Source: Spiribacter sp. 1M189
Lineage (GTDB): Bacteria > Pseudomonadota > Gammaproteobacteria > Nitrococcales > Nitrococcaceae
Length of the DNA stretch: 64,000 nt
Assembly: GCF_040838345.1 (NCBI RefSeq)
Contig: NZ_JBAKFF010000001.1
Location: 1,178,001-1,242,000, forward strand
Direction of reading: 5' to 3'
Position 1 is the stretch's first letter; every line of letters begins with the position of its first letter. The notes under the pieces are model-generated. The model made no database searches. It had not been told where the DNA came from and saw nothing but the letters and a program-made list of their open reading frames with translations. Shown here piece by piece: positions 1 to 64,000 of this stretch. Made by a program: the position numbers and the translations under genes.

Positions 1-1
1 A

Positions 2-535
2 CTGGAGATCCATCGCGGCATCGAGGTCGGCCATATCTTCCAGCTCGGCAGCAAGTACAGCGAGTCCATGGACGCACGCGTTCTCGACGAGGACGGCAAC
101 CTGCAGCCGCTGATCATGGGTTGCTACGGCATCGGCGTCTCGCGGGTGGTGGCCGCGGCCATCGAGCAGAACCACGATGACCGCGGCATCATCTGGCCGG
201 CTCCGCTGGCGCCCTTCGACGTGGCTGTTGTGAGCATCGGAGCCGACCGCTCGCCGGCGGTGGCCGAGGCCGCCGAGCGCCTCTACAACGACCTGCGCGC
301 GGCCGGACTGGATCCGCTCTGGGATGATCGGGACGCCCGCCCCGGCGTGAAATTCGCCGATATGGAGCTGATCGGCATTCCGCACCGCATCGTGGTGGGC
401 GATCGCGGCCTTAAGGCCGGCACGCTGGAGTACCGCGCGCGGACGGCGGAGGAGAACGAGGACATCCCCGTCGATCAGGTGGTGTCGGTGCTAAGCGAGC
501 GGATCGGGTCGCCATCGTCGTCAAGCGCGGGGTAG
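2..535 (+). CDS. proS: Prolyl-tRNA synthetase, C-terminal part (5' end outside window)
   Basis: This is the end of a class II prolyl-tRNA synthetase, which charges tRNA-Pro in the cytoplasm. The reading frame is open from the first bases and shows the ProS signature [14 protein letters not shown], then [17 protein letters not shown] (motif 3 region with its ATP-binding arginine), then an anticodon-binding domain of about 100 residues starting near APFDVAVV. Only about 177 residues are present; the N-terminal catalytic half and editing domain lie before the window. The last 61 bases overlap the 3' end of the convergent trmH gene. Family assignment is firm. Confidence 0.95.
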
Positions 536-1143
536 TTCACGCCCTGGGCTCGGCAGTGCTCGGCGATGCGCGGGTGCAGCCACTCGAAGAGCGTGCGGCG
601 GTAGCAGTCCGGATCGAGCCGCGGGGCGTCGTAGTGCCCCGCCGCCTCACGCTGGCGCTGGGCCTCGAACAGAATCACGGCCGCGGCCACCGAGACGTTC
701 AGCGACTCCACCAGCCCGGCCATGGGCACGACGATATGTCCGTCGGCCTGCTCGGCCGCCACCCGGCTCACTCCCCACAGCTCCGCGCCCATGAGCACCG
801 CGCAGGGAGCGGTGTAGTCCACCTCGCGGAAATCCATCGCCTCTTCAGAGGCATGCGCGGCATAGACGCGCAGCCCGTCATCGCGGGCCGCGGCGATGGC
901 CTCGGTGACATGGTTATGGGCCACCGTATGAATCCACTGGCCGGCACCCGCCGCGCAGTGGCGCTGGATATCCAGCCGACCGCCGCCTAGCACGGCATGC
1001 GCTTGATAGACCCCCACCGCATCGCAGGTGCGCAGAATCGCACTGAGGTTATGGGGTTTGTGGACGTCATCCAGCAGTACCCGCAGATCGGGCTGGCGGC
1101 GGTCGAGCGTGGCCCGCAATCGGGCCAGGCGATTGGCACTCAA
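475..1143 (-). CDS. trmH: tRNA (guanosine-18-2'-O)-methyltransferase, TrmH/SpoU family
   Basis: A 222-residue SPOUT methyltransferase predicted to 2'-O-methylate G18 in the tRNA D-loop with SAM. The three SpoU motifs are visible: motif 1 with [14 protein letters not shown] (N and R), motif 2 [10 protein letters not shown], and motif 3 [22 protein letters not shown], which forms the SAM-binding knot. A C-terminal extension follows the knot, as in TrmH. The start appears to be TTG, because a GGGAGGAC ribosome-binding site sits 7-8 bases before it and no better ATG is in frame. The gene is divergent from the SDR gene and convergent with proS, whose end it overlaps by 61 bases. Confidence 0.9.
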
Positions 1144-1171
1144 GGCTTGTCCTCCCTGGCGGTATTGCCGC

Positions 1172-1177
1172 TATTCT
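1172..1177 (+). promoter_or_regulatory. Candidate -10 element (TATTCT) of a near-leaderless transcript
   Basis: TATTCT ends 8 bases before the ATG of the SDR gene at 1186, and no Shine-Dalgarno sequence is present. Transcription would start at or next to the ATG. The only -35-like hexamer is TTGTCC, 19 bases upstream, which is a poor spacing. Confidence 0.35.
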
Positions 1178-1185
1178 AGGCGATC

Positions 1186-2028
1186 ATGTCCAAGCGTATT
1201 CTCATCGCCGGCTGCGGCCGGCTCGGCACCCGACTGGGACTGGAACTCGCCGCGGCTGGGCACCAGGTCATCGGTCTGCGGCGCAACCCCGAGGCACTCC
1301 CCCCCGGGATCACCCCCTGTCGCGTCGACCTGCTCGATGACGATCTGGCCGCAAGGCTGCCCATCGGGCTCGATCAGGTCTATGCGATTCTCACCCCGGA
1401 CCAATACGATGACGAAGGCTACCGACGAACGTTCGTCACCGGGCTGGAGCGGCTCTGCCGGGCGCTGCGGGATACAGGGAATCACTCGGCGCGGCTGATC
1501 TTCGTGTCCAGCACGGGAGTCTACGGCCAGGATGATGGTCGCTGGGTGGATGAATCCAGCCCCACCGAACCAGGCCGATTCTCGGGCCAGCGGCTGCTGG
1601 AGGGCGAGGCCATCGCGGCCGGCCACCCCGGCGGCGCCGTGATCGTGCGATTTGCCGGCATCTACGGCCCCGGACGGGAGGCGCTGATCCGTCGGGTGGA
1701 GCGCGGCTCACCGTGCCAGGCCGAACCGCCCCGCTACACCAACCGCATTCACGAGGAAGACTGTGCCGGCGTACTCGCCCACGTCGGCACCCTGGCGGCA
1801 CCGGCGCCGGTCTACATCGGCGTCGATGACGCACCCGCTACGCAGTGCGAAATCATGGACTGGCTCGCCGCGGCGATGGGCCTGCCGACGCCGCCTCGCG
1901 AGTCTGGTACGGCGGGTGGACGGCGCTGCAGCAACCGGCTGCTGCAAGCCGACGGCTATCGCCTGCGCTATCCGGATTACCGCTCGGGCTACCGCTCGCT
2001 GTTGGCGGCGCGACGCTCCAGCGTCTGA
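1186..2028 (+). CDS. Atypical SDR / NAD-dependent epimerase-like protein (YeeZ-type)
   Basis: A 280-residue Rossmann-fold protein of the extended/atypical short-chain dehydrogenase family. The nucleotide-binding loop GCGRLG lies at residues 9-14 and the serine strand VSSTGVYG near 110. The usual catalytic YxxxK is not evident: the equivalent stretch reads FSGQRLLEGE. Like E. coli YeeZ, this may bind a nucleotide without classical dehydrogenase chemistry; the substrate is unknown. The start at 1186 lacks a ribosome-binding site but has a -10-like TATTCT 8 bases upstream. The 3' end overlaps the cytochrome c gene on the other strand by 40 bases. Confidence 0.75.
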   Translation: MSKRILIAGCGRLGTRLGLELAAAGHQVIGLRRNPEALPPGITPCRVDLLDDDLAARLPIGLDQVYAILTPDQYDDEGYRRTFVTGLERLCRALRDTGNHSARLIFVSSTGVYGQDDGRWVDESSPTEPGRFSGQRLLEGEAIAAGHPGGAVIVRFAGIYGPGREALIRRVERGSPCQAEPPRYTNRIHEEDCAGVLAHVGTLAAPAPVYIGVDDAPATQCEIMDWLAAAMGLPTPPRESGTAGGRRCSNRLLQADGYRLRYPDYRSGYRSLLAARRSSV

Positions 2029-2345
2029 AGGGCCGGATCCTGCGCGGCATAAAAGGCGGCGAGGTCACGCATGTCCTTTTCGCTCAGTCCTGCCGCCTGA
2101 CCATTCATGATGGCGTTTTGCCGGTCACCACTTTTATAGGCCTGGAGGGCATACAGTATGTAATCGGCATGCTGCCCGGCCAACATCGGAAAGGCCGTGT
2201 TGTCCGAGGCCCCGGTCTCGCCGTGACAGGCGATGCAGGCCTGCGATTTCTCCCGTCCGGCCTCGACGTTGCCAATGGGCTGCGCCTGCGCGATACCGGC
2301 GGTTGCCATAAGGCCCGCAGCAATCATGCACATCAAGCGTTTCAT
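1989..2345 (-). CDS. Monohaem c-type cytochrome, second of a tandem pair (cytochrome c4/c5-like)
   Basis: A 118-residue secreted protein with an N-terminal signal peptide (about 21 residues, ending AQA) and one haem-binding site CIACH near residue 37. A likely axial methionine lies in NAIMNG. It is predicted to carry electrons in the periplasm. It is clearly related to its upstream neighbour (shared pattern GN.EAGR, C..CH, GQH.*Y, ALQAYK.GDRQ, LSE.DM.D.AA). It overlaps that gene by four bases (ATGA), so the two are translated together. Each resembles one half of dihaem cytochrome c4. Its electron donor and acceptor are not indicated. Confidence 0.85.
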   Translation of the reverse strand: MKRLMCMIAAGLMATAGIAQAQPIGNVEAGREKSQACIACHGETGASDNTAFPMLAGQHADYILYALQAYKSGDRQNAIMNGQAAGLSEKDMRDLAAFYAAQDPALQTLERRAANSER

Positions 2346-2680
2346 TCCGCGCCTCCCCGGCCCTCGGCCTCGAAATACGCGGCGATGTCGAGCATGTCCT
2401 GCTCGCTCAGCGTGGCCGCCAGCGCCTGCATGGTAGCGTGCTGGCGATCACCATTCTTGTAGGCCTGGAGCGCGGACACAAGGTATTCCTGGTGCTGGCC
2501 GCCGAGCCTCGGCACACGGTAAGAGGGGTAGGCGTTGCGATAGCCCTCCACGGCATGGCAGCCGAGACAGGTGTAGGCCTTGGCGCGGCCTGCTTCGATG
2601 TTGCCCTGGGCGGCGCTCACGCCCGGCAGCGCCAGCAGCATCGCAGCCGCCCCCGCCGCCATCCATCGCATGCTCTTCAT
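2342..2680 (-). CDS. Monohaem c-type cytochrome, first of a tandem pair (cytochrome c4/c5-like)
   Basis: A 112-residue exported cytochrome with a signal peptide ending near VSAAQG, a haem motif CLGCH near residue 38 and a candidate axial methionine in HATMQA. A GAGGAG ribosome-binding site five bases before the ATG supports this start. The gene leads a two-gene operon with the next cytochrome. Upstream are a good sigma-70-type promoter and an Fnr-box-like dyad overlapping its -35. It probably carries periplasmic electrons in respiration, with unknown partners. Confidence 0.85.
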   Translation of the reverse strand: MKSMRWMAAGAAAMLLALPGVSAAQGNIEAGRAKAYTCLGCHAVEGYRNAYPSYRVPRLGGQHQEYLVSALQAYKNGDRQHATMQALAATLSEQDMLDIAAYFEAEGRGGAE

Positions 2681-2713
2681 CGTGCTCCTCTCAGCCGGTC
2701 ATCCCAAGGCGCA

Positions 2714-4104
<1,391 letters not shown>

Positions 4105-4120
<16 letters not shown>

Positions 4121-4821
4121 TCGCTCAGTACCGACTTGATGAAAGGCACCGTCAGGCGGCGGCCGGCCTGCAGGGAGGCGGCATCCAGCCGCTCGACCAT
4201 ACTCATCAGATGCCCCAGATCACGGGCCTCGTGGCGCAGCAGGTAGTCAGTGCTGGCATCCGGAAGATCGAGGCCCCGACGGGCCACCGCCGCGGCGAGG
4301 ATCTGCCGCCGCCGCTCGTCATCCGCCGCCGTCAGGCGCAGCCGTAGCAACGAATCGAGTCGGGAGACGAGATCCGGCAGCCCCAGCCCGAGTGCCGCGG
4401 GAGCGGCCGGCGCGGAGACCACCATCAGCCCGCCGGCGTCGCGGAGCCGGTTATAGAGATGGAACACGCCCTCCTGCCAGTCATCCCGTCCGGCAAGGCA
4501 GTCCAGGTCGTCGACGGCGACCAGTGACAGGCCTTCGAGACCCTCAAGCTGGGCGACCGACCCCGCCACATGGTCGCCGAGGGAAATGTAGACCGCCGGA
4601 CCACCGGCATCGCTGACCCGGCCACAGGCGGCCTGCAACAGATGGCTTTTGCCGCTGCCCGGGGGCCCGGTGAGATAGAGAGACTGCTCCGACGGGCCGC
4701 CCAGCGCCGCCACGGCCGCCGCTGCCTGCTCGTTACCCAGCGCCACGAACGATGCAAGATCCGCGGCATCACTCCAGCGGAAATCCAGTGCCAGTTGCCC
4801 GGTCGAAATGGCGTTGCTCAT
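4105..4821 (-). CDS. hda: DnaA inactivator Hda (DnaA-homologous AAA+ protein)
   Basis: A 238-residue AAA+ ATPase similar to DnaA domain III. With the DNA-bound sliding clamp it stimulates ATP hydrolysis by DnaA and so prevents re-initiation. The N-terminus carries a clamp-binding motif, QLALDF (residues 9-14). Walker A is GPPGSGKS, Walker B VAVDDLD, and an arginine-containing segment SRLDSLLRLRL follows. The DUF2066 stop and the hda start overlap as TGATG, so the two are one transcription unit, a conserved arrangement. Confidence 0.93.
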
Positions 4822-5843
4822 CAGCGCCAGCGGTAGCCGTCATCGGTCTCGCGAAGCCGCCCATCCCGAGTCAGCGACTCCCGGATGCGGGCCTCGTCCA
4901 CGCTGACGGCGAGGTCGATACGCACCTGCGCATCGGACACGGCGCTCGTCAGCACCCGCTCCACGCCAGGGAGCGACTCGAGATAGCCCTGCAGACGATC
5001 ATGTTCGGCAAGCGCGTCGATGCCATCCACCGTCATGGTCATCCGACGCCCGGCCTCCGGATCGGGGACGTAGGCATAGATCGGCCGCAGGCGATCGGCC
5101 AGCACCGCGACTGCGGACTCCAGCACGTCGCTCATGGCATCGGCGTCGGTCTGCCAGCGCGCCACGGGCTCACCATCGCCCGGCAGCAGGAGCCAGCGCG
5201 CCGCCACCGCGCCATCATCGGACACCTGCAGTCGGCCGGCGAGCACCGCCTCGCCGTCATAACGCGCCGATGCGGCTCGGACCGGATCAGCGAAGCCCCC
5301 GGCGACATCGGCATAGCCGAGATCGCGGCGATCCTGCAGATCCATCAGCGGGAAGAGCAGGGACAGGCCCGATGAGCCCGCCGCCTCGCGCAGACGCTCG
5401 CGCAACGCGGTGGCCTGTTCGCCATCGACGAGAAAGCGCTGACCCGCCCGCTCGACGGCCAGCCAGACGATCACCGTGGCCGGCGGTTCCGGCCAGATCG
5501 CGACCCCCGCCTCGCCAAGCGCGCCACGCAGAAGCGACTGGTCGAAACGCACCGCGAGCTGCAGACCCGTCTCGTCATCGCCGGTACGGTAGGAGAAGCT
5601 GGCGAGGTAGCGTCCGGCCGAGGCGCGGAGCCGCTCGGCCAGACCGCGCTCGATGATCGCCGGGTCGCCGGTGAGCCGCACCAGCATGGCATCCATGGCG
5701 CGGCCGAGAGCCCGGTCGCGCGCCGATTCCGAGTCGTCCGCCACGGGCACGGTGACCGGCTCGGGCACCGGTTGCGCCAGCGCCGCCGGCAGCAGGCCAC
5801 AGAGCAGGATCGCCAGGCAGATCGCTCGCAGGGCAAAGCTCAT
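4821..5843 (-). CDS. DUF2066 exported protein
   Basis: A 340-residue protein with an N-terminal signal peptide (MSFALRAICLAILLC..., cut near ALAQ), matching the DUF2066 family found upstream of hda. Function is unknown; the family is thought to be periplasmic or envelope associated. The open frame extends well beyond 5843, but this ATG gives a proper signal peptide and leaves a 90-base divergent region to purM. It is coupled to hda by TGATG. Confidence 0.85.
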   Translation of the reverse strand: MSFALRAICLAILLCGLLPAALAQPVPEPVTVPVADDSESARDRALGRAMDAMLVRLTGDPAIIERGLAERLRASAGRYLASFSYRTGDDETGLQLAVRFDQSLLRGALGEAGVAIWPEPPATVIVWLAVERAGQRFLVDGEQATALRERLREAAGSSGLSLLFPLMDLQDRRDLGYADVAGGFADPVRAASARYDGEAVLAGRLQVSDDGAVAARWLLLPGDGEPVARWQTDADAMSDVLESAVAVLADRLRPIYAYVPDPEAGRRMTMTVDGIDALAEHDRLQGYLESLPGVERVLTSAVSDAQVRIDLAVSVDEARIRESLTRDGRLRETDDGYRWR

Positions 5844-5933
5844 CGGTTCGGTATCCGGACCCTTCGCAAATGGGCTTTTAAGGTACCATGAGCGGCTGAC
5901 GGGAACGATCAAAGCGAGACTCGGAGCAAAGCC

Positions 5934-6992
5934 GTGAACCCACCCGATTCCAAGCCCGGACTGACCTACCGCGACGCCGGTGTCGACATCGACGCCGGCG
6001 CCGACCTTGTCGAGCGCATCAAGGGCGATGTCGCGGCCACCCGGCGCCCCGGCATGGTCGGAGCGCTCGGCGGGTTCGGCGGGCTTTTCGAGCTGCCCGT
6101 CGACCGCTATCGCCAGCCGGTGCTGGTGGCCGGCACGGACGGCGTCGGCACCAAGCTTCGACTCGCCCTGGAGACGGGCCGTCACGACGGCATCGGTATC
6201 GATCTGGTGGCCATGTGCGTCAATGATGTCATCGTCACCGGCGCCGAGCCGCTGTTCTTCCTCGACTACTACGCCACGGGTCGTCTCGACACCGAAGTGG
6301 CGGCCCGGGTCATCCGCGGCATTGCTGCGGGCTGCCGCGAGGCAGGCGCCGGGCTGATCGGTGGCGAAACCGCCGAGATGCCGGGCATGTATGCCGAGGG
6401 CGACTACGACCTGGCCGGCTTCTGTGTGGGTGTCGTCGAGCGGGATAGGGTCATCGACGGCGGCGGCATCCGGTCGGGGGACGCCCTCATCGCCCTCGGT
6501 AGCAGCGGCGTTCACGCCAACGGCTACTCACTGGTCCGGCGAATCCTGGAGCGCGACCCGCAGGCGCTCGAGCGCCACCTCGACGGTCGGGCACTCGACG
6601 AATGGCTGCTCGCCCCGACCCGGATCTACGCGAGGACCGTGATGCGGCTGCTCGGCGAGGTGACCATCAACGGCATCAGCCACATCACCGGTGGCGGGCT
6701 GACCGAGAACCTGCCCCGCATCCTGCCCCGTGGCCTGGCCGCCAGTGTGGATACCACGAGCTGGCAGTGGCCGGCGCTCTTCCAATGGCTGCAGGAGACC
6801 GGTGGCGTCGCCACCGAAGAGATGTTCCGCACCTTCAACTGCGGGATTGGCATGGTGCTGGTGGTGCCGGCGGCGGAGGCCGAGCAGACGCTGGATATCC
6901 TCCGTGCCGCGGGAGAAACGGCCTGGCAGGCCGGCGAGGTCACCCGTGCCCGGGGCGAGGTCGCGGAGACGATCTATCAGGGGGCGTCGTGA
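5934..6992 (+). CDS. purM: Phosphoribosylformylglycinamidine cyclo-ligase (AIR synthetase)
   Basis: A 352-residue enzyme of purine synthesis that closes FGAM to AIR using ATP. Typical PurM stretches are [14 protein letters not shown], a glycine-rich segment near [53 protein letters not shown] and ISHITGGGL. The start is GTG with a GGAG site about eight bases upstream. Its last bases overlap the GTG start of purN (GTGA), so the two steps are co-translated. The divergent neighbour is the DUF2066-hda unit. Confidence 0.96.
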
Positions 6993-7654
6993 GCCCGGAT
7001 CAGCCATTTCGCATCGCGGTGCTGATCTCCGGCAGCGGCACGAACCTGCAGGCCATCATCGACGCCGTCGCCGGCGGCGACATCCCGGCGCGCATCGAAC
7101 AGGTCATCAGCAACCGCCCAGGGGCCGGCGGTCTGGCTCGCGCCGAGCGCGCCGGCATCGGCACCGAGGTGCTCGACCACCGCGCGTTCGCCGAGCGCGG
7201 GCACTACGACGCGGTGCTCGCCGAGCGGCTCGAGGCCATCCGTCCCGATCTGGTGGTCCTGGCGGGTTTCATGCGCATCCTCACCGACGATTTCGTGACG
7301 CGTTTCATGGGCCGCCTGATCAATATCCACCCATCGCTGCTGCCGGCCTATCGCGGGCTTCATACCCACCAGCGGGCCATTGACGCCGGCGAATCCCGGC
7401 ATGGCTGCAGCGTCCATTACGTCATCCCGGAACTGGATGCGGGCCCGGTGATCGCCCAGGCCGCGGTCCCCATCCACGCCGGCGATACGGCCGAGACCCT
7501 GCAGGATCGGGTACAGGCCATGGAGCACCGCCTCTACCCCGAGGTGGTGCGCTGGATCGCCGAGGGACGGGTGGCGCTGCAGGCAGGCAGGGTGTGGCTT
7601 GACGGCAAACCGCTCGCCTCCCCGCCCTGTCTGGAGCCCGAAGCGGCATCATGA
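6989..7654 (+). CDS. purN: Phosphoribosylglycinamide formyltransferase
   Basis: A 221-residue enzyme that formylates GAR using 10-formyl-tetrahydrofolate. Visible motifs are [14 protein letters not shown] at the N-terminus, the catalytic [12 protein letters not shown] (Asn and His), and [10 protein letters not shown] with the catalytic Asp. The gene starts at GTG in a GTGA overlap with purM and ends in an ATGA overlap with the DUF3108 gene. A longer in-frame open region upstream lies inside purM and is not part of the gene. Confidence 0.96.
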
Positions 7655-8415
7655 ACCAGCACGCCGGCTTGCGATCCGCCCTGACCGGGCTGATGGTGGC
7701 CGCCGCACTGCTGTGGAGCCCACCGGGGGCGCTTGCCGACGAGACCGCCTGGCAGGCGCTACCGCCGTTCAGTGCCGTCTACGAGGTGCGCAAGGCCGGC
7801 TTCACGCTGGGCCGCGCCGATCTCCGGTTCCGCCGGCTGGCCGAGGGACGGTATTACTATCGACTGCACACACGCGCCACCGGCATTGCCCGGATGGTCT
7901 ATTCCAGCGAAGTCCGCGAGATGAGCATCGGCCATGTCGGCCCCGAGGGATTCCGTCCGGATGTCTACCGCTACCAGCGCAGCGGCGATGACAAGGCCCG
8001 TGAGGCGGAACTCCGGTTCGATTGGACGGCACTCGAGGTGGTCAACGATGTCGCCGATTGGGCGTGGCGCATGGACATTACCCGCGACACCATCGATCGG
8101 GTCATCAGCCCGTTGCAGCTCATGCACGACCTTGCTGCCCGTCCGGCCGATACCGGGGAGCTCGTCTATCGCATCGCCGACGGCGGCGAGCTCAAGACCT
8201 ACCTGCTCACTATCGACGGCCGCGAGACGGTGGAGACACCCGCCGGGCGCTTCAAGGCGCTGCGCATTCGCCGCAGCGATACCGACAGCGATCGCCGGAC
8301 CATCCTCTGGGTCGCGCCGGCGCTGCGCTATCTGGCCGTTCAGGTGGAACAGTGGGAGGACGGCAGCCGCAACTTCCGCCTGGTCCTCTCCGAGGTCGAG
8401 GGTCTGACTGACTAG
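7651..8415 (+). CDS. DUF3108 exported protein
   Basis: A 254-residue protein with a signal peptide (hydrophobic residues about 10-27, cut near ALA-DE) and a beta-rich body typical of DUF3108 ([21 protein letters not shown]... and ...[13 protein letters not shown]). The family is commonly found after purN; its role is not established, though an envelope or periplasmic role is likely. Translation is coupled to purN by ATGA. The stop codon shares the palindrome CTAG with the stop of the convergent dcd gene. Confidence 0.85.
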
Positions 8416-8975
8416 GGACGGGGCAGCGTCACCCCGCGCTGGCCCATGTACTTGCCCGCGCGGTCCTTGTAGGACTGCTCGCAGACCTCGTCGGATTCCA
8501 GGAAAAGCATCTGCGCGACGCCCTCGTTGGCGTAGATCCTCGCCGGCAGCGTCGTGGTGTTGGAGAACTCCAGCGTCACATGCCCTTCCCATTCCGGCTC
8601 GAGCGGTGTGACGTTGACGATGATCCCGCAGCGGGCATAAGTCGATTTGCCAAGGCAGATCGTGAGGATATTGCGGGGAATGCGGAAGTACTCGACGGTG
8701 CTCGCCAGCGCGAAGCTGTTCGGCGGGATGATGCAGACATCCGAGCGCACGTCCACGAAACTCGACTCGTCGAAATCCTTCGGGTCGACCACCGCCGAGT
8801 TGATATTGGTGAAGATCTTGAAGTGATCCGCACAGCGCACGTCATAGCCATAGCTCGACGTGCCGTAAGAGATGATCCGACCGCTGCCGGCATCGCGCAC
8901 CTGCCCCGGCTCGAATGGCTCGATCATGCCCCCCGCGGCCATCTCACGGATCCAGCGATCGGATTTGATGCTCAT
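8412..8975 (-). CDS. dcd: dCTP deaminase
   Basis: A 187-residue enzyme converting dCTP to dUTP, which feeds dTMP synthesis. Typical regions are [13 protein letters not shown] at the N-terminus, [13 protein letters not shown], the phosphate-binding [23 protein letters not shown] with its catalytic glutamate, and the C-terminal [12 protein letters not shown]. Length matches E. coli Dcd. It lies 15 bases downstream of the apbC-type gene on the same strand, so the two are probably one operon. Confidence 0.96.
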
Positions 8976-8990
8976 TGCCCTGCCCCTGTT

Positions 8991-10085
8991 CTAGTTGTCG
9001 TCGACGACGATGTTCGGGAAGCGGCTCGCGCCGGCCGAATCCTGCCGCGAGAGCAGCGCCGCCGTCCGCCGCGCCGCCTCCCGGTAGCGCTCCGCGGCAC
9101 GCGACTGCGGTGCGGAGACCACCGTCGGCTCGCCGCTGTCGGCCTGCTCGCGGATGCCGATCTCAAGCGGCAGCGCGCCGAGCAGCTCGACGCCCTCCTG
9201 TTCGGCCAACCGCTCACCGCCTCCGGTGCCGAATATAGGCTCCTCGTGCCCGCACTGCGAGCACACATGCAGACTCATGTTCTCGAGAATGCCCAGCACC
9301 GGCACCTTCACCTTCTCGAACATCCGCACGCCCTTGCGCGCATCCAGCGTCGCGATGTCCTGCGGGGTCGTGACCACCACCGCGCCGGCCACCGGCACCT
9401 TCTGCGAGAGCGTGAGCTGAATGTCACCGGTACCCGGCGGCAGATCGATGACCAGATAATCCAGCGCCTCCCAACGGGTGTCGTTGAGGAGCTGGGTGAG
9501 CGCCTGGGTGACCATCGGACCCCGCCAGACCATGGGCGAGTCCTCCTCGATCAGAAACCCGATGGACATGATCTGCACGCCGTGATTCTCAAGCGGGTTC
9601 ATGGTCTTGCCATCGGGGCTGTCGGGCTTACGCCCGGCGACGCCCATCATGCGCGGCTGGCTCGGTCCGTAGATATCGGCATCCAGGATGCCCACCCGGG
9701 CGCCCTCATCGGCCAGCGCCAGCGCCAGGTTGGCCGCAGTGGTGGACTTGCCCACACCCCCCTTCGCCGACGCCACGGCGATGATGTTGCGGATGTTGTC
9801 CAGCGGCTTCAGCGTTGCCTGCACCTGGTGCGATGCCACCGCCCAGTCGATGGCCACGTCGACTCGCTCGGCACCAGTCGCCTCGCGAATGCATTCGGAC
9901 ACCCCCTGCTCGAGCGCCGGGCGATAGTGATCAACGGGAAAACCCAGCCGGAGCCCGACATGGACTACGCCATCGTCGATGCGCACGTCCTCGAGCGCGC
10001 CGGCGCTGACCAGATCCGCTCCCAGACTGGGCTCAGTCCAGCGGGACAGGGCGTTTTCGATGGCCTCGCGGGTCAGTGCGGACAT
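8991..10085 (-). CDS. apbC: Iron-sulfur cluster carrier protein ApbC/Mrp
   Basis: A 364-residue P-loop NTPase of the Mrp/NBP35 family that delivers Fe-S clusters to apo-proteins. An N-terminal MIP18-like segment (about residues 5-90) precedes the deviant Walker A SAKGGVGKST, then DADIYGPSQPRMMG, VIDLPPGTGD, and the cluster-binding CSQCG motif. Met at 10085 is chosen because GAGGAG sits six bases upstream; the earlier in-frame ATG at 10100 overlaps that site. It is divergent from the shikimate-kinase-like gene. Confidence 0.94.
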   Translation of the reverse strand: MSALTREAIENALSRWTEPSLGADLVSAGALEDVRIDDGVVHVGLRLGFPVDHYRPALEQGVSECIREATGAERVDVAIDWAVASHQVQATLKPLDNIRNIIAVASAKGGVGKSTTAANLALALADEGARVGILDADIYGPSQPRMMGVAGRKPDSPDGKTMNPLENHGVQIMSIGFLIEEDSPMVWRGPMVTQALTQLLNDTRWEALDYLVIDLPPGTGDIQLTLSQKVPVAGAVVVTTPQDIATLDARKGVRMFEKVKVPVLGILENMSLHVCSQCGHEEPIFGTGGGERLAEQEGVELLGALPLEIGIREQADSGEPTVVSAPQSRAAERYREAARRTAALLSRQDSAGASRFPNIVVDDN

Positions 10086-10224
10086 GGTGGCTCCTCGCAA
10101 TCCGGTTTCAATGCATGATGGCTCGCGAGTCTAACCCCACCCCCTGATGCATAAAACATGCTCGCCATGGGGTTGCCCCTGCTCGGGGGTTGCCGGCAGC
10201 AGGCGGCTCCGGCAGATTGCGCCA

Positions 10225-10776
10225 ATGACCCCACCGCGCCGAAACATCGTACTCATCGGTATGCCCGGCGCTGGCAAGAGCACCGTCGGCGCGCTGCTGG
10301 CGCAGTCCCTCGGGCTCGAGTTCACGGATACCGATGCGCTGATCGAGCGGCGCGAGGGACGCAGCCTGCAGGCGATTGTCGATGACGAGGGCCATCAGGC
10401 GCTGCGCCGCATCGAAGCCGAGGTGCTGAGCACCCTCGACTGCGAGGGCCATGTCATCGCCACCGGCGGCAGCGCCGTCTACAGCGACCGGGCCATGACG
10501 CATCTGCGGGCAGCCGGCGTGATCGTCCAGCTTCATGTGGCACTGCCGGTGATCCTGGAGCGGGTGACCGATATCGATACCCGCGGCCTCGCCCGCGAGG
10601 CCGGCCAGCCCCTCGAGGCGCTCTATCATGAGCGCGAGGCCCTCTACCGCCGGCATGCGGATCTACGCGTGGATGTCAGCGGATACGACCCGGCGGCCAG
10701 CGTCGAGGCTGTCAGGGCCGCCATCGAGAGGGCTGATAACCGGGGCGATGGCTCTGGCATAATGCCGCCTTTGTAA
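10225..10776 (+). CDS. Shikimate-kinase-like P-loop kinase
   Basis: A 183-residue nucleoside-monophosphate-kinase-fold protein of the shikimate kinase family. Walker A is GMPGAGKST (residues 12-20). The substrate-side residues D35 and D37 (FTDTD), R61/R62, the glycine pair in ATGGSAV, R120 and R137 ([11 protein letters not shown]) are all present. Two spots differ from canonical AroK: the lid RPLL reads RGLA, and GGG reads TGG. There is no aroB next to it, unlike typical aroK, so a different substrate is possible. The longer frame from 10147 is rejected; the start at 10225 has no obvious ribosome-binding site. Confidence 0.75.
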
Positions 10777-10795
10777 TCGTCAACGCGGAGCGTCC

Positions 10796-12448
10796 ATGAG
10801 CCGCAAGATACTGGTGACCAGTGCCCTGCCCTATGCCAACGGCCCGATCCATCTGGGCCATCTCGTCGAATACATCCAGACCGACATCTGGGTGCGCTTC
10901 CAGAAACTGCAGGGCAACGAGTGCTGGTATGTCTGCGCTGACGATGCCCACGGCACGCCGATCATGCTCAAGGCCCGCGAGCGGGGGATCACGCCGGAGG
11001 CGCTGATCGAGCAGGTGGGCGCCGAACACCGGCGCGATTTCGCCGGCTTCGAGATCGGCTTTGACAATTACTACAGCACCCATTCCGAGGAAAACCGGCA
11101 CTTCTCCGAGCTCATCTACACACGCCTGCGCGACGGTGGCTGGATCGACCGCCAGATCATCACCCAGGCCTACGACGCCAGGGAGGGCATGTTCCTCCCC
11201 GACCGCTACATCAAGGGCACCTGCCCGCGCTGCGGCGCAGACGATCAATACGGCGACAACTGCGAGGCCTGTGGTGCCAGCTACTCGCCCGACGAACTCC
11301 GCAATCCGGTCTCGGTGATCTCCGGCGAGGCACCGGTGCAGAAGGAATCCGAGCATTTCTTCTTCCGGCTGCAGGACTTCGAGCCGATGCTGCGCGAGTG
11401 GGCCGCCAGCGAAGGCCTGCAGGACGAGGTGGCGAACAAGCTCCAGGAGTGGTTTGACGCCGGGCTGCGCGCCTGGGACATCTCGCGCGATGCGCCCTAT
11501 TTCGGCTTCGAGATCCCGGACGCGCCCGGCAAGTATTTCTACGTCTGGCTGGATGCGCCGATCGGCTACATGGCGAGTTTCCAGGATCTGTGCGATCGCC
11601 TCGGCATGGACTTCAACGCCTGGTGGAGTCCCGACTCGGAGGCCGAGCTCTATCACTTCATCGGCAAGGACATCGTCTACTTCCACGCGCTGTTCTGGCC
11701 CGCCATGCTGCACGGGGCCGGGTTCCGCACCCCGACCCGCGTCTGCGCCCACGGCTTTCTCACCGTCGATGGCCAGAAGATGTCGAAATCCCGCGGCACC
11801 TTCATAATGGCCGAGACCTACCTGCGGCATCTCAATCCCGAGTATCTGCGCTACTACTTCGCCGCCAAGCTCGGCACCGGCGTCCATGACATCGACCTGA
11901 GCTTGGAGGATTTCACACAGCGGGTGAACGCCGATCTGGTCGGCAAACTGGTCAACATCGCGAGCCGCTGCGCCGGTTTCATCAACAAGCGCTTCGACGG
12001 CCGCCTCGGGCCGCGGCTCGACACCCCGGAGCTGTTCCGGCGCATGAGTGCCCGTGCCGAGACCATTGCCGGGCTCTATGAAGATCGGGAGTACGCCCGC
12101 GTCGTGCGCGACGTGATGGCACTCGCCGACGAGGCCAACCAGTACATTGATGAGAAAAAGCCCTGGGTGCTGGCCAAGGATCCGGATGCCGCGGAGGCCG
12201 TACAGGCCATCAATACGACGGGGCTCAACCTGTTCCGCCTGCTGATGCTCTACCTCAAACCGGTGCTGCCGCAGACCGCCGCGGCGGCCGAGGACTTCCT
12301 GCAGATCCGCGCCATGGACTGGTCCGATGCCGGCCAGCCGCTGCTCGACCACGACATCGCTGCCTTCAAGCCACTCATGACGCGGGTGGACACCGAGGCC
12401 ATCGACGCCATGGTCGAGGAATCCCGGGACAACCTGAAACCCGCATGA
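10796..12448 (+). CDS. metG: Methionyl-tRNA synthetase (short form)
   Basis: A 550-residue class I synthetase that charges initiator and elongator tRNA-Met. Visible are the HIGH-type motif HLGH near residue 22, a zinc knuckle with CPRCG and CEACG near residues 143-162, the KMSKS loop ([11 protein letters not shown]) near residue 330 and the helical anticodon-binding domain. The protein ends at [10 protein letters not shown], so the C-terminal EMAP-II-like dimerisation and tRNA-binding domain of E. coli MetG (about 120 residues) is absent. A GCGGAG site precedes the ATG. The stop overlaps the rnfB-like start (ATGA). Confidence 0.96.
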
Positions 12449-13131
12449 GTGAGAGGGCGACGCTCACCGACCGCATTGATGCGCTGCTGCCCCAGACGCA
12501 GTGTGAGCAGTGCGGTTATCCCGGCTGCCGGCCCTACGCCGAGGCCATCGCCCGCGACGAGGCGGACATCAACCAGTGTCCGCCGGGCGGCCAGGCGGGC
12601 ATCGATGCCCTGGCCGATCTCCTCGGGCGGGCCAGCAAGGCCCTCGACCCCGCGCATGGCGAATACCGACCGCCGCGCGTGGCCTGGATCGACGAGGCGG
12701 TCTGCATCGGCTGCACCAAGTGCATCCAGGCCTGTCCCGTGGATGCCATCGTCGGCGCCCGCAAGCTCATGCATACCGTGATCGCCGAGGAGTGTACGGG
12801 CTGCGACCTCTGCCTTGCCCCCTGCCCGGTGGACTGCATCCACATGCTGCCCACCGCCCGGGAGCAGGAGCCGGAGGCCATCCAGCAGCGTCGCCGGGAC
12901 ACCGCCCGCGAGCGTTTCCGGCAGCGTAACGAGCGGCTGGCCCGCCGCCGGATCGAGCGTGACGCCCGGCGCGCGCGTCATCGCGCCCGCCGCGACCGCA
13001 ACACCGGCAGCGATGCGACCAGGCCGGACAACACGCTGCCGGACCGGGCCGCCCGCCGGGCGACGGCCCGCGCCGCCCTGGAACGGGCCCGGGCCCGACG
13101 CCGCGATCGTCGAACGGACGATCCGTCGTGA
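12445..13131 (+). CDS. Orphan soluble RnfB/RsxB-like Fe-S protein with an arginine-rich tail
   Basis: A 228-residue protein. Residues 1-60 match the RnfB 4Fe-4S domain (C20, C23, C28, C45 in CEQCGYPGC and CPPGG). Two ferredoxin-type clusters follow: C87/C90/C93/C97 and C117/C120/C123/C127. The N-terminal membrane helix of RnfB is missing, so the protein should be soluble, and no other rnf genes are nearby. Residues 149-228 hold 31 arginines and no lysine, a strongly basic tail. It is coupled to metG (ATGA) and nth (GTGA). An electron-transfer role is expected; the partner is unknown. Confidence 0.85.
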
Positions 13132-13781
13132 ACCGCGAGAAGCGTCAGGCGATCTTCGAGCGGCTGCGGGAGGCCAACCCGCACCCCACCACCGAGCTCA
13201 ACTACTCGACCCCCTTTGAGCTGCTGATCGCGGTCATCCTCTCTGCCCAGGCCACGGATCGCGGCGTCAACAAGGCCACCGGCCCGCTTTTCCGGGATGC
13301 CAACACCCCTCGGGCCATCCTCGCGCTGGGCGAAGACGGCCTGCGCGGCTACATCCGCACCATCGGGCTTTTCAACAGCAAGGCAAAGAACATCATCGCC
13401 ACCTGCCAGGCGCTGGTGGACCAGCATGACGGCGAGATTCCCCGCGACCGCAAGGCCCTCGAGGCGCTGCCCGGGGTCGGCCGCAAGACCGCCAATGTCG
13501 TCCTCAACACCGCCTTCGGCGAGCCCACCATGGCGGTGGATACGCATATCTTTCGGGTGGCCAATCGCACCGGCATCGCCAGAGGCAAGACCGTGCGCGC
13601 GGTCGAGGACAAGCTCCTGCGACTGATCCCGAAGGAATTCCTCAAGGACGCTCATCACTGGCTGATCCTGCATGGGCGCTACATCTGCACCGCCCGCAAG
13701 CCCCGCTGTGGCGCCTGCCCGATCTACGATCTGTGTGAATTCCCCGACAAGGCGCGCTACGCGGAGGCCGACGGCGGCTGA
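13128..13781 (+). CDS. nth: Endonuclease III (DNA glycosylase/AP lyase)
   Basis: A 217-residue base-excision repair enzyme that removes oxidised pyrimidines and cuts at abasic sites. The helix-hairpin-helix [13 protein letters not shown] contains the catalytic lysine, and [11 protein letters not shown] contains the catalytic aspartate. The C-terminal 4Fe-4S cluster has the exact spacing C-x6-C-x2-C-x5-C. It starts at GTG within a GTGA overlap with the rnfB-like gene, so a ferredoxin-like protein and this Fe-S glycosylase are made together. The 3' end overlaps a convergent permease gene by 25 bases. Confidence 0.96.
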
Positions 13782-14656
13782 ACCGCGTGTGGCGAGCGTG
13801 TCTGCTGCCAGGCCCGCCAGCGACGCCAGGCATAGGCGAGCAGCAGGAACGGCCCGGTGGCCAGTGCCATCGCACCACCAATCGAGACATCCAGCCACAC
13901 CGCCAGGGCGTAGCCCAGCGGCGCGGTCGCTGCCGCCAGCGCCATGGCCAGCAGGATCATGGTCGAGAGCCGCTGGGTGAGCAGATAGGCGGTAGCCGGC
14001 GGCACCACCACGAAGGTGATGAAAAGCACCACCCCCACTGCATCGAATGCCGCCACCGCAGTCCCGCTCAGCAACGAGAGATGGGCATAGAAGATCAGCC
14101 CTGGGGCGAGACCCAGCGCGCGGGCCAGGTCCGGATCGAAGGTGGCCAGCTTGAGCGCCTTGTAGAAGGCCAGCACAAACGCGGCATCCAGCAGCAGCAT
14201 CACGGTCATCGCGAGCATGGCGCGGGGCACCTCAACCCCACCGAGCGTGACGGTATCAAGCCAGACGAAGCCGATCTCGCCGAGCAACACCGTGTGCTCG
14301 TCCAGGTGGACATCCCGGGCGAAGACATTGATGAGGATGACGCCGGCACTGAACAGCGCGGGAAAGACCAGACCAATCGCCGCATCATCCCGCAGCCGCC
14401 GGGTGCGCGTCAGCGTCTCGATGAGATAGACGGCCAACACACCGCTCAGCGCGGCGCCGACGATCTGCACCGGGCCGCTGGTCTGGCCGGTCAGCAGCCA
14501 GGCAATGGCAATGCCGAAGAGAATCGAATGGCTGATGGCGTCAGCCAGCATGCTGTTGCCGCGCAGGACGAGGAAGCTGCCGAGCAGCGAGGCGCTCATG
14601 CCCACCAGCATGCCGGTCGCGAGAATGGCAGTAGTCGGATCGGCGAGCCCCGTCAT
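13757..14656 (-). CDS. Metal ABC transporter permease (TroD/ZnuB family)
   Basis: A 299-residue membrane protein with about eight or nine hydrophobic segments, of the ABC-3 permease family that imports Mn, Zn or Fe. Family features include NSMLADAISHSILFGIAIAW, LKLATFDPDLARALGL and the C-terminal VVPPATAYLL region. It is the last gene of the binding protein-ATPase-permease-permease operon and overlaps the preceding permease gene by four bases (ATGA). The metal cannot be read from this subunit alone. Confidence 0.88.
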   Translation of the reverse strand: MTGLADPTTAILATGMLVGMSASLLGSFLVLRGNSMLADAISHSILFGIAIAWLLTGQTSGPVQIVGAALSGVLAVYLIETLTRTRRLRDDAAIGLVFPALFSAGVILINVFARDVHLDEHTVLLGEIGFVWLDTVTLGGVEVPRAMLAMTVMLLLDAAFVLAFYKALKLATFDPDLARALGLAPGLIFYAHLSLLSGTAVAAFDAVGVVLFITFVVVPPATAYLLTQRLSTMILLAMALAAATAPLGYALAVWLDVSIGGAMALATGPFLLLAYAWRRWRAWQQTRSPHAVQPPSASA

Positions 14657-15792
14657 GCCGACTCCCCGAAGCGCCGACGACGGCGCTGGGCGTACTCCGC
14701 CGCGTGCGCCACACCGGACTCGGTGAGCTGCCAGTGCCGCCCCTCATCCGGCATATGCTGGGTGGGCAACACCAGGCCGCGATCGGCCAGGGTGCAAAGC
14801 TGCGGCTCGGTGATCATGCCGTGGTAGGCATCCACCGCGCCCTGCTCGACGCGATAGCGCCAGTCACCATGTTCCCGGGCGAGTTCATAGAGCGTCTGCA
14901 GGATACGATCAGTGGAGGTGTGCGAACGGCGATGGCGACGCCGCCACCAGGCCGGGATCAGCCCCCGTCGCGGCGCCAGCAGCAGCGACAGCAGCGCCAG
15001 GAGCGTTGCCAGCAGGACCACCACGGGCCCCGTGGACAGCCCCGGCGCAAGGGCACTGACCAGGCCACCCCCCACGCCGGCAAAGGCACCGAAGACCGCC
15101 GAGAGCACGACCATGCTGAGCAGGCTGCCGCTCCACTGACGGGCGGCGGCGCCGGGGGCGACGATCATCGCCGTCATCAAGACCACGCCCACCATCTGCA
15201 GGCCGGTGACCACGGCCAGCGCAATCATGGCCGTGAGCAGGCGCTCGAGCCACTGCACCGGCAGCCCCGTCACCGCCGCGAAGGCCGGGTCGAAAGTCAT
15301 GAGCTTGAGCGGCTTCCAGAGCAGCGCCACGCCCAGCAGGGCCACTCCGGCGAGGATCATCATTGGATAGAGATCGGCCCGCGAGGTCGCCGCCGCCTGC
15401 CCGAAGAGAAAACTATCCAGTCCCGCCTGCGCGGCACCGCCCTGGCGCTGTATCCAGGTCAGCAGCACCACCCCCAGGGCGAAACCGAGGCTGAGCGTGG
15501 CGGCGAGCGCCGCATCCATCTTCAGCCGCGTATTGCGGGTCAGCGCGATCATCAGCAGTGCCGCCACCACCCCGGTGAACAATGCGCCGCCCATGATGCT
15601 GCCCATCTCCCGCGCACCGGCGATCATGAAGCCGAGGCACACGCCGGGCAGCGCGGCATGGGCGAGCGCATCACCCAGCAGGCTCTGGCGCCGCAGCACG
15701 GCAAAGGCGCCGAGTACGCCGCTGATCACCCCAATCAGAGCGGCACCCAGCATGACGTTCTGCAGGGTGTAGTCAGCCAGCAGGCCCGGCAT
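14653..15792 (-). CDS. Metal ABC transporter permease fused to a DtxR-like winged helix (TroC/YtgCR type)
   Basis: A 379-residue protein. Residues 1 to about 275 are an ABC-3 permease with about eight membrane segments and family motifs [17 protein letters not shown] and [16 protein letters not shown]. After a basic linker, residues 291-379 (bases 14653-14922) resemble the DtxR/MntR winged helix: [12 protein letters not shown], then LADRGLVLP and a wing with [13 protein letters not shown]. The metal-binding dimerisation domain of DtxR is absent. ATG at 15792 has GGAGG eight bases upstream. The gene overlaps the ATPase end by 20 bases. Chlamydial YtgCR has a comparable fusion. Confidence 0.85.
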
Positions 15793-16576
15793 CCTCCGGC
15801 CCTCCGTTGCGCTGCCTCTCCTCGTCGAGCAGTGCGACCTGGCCACCGTAGGTGCGGCGCAGGTTGCGCGCGGTATATACCGAGTCGATCGGCCCGGCGG
15901 CGATCACACGGACATTGAGGAACACCAGCCAGTCGAAGTATCGCCGTACGGTCTGCAGGTCATGATGGACCACGATGATGGTCCGGCCCTCGCTGCGCAG
16001 TCGCCCGAGGATGTCGATGATGCTGCGCTCGGTGGTCGCATCGACACCGGCCATGGGCTCATCGAGCAGGAGGATGTCCGGCTGCTGGACCAGCGCCCGG
16101 GCGATGAACACGCGCTGCTGCTGGCCGCCGGAGAGTTCGCTGATCTGCCGATCCGCCAGCGCCTCCATGCCCACCTCCTCCAGCGCGCGCAACGCCCTGT
16201 CGCGCTCGCGTCGCCCGGGCCAGCGCAACCACCCCATGCGGGCGTATAGACCCATGGTGACCACATCCACCGCGGTGGTGGGGAAGTCCCAGTCCACGCT
16301 GGAGCGCTGGGGCACATAGCCCACCCGCCGGCGCTGCGCCGCATAGGTGTGGCCGAACAACCGGACATGGCCCGCCGACAGCGGCACAAGACCGAGGATG
16401 GCCTTGAGCAAGGTACTCTTGCCGGCACCGTTGGGACCGATGACACCAGCCAGCACGCCAGGCGGGATATTCAGATCGATATCCCATAGCGCAGGGCGAT
16501 CGCCGTAGCTGACCGTCAGATCCTCGACATGCAGCGCGAGATCCGGCTCATGGGGCTGACCGAGGTCCTGATCCAT
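15773..16576 (-). CDS. Metal ABC transporter ATP-binding protein (TroB/ZnuC family)
   Basis: A 267-residue ABC ATPase energising metal import. Walker A is GPNGAGKST, the Q-loop lies in [15 protein letters not shown] (the PQR.x.DWDFP signature typical of Mn/Zn/Fe importers), the ABC signature is LSGGQQQR, Walker B is ILLLDEP, and the H-loop is VVHHD. ATG at 16576 lies just after the binding protein's stop; a TTG at 16585 overlapping that stop (TTGA) is an alternative start. It is the second gene of the operon. Confidence 0.9.
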
Positions 16577-16581
16577 AGGGC

Positions 16582-17583
16582 TCAATCGCCACGCGCCGGC
16601 TGTGCATCCAGTGACCCGCGCCAGGGCGCCAGCACCGGCGGCAGCGGCGCCATGGTCCCGCCCAGCGCCCCGGTAATCGCTGCGGTGTTGTGGATCAGCA
16701 TACCAATGAGACTGTCGGCCAGCGTGCCCGGTTCGCCCAGCGCATCGCCGTAGATCGAGCCACCGATGGATACTTCCGCCGAGCGCTCCCGGGCGGCCGC
16801 CAGCACCGCTTCCACGGTGCGCGGATTGATGGTGGTCTCGACAAAGATGGCCGGGATGCCGCGCTCAGCGATGAGATCCGCGGTGGCCTGGATATCGGCG
16901 ACGCTGGCCTCGGCGCTGGTGCTGATGCCCTGGATGCCTTCGACCTCGATACCATAGGCGCGGCCGTAGTAGCGGAAGGCATCGTGGGCGGTGAGCAGTG
17001 CCCGCTGCGCCTCGGGGATGCTGGCGATGCGCGCGCGGATCCACTCGTCCAGCGCCTGGAGCTGCTCATGCAGGGTATCCGCCCGGTCGTTGATGGCCTC
17101 TGCGCAGCCCGGTGCGATATCGGTGAGCATGCCGGCGAGGGGTGCCACACCCTGCGCCCATAGACCGGCGTCCATCCACAGATGCGGATCGACTGCATAG
17201 CCGCCCGTGCCCTGTATGCGCTCCAACGGCCCTTCCGCGGCGGCGGCCTCGGCCAGCGCCAGTGTGGGCCGGCGCTCACCGACGCGGGTCAGGACATTGT
17301 CGAGCTGTCCCTCGAGCCCGAATCCGTTATAGACGATCAGCTCCGCCTGCTGGAATGCGCGCACGTCAGAGGCCGAGGCCTGGAAGAGGTGGGGATCAAC
17401 GCCGGGGCCCATCAACACTTCGACGTCGATGCACTCATCCCCGAGCCTCTCCACCGTATCGCCGACCATGCCCGTGGTGGCCAGCACCAGCGGCGCCGCA
17501 ACCACCGCCTGCGCCGCGCCGAGGCCTATGCCCACGACCATCGCACCGGTCAGTAAAACGTTGCGGCAGCGGCTGGCAACCAT
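16582..17583 (-). CDS. Metal ABC transporter substrate-binding protein (TroA/ZnuA family)
   Basis: A 333-residue exported protein of the cluster A-I metal-binding family. An N-terminal signal peptide ends near VVAAP. Candidate ligands are the histidines in [15 protein letters not shown] and [10 protein letters not shown] and an aspartate in GGSIYGDAL, giving the His-His-His-Asp pattern of TroA. There is no histidine-rich loop of the kind seen in ZnuA, so Mn or Fe is at least as likely as Zn. GGGAGAGG before the ATG supports this start over earlier in-frame ATGs. It heads the operon. Confidence 0.9.
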
Positions 17584-17606
17584 ACGTCCTCTCCCTGCGA
17601 ATGAGA

Positions 17607-17623
17607 ATTGGTATGGTTCCAAT
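17607..17623. promoter_or_regulatory. Operator-like dyad ATTGG-N7-CCAAT at the metal importer promoter
   Basis: A perfect 5-base inverted repeat with a 7-base spacer. It overlaps the last bases of the predicted -10 and the likely transcription start of the importer operon. That is a usual place for a repressor. It does not match the DtxR, MntR, Fur or Zur consensus that I know. Confidence 0.4.
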
Positions 17624-17649
17624 CTATCCATTGCCCCGGACCGGGTCAA
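17621..17649 (-). promoter_or_regulatory. Predicted sigma-70-type promoter of the metal importer operon
   Basis: On the minus strand TTGACC (17649-17644), a 17-base spacer and TAGATT (17626-17621) form a good promoter in the 102-base gap between argG and the binding-protein gene. The start site would fall near 17614, inside the neighbouring dyad. Confidence 0.55.
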
Positions 17650-17685
17650 CGACCCGGCCGCCGGGCCGGCGCGCACACCGACGCG

Positions 17686-18900
17686 CTATTCGCCGCGTCG
17701 GGCGGCGACACGCAGCCGCAGGGCATTCAGCTTGATGAAGCCCTCGGCATCCTTCTGATCGTAGGCTCCCGCATCGTCCTCAAACGTGGCGATGCTGTCG
17801 TCGAACAGGCTGTCCGACCCGGAGCGACGGCCGACCACGATGACATTGCCCTTGTAGAGCTTCAGCCGCACGACACCATTGACCCGGGTCTGGGTGTGAT
17901 CAATCAGGGCCTGCAGCGCCTCGCGCTCCGGGCTCCACCAGTAGCCGTTGTAGATCAGCTCGGCATAGCGCGGCATGACCTCGTCCTTGAGATGGGCCGA
18001 TTCGCGATCGAGGGTGATGGATTCGATGGCGCGATGGGCACGCAGCAGAATGGTGCCGCCGGGGGTTTCATAGCAGCCGCGGGATTTCATGCCCACATAG
18101 CGGTTCTCGACGATGTCGATGCGGCCGATGCCGTTGTCGCCGCCAATCTGGTTGAGCCGCGAGAGCATGTCATGGGGTGCCAGCGCCTCGCCGTTGAGGG
18201 CGACGGCATCCCCGCCGCGGAACTCGAGGTCGATCTCGGTGGGCGTATCCGGCGCCGCCTCGGGCGAGACGCTCCAGCGCCACATGTCCTCCTCCGCCGG
18301 CGTCCAGGTGTCTTCCAGCACCCCGCCCTCATAGGAGATGTGCAGCAGGTTGGCGTCCATGGAGTACGGCGAGCCGCCGCCCTCCTTCCTGCCCTCAATG
18401 GGGATGCCGCGCTCCTCGGCGTAGGCAAGCAGGCGCTCGCGGGAGTTCAGATCCCATTCGCGCCAGGGGGCGATGACGTGAATCCCCGGCTCGAGGCCGT
18501 AGTAGCCGAGCTCGAAGCGGACCTGGTCGTTGCCCTTGCCGGTCGCCCCGTGACAGACGGCATCGGCGCCGGTCTCGCGGGCGATCTCGATCTGGCGCTT
18601 GGCGATCAGCGGGCGGGCGATCGAGGTACCGAGCAGGTATTCACCCTCGTAAATGGCATTGGCGCGGAACATCGGGAAGACGAAGTCGCGCACGAACTCC
18701 TCGCGCAGGTCGTCGATGTAGATCTCCTCGACACCCAGATCCTGTGCTTTGGCGCGCGCGGGCTCGAGCTCCTCGCCCTGGCCCAGGTCGGCGGTGAAGG
18801 TGACCACCTCGCAGTGATAGTGGTCGCGCAGCCACTGCAGGATGACGGAGGTATCCAGCCCGCCGGAGTAGGCCAGGACGACCTTTTTGATCTCGCTCAT
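17686..18900 (-). CDS. argG: Argininosuccinate synthase
   Basis: A 404-residue enzyme joining citrulline and aspartate with ATP in arginine synthesis. The PP-loop [10 protein letters not shown] lies near residue 9. Other family stretches are [39 protein letters not shown] and [12 protein letters not shown]. Sixteen in-frame codons precede the chosen [17 protein letters not shown] is the standard N-terminus and GAGAG lies about eight bases upstream. It is divergent from pyrC. The metal importer promoter lies just downstream. Confidence 0.96.
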
Positions 18901-18997
18901 GAAACGCTCTCTCGGATTGACGAATTTCAGGGTCCTATTGCGGGGCAATGATCGGTGCGCCGGCAGGGAGAATCAAGGCGCGGAGCGCCGGCCCTGA

Positions 18998-19003
18998 TAC
19001 ACT
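18998..19003 (+). promoter_or_regulatory. Candidate -10 element (TACACT) of a leaderless pyrC transcript
   Basis: TACACT ends six bases before the pyrC ATG, and no ribosome-binding site is seen. The transcript would begin at about the start codon. I see no convincing -35. Confidence 0.35.
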
Positions 19004-19009
19004 GGGGCA

Positions 19010-20065
19010 ATGGAAACGCTCACGCTGACCCGACCGGATGACTGGCATCTCCACCTGCGCGACGGCGTCGTGCTGGAGGATGTGGTGCACTGGAGCGCGG
19101 CCCGTTTCGGGCGGGCGATCATCATGCCCAACCTCGTCCCGCCGGTGACCACCACCGAAATGGCCGCCGCCTACCGCGACCGGATCCTGGCCGCCAGGCC
19201 CGAACGCAGCAGCTTCGAGCCGCTGATGACGCTCTACCTCACCGACAACACCCCGGCCGCCGAGATCGAGCGCGCCGCGGCCAGCGGCTTCATTCATGCG
19301 ATCAAGCTCTACCCCGCCGGCGCCACCACCAACAGTGACTCCGGCGTGACCGATATCCAGCACTGTGACGACGCCCTGGCCGCCATCGCCGAGCACAACC
19401 TCACGCTCTGCATCCATGGCGAGGTCACACGCCCCGAGACCGATATCTTCGATCGCGAAGCGATTTTCCTTGAAGAGCGCCTGGCGCCGCTGCTCGAGCG
19501 CCATACCAGCCTGCGCGTGGTCCTCGAACACCTGACCACCGCCGCCGCGGTGGATTTCGTTCGTCAGGGGCCCGAGCGGCTCGGGGCCACCATCACGCCG
19601 CAGCATCTGCTCATGAATCGCAATGATCTGCTCGCCGGCGGCGTGCGGCCGCATCACTACTGTCTGCCCATCCTCAAGCGCGAGCGCGACCGCGAGGCGC
19701 TGGTCGACATCGCCACCTCGGGCCACCCGCGATTCTTCCTCGGCACGGACAGCGCGCCGCATGCCCGGCACGCCAAGGAAAACGCCTGTGGCTGTGCCGG
19801 CATCTTCAGCGCTCCGCTGGCCATCGAGCTGTACGCCGAGGCCTTCGCGCAGGCCGACGCCCTGGAACGGCTGGAGGGCTTTGCCAGCCACTTCGGTGCC
19901 GACTTCTACGGCCTGCCCCGCAATCCCGACCGCATCACGCTGCAGCGTCAGCCACGCGCTGTTCCCGAGACGCTGCCCTACGGCGACGCCCATATCGTGC
20001 CGCTGCGCGCCGGCGGCACGATCGGCTGGTCACTCGCCGAGACCACCGCCCCGGAGGCCCCATGA
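19010..20065 (+). CDS. pyrC: Dihydroorotase (class II, PyrC)
   Basis: A 351-residue amidohydrolase cyclising carbamoyl-aspartate to dihydroorotate in pyrimidine synthesis. The metal-binding [10 protein letters not shown] lies at the N-terminus. The carbamylated lysine is expected in [19 protein letters not shown], a further histidine in LCIHGEV, and the aspartate in [15 protein letters not shown]. Length fits E. coli PyrC (348). It ends in an ATGA overlap with rnt, so the two are one operon. Confidence 0.96.
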
Positions 20066-20694
20066 CCACTCGTGCCATCAACCAGCGCTTCCGCGGCTTT
20101 CTGCCCGTGGTGGTGGACATCGAGACCGGTGGCGTGAATGCCGCCACCGACGCCATGCTGCAGATCGCGGCGGTGATGGTGCACATGGATGAGGATGGTG
20201 CGCTCTACACCGGCGAGACCCACACCACGCATGTCCAGCCCTTCGAGGGCGCCAATCTCGATCCAAAGTCGCTGGAGTTCAATGGCATCGACCCGGACCA
20301 TCCGCTTCGCATGGCGATTCCTGAGGACGAGGCCCTGCGCCAGATCTTCCGGCCGATCCGCGAGACGATCCGGGCCACGGGATGCAGCCGCGCGGTGCTG
20401 GTCGGCCACAATGCCTGGTTCGATCTGGGTTTTCTGAACGCCGCGGTGAACCGCTGCGGCATCAAGCGCAACCCCTTCCATCCGTTTTCCTGCTTCGACA
20501 CGGCGACACTTTCCGGTCTCGCATTCGGGCAGACGGTGCTGGCGCGGGGGGTGGCGGCGGCCGATCTGGGATGGGATGCGCGCGAGGCGCACTCGGCGAT
20601 CTACGATGCGGAGAAGACCGCCGAGCTTTTCTGCACCATCGTCAATCGCTGGGATGAGCTGAATGATCATCCCGACTACGGGGCGGGGCCCTGA
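20062..20694 (+). CDS. rnt: Ribonuclease T
   Basis: A 210-residue DEDDh 3'-5' exonuclease that trims tRNA and other stable RNA 3' ends. ExoI is VVDIETGG (first Asp and Glu), ExoII is [12 protein letters not shown], and ExoIII holds the His and Asp in [15 protein letters not shown]. The pyrC-rnt order occurs in other gammaproteobacteria. An 8-base GC-rich dyad spans its stop codon. Confidence 0.95.
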
Positions 20695-20706
20695 GCCCGG
20701 CCCCGC
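20683..20706. terminator. GC-rich hairpin between rnt and grxD, possible bidirectional terminator
   Basis: GCGGGGCC, an 8-base loop and GGCCCCGC form a perfect stem covering the rnt stop. There is no T-tract on either side, so it could act only as a weak or factor-assisted terminator. Confidence 0.4.
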
Positions 20707-20720
20707 GGCCGCTGGCGGGA

Positions 20721-21056
20721 TCAGGCGTTGTCCGACTCGCTGCCGGCGGCTGACTGCACGGCCTGCTGCAGCTCGCCCGACTCGTACATCTCCATGATGA
20801 TGTCGCAGCCGCCGAGCAGCTCGCCGCTGACGTAGAGCTGTGGGATGGTCGGCCAGTTGCCGTACTCCTTGATCCCCTGACGGATGCCCTCATCCTCGAG
20901 TACGTTGACATAGGCGAACTCCACGCCGCAGCCGGCAAGCGCCTGCGCGGCACGCATCGAGAAGCCGCACTGCGGGAACTGCGGCGAGCCCTTCATGTAG
21001 AGAATCACCGGGTTCCCTTCCACCTGCTCGCGGATGCTGTCCTGTACGTCGCTCAT
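20721..21056 (-). CDS. grxD: Monothiol glutaredoxin (Grx4/GrxD type)
   Basis: A 111-residue glutaredoxin with the single-cysteine active site CGFS (in FPQCGFSMRA), the lysine of YMKGSPQ, the TIPQLYV cis-proline loop and the GGCDI glutathione-binding site. Such proteins bind a 2Fe-2S cluster with glutathione and serve in Fe-S trafficking and iron sensing. The N-terminus and length match E. coli GrxD. It is convergent with rnt and divergent from rhlB. Confidence 0.95.
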   Translation of the reverse strand: MSDVQDSIREQVEGNPVILYMKGSPQFPQCGFSMRAAQALAGCGVEFAYVNVLEDEGIRQGIKEYGNWPTIPQLYVSGELLGGCDIIMEMYESGELQQAVQSAAGSESDNA

Positions 21057-21137
21057 TTCGACTCCTTCGTTAATCTGTACTCCCAGTGTACGGATTGGAC
21101 CAGAATCAGGCGAGGGGCAAAAACCCTGTAGATACGG

Positions 21138-21143
21138 TATCCT
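21138..21143 (+). promoter_or_regulatory. Candidate -10 element (TATCCT) of a near-leaderless rhlB transcript
   Basis: TATCCT ends eight bases before the rhlB ATG at 21152, which has no ribosome-binding site. No good -35 was found. Confidence 0.3.
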
Positions 21144-21151
21144 GCGCGGCC

Positions 21152-22522
21152 ATGGAACAAAATCATCTGTCTGACACGCGTTTCGAGTCCCTCGGACTCC
21201 ACGAATCCCTTCTCACCGGTCTGCAGGAAGCGGGCTTCGAGCACTGCACACCGATCCAGGCCGCCGCGCTGCCCATTGCCCTGAAGGGCCACGATGTCGC
21301 CGGGCAGGCGCAGACCGGTACCGGCAAATCGGCCGCTTTCCTGCTCGCTTGCATGCACCGGCTGATGACCAATCCGGTGGCCGCCGACAAGGTCGGGCCC
21401 TGGGCGATCGTACTGGCGCCCACCCGCGAGCTCGCGCTGCAGATCCACAAGGATGCCGAGCGCCTCGGCTGGTTCACGGGCATGGACTTCGCCTGCATCT
21501 ACGGCGGCACCGGCTACGAGAGCCAGCGCAAGGCCCTGGAGAAGGGCACCGACATCCTCATCGGCACCCCCGGGCGCATCATCGATTTCTACAAGCAGCG
21601 GGTCTTCAGCCTCGACAACATCGAGGTCTGCATCCTCGATGAGGCCGACCGCATGTTCGACATGGGCTTCATCGCCGACATCCGCTATCTGCTGCGGCGC
21701 ATGCCGCCGCCCGAGGAGCGGCTCAACATGCTGTTCTCGGCGACGCTGTCCGAGCGGGTCCGCGAGCTCGCCTACGAGCACATGAACGACCCGGAGTCGG
21801 TACAGATCGAGTCCGACACCATCACTGCCGACAAGGTCCGGCAGAAGCTCTACCACGTCGAGAACAACCAGAAGATCGGCCTGCTGCTTGGCGTGCTGCG
21901 CCAGCAGGAGCCCACGCGCACGCTGATCTTCGTCAACACCAAGCGCGATGCCGACAAGGTCACCGGCTATCTGCTCGGCAACGACATCAAGGCCGCCGTC
22001 ATCTCCGGGGACATCCCGCAGAACAAGCGCGAACAGCTCCTCGGCAAATTCCAGGCCGGCGAACTGCCGATCCTCGTGGCCACCGATGTCGCCGCCCGCG
22101 GGCTGCACATCCCCGAGGTCAGCCACGTCATCAACTACGACCTGCCGCAGGACGCCGAGGACTACGTCCACCGCATCGGCCGAACGGCCCGGGCGGGTGC
22201 GACGGGCGATGCCATCAGCTTCGCCTGCGAAAGCTATGTCTACTCCCTGCCCGATATCGAGCAGTACATCGACCAGAAGGTCCCCTCGGAAATGGCCCCG
22301 CCGGAGCTCATCGCCGACGACATCAAACCCGCGGCCCGCATGGACAACCGCCGCAGCAGCAGCGGTGGCAGCCGCAGCCGCGGCGGAAGCGGTGGTGGCC
22401 GGCGCGGGAATGGTGGCGGCCGTGGCAACGGCGGCCCGCGCGGATCGAGCCGGAGCAGCCGGCCCGCCGAGTCCAGTGGCGACGCGGCTCCCCCGCCGAG
22501 CGAGGGCGGCGATCAGTCGTAG
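21152..22522 (+). CDS. rhlB: ATP-dependent RNA helicase RhlB
   Basis: A 456-residue DEAD-box helicase; in related bacteria RhlB unwinds RNA for the RNase E degradosome. Motifs in order: Q motif CTPIQAAALP, Walker A AQTGTGKS, PTRELA, TPGR, DEAD, SAT, and HRIGRTAR near residue 350. The N-terminus (HLSDTRFESLGLHESLLTGL) fits RhlB. The last 50 or so residues are low-complexity Gly/Arg/Ser, a likely RNA-binding tail. The start at 21152 gives the family N-terminus. The 3' end overlaps tamB by ten bases. Confidence 0.9.
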   Translation: MEQNHLSDTRFESLGLHESLLTGLQEAGFEHCTPIQAAALPIALKGHDVAGQAQTGTGKSAAFLLACMHRLMTNPVAADKVGPWAIVLAPTRELALQIHKDAERLGWFTGMDFACIYGGTGYESQRKALEKGTDILIGTPGRIIDFYKQRVFSLDNIEVCILDEADRMFDMGFIADIRYLLRRMPPPEERLNMLFSATLSERVRELAYEHMNDPESVQIESDTITADKVRQKLYHVENNQKIGLLLGVLRQQEPTRTLIFVNTKRDADKVTGYLLGNDIKAAVISGDIPQNKREQLLGKFQAGELPILVATDVAARGLHIPEVSHVINYDLPQDAEDYVHRIGRTARAGATGDAISFACESYVYSLPDIEQYIDQKVPSEMAPPELIADDIKPAARMDNRRSSSGGSRSRGGSGGGRRGNGGGRGNGGPRGSSRSSRPAESSGDAAPPPSEGGDQS

Positions 22523-25500
22523 TTGAACGAGTAGAAGAGGTCGAGGGCGTTTTCAGCGCCGCTCACGGCCTCGAGGTAGAGCTGCTCGGTCAGGTAATAG
22601 CGCAGGCTGAGCGTGTTCTGGGGCTGGAACACGCCGACGCCGTAGCGGACCATCAGATTGGGGGCGAGATAACCACTCACCGCCACCTGCGCCTCATCGC
22701 CCTGGCCAGTGGCCTCAAGCTGAAAGTCCTCGATGCCCAGCTCTTCGGCGATCGCCGAGCCCAGCCGTCCGCCACCGAAGACACCCAGCGACAGCGCGGC
22801 ACGGCTGAGCAGTGCCTCCTCGCTGGGCGTCCCCTGCCCCGGCGGTCGTCCCGTGACCAGATAGGAGAGAATGCTCGCCTGGGCCATCGGTGGTCGCGAG
22901 AAAAGCCGCACCTGCGGATCATCCGCGGGCCCGGTGACGCGCAGCCCCGCGAGGATATCCGCCGACTCCCGGACGGCCTCGATATCCAGCCGGGGCCGGA
23001 TCAGCGGACCGGCGAAGATCAGCCGCCCGCGACGGATGACGAGTGACTGGCCATAGGCCTCATAGCTCGCGTCAAGGAGGTTGAGCACACCCTCCGCCTC
23101 GGCCCCCTCGGCGCCAATCTGGCGCAGACGCAGCTCGCCGCCGAGCCGCCCCGTGGCGCCCTGGGCGGAGAAGGTCACCGCATCACCGAGCACCAGTCGC
23201 AGATCGCTCTCCAGCGTCCGGCCAACCGCCTCGTCCCCGGCGCGGACCAGCGGTTCGCCGGCGGCATCCACCAGCACGGTATCCGGCGATACCCGCACGG
23301 CGCCGGGCGCGCGCTGATTGGGCTGGAGCCGGCCGGCCGGCACCCTCACCTCACCGCTCAGCCGCAGCCGCTGCGGCGTGATCTCAAGGCGCACATCCGG
23401 GGTCACGGAGAGTTCGGCGAGCGTACCGACATCGATGGCCAGCGCCTCGCCGGTGAGATCGATCCGCCCCTGAAGGGCGGCCTGCTGCCAGTCGAGCTGG
23501 CCATCCACGCGGGCCTTGCCCTCACCGGCCTGGAACCCGCCCTCGAGCGTCGCACGCTGGCCGTCGATGCGGGCGATCAGATTGATCGCCTCCAGCGGTG
23601 TCGCCAGGGCGGAGGGCAGAAGCTCGCCATCCGCGAGGCGCAGCGACCCCCGAAAGACCGGCGCCGCGAGCGTGCCGTGCAACTCGCCCCGGGCCTGCAG
23701 AAGGCCCCGGACACGGCGCAGTTGCGGCAGGGCGCCGGCAAGCGGTGCCAGCGAGACACCATCAAGCCAGACGATGCCATCCAGCGGCCGGGCGGCATCA
23801 CTCGGGTCGGTCCGGACAACGAACCCTCCAGTGCCGATCGCCGGCGATGCCAGGCCCAGCCGCAGATCGGCCCGATCCGGCCGCAGGTCGGCATCGACAA
23901 CAATGCGGTCATAGTCGAGCGACAGGGGGCCATCCGATCCGGTCTGGGGCACCTCGATGCGACCGGCGGCACTGACCAGCGTCAGTCGCGCGCTGGGGCC
24001 GGCATCGCGCTGCCAATCCAGTGCCGCGGTGCCGGTGACCTGCCCCGGCAGGCCGAACCCCGCGGGCAGATAGGGCTCGAGCAGCGTCAGCGGCATGCGC
24101 GCGAGACCCAGGTGCAGTCGGGCGCGATCGCGGTCGACCCGCAACGGCTCGGCACAGACGCGAACCGCCTGCCATGTCCAACAGTGATCGGCCAGACGCA
24201 GCCCCGCCGATCCGACCGCCAGCGCCGGCTCTCCCTCCATTCGCCAACGCCGGCCTGCGGCGGTGAACGTCGCCTCGGTGATCGCTCCGGCCCAGCCACC
24301 GGCTGGCCCGTCCATGGCACCGCGGGCCACCAGCCGCGCGGCGAGCGGCCCGTCACTGGCCTCCAGAATCAGACGGTGATCGGCGGGCTCGCCCCGCAGG
24401 GCCAGATGCAGGTCACCCAGTGGCGTGTCGTCCCGCGCCAGGCCAAGCAGTCGCAGATCGATCCGGCCACCGCGCTGTGCGGACCAGTCGGCGTCCAGGG
24501 TCGCCTGTCCGAGGGCCAGCCCCTGGTAGGCGATCGCCTCGGCGTTGACGGCGCCTGTCACCGACGGCCGGAGCGGTTCACCGCTGACCTCGAAACGGCC
24601 CTCGAGCCGCCCGGAGAGCCCTGGCCAGAAGGCGGCCAATGAGGGCGCCTGAAAGTTGCCATCGAGCGCCAGCGTGTCGGTCAGACGTGCATCCAGGGCG
24701 AGCCGCCCCTGCGCCGCCTCAATGCTCGCCATGACCCGGCGATCCGGGCCAAGCAGGCTCAGATCGATCTCGAACTGCGCCGTCCGCGCGCCGGAGAGCT
24801 CGCCGGTCAGCGTCACATCCTCCGCCTCACCGCGCAGCCGGCCGGCGACCTGGAGCGCCTCCCCGGCGGTGAGCGCGCGGGCGGGTTCGAGCGTCCAATG
24901 CAGATCAAGCGGCCAGTCACCCGCCGGTACGATCTCCCCCGCCAGACTGGCGCGACCCGAATCGGCGGCCACCTCCAGGTGCTCGAGGGTCAGCCGGTTA
25001 TCGACAAGGCGTGCCGCCAGGTCGACAGACTCCAGGTAGAGGGCAGAGCCATCCTCTGCGTCGGCCCCGCGCCGGATCGCCACCTGCTCAATCCGCAGCC
25101 CGTCGACGATGACATCCACCGGCACGCTCAGATCCGGCAGGCGGATCCGTTCCGGCAGGGCATCCAGTGGATTGCCACTCGCCGCCGGCTCGGCGGCCTC
25201 CGCCGGCAGGGACGCCGCCGGCCAGGCCACCTCGACTCCGACGACGTTCAGGCGATCGATACAGACCCGCCAGCGCAGCAGACAGTCGGGTCGCCAGTCG
25301 AGCGTCACGCGGTCGAATGCCACGCGCCGGTCATCCGCCGACCAGACCACATCGGCGAGGACCATCCCCTCCCAGAGGTTGCCCGAGACCACCGAGAGCG
25401 TCAGTTCCGGCCGCACGGCCTCGGCCCGCGCCGCCAGCCAGCGGGCGCCGTCGGTGGTGCTGATCAGCCAGGCCATCAGCAGCGCCGTGCCGAATACCAG

Positions 25501-25530
25501 TGTCAGGAGCAGCGTGCGCAGGCCCGGCAT
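22513..25530 (-). CDS. tamB: Translocation and assembly module inner-membrane protein TamB
   Basis: A 1005-residue AsmA/TamB-like protein with one N-terminal membrane anchor (residues about 5-23) and a long beta-rich periplasmic body. The C-terminal DUF490/TamB domain is recognisable by the stretch around GRPPGQGTPSEEALLSRAALSLG and the ending YLEAVSGAENALDLFYSFNYD. With TamA it spans the envelope and is linked to outer-membrane protein insertion and lipid transport. It is somewhat shorter than E. coli TamB (1259). Its ATG overlaps the tamA stop (TGATG). Confidence 0.93.
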   Translation of the reverse strand: MPGLRTLLLTLVFGTALLMAWLISTTDGARWLAARAEAVRPELTLSVVSGNLWEGMVLADVVWSADDRRVAFDRVTLDWRPDCLLRWRVCIDRLNVVGVEVAWPAASLPAEAAEPAASGNPLDALPERIRLPDLSVPVDVIVDGLRIEQVAIRRGADAEDGSALYLESVDLAARLVDNRLTLEHLEVAADSGRASLAGEIVPAGDWPLDLHWTLEPARALTAGEALQVAGRLRGEAEDVTLTGELSGARTAQFEIDLSLLGPDRRVMASIEAAQGRLALDARLTDTLALDGNFQAPSLAAFWPGLSGRLEGRFEVSGEPLRPSVTGAVNAEAIAYQGLALGQATLDADWSAQRGGRIDLRLLGLARDDTPLGDLHLALRGEPADHRLILEASDGPLAARLVARGAMDGPAGGWAGAITEATFTAAGRRWRMEGEPALAVGSAGLRLADHCWTWQAVRVCAEPLRVDRDRARLHLGLARMPLTLLEPYLPAGFGLPGQVTGTAALDWQRDAGPSARLTLVSAAGRIEVPQTGSDGPLSLDYDRIVVDADLRPDRADLRLGLASPAIGTGGFVVRTDPSDAARPLDGIVWLDGVSLAPLAGALPQLRRVRGLLQARGELHGTLAAPVFRGSLRLADGELLPSALATPLEAINLIARIDGQRATLEGGFQAGEGKARVDGQLDWQQAALQGRIDLTGEALAIDVGTLAELSVTPDVRLEITPQRLRLSGEVRVPAGRLQPNQRAPGAVRVSPDTVLVDAAGEPLVRAGDEAVGRTLESDLRLVLGDAVTFSAQGATGRLGGELRLRQIGAEGAEAEGVLNLLDASYEAYGQSLVIRRGRLIFAGPLIRPRLDIEAVRESADILAGLRVTGPADDPQVRLFSRPPMAQASILSYLVTGRPPGQGTPSEEALLSRAALSLGVFGGGRLGSAIAEELGIEDFQLEATGQGDEAQVAVSGYLAPNLMVRYGVGVFQPQNTLSLRYYLTEQLYLEAVSGAENALDLFYSFNYD

Positions 25531-27260
25531 CAGAACGGCGGCCCGACAGAGATATGCAGCCGGAACGGGATATCATCGCGGCTTACTCCCCAGGCAAAGT
25601 CCAGCCGCAGCGGTCCCACCGGCGATGACCAGCGAACACCGAAGCCGGTGCCCACCGCGGGATCAAACTCGTCGGGTCGATCGTATGCATTGCCCGCGTC
25701 CACAAAGGTCGCGAGGCGCCAGTTACCGAGCACCTTATAGCTGTACTCGAAACTGCCGGTGGCGAGATAGCGCCCGCCAGTCACGTCACCGCTCGCGTCC
25801 CGGGGCCCGAGGCTGTTATAGGCGAAGCCGCGCACGCTCTGATCGCCACCGGCGAAAAACCGCAGCGAGGTGGGAGTCTGCTCGAAATCGTTGGTGGCGA
25901 TGGCGCCCACATCGGCGCGTAACTGGAAGCGGTTGCGCTCGCCGAGGCTGCGCAGCCAGGTGTTGCTCAGCCGCAGGCGGGCGATATCGAGATCGGAGAG
26001 AAGATCCCGGGCGGCCACCTCGATCGAGTAGGTCTGCCGGTCTCCGCGGTAGGGATCGATGCCACCGCGGGAGCGGGTGCGCGTGAAGGCGATGCCCGGC
26101 AGCAGCAGACGACTCGTCCCCGAATCGAGACCGGCGGTGAAGCGCTCGTCGAGCCAGCGCAGCGACTGGGTGCGCACCCAGCCCGAGGTAAACCCCTGGC
26201 GCCGGCTGAGCGAAACGGTGTAGCGCTCGCTGCGGCTCGCCTCGATATCCTCTTTCTGCCAACCCGTGGCCAGTGCCAGATAATCATTGAGGGGGTCGGC
26301 GAGCGGAATCTCGTAGCGGGCGTCCACGCTCTGGCGCACCGTGGAGAGCCGGAGCCCGCTGTCCAGACGGTGGCCGCGATTGTTGATGTAGTGTCGCTCG
26401 AAGCCGAGCCGGGTGCGGGGGCCCTCGTCGGTGGAATAGCCGATGCCGGTGGTCACGGTATTGCGGTCCCGGGTGACCACATCGGCCTGCACGGGAATCC
26501 GCCGGTCCACCGCTTCGTCGCGTCGGGTCTCGACCAGCGCATCACTGAAGTATCCGCTCTCGAGTAGACGGCTGTTGAGATCGGCAATGGCATCGGCGGT
26601 ATAGGGCGTACCCGGCTCGAAGGGCACCAGCCGCTCAAGGAAGGAGCGCCGGAAAGGTGTCGCGGAGAAGCTCACTTCGCCGAGCGCGTAGCGGGGCCCG
26701 CTGGCCAGCACCAGCGTGGCATCCGCCCACGCCCCGGAGACATTCACGGCGAGGCGGGCGGTGGTGAAGCGCGCATCGAAATAGCCCCGCTGCAGGGCCA
26801 GATTGCGCAGGGCGCGCTTGCTGCGCTCGTAATCGGCCTGATTGAGTGGCTCATCCGGGCGCAGCGGCAGCCGCTCGACAAGCGTGCCGAAGGCGATACC
26901 GTCCTCACCGGCGCCAGTGATCCGGACCTCGACGTTGCGCACCGTCACCCGCGGGCCGGAGTCCACCTCAATGGCAAGCGCCCAGTGCCCCTGCACCGAG
27001 CGCAGGCTCACTTCGCTCTGTGCCTGGTAGTAACCGAGCGCCTCCAGCGCCTCCGTGACCTGGCTGCGGACCCGATCCCGGTAGAGATCGGCGGCGAGAT
27101 CGGAGTCCAGATCCACCGCCGGGTCGACGTATGCACGGATATTCTCCGCAGCCTCGCCCTCAACGCCGGTGAGCGTCAGACGCACCTCGGCCGCCGCGGT
27201 ACCGGCGAGCAGCCCGGCCACGGCCAGTGTAAGGAGCCATCGCCATGGCCCGCATCCCAT
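25530..27260 (-). CDS. tamA: Outer-membrane assembly factor TamA (Omp85 family)
   Basis: A 576-residue outer-membrane barrel protein. A signal peptide (cut near TAAA-EV) is followed by about three POTRA repeats (residues about 25-260; YYQAQSEVSL, GYFDARF and ESGYFSDALVE mark their ends). The 16-strand barrel includes the loop-6 region with VRGFAYNSLGPRD and ends in phenylalanine (SVGPPF), the normal sorting signal. It is coupled to tamB and lies 17 bases after the dksA-like gene on the same strand. Confidence 0.93.
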   Translation of the reverse strand: MGCGPWRWLLTLAVAGLLAGTAAAEVRLTLTGVEGEAAENIRAYVDPAVDLDSDLAADLYRDRVRSQVTEALEALGYYQAQSEVSLRSVQGHWALAIEVDSGPRVTVRNVEVRITGAGEDGIAFGTLVERLPLRPDEPLNQADYERSKRALRNLALQRGYFDARFTTARLAVNVSGAWADATLVLASGPRYALGEVSFSATPFRRSFLERLVPFEPGTPYTADAIADLNSRLLESGYFSDALVETRRDEAVDRRIPVQADVVTRDRNTVTTGIGYSTDEGPRTRLGFERHYINNRGHRLDSGLRLSTVRQSVDARYEIPLADPLNDYLALATGWQKEDIEASRSERYTVSLSRRQGFTSGWVRTQSLRWLDERFTAGLDSGTSRLLLPGIAFTRTRSRGGIDPYRGDRQTYSIEVAARDLLSDLDIARLRLSNTWLRSLGERNRFQLRADVGAIATNDFEQTPTSLRFFAGGDQSVRGFAYNSLGPRDASGDVTGGRYLATGSFEYSYKVLGNWRLATFVDAGNAYDRPDEFDPAVGTGFGVRWSSPVGPLRLDFAWGVSRDDIPFRLHISVGPPF

Positions 27261-27277
27261 GCCCCCGGCGACCCGTC

Positions 27278-27670
27278 TCAGAGGCGTGGGGGCCGGCCCC
27301 CGGCGCGCTCATGGGCTTCCTGACAATCGATGCAGCGAGACGCCGACGGCGAGGCCTGCAGGCGCGCGAAGGGAATGGGCTCACCACAGTCCACGCAGAT
27401 CCCGTAGCCGCCCTCATGCCAGGCGCGCAGCGCCGCTTCGTTGGCGCGCAGCTCCTGGATGTGGCGGTCAATGTCGGCGTACTCGATGTCCGCGAGCAGA
27501 TCCACCAGCGACTCGTCGCCCGGGTCACGGACCCGGTCGGCGATATCCTCGGCACGGTGCAGATCGGCGGCCAACACCTCGCTGCGGATCTCCTCGCGCA
27601 GCGCGGCCTGCTCTTTCTCCAGCGCCTCGCGCAGTGCCTGGCGCTGCTCGGCGGACAGATTCTCGTTCAT
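27278..27670 (-). CDS. DksA/TraR-family zinc-finger protein
   Basis: A 130-residue protein with an N-terminal coiled coil (about residues 5-85) and a C4 zinc finger, CVDCG...CIDC (near residues 93-117). DksA-type proteins enter the RNA polymerase secondary channel and tune transcription with ppGpp. The coil tip reads RDPGDES rather than the DxxDxA of DksA, so this is a DksA-like paralogue of uncertain activity. An AGGAG site seven bases upstream fixes the start. It precedes tamA-tamB, probably in one transcript. Confidence 0.85.
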   Translation of the reverse strand: MNENLSAEQRQALREALEKEQAALREEIRSEVLAADLHRAEDIADRVRDPGDESLVDLLADIEYADIDRHIQELRANEAALRAWHEGGYGICVDCGEPIPFARLQASPSASRCIDCQEAHERAGGRPPRL

Positions 27671-27704
27671 TCTCAGCTCCTGCCGTAGATGAGTGTTCAG
27701 CTCT

Positions 27705-27732
27705 CTGACCCGAGAGGGCCCCATGATATCCT
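27705..27732 (+). promoter_or_regulatory. Candidate promoter of the GNAT-nitrilase gene, near-leaderless
   Basis: CTGACC, 16 bases, then TATCCT (27727-27732), which ends seven bases before the ATG at 27740. No ribosome-binding site is present. It faces away from the dksA-like gene. Confidence 0.4.
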
Positions 27733-27739
27733 CAATCGC

Positions 27740-29284
27740 ATGAGTGAACAGGACGCAAGCTCCGAGGAACATCGCCTGCGGCTCCGCCATCTGCGCTTGT
27801 CGGACTACTCCGATGTCAAGCACATCATGGATCAGGTCTATCCCGACCTGGGTGGCGCCTGGACGCGCAAGCAGTTCGCCGCGCAGGTCAGTCGCTTCGC
27901 CGAGGGCCAGATCTGCATCGAGGATAACGGCCGGGTGGTGGCCGGTGCCATTTCCATGATCGTCGACTACGGCCGCTACGGCGACCGGCACAAGTACGAC
28001 GAGATCACCGGCAACGGCTATCTGAGCAATCACGATCCCAACGGCGATGTGCTCTACGGCGTCGATATTTTCGTCGACCCCGAGTACCGCGGCATGCGTC
28101 TCGGCCGGCGCCTTTACGACGCCCGCAAGGAGCTCTGCCGCAGTCTCAACCTGCGCGCCATCGTCGCCGGTGGCCGCATGCCCGGCTATCGCGAGCATGC
28201 CGGCGAGATGAAGCCCGAGGAGTACATCGATCTGGTCAAGCGCCGCGAGCTCTACGACCCGATCCTCTCCTTTCAGCTCGCCAACGACTTTCACGTGCGC
28301 CGCGTGATCACCGCCTATCTGCCGGAGGATCAGGACTCCCGCGCCTTCGCGACGCTGCTGCAGTGGGACAACATCTTCTACGAGAGCGGTCGCACACCGC
28401 TCATCGGCGGGCGCAAGTCCACCGTGCGGGTCGGCACCGTGCAGTGGCAGATGCGCCGCGTGACCAACTTCGAGGATTTGATGTCGAACATCGAATTCTT
28501 CGTCGATGCCATGGCCGGCTACAACTGCGACTTCATCCTCTTCCCGGAGCTTTTCAACGCGCCGCTGCTCGCGCAGTTCAACCAGGAGGACCCGGCCGAG
28601 GCCATGCGCGGTCTGGCCCAGTACACCGGCGAGATCACCGATGCCATGAGCCGCATGGCCGTGTCCTACAACATCAACATCATCGCCGGCTCCATGCCAG
28701 TCTATGATGACAACGCCCTCTACAACGTCGCCTACCTGTGCCGGCGTGATGGCACCATCGACAACCACTACAAGCTCCACGCCACCCCCGATGAGCGCTT
28801 CTACTGGGGGGTACAGGGCGGCGATGCGCTGAAGGCCTTCGACACCGACGTGGGCAAGATCGGCATCCTGGTCTGCTACGACGTGGAATTCCCGGAGGCC
28901 TGCCGGCTGCTGGCCGATCAGGGCATGCAGATCCTGTTCGTGCCCTTCTGGACCGATACCAAGAACGCCTACCTGCGGGTGCGGCGCTGTGCCCAGGCGC
29001 GGGCCATCGAGAACGAGTGCTACGTGGCCATCACCGGCAGCGTCGGCAATCTGCCACGGGTGGAGAACATCGAGATCCAGTACGCCCAGGCCGCCGTGTT
29101 CTCACCCTCGGATTTCGCCTTCCCCCATGACGGGATCGTCAGCGAGTCGACACCCAATACCGAGATGACCCTGGTGGTGGATCTCGACATGGACAAGCTC
29201 AAGCAGCTCCGCGCCGAGGGCTCGGTCCAGAACGCCAAGGACCGGCGCCTGGACCTCTACCGCGTGCACTGGCTGGAGGACTGA
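27740..29284 (+). CDS. GNAT acetyltransferase-nitrilase fusion protein
   Basis: A 514-residue two-domain protein. Residues about 10-200 form a GNAT acetyltransferase with the acetyl-CoA loop around VDPEYRGMRLGRRLYDARKEL. Residues about 230-510 form a carbon-nitrogen hydrolase with the catalytic triad Glu in FPELF, Lys in HYKLHATPDE and Cys in VCYDVEFPE. The same architecture is known from proteins such as B. subtilis YhcX. An amidase or nitrilase acting on a small N-compound is likely; the substrate is unknown. ATG at 27740 is preferred over an earlier in-frame start. Confidence 0.9.
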   Translation: MSEQDASSEEHRLRLRHLRLSDYSDVKHIMDQVYPDLGGAWTRKQFAAQVSRFAEGQICIEDNGRVVAGAISMIVDYGRYGDRHKYDEITGNGYLSNHDPNGDVLYGVDIFVDPEYRGMRLGRRLYDARKELCRSLNLRAIVAGGRMPGYREHAGEMKPEEYIDLVKRRELYDPILSFQLANDFHVRRVITAYLPEDQDSRAFATLLQWDNIFYESGRTPLIGGRKSTVRVGTVQWQMRRVTNFEDLMSNIEFFVDAMAGYNCDFILFPELFNAPLLAQFNQEDPAEAMRGLAQYTGEITDAMSRMAVSYNINIIAGSMPVYDDNALYNVAYLCRRDGTIDNHYKLHATPDERFYWGVQGGDALKAFDTDVGKIGILVCYDVEFPEACRLLADQGMQILFVPFWTDTKNAYLRVRRCAQARAIENECYVAITGSVGNLPRVENIEIQYAQAAVFSPSDFAFPHDGIVSESTPNTEMTLVVDLDMDKLKQLRAEGSVQNAKDRRLDLYRVHWLED

Positions 29285-29304
29285 CGCCGCCGCGAGCAGC
29301 GGCG
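29285..29304. terminator. Hairpin between convergent genes, weak terminator candidate
   Basis: CGCCGC, an 8-base loop and GCGGCG lie immediately after the GNAT-nitrilase stop and before the end of the opposing aminotransferase gene. There is no T-tract. Confidence 0.3.
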
Positions 29305-29313
29305 CCTCCGGGC

Positions 29314-30519
29314 TCAGAACTTCTGGTTCGCCAGCCAGGGCTGCATCCGCGCGAACGCCTCTTCGATGTTCTCCATGGAGTTCGAGAAGCTGATGCGGAT
29401 GGCGTTGCTGCAGGTATCGCCGAAAGCATCGCCCGGGATCACGCACACGCCGGTCTCCTCGAGCATGCGTAGCGAGAGATCGGTGGCATCGGTCCGGGGC
29501 GGCAGCGAGGGGAACACGTAGAACGCTCCCTGCGGGACGTAGCCGGTGAGATGCGGCGTCTCGCTGACGAGCTCCACCACCCGGTCGCGACGGCGCCGGT
29601 ATTCGGCGTTCATCTCGTCGACACAGGCCATGTCACCCTTGAGTGCCGCCACGCCGGCCCACTGCGCCGGGGTGCTCGCCACCGTGGTGGTGAACATGTG
29701 ATAGCGCCGCAGCTTCTTGATCGCGCCCTGGCTGGAGATCATCCAGCCGATGCGGAATCCCGCCATGCTGAAGGTCTTGGAGAAGCTCGAGATCGACATC
29801 ACATGATCGAGATCCGAGGTGCAGTTGATCACGCTGGGGAACTCCATCCCCTCCTCGAGCAGGATGTGGTCATAGACCTCGTCGGCGAAGACGTAGACCC
29901 CACGGTAGGCCGCCTCCTGGACGATCGCCTCGATGGTCTCGCGTGGATAGACCGCCCCGCTCGGGTTGCTCGGCGAGTTGAGCACGATCGCGAAGGTGCG
30001 CATGCCGATGGCGTCGATCACCTCCTGCGGGTCGATCTGATGGCCATGCTCGGGGCGCGTCGGGATGATCTTCACCTCGCCGCCGTTCATGCGGATGAGC
30101 GGGGCATAGAGCAGGAAGGTCGGATCGGTGACGATGAACTGCCGGCCCGGTGCCGCGGTGGCGGTGAGCGCGAGATACATCGCCTCGGTGGCGCCGGTGG
30201 TGACGAGGAAATTGTCCTCCGTGAGCTCGCGGTCGTAGCGCGCGCTGTAGTACCGCGCCAGTCCGGTGAGCAGCTCCGGCAGGCCGGCGTCCATGGTGTA
30301 GCCCGTGTACCCGTCGCGCAGTGCGTCAATATGCGCCTCGACGATATGTTGCGGCGTCGGGAAGTCGGGCTGGCCGATGGAAAGATGGATGACATCCTCC
30401 ATGCCGGCGGCGGTGTTGATCATCCGCCGGATGCCGGGCATCGGGATGGCCTGAAGGGAGGGGCTGAACAGCGGCCCTTCGGCCTGATCACCCTGCTCCA
30501 TCTCCACCGGATTCACCAT
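29314..30519 (-). CDS. Class I/II pyridoxal-phosphate aminotransferase
   Basis: A 401-residue fold-type I aminotransferase. The PLP lysine lies in SFSKTFSMAGFRIGW, the NSPSNPSG motif carries the cofactor-contacting Asn, and DEVYDHI the Asp. A terminal arginine in ISFSNS context (AIRISFS) binds the substrate carboxylate. It resembles aspartate/aromatic aminotransferases of the alpha family; the substrate is not readable. ATG at 30519 follows an AGGGG site and is preferred to the ORF start at 30552. It is divergent from a 2-hydroxyacid dehydrogenase gene. Confidence 0.85.
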   Translation of the reverse strand: MVNPVEMEQGDQAEGPLFSPSLQAIPMPGIRRMINTAAGMEDVIHLSIGQPDFPTPQHIVEAHIDALRDGYTGYTMDAGLPELLTGLARYYSARYDRELTEDNFLVTTGATEAMYLALTATAAPGRQFIVTDPTFLLYAPLIRMNGGEVKIIPTRPEHGHQIDPQEVIDAIGMRTFAIVLNSPSNPSGAVYPRETIEAIVQEAAYRGVYVFADEVYDHILLEEGMEFPSVINCTSDLDHVMSISSFSKTFSMAGFRIGWMISSQGAIKKLRRYHMFTTTVASTPAQWAGVAALKGDMACVDEMNAEYRRRRDRVVELVSETPHLTGYVPQGAFYVFPSLPPRTDATDLSLRMLEETGVCVIPGDAFGDTCSNAIRISFSNSMENIEEAFARMQPWLANQKF

Positions 30520-30625
30520 AATCGGATCCCCTTTTGCTGCAGGTCGGAACAACGTCGGATATCAAGGCGAAGCTAGACCTCGCGAGGAAAGTGGTCAAGC
30601 CCCCTGAGAGCGCATTCTGACGCAG

Positions 30626-30654
30626 TTGACGCGGTGCATCGGGGGTGTTTACCG
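30626..30654 (+). promoter_or_regulatory. Candidate promoter of the 2-hydroxyacid dehydrogenase gene
   Basis: TTGACG (30626-30631), a 17-base spacer and TTACCG (30649-30654). The -35 is good and the -10 poor. It lies in a 172-base divergent region, the longest gap in the window, which otherwise shows nothing recognisable. Confidence 0.35.
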
Positions 30655-30691
30655 TCCTTGCGGTCCAACCTGCCACAAAGGGAAGCATTCG

Positions 30692-31672
30692 ATGACCGAG
30701 GCCCGGCCCAAAATTGTTGTCCTCACCGCGCCTGGCGAGGGGCTTCCCGAGGGGATGAATGCGCTCGAAGACGTCGCCGAGCTGCAGGTCGCCGAGGATG
30801 CCGAAAGCCTCCGTGCCACGCTCCCCGGTGCCAGGGTGCTCTGTGTCACCGATTTTCGCACCGAGGCCCTGGCCGAGGCATGGCCGGCCGCCGACGCCCT
30901 GGAATGGATCCACGCCACCAGCGCCGGCGTCGATGCACTGCTGATCCCGGCGGTGCGCGAGAGCGACATTCCGGTGACCAATGCCCGCGGCATCTTCGAT
31001 CGCTGCATCGCCGAGTACGTCCTCGGCCAGATCATCGCCTTCTGCAAGGACTTTGCCGGCAACTGGCAACTCAAGCAGGCCCATCAGTGGCAGCATCGCG
31101 AGACCGAGCCAGTGGCCGGACGCAGTGTGCTGGTGGTGGGCGCCGGCTCCATCGGCCGCCAGATCGCCCGCCTGTGCGGCGCCGTGGGCATGAGCCCGGA
31201 TGGCGTCGGCCGCCGCGCCCGGCCGGGGGATGAGGACTTCGGCGCGATCTACGCCCAGGCCGATCTGCTCTCGCTGCTGCCGGACTATGATTTCGTGGTC
31301 ATTGCCGCGCCGCTCACCGCCGATACCGAAGGCCTCTTTGGCGAGGCCGAGTTCCGGGCCATGCACCCCGGCGCACGTCTGGTCAACATCGGCCGCGGCC
31401 CCATCGTCAAGACCGATGCGCTGGTCAACGCGCTGCGCGACGGGGCCATCGACGGCGCCGCACTGGATGTCTTCGAGCAGGAGCCACTGCCGCCGGCGCA
31501 CCCGCTCTGGGATCTGCCCAATGTGCACATCTCCTCGCACATGGCGGGCGATTTCATTGGCTGGAAAAGCGCCCTGTCACAGCAGTTCATTGACAACTTC
31601 CGGCGCTGGCATGCCGGCGAGCCCCTGAACAACCCGGTGGACAAGGCCCACGGCTTTGTCCCCTCCACCTGA
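30692..31672 (+). CDS. D-isomer-specific 2-hydroxyacid dehydrogenase
   Basis: A 326-residue NAD(P)-dependent oxidoreductase that interconverts 2-oxo and D-2-hydroxy acids. The nucleotide loop is VVGAGSIGRQIARL, the catalytic arginine is in NIGRGPIV, the glutamate in DVFEQEPLP and the histidine in HISSHMAG. The pattern resembles glyoxylate/hydroxypyruvate reductases. The ATG at 30692 follows AAGGGA. It is followed 30 bases later by the aldehyde dehydrogenase gene, probably in one operon. Confidence 0.88.
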   Translation: MTEARPKIVVLTAPGEGLPEGMNALEDVAELQVAEDAESLRATLPGARVLCVTDFRTEALAEAWPAADALEWIHATSAGVDALLIPAVRESDIPVTNARGIFDRCIAEYVLGQIIAFCKDFAGNWQLKQAHQWQHRETEPVAGRSVLVVGAGSIGRQIARLCGAVGMSPDGVGRRARPGDEDFGAIYAQADLLSLLPDYDFVVIAAPLTADTEGLFGEAEFRAMHPGARLVNIGRGPIVKTDALVNALRDGAIDGAALDVFEQEPLPPAHPLWDLPNVHISSHMAGDFIGWKSALSQQFIDNFRRWHAGEPLNNPVDKAHGFVPST

Positions 31673-31702
31673 TTCACCCAACTCAACGCAACGAGGCGCT
31701 TC

Positions 31703-33142
31703 ATGATCGACTCTCCCCTGCTCCCGTCACTCGGCGGCTACATCAACGGCGAATGGGTCATGGCCGACAGTGGCCGCACGCTCGCCGTGACCAACCCGGT
31801 CGACAATGGCCATCTGGCGGACGTCGCCGCCATGGGGGGTGACGAGACCAGCCGGGCCATCGCCGCGGCCGAGGCCGCCCTGGAGCAGCCCGCCGATCGC
31901 GAGCAGCGCCGCCGCTGGCTGGACGCCATTGCCGATGCGCTGATCGCCAACCGCGAGGAGATCGGCCGGATTCTGTGCATGGAGCACGGCAAGCCGCTGG
32001 CCGAGGCCCAGGGCGAGGCGGATTACGCCGCGGGCTTCTTCCGCTATGCCGCCGCCCACATCGACGCCCTCGCGCCGCACACGCTCGACGAGCGTCCGCG
32101 TGACTGTACCTGGCATGTCCACTATCGACCCGCCGGCGTGGTCGGGCTGATCACGCCGTGGAACTTCCCCATTGGCATGATCGCCAAGAAGCTCTCCTCG
32201 GCCATCGCCGCCGACTGCCCCAGCGTCATCAAGCCCTCGTCGAAGACACCGCTGACCATGATCGCGCTGTTCACCCTGCTCGAGCGCGAGGTCGGGCTGC
32301 CCGCGGGCAAGGCCAACCTGGTCATGGGCTCGGCGGGGCCGATCACGGATGCGCTTTTCAATGCACCTTCCGTGCGGGTGATCAGCTTCACCGGGTCCAC
32401 CGAGGTGGGCCGCGAGCTGATCCGCCAGTCCGCCCCCGGCGTCAAGCGCCTCACCCTCGAGCTGGGCGGCAATGCGCCCTACATCATCTTCGATGATGCC
32501 GATCTCGATCATGCCGCCGATCAGCTCATCGGCAACAAATTCCGTGGCGGTGGCCAGACCTGTGTCTGCGCCAATCGCATCTTCGTGCATGGCGATGTCG
32601 CGGCCACCTTCGCCGACAAGCTCGCCGAGCGGGTCAAGGCCCTGACCGTGGGTGATGGCATGAAGGAGGGCACGCGCCTCGGCCCGTTGATCGATGAGAA
32701 CGCCGTGGCCAAGGTTCAGCGGCACGTGGAGGATGCCGTGGCCCGGGGCGCGCAACAGGTCTACCAGGGCGATGCGAGTGGCCTGGCCGGGACCTTCTAC
32801 CCGCCGACGGTGCTGCTCGACGTCCCGGCCGAGGCGGCCTGCTACCGCGAGGAGACCTTCGGTCCGCTGGTGCCGATCATCACCTTTGCCGACGACGCCG
32901 AGGTGGTGCATATGGCCAACGACACCGACTTCGGCCTCGCCTGCTATGTCTTCACCGCCAACGAGGCGCGGGGCTACGGGGTGATCGAGCGTCTGCGCTT
33001 CGGCCATGCGGCGCTGAACACCGGCAGCGGACCGACGCCGGAGGCGCCCTTCGGTGGCATGAAACAGTCCGGCTTCGGCCGCGAGGGTGGCCTCGAGGGG
33101 CTGTTCGAGTTCACCGAGACGCAGACCATCCCGGTGGGCTGA
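31703..33142 (+). CDS. gabD: Aldehyde dehydrogenase, succinate-semialdehyde dehydrogenase type
   Basis: A 479-residue NAD(P)-dependent aldehyde dehydrogenase. The catalytic cysteine lies in GGGQTCVCANRIF, which is the GabD-type signature, and the general base in LELGGNAPY. TPWNFPIGM, FTGSTEVGREL and FGGMKQSGFGREGG are typical. It likely oxidises succinate semialdehyde to succinate; related semialdehydes cannot be excluded. A GABA-type transaminase gene lies 1.4 kb downstream on the other strand. Confidence 0.85.
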   Translation: MIDSPLLPSLGGYINGEWVMADSGRTLAVTNPVDNGHLADVAAMGGDETSRAIAAAEAALEQPADREQRRRWLDAIADALIANREEIGRILCMEHGKPLAEAQGEADYAAGFFRYAAAHIDALAPHTLDERPRDCTWHVHYRPAGVVGLITPWNFPIGMIAKKLSSAIAADCPSVIKPSSKTPLTMIALFTLLEREVGLPAGKANLVMGSAGPITDALFNAPSVRVISFTGSTEVGRELIRQSAPGVKRLTLELGGNAPYIIFDDADLDHAADQLIGNKFRGGGQTCVCANRIFVHGDVAATFADKLAERVKALTVGDGMKEGTRLGPLIDENAVAKVQRHVEDAVARGAQQVYQGDASGLAGTFYPPTVLLDVPAEAACYREETFGPLVPIITFADDAEVVHMANDTDFGLACYVFTANEARGYGVIERLRFGHAALNTGSGPTPEAPFGGMKQSGFGREGGLEGLFEFTETQTIPVG

Positions 33143-33152
33143 ATCAGCGTCC

Positions 33153-34412
33153 TCAGCCCGACACCTGGCCGCCCGGATCCCGGGCGGTCAGCGCCCGCAC
33201 GGGCGGGATCAACAGGATAGCCACCACCACATAGCCCGCCAACGCCACGGACAACCCCGGTACACCAACGCCGGCATCCAGCAGGACACCAATGAGCACC
33301 GGCGCCGCCGCCGTGCTGAGCACCATCGCGCCATGCGCCATCGCCCGGATGGCCCCCAGGTGACGGATGCCGTAGAGCTCGGGCCAGAGTGCTCCCATCA
33401 ACGTGCCGGCTGCCCCCACGCTGGTACCCGTCAGCCCCAGGTAGAGCATGGCCGCGGCATCACCGCGCATGAAACCCAGCACCAGGAGCGCCGCCAGCAT
33501 GGGCAGCAGATAGAGCCGCAGCAACCGGGGTGCGCCGATCCGGTCCGCCAGCGTCCCACTCAGCGCAAGGGCGCTCACATGCGCCAGCGCGAAGACCACG
33601 AATGCCGTGGACACCCAGGCGAGGCTCCAGCCCTTGGCGGTGGCGATGGGGACCTGGTGGAAGAACAGCGCCGTGATGAGAAACGGCGGCGCCAGCAGCG
33701 CCGGCAGGATGCGATAGAAGCGCGCATCGCGAAGCACGGCCGCCCGCGTCCAGTCCGGCACCGGCGCTGCCGTGGGTGGAGATGAAGAGGCGTCATCTCC
33801 CCCGGCCGCGGATAACGGCGTTGGCAGGCGCGCATGCTGTCGCAGCAGGAGCAGGCAGGCCGGCAAGGCCACCACCAGCAACAGCGCTGCCACGACCCAC
33901 CAACTCCCCCGCCAGCCAAACGCTGCCATTAACGCCACCGCCAGCGCGGGCAGTAGCGCCTCGCCGCTGGGCAGGCCAAGCGTCACCGCGCCGATGGCGG
34001 TGCCCCGTGCCGTCGTCACCCGGCGCCCGATGGTCGTCTGCGCGACATGCATCATCAACCCCTGACCACACAGGCGCAGGAGCAGGAACGCTGGAACCAG
34101 CCAGAGGGCACCCGGTGCGACGGCCAGCATCACCGCCCCGAGGGCGGCGCCCGCCATGACTCCGGTCGTGAACAGCGGCAGCGGGAGTTGGTCGACGCCG
34201 CGTCCAAGCCAGATGACCAGCACGCCGCTCGCCAGCGTGGCGGCGGAGTACAGGCCACCGAATTCCGCATTGCTGAGGGCGAAGGCCTGCCGCAATTCGC
34301 CCCCGAACAGCGAAATAAAATAGGTCTGACCGGACCCGGAGAGAAATGCCAGCAGGAAACCGAAACCGAGCAGATAGCGATGACCCGCCAGACTTTGCAG
34401 AGAAGTGCGCAT
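33153..34412 (-). CDS. Major facilitator superfamily transporter
   Basis: A 419-residue membrane carrier with about twelve hydrophobic segments. A hydrophilic middle loop lies near residues 195-225 (LPTPLSAAGG and SSSPPTAAP). GTLADRIGAPRLLRLY resembles the MFS loop 8-9 motif. The substrate is not evident. A TTG codon precedes the ATG at 34412; the ATG is taken as the start. It lies between gabD and the class III aminotransferase gene, so it could move a related amine or acid, but that is only positional inference. Confidence 0.82.
   Translation of the reverse strand: MRTSLQSLAGHRYLLGFGFLLAFLSGSGQTYFISLFGGELRQAFALSNAEFGGLYSAATLASGVLVIWLGRGVDQLPLPLFTTGVMAGAALGAVMLAVAPGALWLVPAFLLLRLCGQGLMMHVAQTTIGRRVTTARGTAIGAVTLGLPSGEALLPALAVALMAAFGWRGSWWVVAALLLVVALPACLLLLRQHARLPTPLSAAGGDDASSSPPTAAPVPDWTRAAVLRDARFYRILPALLAPPFLITALFFHQVPIATAKGWSLAWVSTAFVVFALAHVSALALSGTLADRIGAPRLLRLYLLPMLAALLVLGFMRGDAAAMLYLGLTGTSVGAAGTLMGALWPELYGIRHLGAIRAMAHGAMVLSTAAAPVLIGVLLDAGVGVPGLSVALAGYVVVAILLIPPVRALTARDPGGQVSG
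33169..33187. terminator. Strong hairpin in the last codons of the MFS gene
   Basis: CCGCCCGG-ATC-CCGGGCGG is an 8-base perfect stem with a 3-base loop, 27 bases after the gabD stop. It could stop gabD transcripts despite coding for the end of the MFS protein on the other strand. No T-tract follows. Confidence 0.4.
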
Positions 34413-34432
34413 CAATTCGTCGATCCCGAATC

Positions 34433-34459
34433 AAAAAAGGCCCGGCTAAGCCGGGCCTT
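34433..34459 (-). terminator. Rho-independent terminator after the class III aminotransferase gene
   Basis: Read on the minus strand: an 8-base stem GGCCCGGC with its complement, a 3-base loop and then six T residues. It lies 54 bases beyond the gabT-type stop and just before the MFS start. This is the clearest intrinsic terminator in the window. Confidence 0.85.
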
Positions 34460-34512
34460 GTCGTTCGCGCCGGGCGCCGCCGCAGCGGCGCCACGAGCGG
34501 CAGGGAAGGAAA

Positions 34513-35814
34513 TCAGCCGGTGCTGCGCATGGCCTCGGGCTGTTCGCCGCTGCCCGTCTCGACAAGGGCCGCCTCGAACTGATCCACCGCCCAGTCGATC
34601 TCCTCGGCGGTGACGATCAGCGGCGGAATCCAGCGGATCACATTGCCGCCCCATGGGCCGCAGCGGATCATCAGCAGTCCGCGGTGCTCGCAGGCCTTGA
34701 GCATCTTCGCGCCCCGGTCACCATCGGGCTTGCCGTGGGCGTCTACCAGATGCGTGCCGATCATCAGCCCCCTGCCGGAGATGTTGCCGATTTCCGGATG
34801 GCGCTTCTGCACATCCTCGAGCCGCGCCCAGAGCTGGGCACCACGATCGGCGGCGTTCTCGACGAGCTTCTCGTCGCGCATGACATCCAGCGTGGCCAGA
34901 CCGGCGGCACAGGCTACCGCGTTACCGCCGTAGGTCCCGCCCTGGGAACCCGGCAGCGCCTTGCTCATGAGCTCCGCCGGGGCGGCCATGAACGAGAGCT
35001 GGAAGCCACTGGCGACGCCCTTGGCGGAGACCACCACATCCGGTTCGACGCCGAAGTTCTCGTAGCCCCACATCATGCCGGTGCGGCCGTTGCCCGACTG
35101 CACCTCGTCCATGATCAGCAGAATGCCGTGCTTCTCGCAGCGCTCCTGCAGACCCTGCATGTATTTGGTGTTGGCCGGAATATAGCCCGCCTCCCCCTGG
35201 ATCGGTTCGATGAGCATCGCCGCCGTCTCCATGGGCGTGCTCTGGACCTGCAGGATGTAGTCGAGCTCGCGCAGTGCGAAATCCGCCGCCTCGTCCTCGC
35301 TCATCCCGTACCAGTAGGTATCCGGGAACGGCGCCGTCACCACGCCGCCCATCATCGGCTGGACGCCCTGGCGCACCGCCGCGCTGGAGGTGGTGGTGGA
35401 CAGCGAGCCCATGGTGCGGCCGTGGAAGCAGCCGCGGAAGGCGATGATATTGGGCTTGCCGGTGGCCTGCCGGGCCAGACGGATGGACGCCTCCACCGCC
35501 TCGGTACCGGCATTGGAGAAGAAAACACTGTCAATATGATCGGGCAGCAGCTCGACGATCCGATCCGAGAGCTCGAGGATCGGGCGGTGCTTCATGATCG
35601 CGTACTGCGCGTGGACCACCTTGTCGATCTGCGCCTTCGCCGCCTCAACGACCCGCGGGTGGCAGTGGCCGGTACTCAGCACGCCGATCCCCGACGCGAA
35701 GTCCATGTACTTGCCGCCATCCTCGGAGTAGACGTACATGCCCTGCGCGCGCTCGACCAGAATGTCGCTGGACTGGCGCAGCAGCGGCGAGAGATGGTGG
35801 ACGTTGTCGCTCAT
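34513..35814 (-). CDS. gabT: Class III aminotransferase, 4-aminobutyrate transaminase type
   Basis: A 433-residue PLP enzyme of the ornithine/GABA aminotransferase group. Key regions: FSNAGTEAVEASIRLAR for cofactor phosphate, FHGRTMGSLS, the Asp in LLIMDEVQSGNGRTG, the PLP lysine in VVVSAKGVASG and the GGTYGGNAVACAAG loop. It most likely transfers an amino group from GABA to 2-oxoglutarate, feeding GabD; relatives such as diaminobutyrate or beta-alanine transaminases look similar. AGGAGG before the ATG supports the start. An intrinsic terminator follows. Confidence 0.82.
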   Translation of the reverse strand: MSDNVHHLSPLLRQSSDILVERAQGMYVYSEDGGKYMDFASGIGVLSTGHCHPRVVEAAKAQIDKVVHAQYAIMKHRPILELSDRIVELLPDHIDSVFFSNAGTEAVEASIRLARQATGKPNIIAFRGCFHGRTMGSLSTTTSSAAVRQGVQPMMGGVVTAPFPDTYWYGMSEDEAADFALRELDYILQVQSTPMETAAMLIEPIQGEAGYIPANTKYMQGLQERCEKHGILLIMDEVQSGNGRTGMMWGYENFGVEPDVVVSAKGVASGFQLSFMAAPAELMSKALPGSQGGTYGGNAVACAAGLATLDVMRDEKLVENAADRGAQLWARLEDVQKRHPEIGNISGRGLMIGTHLVDAHGKPDGDRGAKMLKACEHRGLLMIRCGPWGGNVIRWIPPLIVTAEEIDWAVDQFEAALVETGSGEQPEAMRSTG

Positions 35815-35941
35815 GACATAGCCTCCTGGCTAAAGAATTCCCAATTCAGCATACGCGATCCGCGCCTGCATTTCTCCCCGGGTCGGACAACAAAACGCCG
35901 GATGATATCCTTATCGGACTCAGTCCGAAGAGGTTTCAAGG

Positions 35942-36493
35942 ATGGCGATGCAAAGCAACGAGCCGGTGATTTTCGAGCGCGACTGCGAGGCGGCGCTGAT
36001 CCCGGCCGGAGACACCGGCATCATCCCCAAGGGGGCGGAAGGCATGATCACCCAGGCGCTGGGCGGGAGCTATACCGTCTACATCCAGGGCAATCTGTTC
36101 CGCATTGACGGCAAGGATGCCGATGCCATCGGCAAGGAGCCGGAGCCGACGCCGGAGCTCCCGGATAACGCCTCGGCAGAGGACGTCGAGCAGCTCGTCT
36201 GGGATCAGATGCGGCGCTGCTACGACCCGGAGATCCCCATCAACATCGTCGAGCTGGGGCTGGTCTACCGCTGCGATATCACGCTCAACGACGATGGCAC
36301 CCGGTCGGTGGACATCGACATGACGCTCACCGCACCGGGCTGCGGCATGGGCGATATCCTGGCCTATGATGTGCGCGAGAAAGTCAGACAGATCCCGACC
36401 ATCGAGGAGGTCAAGGTGGAGATCGTCTTCGATCCGCCGTGGAGCTTTGAGATGATGTCGGAGGCGGCGAAGCTGCAGACCGGCATGATGTAG
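35942..36493 (+). CDS. sufT: SufT-family Fe-S maturation protein (DUF59/MIP18)
   Basis: A 183-residue protein matching SufT. It has an N-terminal extension (RDCEAALIPAGDTGIIPKG) and a C-terminal DUF59 domain with MRRCYDPEIPINIVELGLVY and the conserved cysteine in LTAPGCGMGD. SufT helps mature Fe-S enzymes such as lipoate synthase and aconitase. Usually it sits in the suf operon; here it stands alone, divergent from gabT and convergent with fnr. AAGAGG lies eight bases before the ATG. Confidence 0.88.
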   Translation: MAMQSNEPVIFERDCEAALIPAGDTGIIPKGAEGMITQALGGSYTVYIQGNLFRIDGKDADAIGKEPEPTPELPDNASAEDVEQLVWDQMRRCYDPEIPINIVELGLVYRCDITLNDDGTRSVDIDMTLTAPGCGMGDILAYDVREKVRQIPTIEEVKVEIVFDPPWSFEMMSEAAKLQTGMM

Positions 36494-36510
36494 CGTTGCG
36501 GCCAGCGATG

Positions 36511-36546
36511 CGGCACCGATCCTCTATGCGAGTCTAGTCGGTGCCG
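36511..36546. terminator. Perfect 9-base dyad between sufT and fnr ends
   Basis: CGGCACCGA at 36511-36519 is repeated inverted at 36538-36546, with an 18-base loop that includes the fnr stop. It lies between convergent genes and may be a bidirectional transcript end. There is no T-tract. Confidence 0.4.
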
Positions 36547-37313
36547 TCGCCGCGCCGCGGCTCGGCGGGCTCCTCAATCATCCCGCGACCGGCCAGCTCG
36601 CTCAGCGCATCCGGCTCGATGAGCTGGATCTCCCGACCCTCGGCCTTCAGCCAGCCCTGATCGGAGAAGCGCCGGAACAGCCGGCTCATGGTCTCCGGCG
36701 CGAGCCCGAGGTAGTTGCCCAGATCGCTGCGCGCCACGGGCAGGCGGAAGCGCGTGGCGGACAGACCGCGTCGGGCAAAGCGATCGGAGAAGCTCATCAG
36801 CAGCATCGCCAGGCGCTCCTCGGCACTGCGCCGGGCCATGGCGAAGAGCATCTCCTGGTCGGCGAAGATTTCCTTGGACATCAGGCGCAGCAACTGGCGC
36901 TGCAACCCTGGAATATCCGCCGCCAGATGTTCGAGCTGCTCGAACGGCAGCTCGCAGATGCTGGTGGTCTCCAGCGACGCCGCCGAGCAGGGATGCACCC
37001 AGGTGTTGATGGCATCGAGCCCCACCAGCTCCCCGGGGAGGTGAAAGCCCGTGACCTGCTCCTCGCCCTCTTCGGTCGTGGTGTAAGTCTTCAGCGAACC
37101 CGAGCGCACGGCATAAATGGCCTGAAAGTTGTCTCCGCCCCAATACAGGTGATCGCCCCGCTGCAGCGGCCGCCTGCGCTCCACGATGGAATCGAGCTGC
37201 TCGATATCCGCCTCGCTGAGCGACATGGGAAGGCAGAGCTGATTCAGGCTGCAATGGGCACAGGCCTGGCGGAGACTGGAGATACGAAAGTCCGAGAGAT
37301 CGGAATCGCTCAT
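36534..37313 (-). CDS. fnr: Fnr/Anr-type oxygen-sensing transcription regulator
   Basis: A 259-residue CRP/FNR-family regulator. The cysteines C18, C21, C27 and C120 match the four ligands of the oxygen-sensitive 4Fe-4S cluster in E. coli FNR (C20, C23, C29, C122). A cyclic-nucleotide-like beta roll, a dimer helix and a C-terminal helix-turn-helix follow; the recognition helix reads ETMSRLFRRF. It should activate or repress genes under low oxygen by binding TTGAT-N4-ATCAA. ATG at 37313 is chosen for its FNR-like N-terminus and nearby AGG site. Confidence 0.94.
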   Translation of the reverse strand: MSDSDLSDFRISSLRQACAHCSLNQLCLPMSLSEADIEQLDSIVERRRPLQRGDHLYWGGDNFQAIYAVRSGSLKTYTTTEEGEEQVTGFHLPGELVGLDAINTWVHPCSAASLETTSICELPFEQLEHLAADIPGLQRQLLRLMSKEIFADQEMLFAMARRSAEERLAMLLMSFSDRFARRGLSATRFRLPVARSDLGNYLGLAPETMSRLFRRFSDQGWLKAEGREIQLIEPDALSELAGRGMIEEPAEPRRGDGTD

Positions 37314-37412
37314 TGGCTGTCCTGCCTTTGGTCGCCGTCGCAACCACTCCTCCGGAGTTGGATTCTCACGCATAAAGCATACTTCAGGTGCGGTACCGGT
37401 GCCACAACAGAC

Positions 37413-38372
37413 TCAATCCGCGAAATGGCGGTAGCCGGCGGCGGCCTCGAGGATGCGCTCATCACCCCACCAGACGCCCTCGCCCTGGCGCACCTCGCCG
37501 ATGCAGCGCACCGGCGTGCGCGCACGCCGGGCGGCGGCCCGCACCGCTCCCCCGGCCCCGCGCGGCGCGGTAAAGCAGAGCTCGTAGTCGTCCCCCCCGC
37601 CGAGCTGCAGGCGACGCGCCCCGGCCTCTCCCGCCCAGCGCTGCAGCCGCGCCGAGGGCCGGCAGCAGGCCGGATCGAGATGCAGCGCCACACCACTGCG
37701 CTCGGCGATATGACCGGCATCGGCGGCAAGACCATCGGAGAGATCAATGGCGGCACTGGCCACGCCGGCCAGCGCCTGACCCAGTGCCACCCGCGGCCGA
37801 GGCGCAATGAAGGCCTGTTGCAGCCCCCGCCAGTGTGCCAGCTCCCGGTCTCCGTCCTGCTGCCAGACCGCCAGGCCGGCGGCGGCCTCGCCCGGCCGCC
37901 CGGACACCCAGACCACATCCCCGGGATGGGCACCATCCCGGCGCAGGGCGACACCCGCGGCCCGACCCGTGATCTGCAGGCTCACGGTCAATGGCCCACG
38001 GGTCACATCGCCGCCGATCAGGGCTACACCGCTATCCCGTGCCAGACACCCAAGGCCATCGGCAAATTCAGCCACCCAGGGCTCGTCCGGCGCCGGCAGC
38101 GTCAGGCCCAGCAGCGCCCAGCAGGGCTCACCGCCCATGGCGGCGATGTCACTCAGGTTCACCGCCAGCGCCCGGTAGCCGACCCAGTAAGCCGGCAGAT
38201 CCGCCGGGAAATGCACCCCCTCGACCAGGGTATCGAGGGCCATCAGCAGGGGCCGATCGCCGGGCTGGGTGATGGCGGCGTCATCCCCGGGCCCGAGCAG
38301 GACGTCGTCACGGATGGCACCCAGCCGGGCCAGGTAGCGTTCGATGAGTTGGAATTCGGAACAGCCGGCCAT
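37413..38372 (-). CDS. thiL: Thiamine-monophosphate kinase
   Basis: A 319-residue enzyme phosphorylating thiamine monophosphate to the active diphosphate. Characteristic stretches are GPGDDAAI at residues 27-34, DTLVEGVHF, AVNLSDIAAMGG and the C-terminal IDLSDGLAADAGHI and GGGDDYELCF. It follows nusB by 12 bases, the usual gammaproteobacterial order. The pgpA gene that commonly comes next is absent; fnr lies 100 bases downstream. Confidence 0.94.
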   Translation of the reverse strand: MAGCSEFQLIERYLARLGAIRDDVLLGPGDDAAITQPGDRPLLMALDTLVEGVHFPADLPAYWVGYRALAVNLSDIAAMGGEPCWALLGLTLPAPDEPWVAEFADGLGCLARDSGVALIGGDVTRGPLTVSLQITGRAAGVALRRDGAHPGDVVWVSGRPGEAAAGLAVWQQDGDRELAHWRGLQQAFIAPRPRVALGQALAGVASAAIDLSDGLAADAGHIAERSGVALHLDPACCRPSARLQRWAGEAGARRLQLGGGDDYELCFTAPRGAGGAVRAAARRARTPVRCIGEVRQGEGVWWGDERILEAAAGYRHFAD

Positions 38373-38384
38373 GCCGTTGACCGG

Positions 38385-38837
38385 TCAGCGCCGCCGAGTC
38401 TTCAGCTCGGCGGCCCGCAGGGGCTGGTCGCGGCCGACGCGGTCAAGTACGCCGTTGATGTAGCGATGGCTCTGCTCGGCGCCGAACGCCTTGGCCAGTT
38501 CCACTGCCTGGTCGATGCACACCCGGTAGGGTACCTCCAGACGCTCGCGCAGCTCATAGGTGCCCAGGCGCAGCAGCGAGCGTTCCACCGGATCGAGGTT
38601 GCGCGCCGGGCGATCGAGATAGCGGTCGAACGCCGCATCCAGGCTGTCCGCCTCATCCGTAATGCCGCGGAAGACCTCCGAGAAATAGTCCAGGTCCATC
38701 CGGCCCAGGCGATGCTCGCCGAGGAACTGCCGCTGGATGTCGGCGGGGTCCTGCCCTGTCAACTGCCACTGATAGAGCGCCTGGAGCACGCGCCGGCGGG
38801 CCCGCGCCCGGGCGCGGTTGGCCTTCGCATGGTTCAC
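38385..38837 (-). CDS. nusB: Transcription antitermination protein NusB
   Basis: A 150-residue all-helical protein that with NusE binds boxA RNA during rRNA transcription. The N-terminal [21 protein letters not shown] and the C-terminal [18 protein letters not shown] with YINGVLD are typical. No ATG is in a suitable place; GTG at 38837 overlaps the ribH stop (GTGA) and gives the normal length. The ribH-nusB-thiL order is conserved. Confidence 0.93.
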
Positions 38838-39301
38838 AGACGGCGCAGGAGACTGATCATCTCGAGCAGTGACATGGCCGCCTCGGCACCCTTGTTGCCG
38901 GCCTTGGTGCCGGCCCGCTCGATGGCCTGCTCGATGCTGTCGGTGGTGAGCACACCAAAGGCAACGGGCACGCTGCGCTGGTGGCTGACCTGACCAAGCC
39001 CCTTGGCACATTCGCCGGCGACGTACTCGAAGTGCGGTGTCCCGCCGCGAATCACGCAGCCCAGGGCGACGATGCCGTCGTAGTCGCCGGAGGCCGCCAG
39101 CCGGTCGGCGATCAGCGGCAGCTCCCAGGCACCCGGCACCCGCACCAGGGTGAGCGCCTCGTCGGCGACGCCGTGGCGGACCAGGGCATCCCGGGCGCCG
39201 CCGACCAGCGGGTCGACGATAAAGTCGTTGAAACGAGTGGCCACCAGCGCGATCCGCGCATCGTTGGCCGTGAAATCACCTTCGAGGGTCTTCATGTTCA
39301 T
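38834..39301 (-). CDS. ribH: 6,7-dimethyl-8-ribityllumazine synthase
   Basis: A 155-residue enzyme making lumazine from DHBP and the pyrimidine intermediate, the penultimate riboflavin step. [46 protein letters not shown] (catalytic His region) and [28 protein letters not shown] are the family blocks. Start at 39301 or at ATG 39295; no strong ribosome-binding site. It sits between ribB and nusB. Confidence 0.95.
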
Positions 39302-39364
39302 ACCGTTGTCGTTCTGTGGACGGGCGCAAGCCTAAACCGCCATGCGCCCCGTGGAAACCGCCGA

Positions 39365-40519
39365 TCAGGCCGACGGCTCGGCCTCGCTCGCGGTCTGGAC
39401 GTAATCGACCACCTCCATGCCAAAACCGGAGAGGCCGTACATGATCTTGGGCGTGGAGAGAACGCGCATGCGCCGGATGCCCAGATCCGTGAGAATCTGC
39501 GCCCCGATCCCATAGGTCCGCAGCGCCTGGCTTTCCTCGCTGGACTCACGCGGCTCCGGCGTCATCTCGCCGCTCAGGGAGAGCGCCTGGAACTCGCGCA
39601 TGCGAGCGAGCACCTCATCACGATCGTCTGCACGGCGCAGCATCAACAGACAGACCGGTTCCTGGTCGCTGCCCCCGATCTCGGCCAGCGACTCGCGCAG
39701 CGACCAGGTCTGATCCGGCGCCGTCGCGCCGAACAGATCCGCCAGCGTGTTCTCTATCTGTACGCGCACCAGCGCCGGTGTCTCCGGGTCGGTCTGGCCG
39801 CGCAGCAGGGCGAAGTGCAGTGCGCCATCCACCGTGTCCTGATAGGCATAGAGATGGAACCGCCCGTACTCGGTGGGCAGCTCGCAGTCGGCGACCCGCT
39901 CGACGGTACGCTCGTTGCGAATGCGGTAGGCGATCAGGTCAGCCACGGTACCGATCTTGATGTCATGCTCGCGGGCGAAGGCAAGCAGATCGTCGCGCCG
40001 GGCCATGGTGCCGTCCTCGTTGAGGACCTCGACGATGACCGCCGCCGGCTCGAAGCCGGCGAGCCGGGCCAGATCGCAGCCGGCCTCGGTGTGCCCGGCC
40101 CGGGTGAGCACGCCACCGGGCTGCGCCATGAGCGGGAAGACATGCCCCGGCTGGATGATGTCCTCGGGCGCCGCCTGGGGCGAGACCGCGGCCTGGATGG
40201 TGCGGGCCCGATCCGCCGCGGAGATGCCCGTCGTAACACCCCGCGCCGCCTCGATACTCAGCGTGAACCGGGTGCCCTGGTGGTCGCCGGCGCCCGAGAC
40301 CATCAGCGGCAGGCGCAGTTGCTCGCAGCGCTCGCGGGTGAGGGTCAGGCAGATCAGCCCACGGCCGTAGCGGGCCATGAAGTTGACATCATCCGGCCGA
40401 ATCATGGAGGCGGCCATGAGCAGGTCGCCCTCGTTCTCGCGATCCTCGTCATCGAGCATGAGCACCATGCGCCCTGCGCTGAGCTCGTCGATGATCTCCT
40501 CAATCGTGTTAAACGCCAT
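39365..40519 (-). CDS. ribB: DHBP synthase with a degenerate GTP cyclohydrolase II domain (RibBX type)
   Basis: A 384-residue protein. Residues 1 to about 200 are an intact 3,4-dihydroxy-2-butanone-4-phosphate synthase (DDEDRENEGDLLMAA, GRGLICLTL, RAGHTEAGCDLARLAG). Residues about 205-384 are related to RibA but lack the three zinc cysteines: where RibA has a Cys-x10-Cys-x-Cys set, this reads ENTLADLFGATAPDQTW. The second half should be inactive as a cyclohydrolase, so a separate ribA must exist elsewhere. It follows ribE by two bases. Confidence 0.92.
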   Translation of the reverse strand: MAFNTIEEIIDELSAGRMVLMLDDEDRENEGDLLMAASMIRPDDVNFMARYGRGLICLTLTRERCEQLRLPLMVSGAGDHQGTRFTLSIEAARGVTTGISAADRARTIQAAVSPQAAPEDIIQPGHVFPLMAQPGGVLTRAGHTEAGCDLARLAGFEPAAVIVEVLNEDGTMARRDDLLAFAREHDIKIGTVADLIAYRIRNERTVERVADCELPTEYGRFHLYAYQDTVDGALHFALLRGQTDPETPALVRVQIENTLADLFGATAPDQTWSLRESLAEIGGSDQEPVCLLMLRRADDRDEVLARMREFQALSLSGEMTPEPRESSEESQALRTYGIGAQILTDLGIRRMRVLSTPKIMYGLSGFGMEVVDYVQTASEAEPSA

Positions 40520-40521
40520 GC

Positions 40522-41178
40522 CTAATCCTCAAGAAAGCCACTGCGCCGCAGCAATGCCTCGCTCACTCCGCCGCGATTCACGTCCTCACCGCCCTGCATC
40601 AGCCGCTCCAGGTAGCGGGCGATGAGGTCGACCTCGAGGTTCACCGACTGGCCCGGGTCATAATCTCCCAGCGTGGTCACCGCCGATGTATGGGGGACGA
40701 TGTTGACATCGAACTCGGCGCCATCCACCCGGTTGACCGTCAGGCTGATGCCCTCGATGGCGATGGAACCCTTCTCGGCGATGTACCGGGCGAGCGCCTC
40801 CGGCGCGCGAAAGCGCCAGCGCTCGGAGCGACCATCCGGCGTGCGCGAGACCACCTCGCCGACGCCATCCACATGGCCGCTGACCAGATGGCCACCGAGC
40901 GGCGTGGACAGGGTCAGTGCCGTCTCCAGGTTGACCCGATCGCCCGGCGCGAGGCGGCCGAGGGTGGTCCGGGCCAGACTCTCCAGCGAGACATCCGCGG
41001 CGAAACCCTTGCCATCCACCTCGACGGCGGTCAGGCAGCAGCCGTTCACGGCAATGCTGTCGCCAATGGCCACCGACTGCAGATCGAGCCCCTCGGCATC
41101 GAACCGCATGCGGCGGTCACCGCCGGTCTCACGGCTTTCCTGCAGGGTTCCCGCGGCCTGAATAATGCCGGTGAACAT
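40522..41178 (-). CDS. ribE: Riboflavin synthase, alpha subunit
   Basis: A 218-residue enzyme that dismutates two lumazines to riboflavin. It consists of two similar lumazine-binding barrels, each with the family pattern: MFTGIIQ at the N-terminus with AVNGCCLT in the first, and GGHLVSGHVDG with IEGISLTVN in the second. It directly abuts ribD, with no base between them, and is followed by ribB. Confidence 0.95.
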   Translation of the reverse strand: MFTGIIQAAGTLQESRETGGDRRMRFDAEGLDLQSVAIGDSIAVNGCCLTAVEVDGKGFAADVSLESLARTTLGRLAPGDRVNLETALTLSTPLGGHLVSGHVDGVGEVVSRTPDGRSERWRFRAPEALARYIAEKGSIAIEGISLTVNRVDGAEFDVNIVPHTSAVTTLGDYDPGQSVNLEVDLIARYLERLMQGGEDVNRGGVSEALLRRSGFLED

Positions 41179-42294
41179 TCACACCTCCTCGGGTTCGCGC
41201 ACACGCAGCGTCAGGCGCAGGTCCTCGCCCACGCGGCGCTGATCCATCCAGGTGAGCGGCAGGCGATCCGTCATCACCTCCAGCCCGGAGAGCGCCAGCA
41301 GCGGACGCCCTTCATGCCCCATCAGATGCGGCGCCAGGTAGACGATCAGCTCGTCCACCAGGCCGGCCTGGATCCAGGCGCCGGTCAGCCGCGGGCCGGC
41401 CTCCATCCACACCTCGTTGATCTCGACGCCGGCCAGCACCTCCAGCGCCGCGGTTGGGCTGACATGGCTGTCCTCGCCCGGGGCGACGTGCCAGAGCTCC
41501 GCGCCGGCATGCACCAGGTCGGGCTCGCGTGCCGGCATCGTACCGCCATGAATAAGCACAACGCCGCGCTCGTCGGCCAGCATCCCGGCATCCGGCGGCG
41601 TGCGCAGATCGGTATCAATGACCACGCGGCGCGGCGGTAGGAAGTCCGCCTCGACATCGCGCACGGTGAGCTGCGGATCATCGGCGATGACCGTGTCGAC
41701 ACCGGTGACGATCGCCCCGCTACCGGCCCGCCAGCGATGGACGTCATGACGGGCGGCATCGCTGGTGATCCAGCGGCTCTCGCCCGAGGCCATCGCCGTG
41801 CGCCCATCGAGGCTCGCGGCGAGCTTGGCCCGGACGTAGGGCAGTCCCGCGCGCATGCGGCGGAAGAAGCCGGGGTTGAGGCGCTCGCTGTGCTCGGCCA
41901 TCAGACCCGCTGTGACGGCCACACCGGCCTCGCGAAGGCGATCCAGCCCGCGACCGGCCACCCGCGGATTGGGATCGGTGGCGGCCGCGACCACCCGGGC
42001 GATGCCGGCCTCGATCAGGGCATCGGCGCAGGGCGGGGTGCGTCCGTAGTGGCTGCAGGGCTCGAGGGTGACATAGGCGGTGGCCCCGGCCGTATCGCCG
42101 CCTGCCGCGCGCAGCGCCAGGATCTCGGCATGCGGCTCGCCGGCCCGGGCATGCCAGGCCTCGCCGATGCACTCGCCATCGCGCACCAGCACACAGCCCA
42201 CCCGCGGGTTGGGGTCGCAGGTCCAGCGCCCGCGTTCGGCCAGTTGCAGCGCCCGCGCCATCCAGGCGTGGTCGGCGGCGCTGAAGTCACTCAA
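41179..42294 (-). CDS. ribD: Bifunctional riboflavin biosynthesis deaminase/reductase RibD
   Basis: A 371-residue two-domain enzyme. Residues about 1-145 are a zinc deaminase with HAE ([10 protein letters not shown]) and [11 protein letters not shown] as metal ligands. Residues about 150-365 are the NADPH-dependent ribosyl reductase ([37 protein letters not shown]). It overlaps nrdR by four bases (ATGA) and is followed without a gap by ribE. Confidence 0.95.
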
Positions 42295-42776
42295 GAGTGA
42301 TCACCGTTGTCCATCAGCGGTGCATCAGACTCTTCCAGCCCCTCGATCACCTCGCGGAAGGCGCTCACGTCCTGGAAGCTGCGGTAGACCGAGGCAAAGC
42401 GCACATAGGCCACCTGGTCGAGTTCGCGCAACTCCTCCATGACCCACTCGCCGATGGTGCTCGCCGCCACTTCGCCATCACCCAGCGCCTGAATGCGCTG
42501 CCGGATGCGGTTGAGCGCGGATTCCACCGCCTCGGTGGCCACCGGACGCTTTTCCAGCGCCCGCATCATGCCCGTGCGCAGCCGCAGCTCGTCGAACTGC
42601 ACGCGGGTGCCGTCACGCTTGACCACGCGGGGCATGACCAGCTCCGCCGATTCGTAGGTGGTGAATCGCTCCCCGCAGCCAACGCATTCGCGCCGGCGCC
42701 GCACCTGGTCACCCTCGCTCGCGAGCCGCGAGTCAATGACCCGCGTATCCTGCGTCTGGCAGAACGGACAGCGCAT
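42291..42776 (-). CDS. nrdR: Transcriptional repressor NrdR
   Basis: A 161-residue regulator of ribonucleotide reductase genes. An N-terminal zinc ribbon with MRCPFCQ and [12 protein letters not shown] is followed by an ATP-cone (residues about 49-139, starting [12 protein letters not shown]). It binds NrdR boxes when loaded with dATP/ATP. It lies six bases after glyA and overlaps ribD. Confidence 0.96.
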
Positions 42777-42782
42777 TCCGCT

Positions 42783-44051
42783 CTATGAGCCCTGCAGGGC
42801 CTCGTAGACCGGATGACGCAGGCAGATCTCGGTGACCTGGTCGCGGACCCGGGCGCGGACGGCGTCATCGTTGATGTCATCGAGGACATCGCAGATCCAG
42901 CCGGCCAGCTCCCGGCTCTCGGCCTCACCGAAGCCACGGGTGGTGATGGCGGGCGTGCCGATCCGCAGCCCCGAGGTCACGAACGGCGACTGCGGGTCAT
43001 TGGGCACGGTGTTCTTGTTCACCGTGATGTGGGCATCCTCCAACGCGGCGTCCGCCTCCTTGCCGGTCAGCCCCTTGCTGACCAGATCCATCAGGAACAG
43101 ATGGTTGTCCGTGCCGCCCGATACCACGTCGTAACCGCGCTCCATGACGGTCTTCGCCATGGCGCGGGCATTGGCGACGACCCGCTCCTGGTAGACACGG
43201 AAGTCCGGATCCTGCGCCTCGCGGAAAGCGACCGCCTTGCCGGCGATGGCATGCATGAGCGGCCCGCCCTGTGTGCCCGGGAAGATGAGCGACTGCAGCT
43301 TCTTGGTCACTTCCGGGTTTTCGCGGGCGAGGATCAGCCCGCCACGGGGGCCGCGCAGGCTCTTGTGCGTGGTCGTGGTCACCGCATCGGCATAAGGCAC
43401 CGGACTCGGGTACACGCCGGCCGCCACCAGACCAGCGACATGGGCCATGTCGGCCACCAGCCAGGCACCGACTTCGTCGGCGATGGCCCGGAAGCGGGCC
43501 CAGTGGACGATGCGCGAGTAGGCCGAGAATCCGGCCACGATGATCTTCGGCTGATGCGCCTTCGCCAGACGCTCAACCTGGGCATAATCGATCTCGCCGG
43601 TATCCGAGGTCACACCGTACTGAACGGGGGTGTAGATCTTGCCCGAGAAGTTCGGCTTCGCTCCGTGGGTGAGGTGCCCACCATGATCCAGGCTCAGCCC
43701 CAGCAGGGTGTCACCGGGCTGGGCCAGCGCCATGAACACCGCCAGATTGGCGCTCGAGCCGGAATGCGGCTGGACATTGGCATAGTCCGCGCCGAACAGC
43801 GCCTTGGCCCGTTCGATGGCCAGATTCTCGGCGATGTCCACATACTGGCAGCCACCGTAGTAGCGTTTGCCCGGATAGCCCTCGGCGTACTTGTTGGTGA
43901 GTACGCTGCCCTGCATCTCGAGCACCCGCGGGCTGGCGTAGTTCTCGGAGGCGATGAGCTCGATGTGCGTTTCCTGGCGATGACGCTCGTGATCGATGGC
44001 GTCGGCCAGCTCCGGGTCGAATCCGGCAACGGTCATGTCCTTGGAATACAT
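42783..44051 (-). CDS. glyA: Serine hydroxymethyltransferase
   Basis: A 422-residue PLP enzyme converting serine and tetrahydrofolate to glycine and methylene-tetrahydrofolate, the main source of one-carbon units. Motifs include [35 protein letters not shown], the aspartate in [13 protein letters not shown] and the PLP lysine in [21 protein letters not shown] six bases upstream supports the ATG at 44051. It heads the nrdR-rib-nusB-thiL series and has its own -10 upstream. Confidence 0.97.
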
Positions 44052-44091
44052 GCCTGTCCCTCATCTGGCGGGCGGATCATGGAAACCGCAA

Positions 44092-44097
44092 ATTATA
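44092..44097 (-). promoter_or_regulatory. Predicted -10 element (TATAAT) of glyA
   Basis: A perfect TATAAT on the minus strand, 41 bases before the glyA ATG. The -35 region is poorly matched. Confidence 0.45.
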
Positions 44098-44155
44098 GCG
44101 GAAACCACCTTTTCATGCATTGCGGGCGGCGCTTCTCTCAAGGCGCGAGACTTCG

Positions 44156-44161
44156 TAGACT
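44156..44161 (+). promoter_or_regulatory. Candidate -10 element (TAGACT) of a leaderless ettA transcript
   Basis: TAGACT ends six bases before the ettA ATG, with a weak TTCTCT hexamer 17 bases upstream. GGTGGG next to the ATG is too close to serve as a normal ribosome-binding site. Confidence 0.35.
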
Positions 44162-44167
44162 GGTGGG

Positions 44168-45834
<1,667 letters not shown>

Positions 45835-45835
<1 letters not shown>

Positions 45836-46704
45836 TGGGCGGGCCCAACGCGCAGACCGCCACCCTGCTCATGCACTGCCCGGATCGCCCGGGTGTGGTG
45901 GCCGCCGTGACCCGGTTTCTGGCCGGGCACGGCGCCAACATCATCGATCTCGACCAGCACGTCGACCGCGCCGAGGGCGTGTTCTTCATGCGCGTGAAAT
46001 GGGAGCTGGACGGCTTCGGCCTCGACACCGCGGGCTTCGGCGCCGCCTTCGAGTCGGCCATTGCCGACGACTTCCAGGCCACCTGGCAGCTCCATCACGA
46101 TGCCCGGCCGCTGCGCATGGCGCTGTTCGTCTCGAAGATGTCGCACTGCCTCTACGATCTGCTCTCGCGCTGGCAGTCCGGGGAGTGGCGCGTGGAGATT
46201 CCGCTGATCATCAGCAACCACGAGACGCTGCGCCCGGTGGCCGAGCAGTTCGGTCTGCCCTTCCACTGCTTTGCCATCACACCGGAGACCAAGGCCGAGC
46301 AGGAGGCGCGTGAGATCGCCCTGCTCGAGGAAAACGGCATTGATCTGGTCATCCTGGCGCGCTACATGCAGATCGTCAGCCCGCAGCTCATCAATGCCTT
46401 TCCGCAGCGGATCATCAATATCCACCACTCCTTCCTGCCCGCGTTCGCCGGCGCAAAGCCCTACCACGCCGCCCATGCCCGGGGCGTGAAGATCATCGGG
46501 GCCACCAGTCACTACGTCACCGAAGACCTGGACGCCGGCCCCATCATCGAGCAGGACGTGACCCGCATCACCCACCGGGATTCCGTGGGCGAGCTGGTGC
46601 GCAAGGGACAGGATCTGGAAAAACTCGTACTCGCCCGCGGGGTGTGGGCGCATCTCCAGCGCCAGACGCTGGTCTACCGCAACCGCACCATCGTCTTCAG
46701 CTAG
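45835..46704 (+). CDS. purU: Formyltetrahydrofolate deformylase
   Basis: A 289-residue enzyme hydrolysing 10-formyl-tetrahydrofolate to formate and tetrahydrofolate, balancing one-carbon pools. An N-terminal ACT domain (LLMHCPDRPGVVAAVTRFLAGHG) is followed by a formyltransferase domain with NIHHSFLPAFAGAKPYHAA and the catalytic aspartate in EDLDAGPIIEQ. It is coupled to ettA. It can be told from PurN (also in this window) by the ACT domain. Its end overlaps the M48 protease gene by eight bases. Confidence 0.94.
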
Positions 46705-47539
46705 CCGGGCGGCGGCAGTCCGGGCGCCGTCCGGCCTCGAGGGCCTGCTCGTAGAGATAGAGCGCCCGGGGCATGGCCGCCTGCAGATCCTCGATACGCT
46801 GATTGCGGGAGGGATGCGTGGAGAGGAACGCCGGCGGCCCGTTGCCACTGGCCTTGGCCATGTTCCGCCATAGCGCCACGCTGGCCTCGGGATTGAACCC
46901 GGCGCGTGCCATCAGATCCAGACCGATCTCGTCGGCCTCCGACTCGTGCAGGCGACTGAACGGCAGGATGATGCCCACCTGTGCGCCGATCCCCAGCACC
47001 GCCATCAGCTCCTGGCGCTGGGGGTCATCGCCGGCGGCCACCTGCAGCGCCCCCAGTCCCACCGTCGTGGCAAACTGCGTGGACATCCGCTCATTGGCGT
47101 GCTCGGCCATGACGTGGGCAATCTCATGACCAATCACAGCGGCGAGCTGATCCTGATTCTCGGCCACGTCCAGCAGCCCGGTATAGACCCCGATCTTGCC
47201 ACCGGGCAGCGCGAAGGCGTTGACCTGCTCGCTGTCGAAGACGGTCACCTCCCAGCCGTTTTCGGCGTACTCCGACGGCACCTGCGGGATGATGGCATCG
47301 GCCACGCACTCCACGTAGTCCACCACCGGCCCCTGCTCGATGATCGGCTCGTTCGCCTTCATCTGGCCGTACGCCTCAACGCCCATGCTGCGCATCTGCG
47401 ATTCGGGGAAGAACTGTAACTGTGAGCGGCCGGTGGGCGATGTCGCGCAGGCCGCCACCACCAGGCCCAGCGCGACGGCCAGAGTGGCCCGCAGTGCGGC
47501 GGCGACTCGCCGCCGGCTGCGGCGGTCAGGCCTTGCCAT
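46697..47539 (-). CDS. M48-family metalloprotease, lipoprotein
   Basis: A 280-residue exported zinc protease. The N-terminus is basic then hydrophobic and ends in a lipobox, VAAC, so the protein is probably a periplasm-facing lipoprotein. The zinc site is HEIAH (in VIGHEIAHVMAEH) with the third ligand in HESEADEIGLDLMARAG. The family includes LoiP and BepA, which degrade or quality-check outer-membrane proteins. Of two adjacent ATGs, the one at 47539 has GGAG seven bases upstream. It overlaps the gene upstream by 14 bases. Confidence 0.88.
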   Translation of the reverse strand: MARPDRRSRRRVAAALRATLAVALGLVVAACATSPTGRSQLQFFPESQMRSMGVEAYGQMKANEPIIEQGPVVDYVECVADAIIPQVPSEYAENGWEVTVFDSEQVNAFALPGGKIGVYTGLLDVAENQDQLAAVIGHEIAHVMAEHANERMSTQFATTVGLGALQVAAGDDPQRQELMAVLGIGAQVGIILPFSRLHESEADEIGLDLMARAGFNPEASVALWRNMAKASGNGPPAFLSTHPSRNQRIEDLQAAMPRALYLYEQALEAGRRPDCRRPAS

Positions 47540-47891
47540 CATCACGCTCCGAACCCTCATCATGCTGCCCATCGGGTCGCGGGAATTCGGCGGGCGGCTC
47601 GATGGGCGGCGGCCCGGCACGCCCCTGGGCGAGGATCTGCCAGGCGATATGCCACATCCCCATCACCAGGCCGATGATGCCGATAATGCCCAGCGGCGCA
47701 AAGGAGGCGAACGGCGTGCTGAAGAGCAGCCATAGACCAGCCCCGAGCGCAAACCAGCGCCCGGCGAAGGTGCCACAGTGATCGCGGCACCAACGCGCCC
47801 GCTCCCCGGCAGACGCCGTCGCCAGCGGAGGCTGACGCAGATGCCAGAGCGCGAACCAATACGCAATGAACCGCCGCGGCCAGGTTTCCAT
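47526..47891 (-). CDS. Small membrane protein of unknown function
   Basis: A 121-residue protein that I do not recognise. It begins with an aromatic, basic stretch ([19 protein letters not shown]), has a CxxxC pair (WCRDHC) near residue 40, then two hydrophobic segments near residues 47-65 and 70-88, and a proline-rich acidic tail. It precedes the M48 protease gene and overlaps it, so the two are likely co-translated. A GTG at 47906 is an alternative start. It is divergent from metH. Confidence 0.65.
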
Positions 47892-47938
47892 GGCCGTATT
47901 ATGCACCCCGGGCGGCTGGGGTAAACCGGCAGATTCCG

Positions 47939-47944
47939 TATAAT
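47939..47944 (+). promoter_or_regulatory. Predicted -10 element (TATAAT) of metH
   Basis: A perfect TATAAT 36 bases before the metH ATG in a short gap. No convincing -35 was found. The gap is too short for a cobalamin riboswitch. Confidence 0.5.
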
Positions 47945-47980
47945 GGCGGGTTTCACGATGGCAAACGGAGTCCGCCGCGA

Positions 47981-51682
<3,702 letters not shown>

Positions 51683-51744
51683 GTTGCAAGACCGGCCCAG
51701 TCCGGCAGACTGAGCACTCCATTCGAGGACAACCGAGGTAGACC

Positions 51745-52326
51745 ATGACGGCAGTTACCCGATCACTCGCTCCCATCGTGGCGCTGCTGGCCTTTGCCCT
51801 GGTTTTCGCCAGCGGCACTGCCACGGCCCAGTCGAATAACTCGGAGCCGGCGCTCCAGCCCCAGGGTGAGCAGCCGCAGGCCGAGGTCCGTGCCCGCCAC
51901 GAGAACTGGATCGTGCGCTGTCAACCCGCGCCCGAAGAAGCCTTTGGAGCCAGCGAATTCTGCGAGATGTACCAGCAGGTGAGCGAGCAGGAAAGCGAAC
52001 AGACCGTGCTCGAGGTGGTCATCGGCTACCCCCAGGACGCCGGCCAGCCGGTGGCGCTTTTCAACCTGCCGCTGGGCATGCGTCTGCCCCCCGGCGTGCA
52101 GATGCAGGTCGATGACAACGAGCCGATTCAGTTCCCGGTCCAGCTCTGTCTGGGCAGCGGCTGCCGCGCCGATATCGAACTCGGCGAGACACTGATCGGT
52201 CAGATGCGTGCCGGTACCGAGGCGGTGCTGACCATCGTCGACCCACAGGGCCGTAACGTCGAGATCCCCATGTCGCTGCTCGGCTTTAGCGCGGCACTGG
52301 CGGAGCTGCAGGCCAGTCAGCCGTAG
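51745..52326 (+). CDS. Invasion-associated locus B (IalB) family exported protein
   Basis: A 193-residue secreted protein with a signal peptide (cut near ATA-QS), then a domain typical of the IalB family: HENWIVRCQ, a second cysteine in EFCEMYQQ, the segment LPLGMRLPPGVQMQVDD, and another cysteine pair in CLGSGCRADI. The family is named after a Bartonella protein but is widespread in free-living proteobacteria, where its role is unclear. A CGAGGT site precedes the ATG. It follows metH on the same strand. Confidence 0.8.
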   Translation: MTAVTRSLAPIVALLAFALVFASGTATAQSNNSEPALQPQGEQPQAEVRARHENWIVRCQPAPEEAFGASEFCEMYQQVSEQESEQTVLEVVIGYPQDAGQPVALFNLPLGMRLPPGVQMQVDDNEPIQFPVQLCLGSGCRADIELGETLIGQMRAGTEAVLTIVDPQGRNVEIPMSLLGFSAALAELQASQP

Positions 52327-52368
52327 GCCGGCCGAACCCATCCATCCGACAGGAGATCAGAAGCCGAT

Positions 52369-52689
52369 ATGGAACTCATCATCAACCCCGGTGACGGCGT
52401 TCACCTCTCCGATGCGCTGCGTGACCACCTCCAGCACAAGCTCGAGCCGGTGGAGCGCAAGCACGGCGAGCGCCTGACGCGCATCGAGGCCCACTTCAAG
52501 GACGAGAACGCCAGCAAGGGTGGCCGCGACATCCACTGCCTGCTCGAGGCCCACCCGCGTGGCATGGACCCCATCGTCGCCGAGGCGCTGGCCGAGGACG
52601 CCTACACCGCCTCGCACCAGGCCGCGGGCAAGCTCGACCGCGCGCTGGCCAACCACTTCGGCAAGATCGACCGCAAGCGCCCGCACTGA
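52369..52689 (+). CDS. HPF/RaiA-family ribosome-associated protein
   Basis: A 106-residue protein with the beta-alpha pattern of the short hibernation-factor family (opening ELIINPGDGVHLSDALRDHLQHKLEPVERKHG and a helix near DAYTASHQAAGKLDRAL). Such proteins bind the small ribosomal subunit and inactivate ribosomes in stationary phase or stress. It is not next to rpoN, where the classical hpf sits, so it may be a second paralogue. The assignment to the family is moderate. Confidence 0.75.
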   Translation: MELIINPGDGVHLSDALRDHLQHKLEPVERKHGERLTRIEAHFKDENASKGGRDIHCLLEAHPRGMDPIVAEALAEDAYTASHQAAGKLDRALANHFGKIDRKRPH

Positions 52690-52729
52690 CCGACACCGAA
52701 TGGTCATGCAGGCGGGGCAGACTGGCTGA

Positions 52730-54985
52730 ATGTGGAGGGTAATCGCCGATGCCCTCGGCCTGATCGCAAGCGGTCTGCTGCCCCGCCGTCAGGGGCTGCT
52801 GCGCAACGGACCCCGGCGCTGGGCCGTGACCCTGGGCCTGGCGCTCATCCTGCCGGTGGTGCTGCTCTACTACTGGATCGGCCTGTGGCTCGATGAACTG
52901 CTCTTCCGTGGCTATCGCCGGGTCGCCGTGGCGCGGCCGGTGTTCATCCTGGGCGTGCCGCGCAGCGGCACGACCGCCTTGCACGAGGCCCTCGCCGAGG
53001 ATCGTCAGTTCACCACACAGCGCACCTGGGAGTGCCTGCTCGCCCCCGCGATCAGCCATCGCCACCTCTGGCGCGGACTCGCCCGGGTGGATCGCCGGCT
53101 GGGCAGGCCGCTGCGCCGGCTCGCCGGCTGGCTCAACCGCCGCTGGGTCGCACCCCTCACCGATGCCCACCCCATGCGCCTTCATGCCCCGGAGGAGGAC
53201 TACTTAAGCCTCCTCCCGCAGCTCTCGGCCTTCATTCTGGTGGTCGCCTTCCCCGACAGCGACCGACTCTGGCGCCTCGGTCGCGGCGATATCGCCCTCG
53301 CAGACGACGAGCGCCAACGACTCATGCGCCAGTACCGGCGGGTCATCCAGCGGCATCTGTACTTCCATGGCGCCGAGCGTACCTATCTGGCGAAGAACGC
53401 CAGTCACGCCACCCTGGCCGCCAGCCTGCTCGAGGCCTTCCCGGATGCCCGCTTCATTGCCTGCCTGCGCGATCCCGCCGAGGTGGTCTCCTCGCAGCTC
53501 TCGAGCCTCGGCCCGGGGCTGCGTGCGCTGCATGGCCCGATCCGTCAGGACGAGCTCACGCGGCGCATGCTCGCGCAACTGCAGTTCGGCTATCGCAACC
53601 TGCTATCGGTGCTACCGGCGCGGGCCGGCGATCGCGCGGTGTTCCTCCCCCTCGGCGCACAGCGCCAGGGGCTGGCCCAGGCGATTCGCCAGGTCTATGC
53701 CCATCTGGGATTGCCGCTCGGGACGGCATTCGCCGAACGCCTCGACACCCTGGATGCCCAGGCCCGGACACATCGCTCCGGCCACCGGCATGCCCTCACC
53801 GACTACGGCCTCGACGGCGCCCAGGTCGCCGAAGCATTCGCCGACATCCGGGCGGCCTTCAACTTTGCCGCCACCGAGGCCATCCCCGCCGGCCAACAGA
53901 CGCCCCTTGATCATCGACTGCGCGTGGTCGTGGTCTCGGATGCCGCACCACAGCGTAACGGCGTGGGCACCTACTACAGCGACCTGATCGCCCACCTCGA
54001 CACGCGGGTGGCGGCGATCCGGCTGATCGCCAACGGCGGCGAGGGCCCGGTGATTCCGCACTGGCATGAGACTGCCCTGCCCGGCGACGCCACGCAGAGC
54101 ATCGCCCTGCCCTCGCCCATTGCGCTGCGCCGGGCCATCGCGAATACCGCCCCCGAGGTGGTGATCGTCGCCACCCCCGGGCCCTACGGCATCCTCGCCG
54201 GCCTCATGGCGCGGCGCCTGGGGGCGCGGCTGATTTTCGGCCTGCATACCGACTACGAGGCGCTCGCCGGGCTCTACTGGGGGCGCCTGCGCGGCGCCGT
54301 GAACCGGGTGGCGATGCGCGGCATCAACCGCGTTCTCTTCCGCCGTGCCGGCGTGGTGGTGAGCAACTCGGCCCATATGCACCAGCTCGCGCGGGAAAAG
54401 GGCGCCCGCCATGCCATCCGGGTGAACACCCCCATCCCGCGGGAGTTCCTCGAGACCCCCCTGGCGCCACTGCAGATACCGCCCCGACGGATCCTCTTCG
54501 TCGGCCGCCTCGCCGCGGAAAAACGCGTCAATGCGATCATCGAGGCCGCCGAGGCCCACCCCGGGCTCAGCTTTCGCATCGCCGGAGATGGTCCGCTGCG
54601 CGACGAGGTCGAGGCGGCGGCCGCGCGGCTTGAGAATCTGGAGTATCTCGGCTGGCTCGACCGCGATCGCCTGCGCGGTGTGCTCGATGAAAGCGATCTG
54701 CTGGTGCTGCCCTCGCGGGTCGAGGCGTTTGGCACGGTGGCGCTGGAGTCCATGGTGCGTGGTCGCCTGACGCTGGTCTCGCCCGGCTGTGGGATCACCG
54801 ACTGGCCGGCGCTCGCCGATGGCCTGCTAGTCATGGATGGCGAGCAGACCGTCGCGGCGGCACTCAGCGGGCTCCTCGCCCTGCCAGCCGACGAACTCGC
54901 CGCCCGCGCGGAGACTGCCCGTGAGCGCAGCGCGCAGATGGCCCGGCAGTGCATCGACGAATGGCTGGCGCTGATCGCACCATGA
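52730..54985 (+). CDS. Sulfotransferase-glycosyltransferase fusion protein
   Basis: A 751-residue fusion. A membrane segment lies at residues 31-53. A sulfotransferase domain (about 70-375) has the PAPS-binding loop GVPRSGTT at 75-82 and a second PAPS region with FIACLRDPAEVVSSQLS. From about residue 395 a GT-B family-4 glycosyltransferase begins (VVVSDAAPQRNGVGTYYSDL), with FVGRLAAEKRV and the E-x7-E nucleotide-sugar motif at E665/E673. It is probably a membrane-anchored enzyme making a sulfated glycan or glycolipid. The product is unknown. It overlaps the next gene by ATGA. Confidence 0.85.
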   Translation: MWRVIADALGLIASGLLPRRQGLLRNGPRRWAVTLGLALILPVVLLYYWIGLWLDELLFRGYRRVAVARPVFILGVPRSGTTALHEALAEDRQFTTQRTWECLLAPAISHRHLWRGLARVDRRLGRPLRRLAGWLNRRWVAPLTDAHPMRLHAPEEDYLSLLPQLSAFILVVAFPDSDRLWRLGRGDIALADDERQRLMRQYRRVIQRHLYFHGAERTYLAKNASHATLAASLLEAFPDARFIACLRDPAEVVSSQLSSLGPGLRALHGPIRQDELTRRMLAQLQFGYRNLLSVLPARAGDRAVFLPLGAQRQGLAQAIRQVYAHLGLPLGTAFAERLDTLDAQARTHRSGHRHALTDYGLDGAQVAEAFADIRAAFNFAATEAIPAGQQTPLDHRLRVVVVSDAAPQRNGVGTYYSDLIAHLDTRVAAIRLIANGGEGPVIPHWHETALPGDATQSIALPSPIALRRAIANTAPEVVIVATPGPYGILAGLMARRLGARLIFGLHTDYEALAGLYWGRLRGAVNRVAMRGINRVLFRRAGVVVSNSAHMHQLAREKGARHAIRVNTPIPREFLETPLAPLQIPPRRILFVGRLAAEKRVNAIIEAAEAHPGLSFRIAGDGPLRDEVEAAAARLENLEYLGWLDRDRLRGVLDESDLLVLPSRVEAFGTVALESMVRGRLTLVSPGCGITDWPALADGLLVMDGEQTVAAALSGLLALPADELAARAETARERSAQMARQCIDEWLALIAP

Positions 54986-55671
54986 GCCGGCCCGACGTCC
55001 ATCTGAGCATCCACGATGTCATGCCGAGCACGCTACCGCGGGTGCAGGCCCTCATTGATCTATGTCATGACTGCGGCTGGCCGCCACCGGTACTGCTGGT
55101 GGTGCCCGGCGCCGGCTGGGATGACGCGGGGATCGAGACCCTGCGGCGCTGGCGGGCCGACGGGCACGAACTGGCCGGCCATGGCTGGCGGCATCGCATC
55201 GCGCGCTACGGCGGGCTCTGGCACCGGCTGCACAGTGCCCTCATCTCCCGCGATGTGGCCGAGCATCTGGCACTGGATGCCGAGGGCATTCTCGCGCTCA
55301 TGCGCGACTGCCATGCCTGGTTCGAGTCTCATGAGCTGACCCCACCGATGCTCTATGTGCCACCCGCCTGGGCGCTGGGCGCCCTTCCGCGAGCCCGGCT
55401 CGGCGAACAGCCATTCGATTCGGTGGAGACGATGCGAGGCATCTATTCCCAGGCCAGCGGCCGCTGGCGCTATCGGGCACTCCTCGGCTATGAGGCGGGT
55501 AACGGACTGCAACATCGGGCGCTGCAGATCAGCAACGCCGTCAATCGCGCCCGCGCCCCGCGGGCGGGGCTGCGCATCGGGCTGCATCCGCAGGATGCGC
55601 AGCTCCCGCTGGCGGGGGCGATGCGACGGGATCTGCTGCGGTTCAGCCCGCGTCCGCCAGCAGGCGGTTGA
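54982..55671 (+). CDS. Polysaccharide deacetylase-like protein (DUF2334)
   Basis: A 229-residue protein of the DUF2334/NodB-like group. The N-terminal motif HLSIHDVMP carries the metal-binding Asp, HGWRHR the histidines and LHPQD a late catalytic residue pair. It may deacetylate an N-acetyl sugar. It overlaps the sulfotransferase-glycosyltransferase gene by four bases, so the two likely work on the same molecule. An earlier in-frame ATG lies inside that gene. The last 29 bases overlap sodA on the other strand. Confidence 0.82.
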
Positions 55672-56248
55672 CCTCTTCCCAGTTGACCACGTCCCAGAAC
55701 GCCTCGACGTAGTCCGGCCGGCGGTTCTGGTAGCGCAGGTAGTAGGCATGCTCCCAGACGTCGATGCCCAGCACCGGCGTACCGCGGACCTCGGCGACGT
55801 CCATGATCGGATTGTCCTGATTGGGCGTGGAGGTCACCTTAAGGCCCTCGGCGGTGTGGATCAGCCAGGCCCAGCCCGAGCCGAATCGACCAAGCGCCGC
55901 GTTGGTGAAGGTCTCGCGGAAGCTGTCGAAGGAGCCGAACGCCTCGTTGATGGCATCCGCCACCGCCCCGTTCGGCGCGCCACCGCCGTTCGGCGAGAGC
56001 ATGTTCCAGAACAGCGAGTGGTTGTAGTGGCCACCGCCGTTGTTGCGCACCGCCGCCGGCAGCGTGGAGATACCGCTGAGCAGCTCCTCGAGCGGCTTGC
56101 CCTCGTAGTCGGTGCCGTTCACCGCGTCGTTCAGCTTGGTGACGTAGGTGTTGTGATGCTTGGTGTGGTGGATCTCCATCGTGCGGGCATCGATGGAGCG
56201 ATCCAGGGCGTCATAACCGTAAGGCAAATCCGGTAGCGTGAAGGCCAT
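55643..56248 (-). CDS. sodA: Superoxide dismutase, Mn-type
   Basis: A 201-residue Fe/Mn superoxide dismutase. Metal ligands are the histidine in EIHHTKHH, the histidine in [11 protein letters not shown], and Asp and His in DVWEHAYY. The glycine-rich [13 protein letters not shown] and the glutamine in TPNQDNP are marks of Mn rather than Fe enzymes. AAGGAG seven bases upstream fixes the ATG at 56248. No signal peptide, so cytoplasmic. A Mn/Zn/Fe importer is encoded elsewhere in the window. Confidence 0.93.
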
Positions 56249-56407
56249 AGGGGTCTCCTTTGCTGGTTTTTGATGAAAGGAAATCACTCGATTCAACGCT
56301 CAAACCGTACCCTTTGAGTCCGGTTTTGGCCATAGCAGGCTGGCCAATCGCCGCCCTCATCAGCAATACTTCGCGGGTTAACGAACTCATACCGACCGGA
56401 GTCGCCG

Positions 56408-56950
56408 ATGACCGCCCGTACCGTATTCATTAATTGCGCTTGCCTGTTGCTGCTCACGGGCTGCGGAGCCAACCTGGACCTGTCCACGGCGAACCTGGGT
56501 CTGGGGACTGCCGGTTCGGCCCAGGCCGTACCAACGGAAGCGAGCGAAGTCGTCATCGGTACGGAACCACCCGATTTTGATGCCAGGAGCACGGGCAGAC
56601 ATCGCGGGATCGCCCGCGCCAACTGCAACTCAAGCAGCAGTGTCGAGGAGGCCCGGCAAGAGGCACTTGAACTGCTGCGCCGGCGCGCTGCCAATAACGG
56701 AGCGGATTATATACGCCTGACCGGTTCCGGCAGCATCGACGAGCGCGGATCCTGTCTGGATGGATTCTTTCGCCTCGACGGCGTGGGCTTTGCCGAGCTG
56801 ACGGCAACCCGTCAGGCGGATAGCGGGATGAGTCCCGCCGATACGCTCACCTCCCGGCTTGAGGAGCTCGACGCCCTGCTCGACCGGGGCCTGATCAACC
56901 AGACCGAGTATGACCAGCTTCGCCAGCAGGTCCTCGACGAGCCGTACTGA
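56408..56950 (+). CDS. Lipoprotein with an RcsF/DUF4156-like domain and C-terminal SHOCT motif
   Basis: A 180-residue predicted lipoprotein: signal peptide and lipobox LLTGC at residue 19. The middle (about residues 70-130) has two separated cysteines and a pattern, EARQEALELLRRRAANNGADYIRL, that recalls the RcsF/DUF4156 fold. The last 35 residues (LEELDALLDRGLINQTEYDQLRQQVL) match the SHOCT motif, a short helical oligomerisation segment. The function is unknown. CGGAG lies before the ATG. It is divergent from sodA and is followed 11 bases later by the DUF2058 gene. Confidence 0.7.
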   Translation: MTARTVFINCACLLLLTGCGANLDLSTANLGLGTAGSAQAVPTEASEVVIGTEPPDFDARSTGRHRGIARANCNSSSSVEEARQEALELLRRRAANNGADYIRLTGSGSIDERGSCLDGFFRLDGVGFAELTATRQADSGMSPADTLTSRLEELDALLDRGLINQTEYDQLRQQVLDEPY

Positions 56951-56961
56951 AGGCAGCCGAG

Positions 56962-57492
56962 ATGAGTGACAGCCTTCGCGATCAAATGCTCAAGGCGGGT
57001 CTTATCGACGAACAATCGGTCAAGAAAACCCGCAGCAGCAAGCGCAAGAAGCGCCGGCGCGGCGAGGCCGACGCCGAACAGAGCGCCGCCAGCGAGGCGG
57101 CTGCCCGGCGCGAGGCCGACCGACGCGCGCGCGATCGCACGCTCAACGCCCGGCGCCAGGAGGAGCGCAAGCAGGAGGCCGACGAAAAGGCGGCGCGGCA
57201 GATGGTGATCGACAGCGAGATCGCCCACGATGGCGAGGAGCGCTTTCAGTTCAGCCATAATGGCCGCATCCGTCCCATCCATGTCAGCGCCGCCCAGCGC
57301 CGTGAACTCGCCAGTGGCAAGCTTGCCATCGCCCGAACGCGGGGACGTTACCGGCTCATCCCGGGGGATATTGTCGAGAAGGTCCGCAGCCGGGCGCCAT
57401 TCCTCATCGCCTGGACCGCCGCGGACAGCGACGCCGGCGACGAGGACGACGCCTATGCCGATCACCCGGTCCCCGACGATCTCATGTGGTAG
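56962..57492 (+). CDS. DUF2058 protein (YaiL-like)
   Basis: A 176-residue protein matching the DUF2058 family. It opens with SDSLRDQMLKAGLIDEQSVKK, has a long charged, basic helical stretch (residues about 25-85), and ends with a small domain (FSHNGRIRPIHVSAAQRREL, GRYRLIPGDIVEKV). The family is described as nucleoprotein or polynucleotide associated, without a proven role. The 3' end overlaps the oligopeptidase gene by 31 bases. Confidence 0.88.
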   Translation: MSDSLRDQMLKAGLIDEQSVKKTRSSKRKKRRRGEADAEQSAASEAAARREADRRARDRTLNARRQEERKQEADEKAARQMVIDSEIAHDGEERFQFSHNGRIRPIHVSAAQRRELASGKLAIARTRGRYRLIPGDIVEKVRSRAPFLIAWTAADSDAGDEDDAYADHPVPDDLMW

Positions 57493-59570
57493 ATCAAGAA
57501 GGCGTAGCGGTAGGCGACCTCCTCGAGAAACTGGAATCGCCCGCCCGGACCGCCATGGCCGGCGCTCATGTTGGTATGCAGCAGCACCGTCCCCGATGGT
57601 TCACCCTCGCTGCGCAGGCGCGCCACCCACTTCGCGGGCTCCCAGTAGGTCACCCGCGGGTCGGAGACCCCGGCGGTGACCAGCAGATGCGGGTACGGCC
57701 GTGGCGCCACATTGTCATAGGGTGAGTAGGCGGCGATCCCGGCGTAGGCCGCGGGATCCTCGATGGGATTGCCCCATTCGGGCCACTCCGGTGGCGTCAG
57801 CGGCAGATCCGGATCGAGCATGGTGTTGAGTACATCCACAAACGGCACATCCGCCACCGCGGCCTGGAACAGCTCCGGGCGCAGATTGAGCACGGCGCCG
57901 ACCAGCATGCCGCCGGCACTGCCGCCATGCGCGGCAATGCGCCCGACGCCGGTGTAACCCGCCTCAATAAGTGCCTCGGCACAGGCGATATAGTCGCTGA
58001 AGGTATTGCGCTTCGCCGCCTGTCGCCCCTCCCGATACCAGCGATAACCCCGCTCGCGTCCCCCGCGCACATGGGCGATGGCATAGACAAAGCCCCGGTC
58101 CACCAGCGATAGCCGGTTGGGGCTGAATCCGGGCAGCTCGCTGATGCCATAAGCACCGTAGCCATAGAGCAGCAGGGGCGTATCGGCATCGGGTGCCACG
58201 TCGCGGTGGTGGAACAGGGAGATCGGTACCGACTCCCCATCCGGCGCCGTCGCCATCAGACGCCGCGTGACATAGGACTCGGGATCGTGTCCGGATGGGA
58301 CCTCCTGGGTCTTGCGCAGCGTCCGCTCGCGACGGCGCATGTCGTAGTCGAACACCTGGGCAGGCCGGGCGAACCCGCTCATGGCAAAGCGCAGCGTATC
58401 GGTGTCGTACTCAAGCCCGGGCATCACACCCACCTCGATACAGGGGTCGGGCTGTTCGATGACATGTTCCTCGCCGGCATCGAGGCGGCGGATGACGATG
58501 CGCGACTCGGCATCCTCCAGCTCCTGGCGGACCAGCCAGTCGGCGAACACCACCATCCCCTCGATGAGCCGGCCCGGACGATGGGCAACCAGCGGCACCC
58601 AGGCATCGCGCCCGGTGGCGCCGATCGGCGCGCGGGCAATGCAGAAATCCTCCGCGCCACCGGCGTTGGTGAGGATGAACCAGTCATCGCCATGGTCACT
58701 CACCGAGTACTCCACATCCCGCTCGCGCTCGGCGATGAGCCGCGGCTCGGCGGTCGGATCGTCGGCCGGCAGCCAGCGCACCTCCGAGGTGGTGTGGTCG
58801 TGGCTGTCGATCAACAGATAGCGCCCGCTCTCCGTGCGATCCACGCCCAGAAAGAAGCCGGGATCCCGCTCGGTATAGACCAGCTCATCCGACTCGGCCG
58901 GCATGCCAACGCGATGGCGATAGACCCAGCGGGGCCGATGCTCGTCATCGATCACGGTGTAGAGAAAGCTCTCGCCGTCATTGGCCCAGGCCATATCGCC
59001 CCGGGCCGGATGGATGACCTCGTGCAGATCGTCGCCGGTGGCAAGGTCACGAACCCGGATCGAGAATGCCTCCGCGCCGGAGCGATCACTGGCCCAGGCG
59101 AGATAGCGATGATCGGGGCTATGCGCCGCACCGCCGAGCCGGAAGTACTCAGTACCGGCCGCCTCGCTATCGCCGTCGAACAGGACCTGCTCTTCCCCGC
59201 CATCCCGTGGATGCCGACACAGCAGCGGGTGCTGACCGCCCTCGCGGTAGCGCGAGTAGTAGGCCCAGGGGCCCTCCGGTGCTGGCACGCTGCTGTCATC
59301 CTCGCGGATGCGGCCCCGCAGCTCGGTGACCAGCGACTGGCGCAGCGGCTCGAGCGGGTTCATCACCGATTCAGCGTAGCGGTTCTCCGCCTCGAGGTAG
59401 TCGCGAATCGCCGGATCCAGGCGCTCCGGGTCGACCATGGCATCGCGCCAGTGGGCATCACGCAGCCAGGCGTAGGGGTCGGTACGCGTCACGCCGTGGC
59501 GGGTATCAGTGATTGGCCGGCGCATGGCAAGCGGCGGCCGGATCGCGCCGGATCCCGGTCGATCGGTCAT
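57462..59570 (-). CDS. ptrB: Oligopeptidase B (prolyl oligopeptidase family)
   Basis: A 702-residue serine peptidase cleaving small peptides after Arg or Lys. A beta-propeller (about residues 70-400) precedes the alpha/beta hydrolase domain. The nucleophile is in HGGSAGGML, and the C-terminal region has a PHLLVTAGVSDPRV aspartate and an SAGHGG histidine. Length is near E. coli PtrB (686). AAGGAG about nine bases before the ATG at 59570 marks the start; the frame runs further upstream. It likely shares an operon with the EamA carrier. Confidence 0.93.
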   Translation of the reverse strand: MTDRPGSGAIRPPLAMRRPITDTRHGVTRTDPYAWLRDAHWRDAMVDPERLDPAIRDYLEAENRYAESVMNPLEPLRQSLVTELRGRIREDDSSVPAPEGPWAYYSRYREGGQHPLLCRHPRDGGEEQVLFDGDSEAAGTEYFRLGGAAHSPDHRYLAWASDRSGAEAFSIRVRDLATGDDLHEVIHPARGDMAWANDGESFLYTVIDDEHRPRWVYRHRVGMPAESDELVYTERDPGFFLGVDRTESGRYLLIDSHDHTTSEVRWLPADDPTAEPRLIAERERDVEYSVSDHGDDWFILTNAGGAEDFCIARAPIGATGRDAWVPLVAHRPGRLIEGMVVFADWLVRQELEDAESRIVIRRLDAGEEHVIEQPDPCIEVGVMPGLEYDTDTLRFAMSGFARPAQVFDYDMRRRERTLRKTQEVPSGHDPESYVTRRLMATAPDGESVPISLFHHRDVAPDADTPLLLYGYGAYGISELPGFSPNRLSLVDRGFVYAIAHVRGGRERGYRWYREGRQAAKRNTFSDYIACAEALIEAGYTGVGRIAAHGGSAGGMLVGAVLNLRPELFQAAVADVPFVDVLNTMLDPDLPLTPPEWPEWGNPIEDPAAYAGIAAYSPYDNVAPRPYPHLLVTAGVSDPRVTYWEPAKWVARLRSEGEPSGTVLLHTNMSAGHGGPGGRFQFLEEVAYRYAFLIYHMRSSGTG

Positions 59571-59587
59571 CCAGGTCACTCCTTGGG

Positions 59588-60490
59588 TTAAACGGGCCAG
59601 GCCTGTCGCTCGGCCCGCAGGGCCAGCGAGGCATGCACGGTCACAGTGGTCAGGATGAGCGCGCCGCCTGCCAATGTCAGGCTCGGCACCGCCTCGCCGA
59701 GCAACCACCAGACCCAGATCGGGCCGAGGATGGTCTCGATGAGCAGGCAGAGGCTGACCTCCGGCGAGGGCAGATAGCGCGTCGCAACGGTGAGCAACAC
59801 AGTGGCCAATGGCATCTGAAACAGGCCCATCACGCCGATCACTGCATAGCTCGACACCGAGAGACTGAATGGATCGGCGAAAGGAATGGCCATGGTGCCG
59901 GCAATCGCCCCGCTGACGCAGACCAGCGGCAGCCGCGGGACCGCGGGGAAGCGGCGCAGGATCGTTAATTGCGCGCCGACGGTCATCGCCAGCAGCAGCG
60001 CCAGGCTGTCGCCCAGCACCGAGCCTCCCTGCAGCCCGCCCCCGAACACCACCACCACGCCGATGACGGCGAGCGCGATGGCCGCCCAGGTGCGCAGGGG
60101 CACCTGCTCGCGCAGGAAGATCCGCGAGAACAGCGCGGCGAAAAATGGCGAAGCGGCGAGGATCACCACGGTGTTGGCCGCCGCTGTGTGAGTCACCGAG
60201 AGCACGAACAGCGTCGTGTTGCCCGAGAGCAGCACCACTGAGGCGGCGATAAGCCAGCGATCACGTCGCCCCGGGGGAAGCCTCAAGCGCTTGCCGCTGA
60301 CCAGCATCCATGCCCCGAGTGACAGGCAGATCAGCCAGCCGCGCCAGAACACGATATCCCAGTGCGGCGCATCCGCGAGGCGCACCATCAGCGCATCGAA
60401 ACTGATCAGCAGCACGGCACCCAGCGCAATCGCCAGGCCGCGGCCATGCGCTGCCGGTCCGCTCAAGCCGATTTGATCCGCCGCTGCCAT
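59588..60490 (-). CDS. EamA/DMT-family transporter
   Basis: A 300-residue membrane protein with ten predicted hydrophobic helices in two similar halves (EamA repeats), for example the helix pair around SVTHTAAANTVVILAASPFFAALF and LREQVPLRTWAAIALAVIGV in the first half. It is a drug/metabolite-type carrier; the substrate is unknown. ATG at 60490 is preferred to an upstream start in the same frame. It lies 17 bases before ptrB on the same strand. Confidence 0.85.
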   Translation of the reverse strand: MAAADQIGLSGPAAHGRGLAIALGAVLLISFDALMVRLADAPHWDIVFWRGWLICLSLGAWMLVSGKRLRLPPGRRDRWLIAASVVLLSGNTTLFVLSVTHTAAANTVVILAASPFFAALFSRIFLREQVPLRTWAAIALAVIGVVVVFGGGLQGGSVLGDSLALLLAMTVGAQLTILRRFPAVPRLPLVCVSGAIAGTMAIPFADPFSLSVSSYAVIGVMGLFQMPLATVLLTVATRYLPSPEVSLCLLIETILGPIWVWWLLGEAVPSLTLAGGALILTTVTVHASLALRAERQAWPV

Positions 60491-60564
60491 CAGCCATGCA
60501 TCTCCCTGAAAAGATAGACGGCAGAGCCTATCCCCCAAGGCAGTGAATGGCCAGCCAGACGCGT

Positions 60565-60593
60565 TTGTTCGGCACAAACCGGACGTTTACACT
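60565..60593 (+). promoter_or_regulatory. Predicted promoter of the FKBP-type isomerase gene
   Basis: TTGTTC (60565-60570), a 17-base spacer and TACACT (60588-60593), with a start near 60600 and an ordinary leader of about 27 bases carrying AGAGG. Confidence 0.5.
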
Positions 60594-60626
60594 ACGCGGT
60601 CACACATAATCGACTCAGAGGTCTTC

Positions 60627-61091
60627 ATGCAGATCGAAAAGAACGCGGTGGTTGCCATCGACTACACCCTGCGCGACACCGAGGGCGAGGTGCTCGACGC
60701 ATCGCCGGACGGCCAGCCACTGCAGTATCTGCATGGTGCCGGCAATATCATCCCCGGCCTCGAAAAGGCCCTCGAGGGCAAGACCACCGGCGATGATCTG
60801 GATGTGAGCATCCCCCCGGAGGAGGCCTACGGTGAGCGTGACGACCGCCTGCAGCAGGATGTCCCGCGCAGCATGTTCGAGGGTGTCGACAACGTCGAGA
60901 CGGGCATGCGCTTCCAGGCTCAGACCCAGTCGGGCACCCAGGTGGTGACCGTGGCCGCCGTCAGCGGTGACAGCGTGACGGTGGACGCCAACCATCCGCT
61001 CGCCGGGCAGACGCTGAACTTCAAGGTCAAGGTCTCCGACGTGCGCGAGGCCTCGGACGAGGAAATCGAGCACGGCCACGTGCACGAGTAG
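60627..61091 (+). CDS. FKBP-type peptidyl-prolyl isomerase, SlyD family
   Basis: A 154-residue prolyl isomerase and chaperone. The FKBP part is split by an insert-in-flap domain (about residues 66-128), as in SlyD: VVAIDYTLRDTEGEVLD, YLHGAGNIIPGLEKALEG, IPPEEAYGERD and NHPLAGQTLNFKVKV. The C-terminus is short (HGHVHE) and lacks most of the metal-binding His/Cys tail of E. coli SlyD. AGAGG precedes the ATG at 60627. The liv genes follow on the same strand. Confidence 0.92.
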   Translation: MQIEKNAVVAIDYTLRDTEGEVLDASPDGQPLQYLHGAGNIIPGLEKALEGKTTGDDLDVSIPPEEAYGERDDRLQQDVPRSMFEGVDNVETGMRFQAQTQSGTQVVTVAAVSGDSVTVDANHPLAGQTLNFKVKVSDVREASDEEIEHGHVHE

Positions 61092-61118
61092 GATCAGCCA
61101 ACAGCGGGGGGCGACAAC

Positions 61119-61898
<780 letters not shown>

Positions 61899-61901
61899 GG
61901 C

Positions 61902-62606
<705 letters not shown>

Positions 62607-62612
62607 CAGGCA

Positions 62613-63473
62613 ATGATCGAGTTCATCCAGCTCCTCATCAACGGCATCCTGCTCGGCAGTATTCTGGCGCTGGGCGCCGTCGGGGCGACCATGATCTTCG
62701 GTGTGCTGCGCTTCGCGCACTTCGCCCACGGCGATCTGATGGCCATCGGCGCCTATTTCGCGCTGACGGTGGTGACCGTGTTCAACCTGCCGGTGCTCGC
62801 CGCCCTGCCCGTGGCCATGCTCCTCACCGCGGGGCTTGCCGTGGGCATCGACCAGGTGGTCTACCGCCGCATCCGCCGGGTGCAGCCGGTCATCCTGCTG
62901 ATCGCCTCGTTCGCCACCGCCCTGGTCCTGCGCTCGTTCATCCAGATGGTCTGGGGCAGCAGCAACCAGGTCTACCAGACGGGCATCCAGCTCCCCTGGC
63001 GCATCGGGCCGCTCACGCTCAAACCCGATCACCTGCTGATCTTCATCGCCGCCACCGTGCTGGTGATCGGCGTGCATCTGTTCCTCACCCGCACGAAGAT
63101 GGGCAAGGCCATGCGGGCGATGAGCGACAACATGAACCTGGCCCTGGTCACCGGCATCCCCGCCGATCGGGTGATCATGTGGACCTGGGTCATCGGCGGC
63201 GCGCTGGCCGCGGCGGCCGGCGTGTTCCTCGGCATGGATACGCGGCTGCATCCGGTCATGGGCTGGACCCTGCTGCTGCCGATCTTCGCGGCCACCATCC
63301 TCGGCGGCATCGGCCGGCCCTACGGCGCCATTCTCGGCGGGCTGGTGATCGGCTGCGCGATGGAGCTCTCCACGCTCATCATCCCCGGCTCGTACAAACC
63401 GGCGGTGGCCTTCGCGATCATGGTGGTCACGCTGATCTTCCGGCCGCAGGGGATCATCAAGGGGTCGGTGTAA
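62613..63473 (+). CDS. livH: Branched-chain amino-acid-type ABC transporter permease (LivH family)
   Basis: A 286-residue membrane permease with about eight hydrophobic segments. LivH features include the opening LLINGILLGSILALGAVGATMIFGVLRFAHFAHGD, RAMSDNMNLALVTGI (contact with the ATPase) and ATILGGIGRPYGAILGG. It lies six bases after livF and overlaps livM as TAATG. Confidence 0.9.
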   Translation: MIEFIQLLINGILLGSILALGAVGATMIFGVLRFAHFAHGDLMAIGAYFALTVVTVFNLPVLAALPVAMLLTAGLAVGIDQVVYRRIRRVQPVILLIASFATALVLRSFIQMVWGSSNQVYQTGIQLPWRIGPLTLKPDHLLIFIAATVLVIGVHLFLTRTKMGKAMRAMSDNMNLALVTGIPADRVIMWTWVIGGALAAAAGVFLGMDTRLHPVMGWTLLLPIFAATILGGIGRPYGAILGGLVIGCAMELSTLIIPGSYKPAVAFAIMVVTLIFRPQGIIKGSV

Positions 63474-64000
63474 TGGAACTTGCTGGACTGGGCGCCTACG
63501 CCCTCTTCTTCCTCAATCTGGTGGGCATCTACGCCATCATGGCGCTGGGGCTGAACATGCAATGGGGCATGACCGGGCAGTTCAATATCGGCATCGCGGG
63601 GTTCTTTGCCGTCGGCGCCTATACCACGGCCATTCTCACCACTGGCCCTTCGGACAACTGGCTGGGCGGGTTCAACCTGCCCTTCCTGGTCGGGCTCGTC
63701 GGCTCGGTGCTGGTCTGCCTGCCAATCGCCTGGGCGGTCGGGCGCATCACCGCGCGACTGCGTACCGATTACCTCGCCATCGCCACCATCGGTATCGCCG
63801 AGATCATCCGGCTGTTCTTCCTCAACGAGGGGTGGCTCAGCAACGGCACCCGCGGCATCCCGGGCATCCAGAAGCCGTTCGGCGTTGGCAATGGCGGTTA
63901 CCTGATCGTGGTCGCGGCCTTCGTGGGACTGACCTGGCTGGCGGTGGAAATCGCCCGGCGCTCGCCCTGGGGCCGGGTCCTGCGGGCCATCCGCGACAAC
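63473..64000 (+). CDS. livM: Branched-chain amino-acid-type ABC transporter permease (LivM family), 3' end outside window
   Basis: The first 176 residues of a LivM-type permease, with the frame open to the window edge. NMQWGMTGQFNIGIAGFFAVGAYTTAIL, TDYLAIATIGIAEIIRLFFLNE and GRVLRAIRDN are typical. The start is ATG in a TAATG overlap with livH. The substrate-binding protein is not in the window and may follow. Confidence 0.9.
   Translation, partial: MELAGLGAYALFFLNLVGIYAIMALGLNMQWGMTGQFNIGIAGFFAVGAYTTAILTTGPSDNWLGGFNLPFLVGLVGSVLVCLPIAWAVGRITARLRTDYLAIATIGIAEIIRLFFLNEGWLSNGTRGIPGIQKPFGVGNGGYLIVVAAFVGLTWLAVEIARRSPWGRVLRAIRDN

Follow-up and report, generated by a model that had tools for sequence, protein, structure and literature searches.

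To our knowledge, the chlamydial YtgCR protein is the only permease-repressor fusion that has been described, and the genes of its operon lie in the order ytgABCD. The regulatory domains of the ABC importers MetNI and ModABC have a fold other than the winged helix. According to passages of a review, these fused cytoplasmic domains throttle the ABC importers (PMC10710835), and, according to parts of a study of YtgR, its cleavage product of ~30 kDa dimerizes and coordinates iron (PMC7755916). In the Deinococcota, high manganese has been proposed to support radiation resistance, as stated in the abstract of a 2025 study of the Deinococcus radiodurans MntABC system; the terms "C-terminal" and "winged" are absent from its main text (PMC12524626). 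The matches listed for the open-access literature include no paper on the permease tail described here.

We analyzed a stretch of 64,000 nucleotides (the window) from the 1.95-Mb genome of Spiribacter sp. 1M189, in which one permease of a metal ABC importer ends in such a tail.

A metal importer operon with a tailed permease

The importer is encoded by four genes on the minus strand, in the order binding protein, ATPase, permease C, and permease D, and the ATG of permease D overlaps the stop of permease C.

16582..17583, minus strand: periplasmic metal-binding protein, ZnuA family (PF01297, E 1.6e-67)
15773..16585, minus strand: ABC ATPase (PF00005, E 1.9e-32)
14653..15792, minus strand: metal ABC transporter permease C, 379 aa, with a C-terminal winged-helix tail (translation; PF00950, E 8.5e-69, residues 8-272)
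14962..15792, minus strand: permease (ABC-3) core of permease C, residues 1-277 (PF00950; full-length model)
13757..14656, minus strand: second permease (D), without a tail (PF00950, E 6.9e-40, residues 12-275 of 299)

The start of the binding protein was chosen by us as the ATG at 17583. Permease C is an ABC-3 metal permease (PF00950, 232 bits versus a cut-off of 20.1). The NCBIfam models nearest to the ATPase and the binding protein describe manganese or zinc systems, the best one for the ATPase being MntA of Deinococcus (259 bits, below its cut-off of 400). As all of these listed matches fall under their cut-offs, the substrate is putative; the MntR-type genes that adjoin the operon in relatives (see below) point to manganese as the probable one.

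Fold of the tail

The tail begins at about residue 283 of the 379-residue permease and comprises ~97 residues. A winged helix is predicted by AlphaFold2 both for the tail alone and within the full-length protein.

14665..14943, minus strand: winged-helix tail domain, residues 284-376 (AlphaFold2 model mad90653da529, pLDDT 88.4; PDB matches)
14869..14943, minus strand: tail helix 1, residues 284-308, ending in H308 (model; counts)
14830..14871, minus strand: conserved polar residues between helix 1 and helix 2, namely H308, D310, Y313, E316, and D321 (column entropy <1 bit)
14782..14808, minus strand: tail helix 3, the would-be recognition helix, residues 329-337, EPQLCTLAD, with no basic residue (model; counts)
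14725..14772, minus strand: wing of two strands, residues 341-356 (model)
14665..14721, minus strand: tail helix 4, residues 358-376; end of the chain at residue 379, without a dimerization domain (translation; model)

The initial annotation had read the tail as the DNA-binding half of a DtxR/MntR repressor whose metal-sensing and dimerization part is missing. The winged helix on the permease is supported by the model (pLDDT 88.4) and by the PDB matches of the structure search, and the second part is indeed absent, given that the protein stops after helix 4. The proposed kinship to DtxR/MntR held up only in part. In a comparison of PDB matches by VIA-align, the E. coli DtxR-like protein 2h09, which we take to be MntR, tied with MarR/PadR regulators as a match to the tail; because the MarR/PadR proteins match equally well, the label "DtxR-like" is fair without being specific. 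Moreover, PF01325 (Fe_dep_repress) had no match in proteins P0001 or P0002 at E values up to 1, and it was not among the 25 of 28 families listed for 63 tails. Comparison of the profile of these 63 tails with that of MntR gave 57% over 37 columns, versus 1.6% for a GntR control, while Deinococcus-type tails and MntR gave 82% over 61 columns. Tails and a MarR set reached 94% over 73 columns, a figure that is biased upward because the MarR proteins were selected by the tail profile itself. We rejected a DtxR-specific origin of the tail, as sequence profiles do not single out DtxR.

Conservation and selection

The alignment of permease C relatives was reduced from 93 to 87 rows by removal of identical ones; repeated permease loci, weak outgroup matches, a locus with a discontinuous permease frame (L085), and a locus whose tail is cut by the contig end (L105) had been left out. 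The tail is present in 84 of these 87 distinct sequences (that of the window counted) and absent in three. H308 is identical in all 84 tails, and the tail columns with less than 1 bit of entropy include L298, T300, H308, D310, Y313, E316, D321, G325, L332, and L335, as well as G339, W354, L356, T357, G360, and A364. None of the conserved polar residues H308, D310, Y313, E316, and D321 falls within the recognition helix. Variability is higher in helix 3, the wing, and helix 4 (2.0 to 2.5 bits; mean column entropies of 2.01 bits in helix 3 and 2.34 bits in the wing) than between the start of helix 1 and helix 2.

The initial annotation had offered a leftover structural domain as one option, and a remnant of a repressor fusion that has no present role would agree with the absence of the tail from a few relatives and with its lower conservation over all relatives (mean column entropy of 1.66 bits, versus 0.87 bits for the core). 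Within the genus, however, the dN/dS ratio is 0.03 to 0.16 for the tail (computable for 8 of 9 pairs) and 0.06 to 0.21 for the core (9 of 9 pairs). By these comparisons of coding sequences, the tail is under purifying selection within the genus, with dN/dS as low as that of the core. Given this and the invariant residues across 84 sequences, we regard a leftover as scarcely credible.

The DNA-binding face in the window's genus

Among the 10 homologues from the window's genus, nine have neither lysine nor arginine in helix 3 (residues 329-337), and the tenth has one. Only one of 74 other relatives lacks a basic residue there, and their mean basic count is 2.6. The mean charge of helix 3 is −1.7 in the 10 genus homologues versus +2.0 in the 74 others, and the wing is also acidic in the genus (mean charge, −2.0). 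Loss of basic residues from the recognition helix, which had been named beforehand as evidence against a DNA-binding tail, is thus a feature of the genus and not of the other relatives. It makes DNA binding by the tail unlikely in the window. Outside the genus, the basic helix 3 fits a contact with DNA or phosphate, as judged from its composition.

These observations bear on a proposal made for this locus, namely that the tail controls its own operon as a DNA-binding regulator, either tethered to the membrane or released by proteolysis, as in chlamydial YtgCR. Helix 3 without a basic residue and an acidic wing speak against it, and so does the size of the tail: YtgR, as described in parts of its study, is a ~30-kDa protein that dimerizes and coordinates iron (PMC7755916), while the tail has ~97 residues.

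Separate regulators beside tailed operons

We examined 80 loci, the best 80 of 126 that were retrieved with six peptide patterns. Because two of the six patterns derive from the tail and only the best 80 were taken, tail-less relatives are under-represented. In 74 of the 80 loci, the binding-protein gene is present and preceded by at least 1.5 kb of sequence. Within the sequenced stretch examined, a DtxR-family gene occurs in 34 of the 74 loci and in none of the remaining 40; in 32 of the 74 tail-bearing loci, an MntR-type gene lies within ~500 bp upstream of the operon. The DtxR matches cover nearly the whole of full-length MntR references, including the metal-binding and dimerization part. 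In a genome survey that covered 50 of 56 intended loci, a DtxR-family match at E 1e-7 was found in 32 of 50 tail-bearing genomes and in none of the other 18; 10 of 13 further tail-bearing genomes also have one. By these matches, the tail and a true repressor commonly coexist. Since an MntR-type gene often adjoins tailed operons, the tail is not their repressor by default.

The same counts bear on another idea, in which the tail is a docking platform for MntR or a Fur-family protein, whose sequestration would depend on the transport state. Winged helices often pair, and the adjacency of an MntR-type gene in 32 of 74 loci would suit such an arrangement. The tail is kept, however, in the 40 loci and the 18 genomes without a DtxR gene, and we consider a docking platform very improbable.

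Within the genus, 14 genomes were compared, of which 10 have the tailed permease, three have a tail-less one, and one (G021, 100% complete) gave no hit for this permease at E 1e-20. PF01325 matches occur in five of the 14: strong ones in the tail-less genomes G012 and G014 and weak ones in the tailed genomes G010, G011, and G020. Two of the three weak matches are at or above the curated cut-off, and all three are GntR-type proteins as judged by eye. Beyond these look-alikes, no DtxR-family protein was found in the 10 tailed genomes, four of which are only 84 to 87% complete. The genome of the window has three Fur-family proteins. In two of the three tail-less genomes (G012 and G014), an mntR gene is divergent from the operon. 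The third, G015, is uninformative in this respect because of its completeness of 74% and because the contig extends for no more than 651 bases ahead of the match.

The pattern of tailed genomes without a DtxR-family protein and tail-less genomes with MntR beside the operon could be read as functional replacement of MntR by the tail and would then count against the role in cis that we propose below. We do not favor functional replacement, as the tail-less permeases look like another operon lineage (see below).

A palindrome upstream of the operon

The region 17600-17650, which had been suggested as a DNA target of the tail, contains an operator-like palindrome.

17608..17622, no strand assigned: operator-like palindrome TTGGTATGGTTCCAA, upstream of the operon (conserved in the genus)

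Nine of the 10 tailed genus genomes were examined for the palindrome TTGGAANNNTTCCAA, which is present with at most one mismatch in seven of them and with at most two in eight; in the ninth, the match was equaled by 15 of 500 shuffles. A palindrome would suit a dimeric repressor better than a single membrane-tethered tail, and a heterodimeric transporter would carry only one tail, so that a separate dimeric repressor is the likelier reader of this site.

With up to two mismatches, TTGGAANNNTTCCAA occurs at 12 places in the genome, versus 16 for the reversed control; because the count is below that of the control, the number of boxes is no evidence for a regulon. Similar boxes in the same genome, whose genome-wide number does not exceed the control, were noted at L154, L155, L161, and L163; by eye, the neighboring genes appear to encode succinate dehydrogenase, a rhodopsin together with a TonB-like protein, Fur, and a Dps-like protein. 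The palindrome TTGGTATGGTTCCAA presumably resembles the Irr/ICE motif. One study, in which the Irr protein of R. sphaeroides reportedly failed to bind the region upstream of sitA, speaks against Irr as its reader (PMC3413700).

The palindrome asks for a dimer, and the tail has no dimerization part. Together with the composition of helix 3 and the wing and with the adjacency of an MntR-type gene to the operon in 32 of 74 loci, this leaves a tethered or cleavable repressor of the own operon quite improbable in this genome.

Distribution and history of the tail

The tail recurs in Alpha- and Gammaproteobacteria and in Deinococcota. A core-only search at E 1e-30 found a related core in 51 of 111 Deinococcota genomes, and 29 of the best 30 of these loci have a winged-helix-type tail, as sorted by eye. 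Also by eye, 22 of the 29 tails are of the window's kind and seven (L191, L193, L194, and L197-L200) are of a second kind, in which the helix-turn-helix looks more classical and the sequences end alike in LEQAMRVLP; one of the seven matches the Pfam family HVO_A0261_N at E 7e-8, just below its cut-off. In profile comparison, the two kinds align at 95% over 36 columns, which extend from helix 3 to helix 4 only. Because Deinococcus-type tails lack most of the polar residues of the window's tail, one mechanism shared by all tails is doubtful.

Among Alphaproteobacteria, a core-only search at E 1e-50 yielded 5 of 337 genomes. Of their loci, L166 (the center genome) and L167 are tailed, L168 is cut by the end of the stretch, L169 has no such tail, and L170 has a different one. 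This different tail (L170:2368-2694) has 109 residues, and its end slightly resembles DtxR helix 4 and the dimerization part. A DtxR-like dimerization remnant in it was rejected (hhalign, 13.6%; only two genomes represent the order in the set searched). In Gammaproteobacteria, the tail profile matched 5 of 369 genomes, three of them at E 1e-34 or better; these include the window's own genome and two that we took as tailed permeases by score, and the remaining two of the five matches are MarR-type proteins by eye. One plasmid record, from Paracoccus, matched at E 1e-60; its annotation says only metal ABC transporter permease.

Tail-less relatives include L016-L018 and L195. In L195, from Deinococcota, the permease ends right after the core and the frame of permease D follows directly, as seen by eye. 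The tail-less operons L201 (from G014) and L202 (from G012) are preceded by a divergent mntR gene and by what reads, by eye, as a different palindrome, AGTTAG...CTAACT. In a quick tree, the tail-less permeases of the genus group with alphaproteobacterial ones (SH-aLRT 98 for a group of four); in a first tree, calculated without the extra Deinococcota, they were near the base and unresolved. Because of this grouping and the other palindrome, they look like members of another operon lineage and not like products of a deletion in the window's lineage, suggesting that the L201 and L202 operons were acquired by horizontal transfer. A core tree that includes Deinococcota, which was built quickly and has long branches such as that of L195, requires two changes to account for the tail-less members. 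Provided that its root is correct, these would be independent losses within the tailed group. Since tail-less relatives exist, the tail is probably dispensable for transport.

Proposed role of the tail

Retention of the tail, its linkage to the permease, and the position of its conserved polar residues away from the recognition helix are the main clues to its role. Given these three properties, we tentatively favor, at somewhat less than an even chance, the hypothesis that a winged helix has been put to new use as a cytoplasmic module for regulation or assembly of the transporter, acting in cis and not on DNA. Under this hypothesis, permease C of an importer of the presumed manganese/iron type would carry a C-terminal winged helix on what is probably its cytoplasmic side. 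The tail would most likely dock near the interface of ATPase and permease and thereby adjust the activity or the assembly of the importer, perhaps responding to metal in the cytoplasm through the face between helix 1 and helix 2 (H308, D310, Y313, E316, and D321). Transcription of the operon would be left to separate repressors, that is, MntR in many relatives and probably a Fur-family protein, the putative reader of the palindrome, in the window's genus.

A purely structural or assembly domain, which serves to stabilize permease C, to join it to permease D, or to bring in the ATPase and does no signaling, would also account for a fusion present in 84 of 87 aligned sequences, for purifying selection in the genus, and for a tail on only one of the two permeases in the window. 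Several of the conserved residues (L298, L332, L335, G339, W354, L356, and G360) look structural. On the other hand, the tail-less L201 and L202 keep the rest of the operon, and in L195 the core is followed by the permease D frame (by eye); in our judgment, H308, D310, E316, and D321 also seem beyond the needs of packing. We consider a purely structural role possible but doubtful.

Returning to a cis-acting cytoplasmic module, a more specific and more speculative version, which we think rather improbable as it stands, is a metal-responsive brake. A winged helix captured by the permease would sense metal or the ATPase through its polar face and throttle uptake post-translationally, beside control by MntR or Fur, and its DNA-binding face would have been erased in the genus.

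Comparison with known systems

The same tailed permease occurs in halophilic Proteobacteria and Deinococcota, and the tail is thus not peculiar to one genome. If it regulates transport, it would constitute a layer of post-translational metal control that is absent from the open-access papers searched, and it would be a case of a winged-helix fold uncoupled from binding to DNA. Because tails occur naturally both with and without MntR, and MntR also occurs without a tail, the question is testable in laboratory strains that can be cultured.

The related ABC-3 permeases of Deinococcota have cores that are 54 to 66% identical and carry a tail in 29 of the 30 best loci; they differ in that 7 of the 30 lack the H-x-D-P-x-Y...D-x-Y-H-G signature and have a more classical helix-turn-helix. 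Compared to MntR/DtxR (2h09), the tail matches MarR/PadR proteins equally well, has no PF01325 match, and lacks the metal-binding/dimerization domain. MetNI and ModABC, as presented in passages of a review (PMC10710835), are ABC importers with a small cytoplasmic domain fused to them; the tail is likewise a small fused domain, probably cytoplasmic and possibly regulatory. Their domain, however, sits on the ATPase (PMC10710835), whereas here it is on one permease. The chlamydial YtgCR, according to parts of its study, likewise joins an ABC-type metal permease to a winged-helix part at its C terminus, and its gene belongs to the ytgABCD operon (PMC7755916). In contrast to YtgCR, the permease described here has one winged helix only and no complete DtxR repressor, helix 3 is without basic residues in the genus, and many relatives have separate MntR-type genes. 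What appears to be new here is that a metal permease carries a winged helix while all other parts of a repressor are missing.
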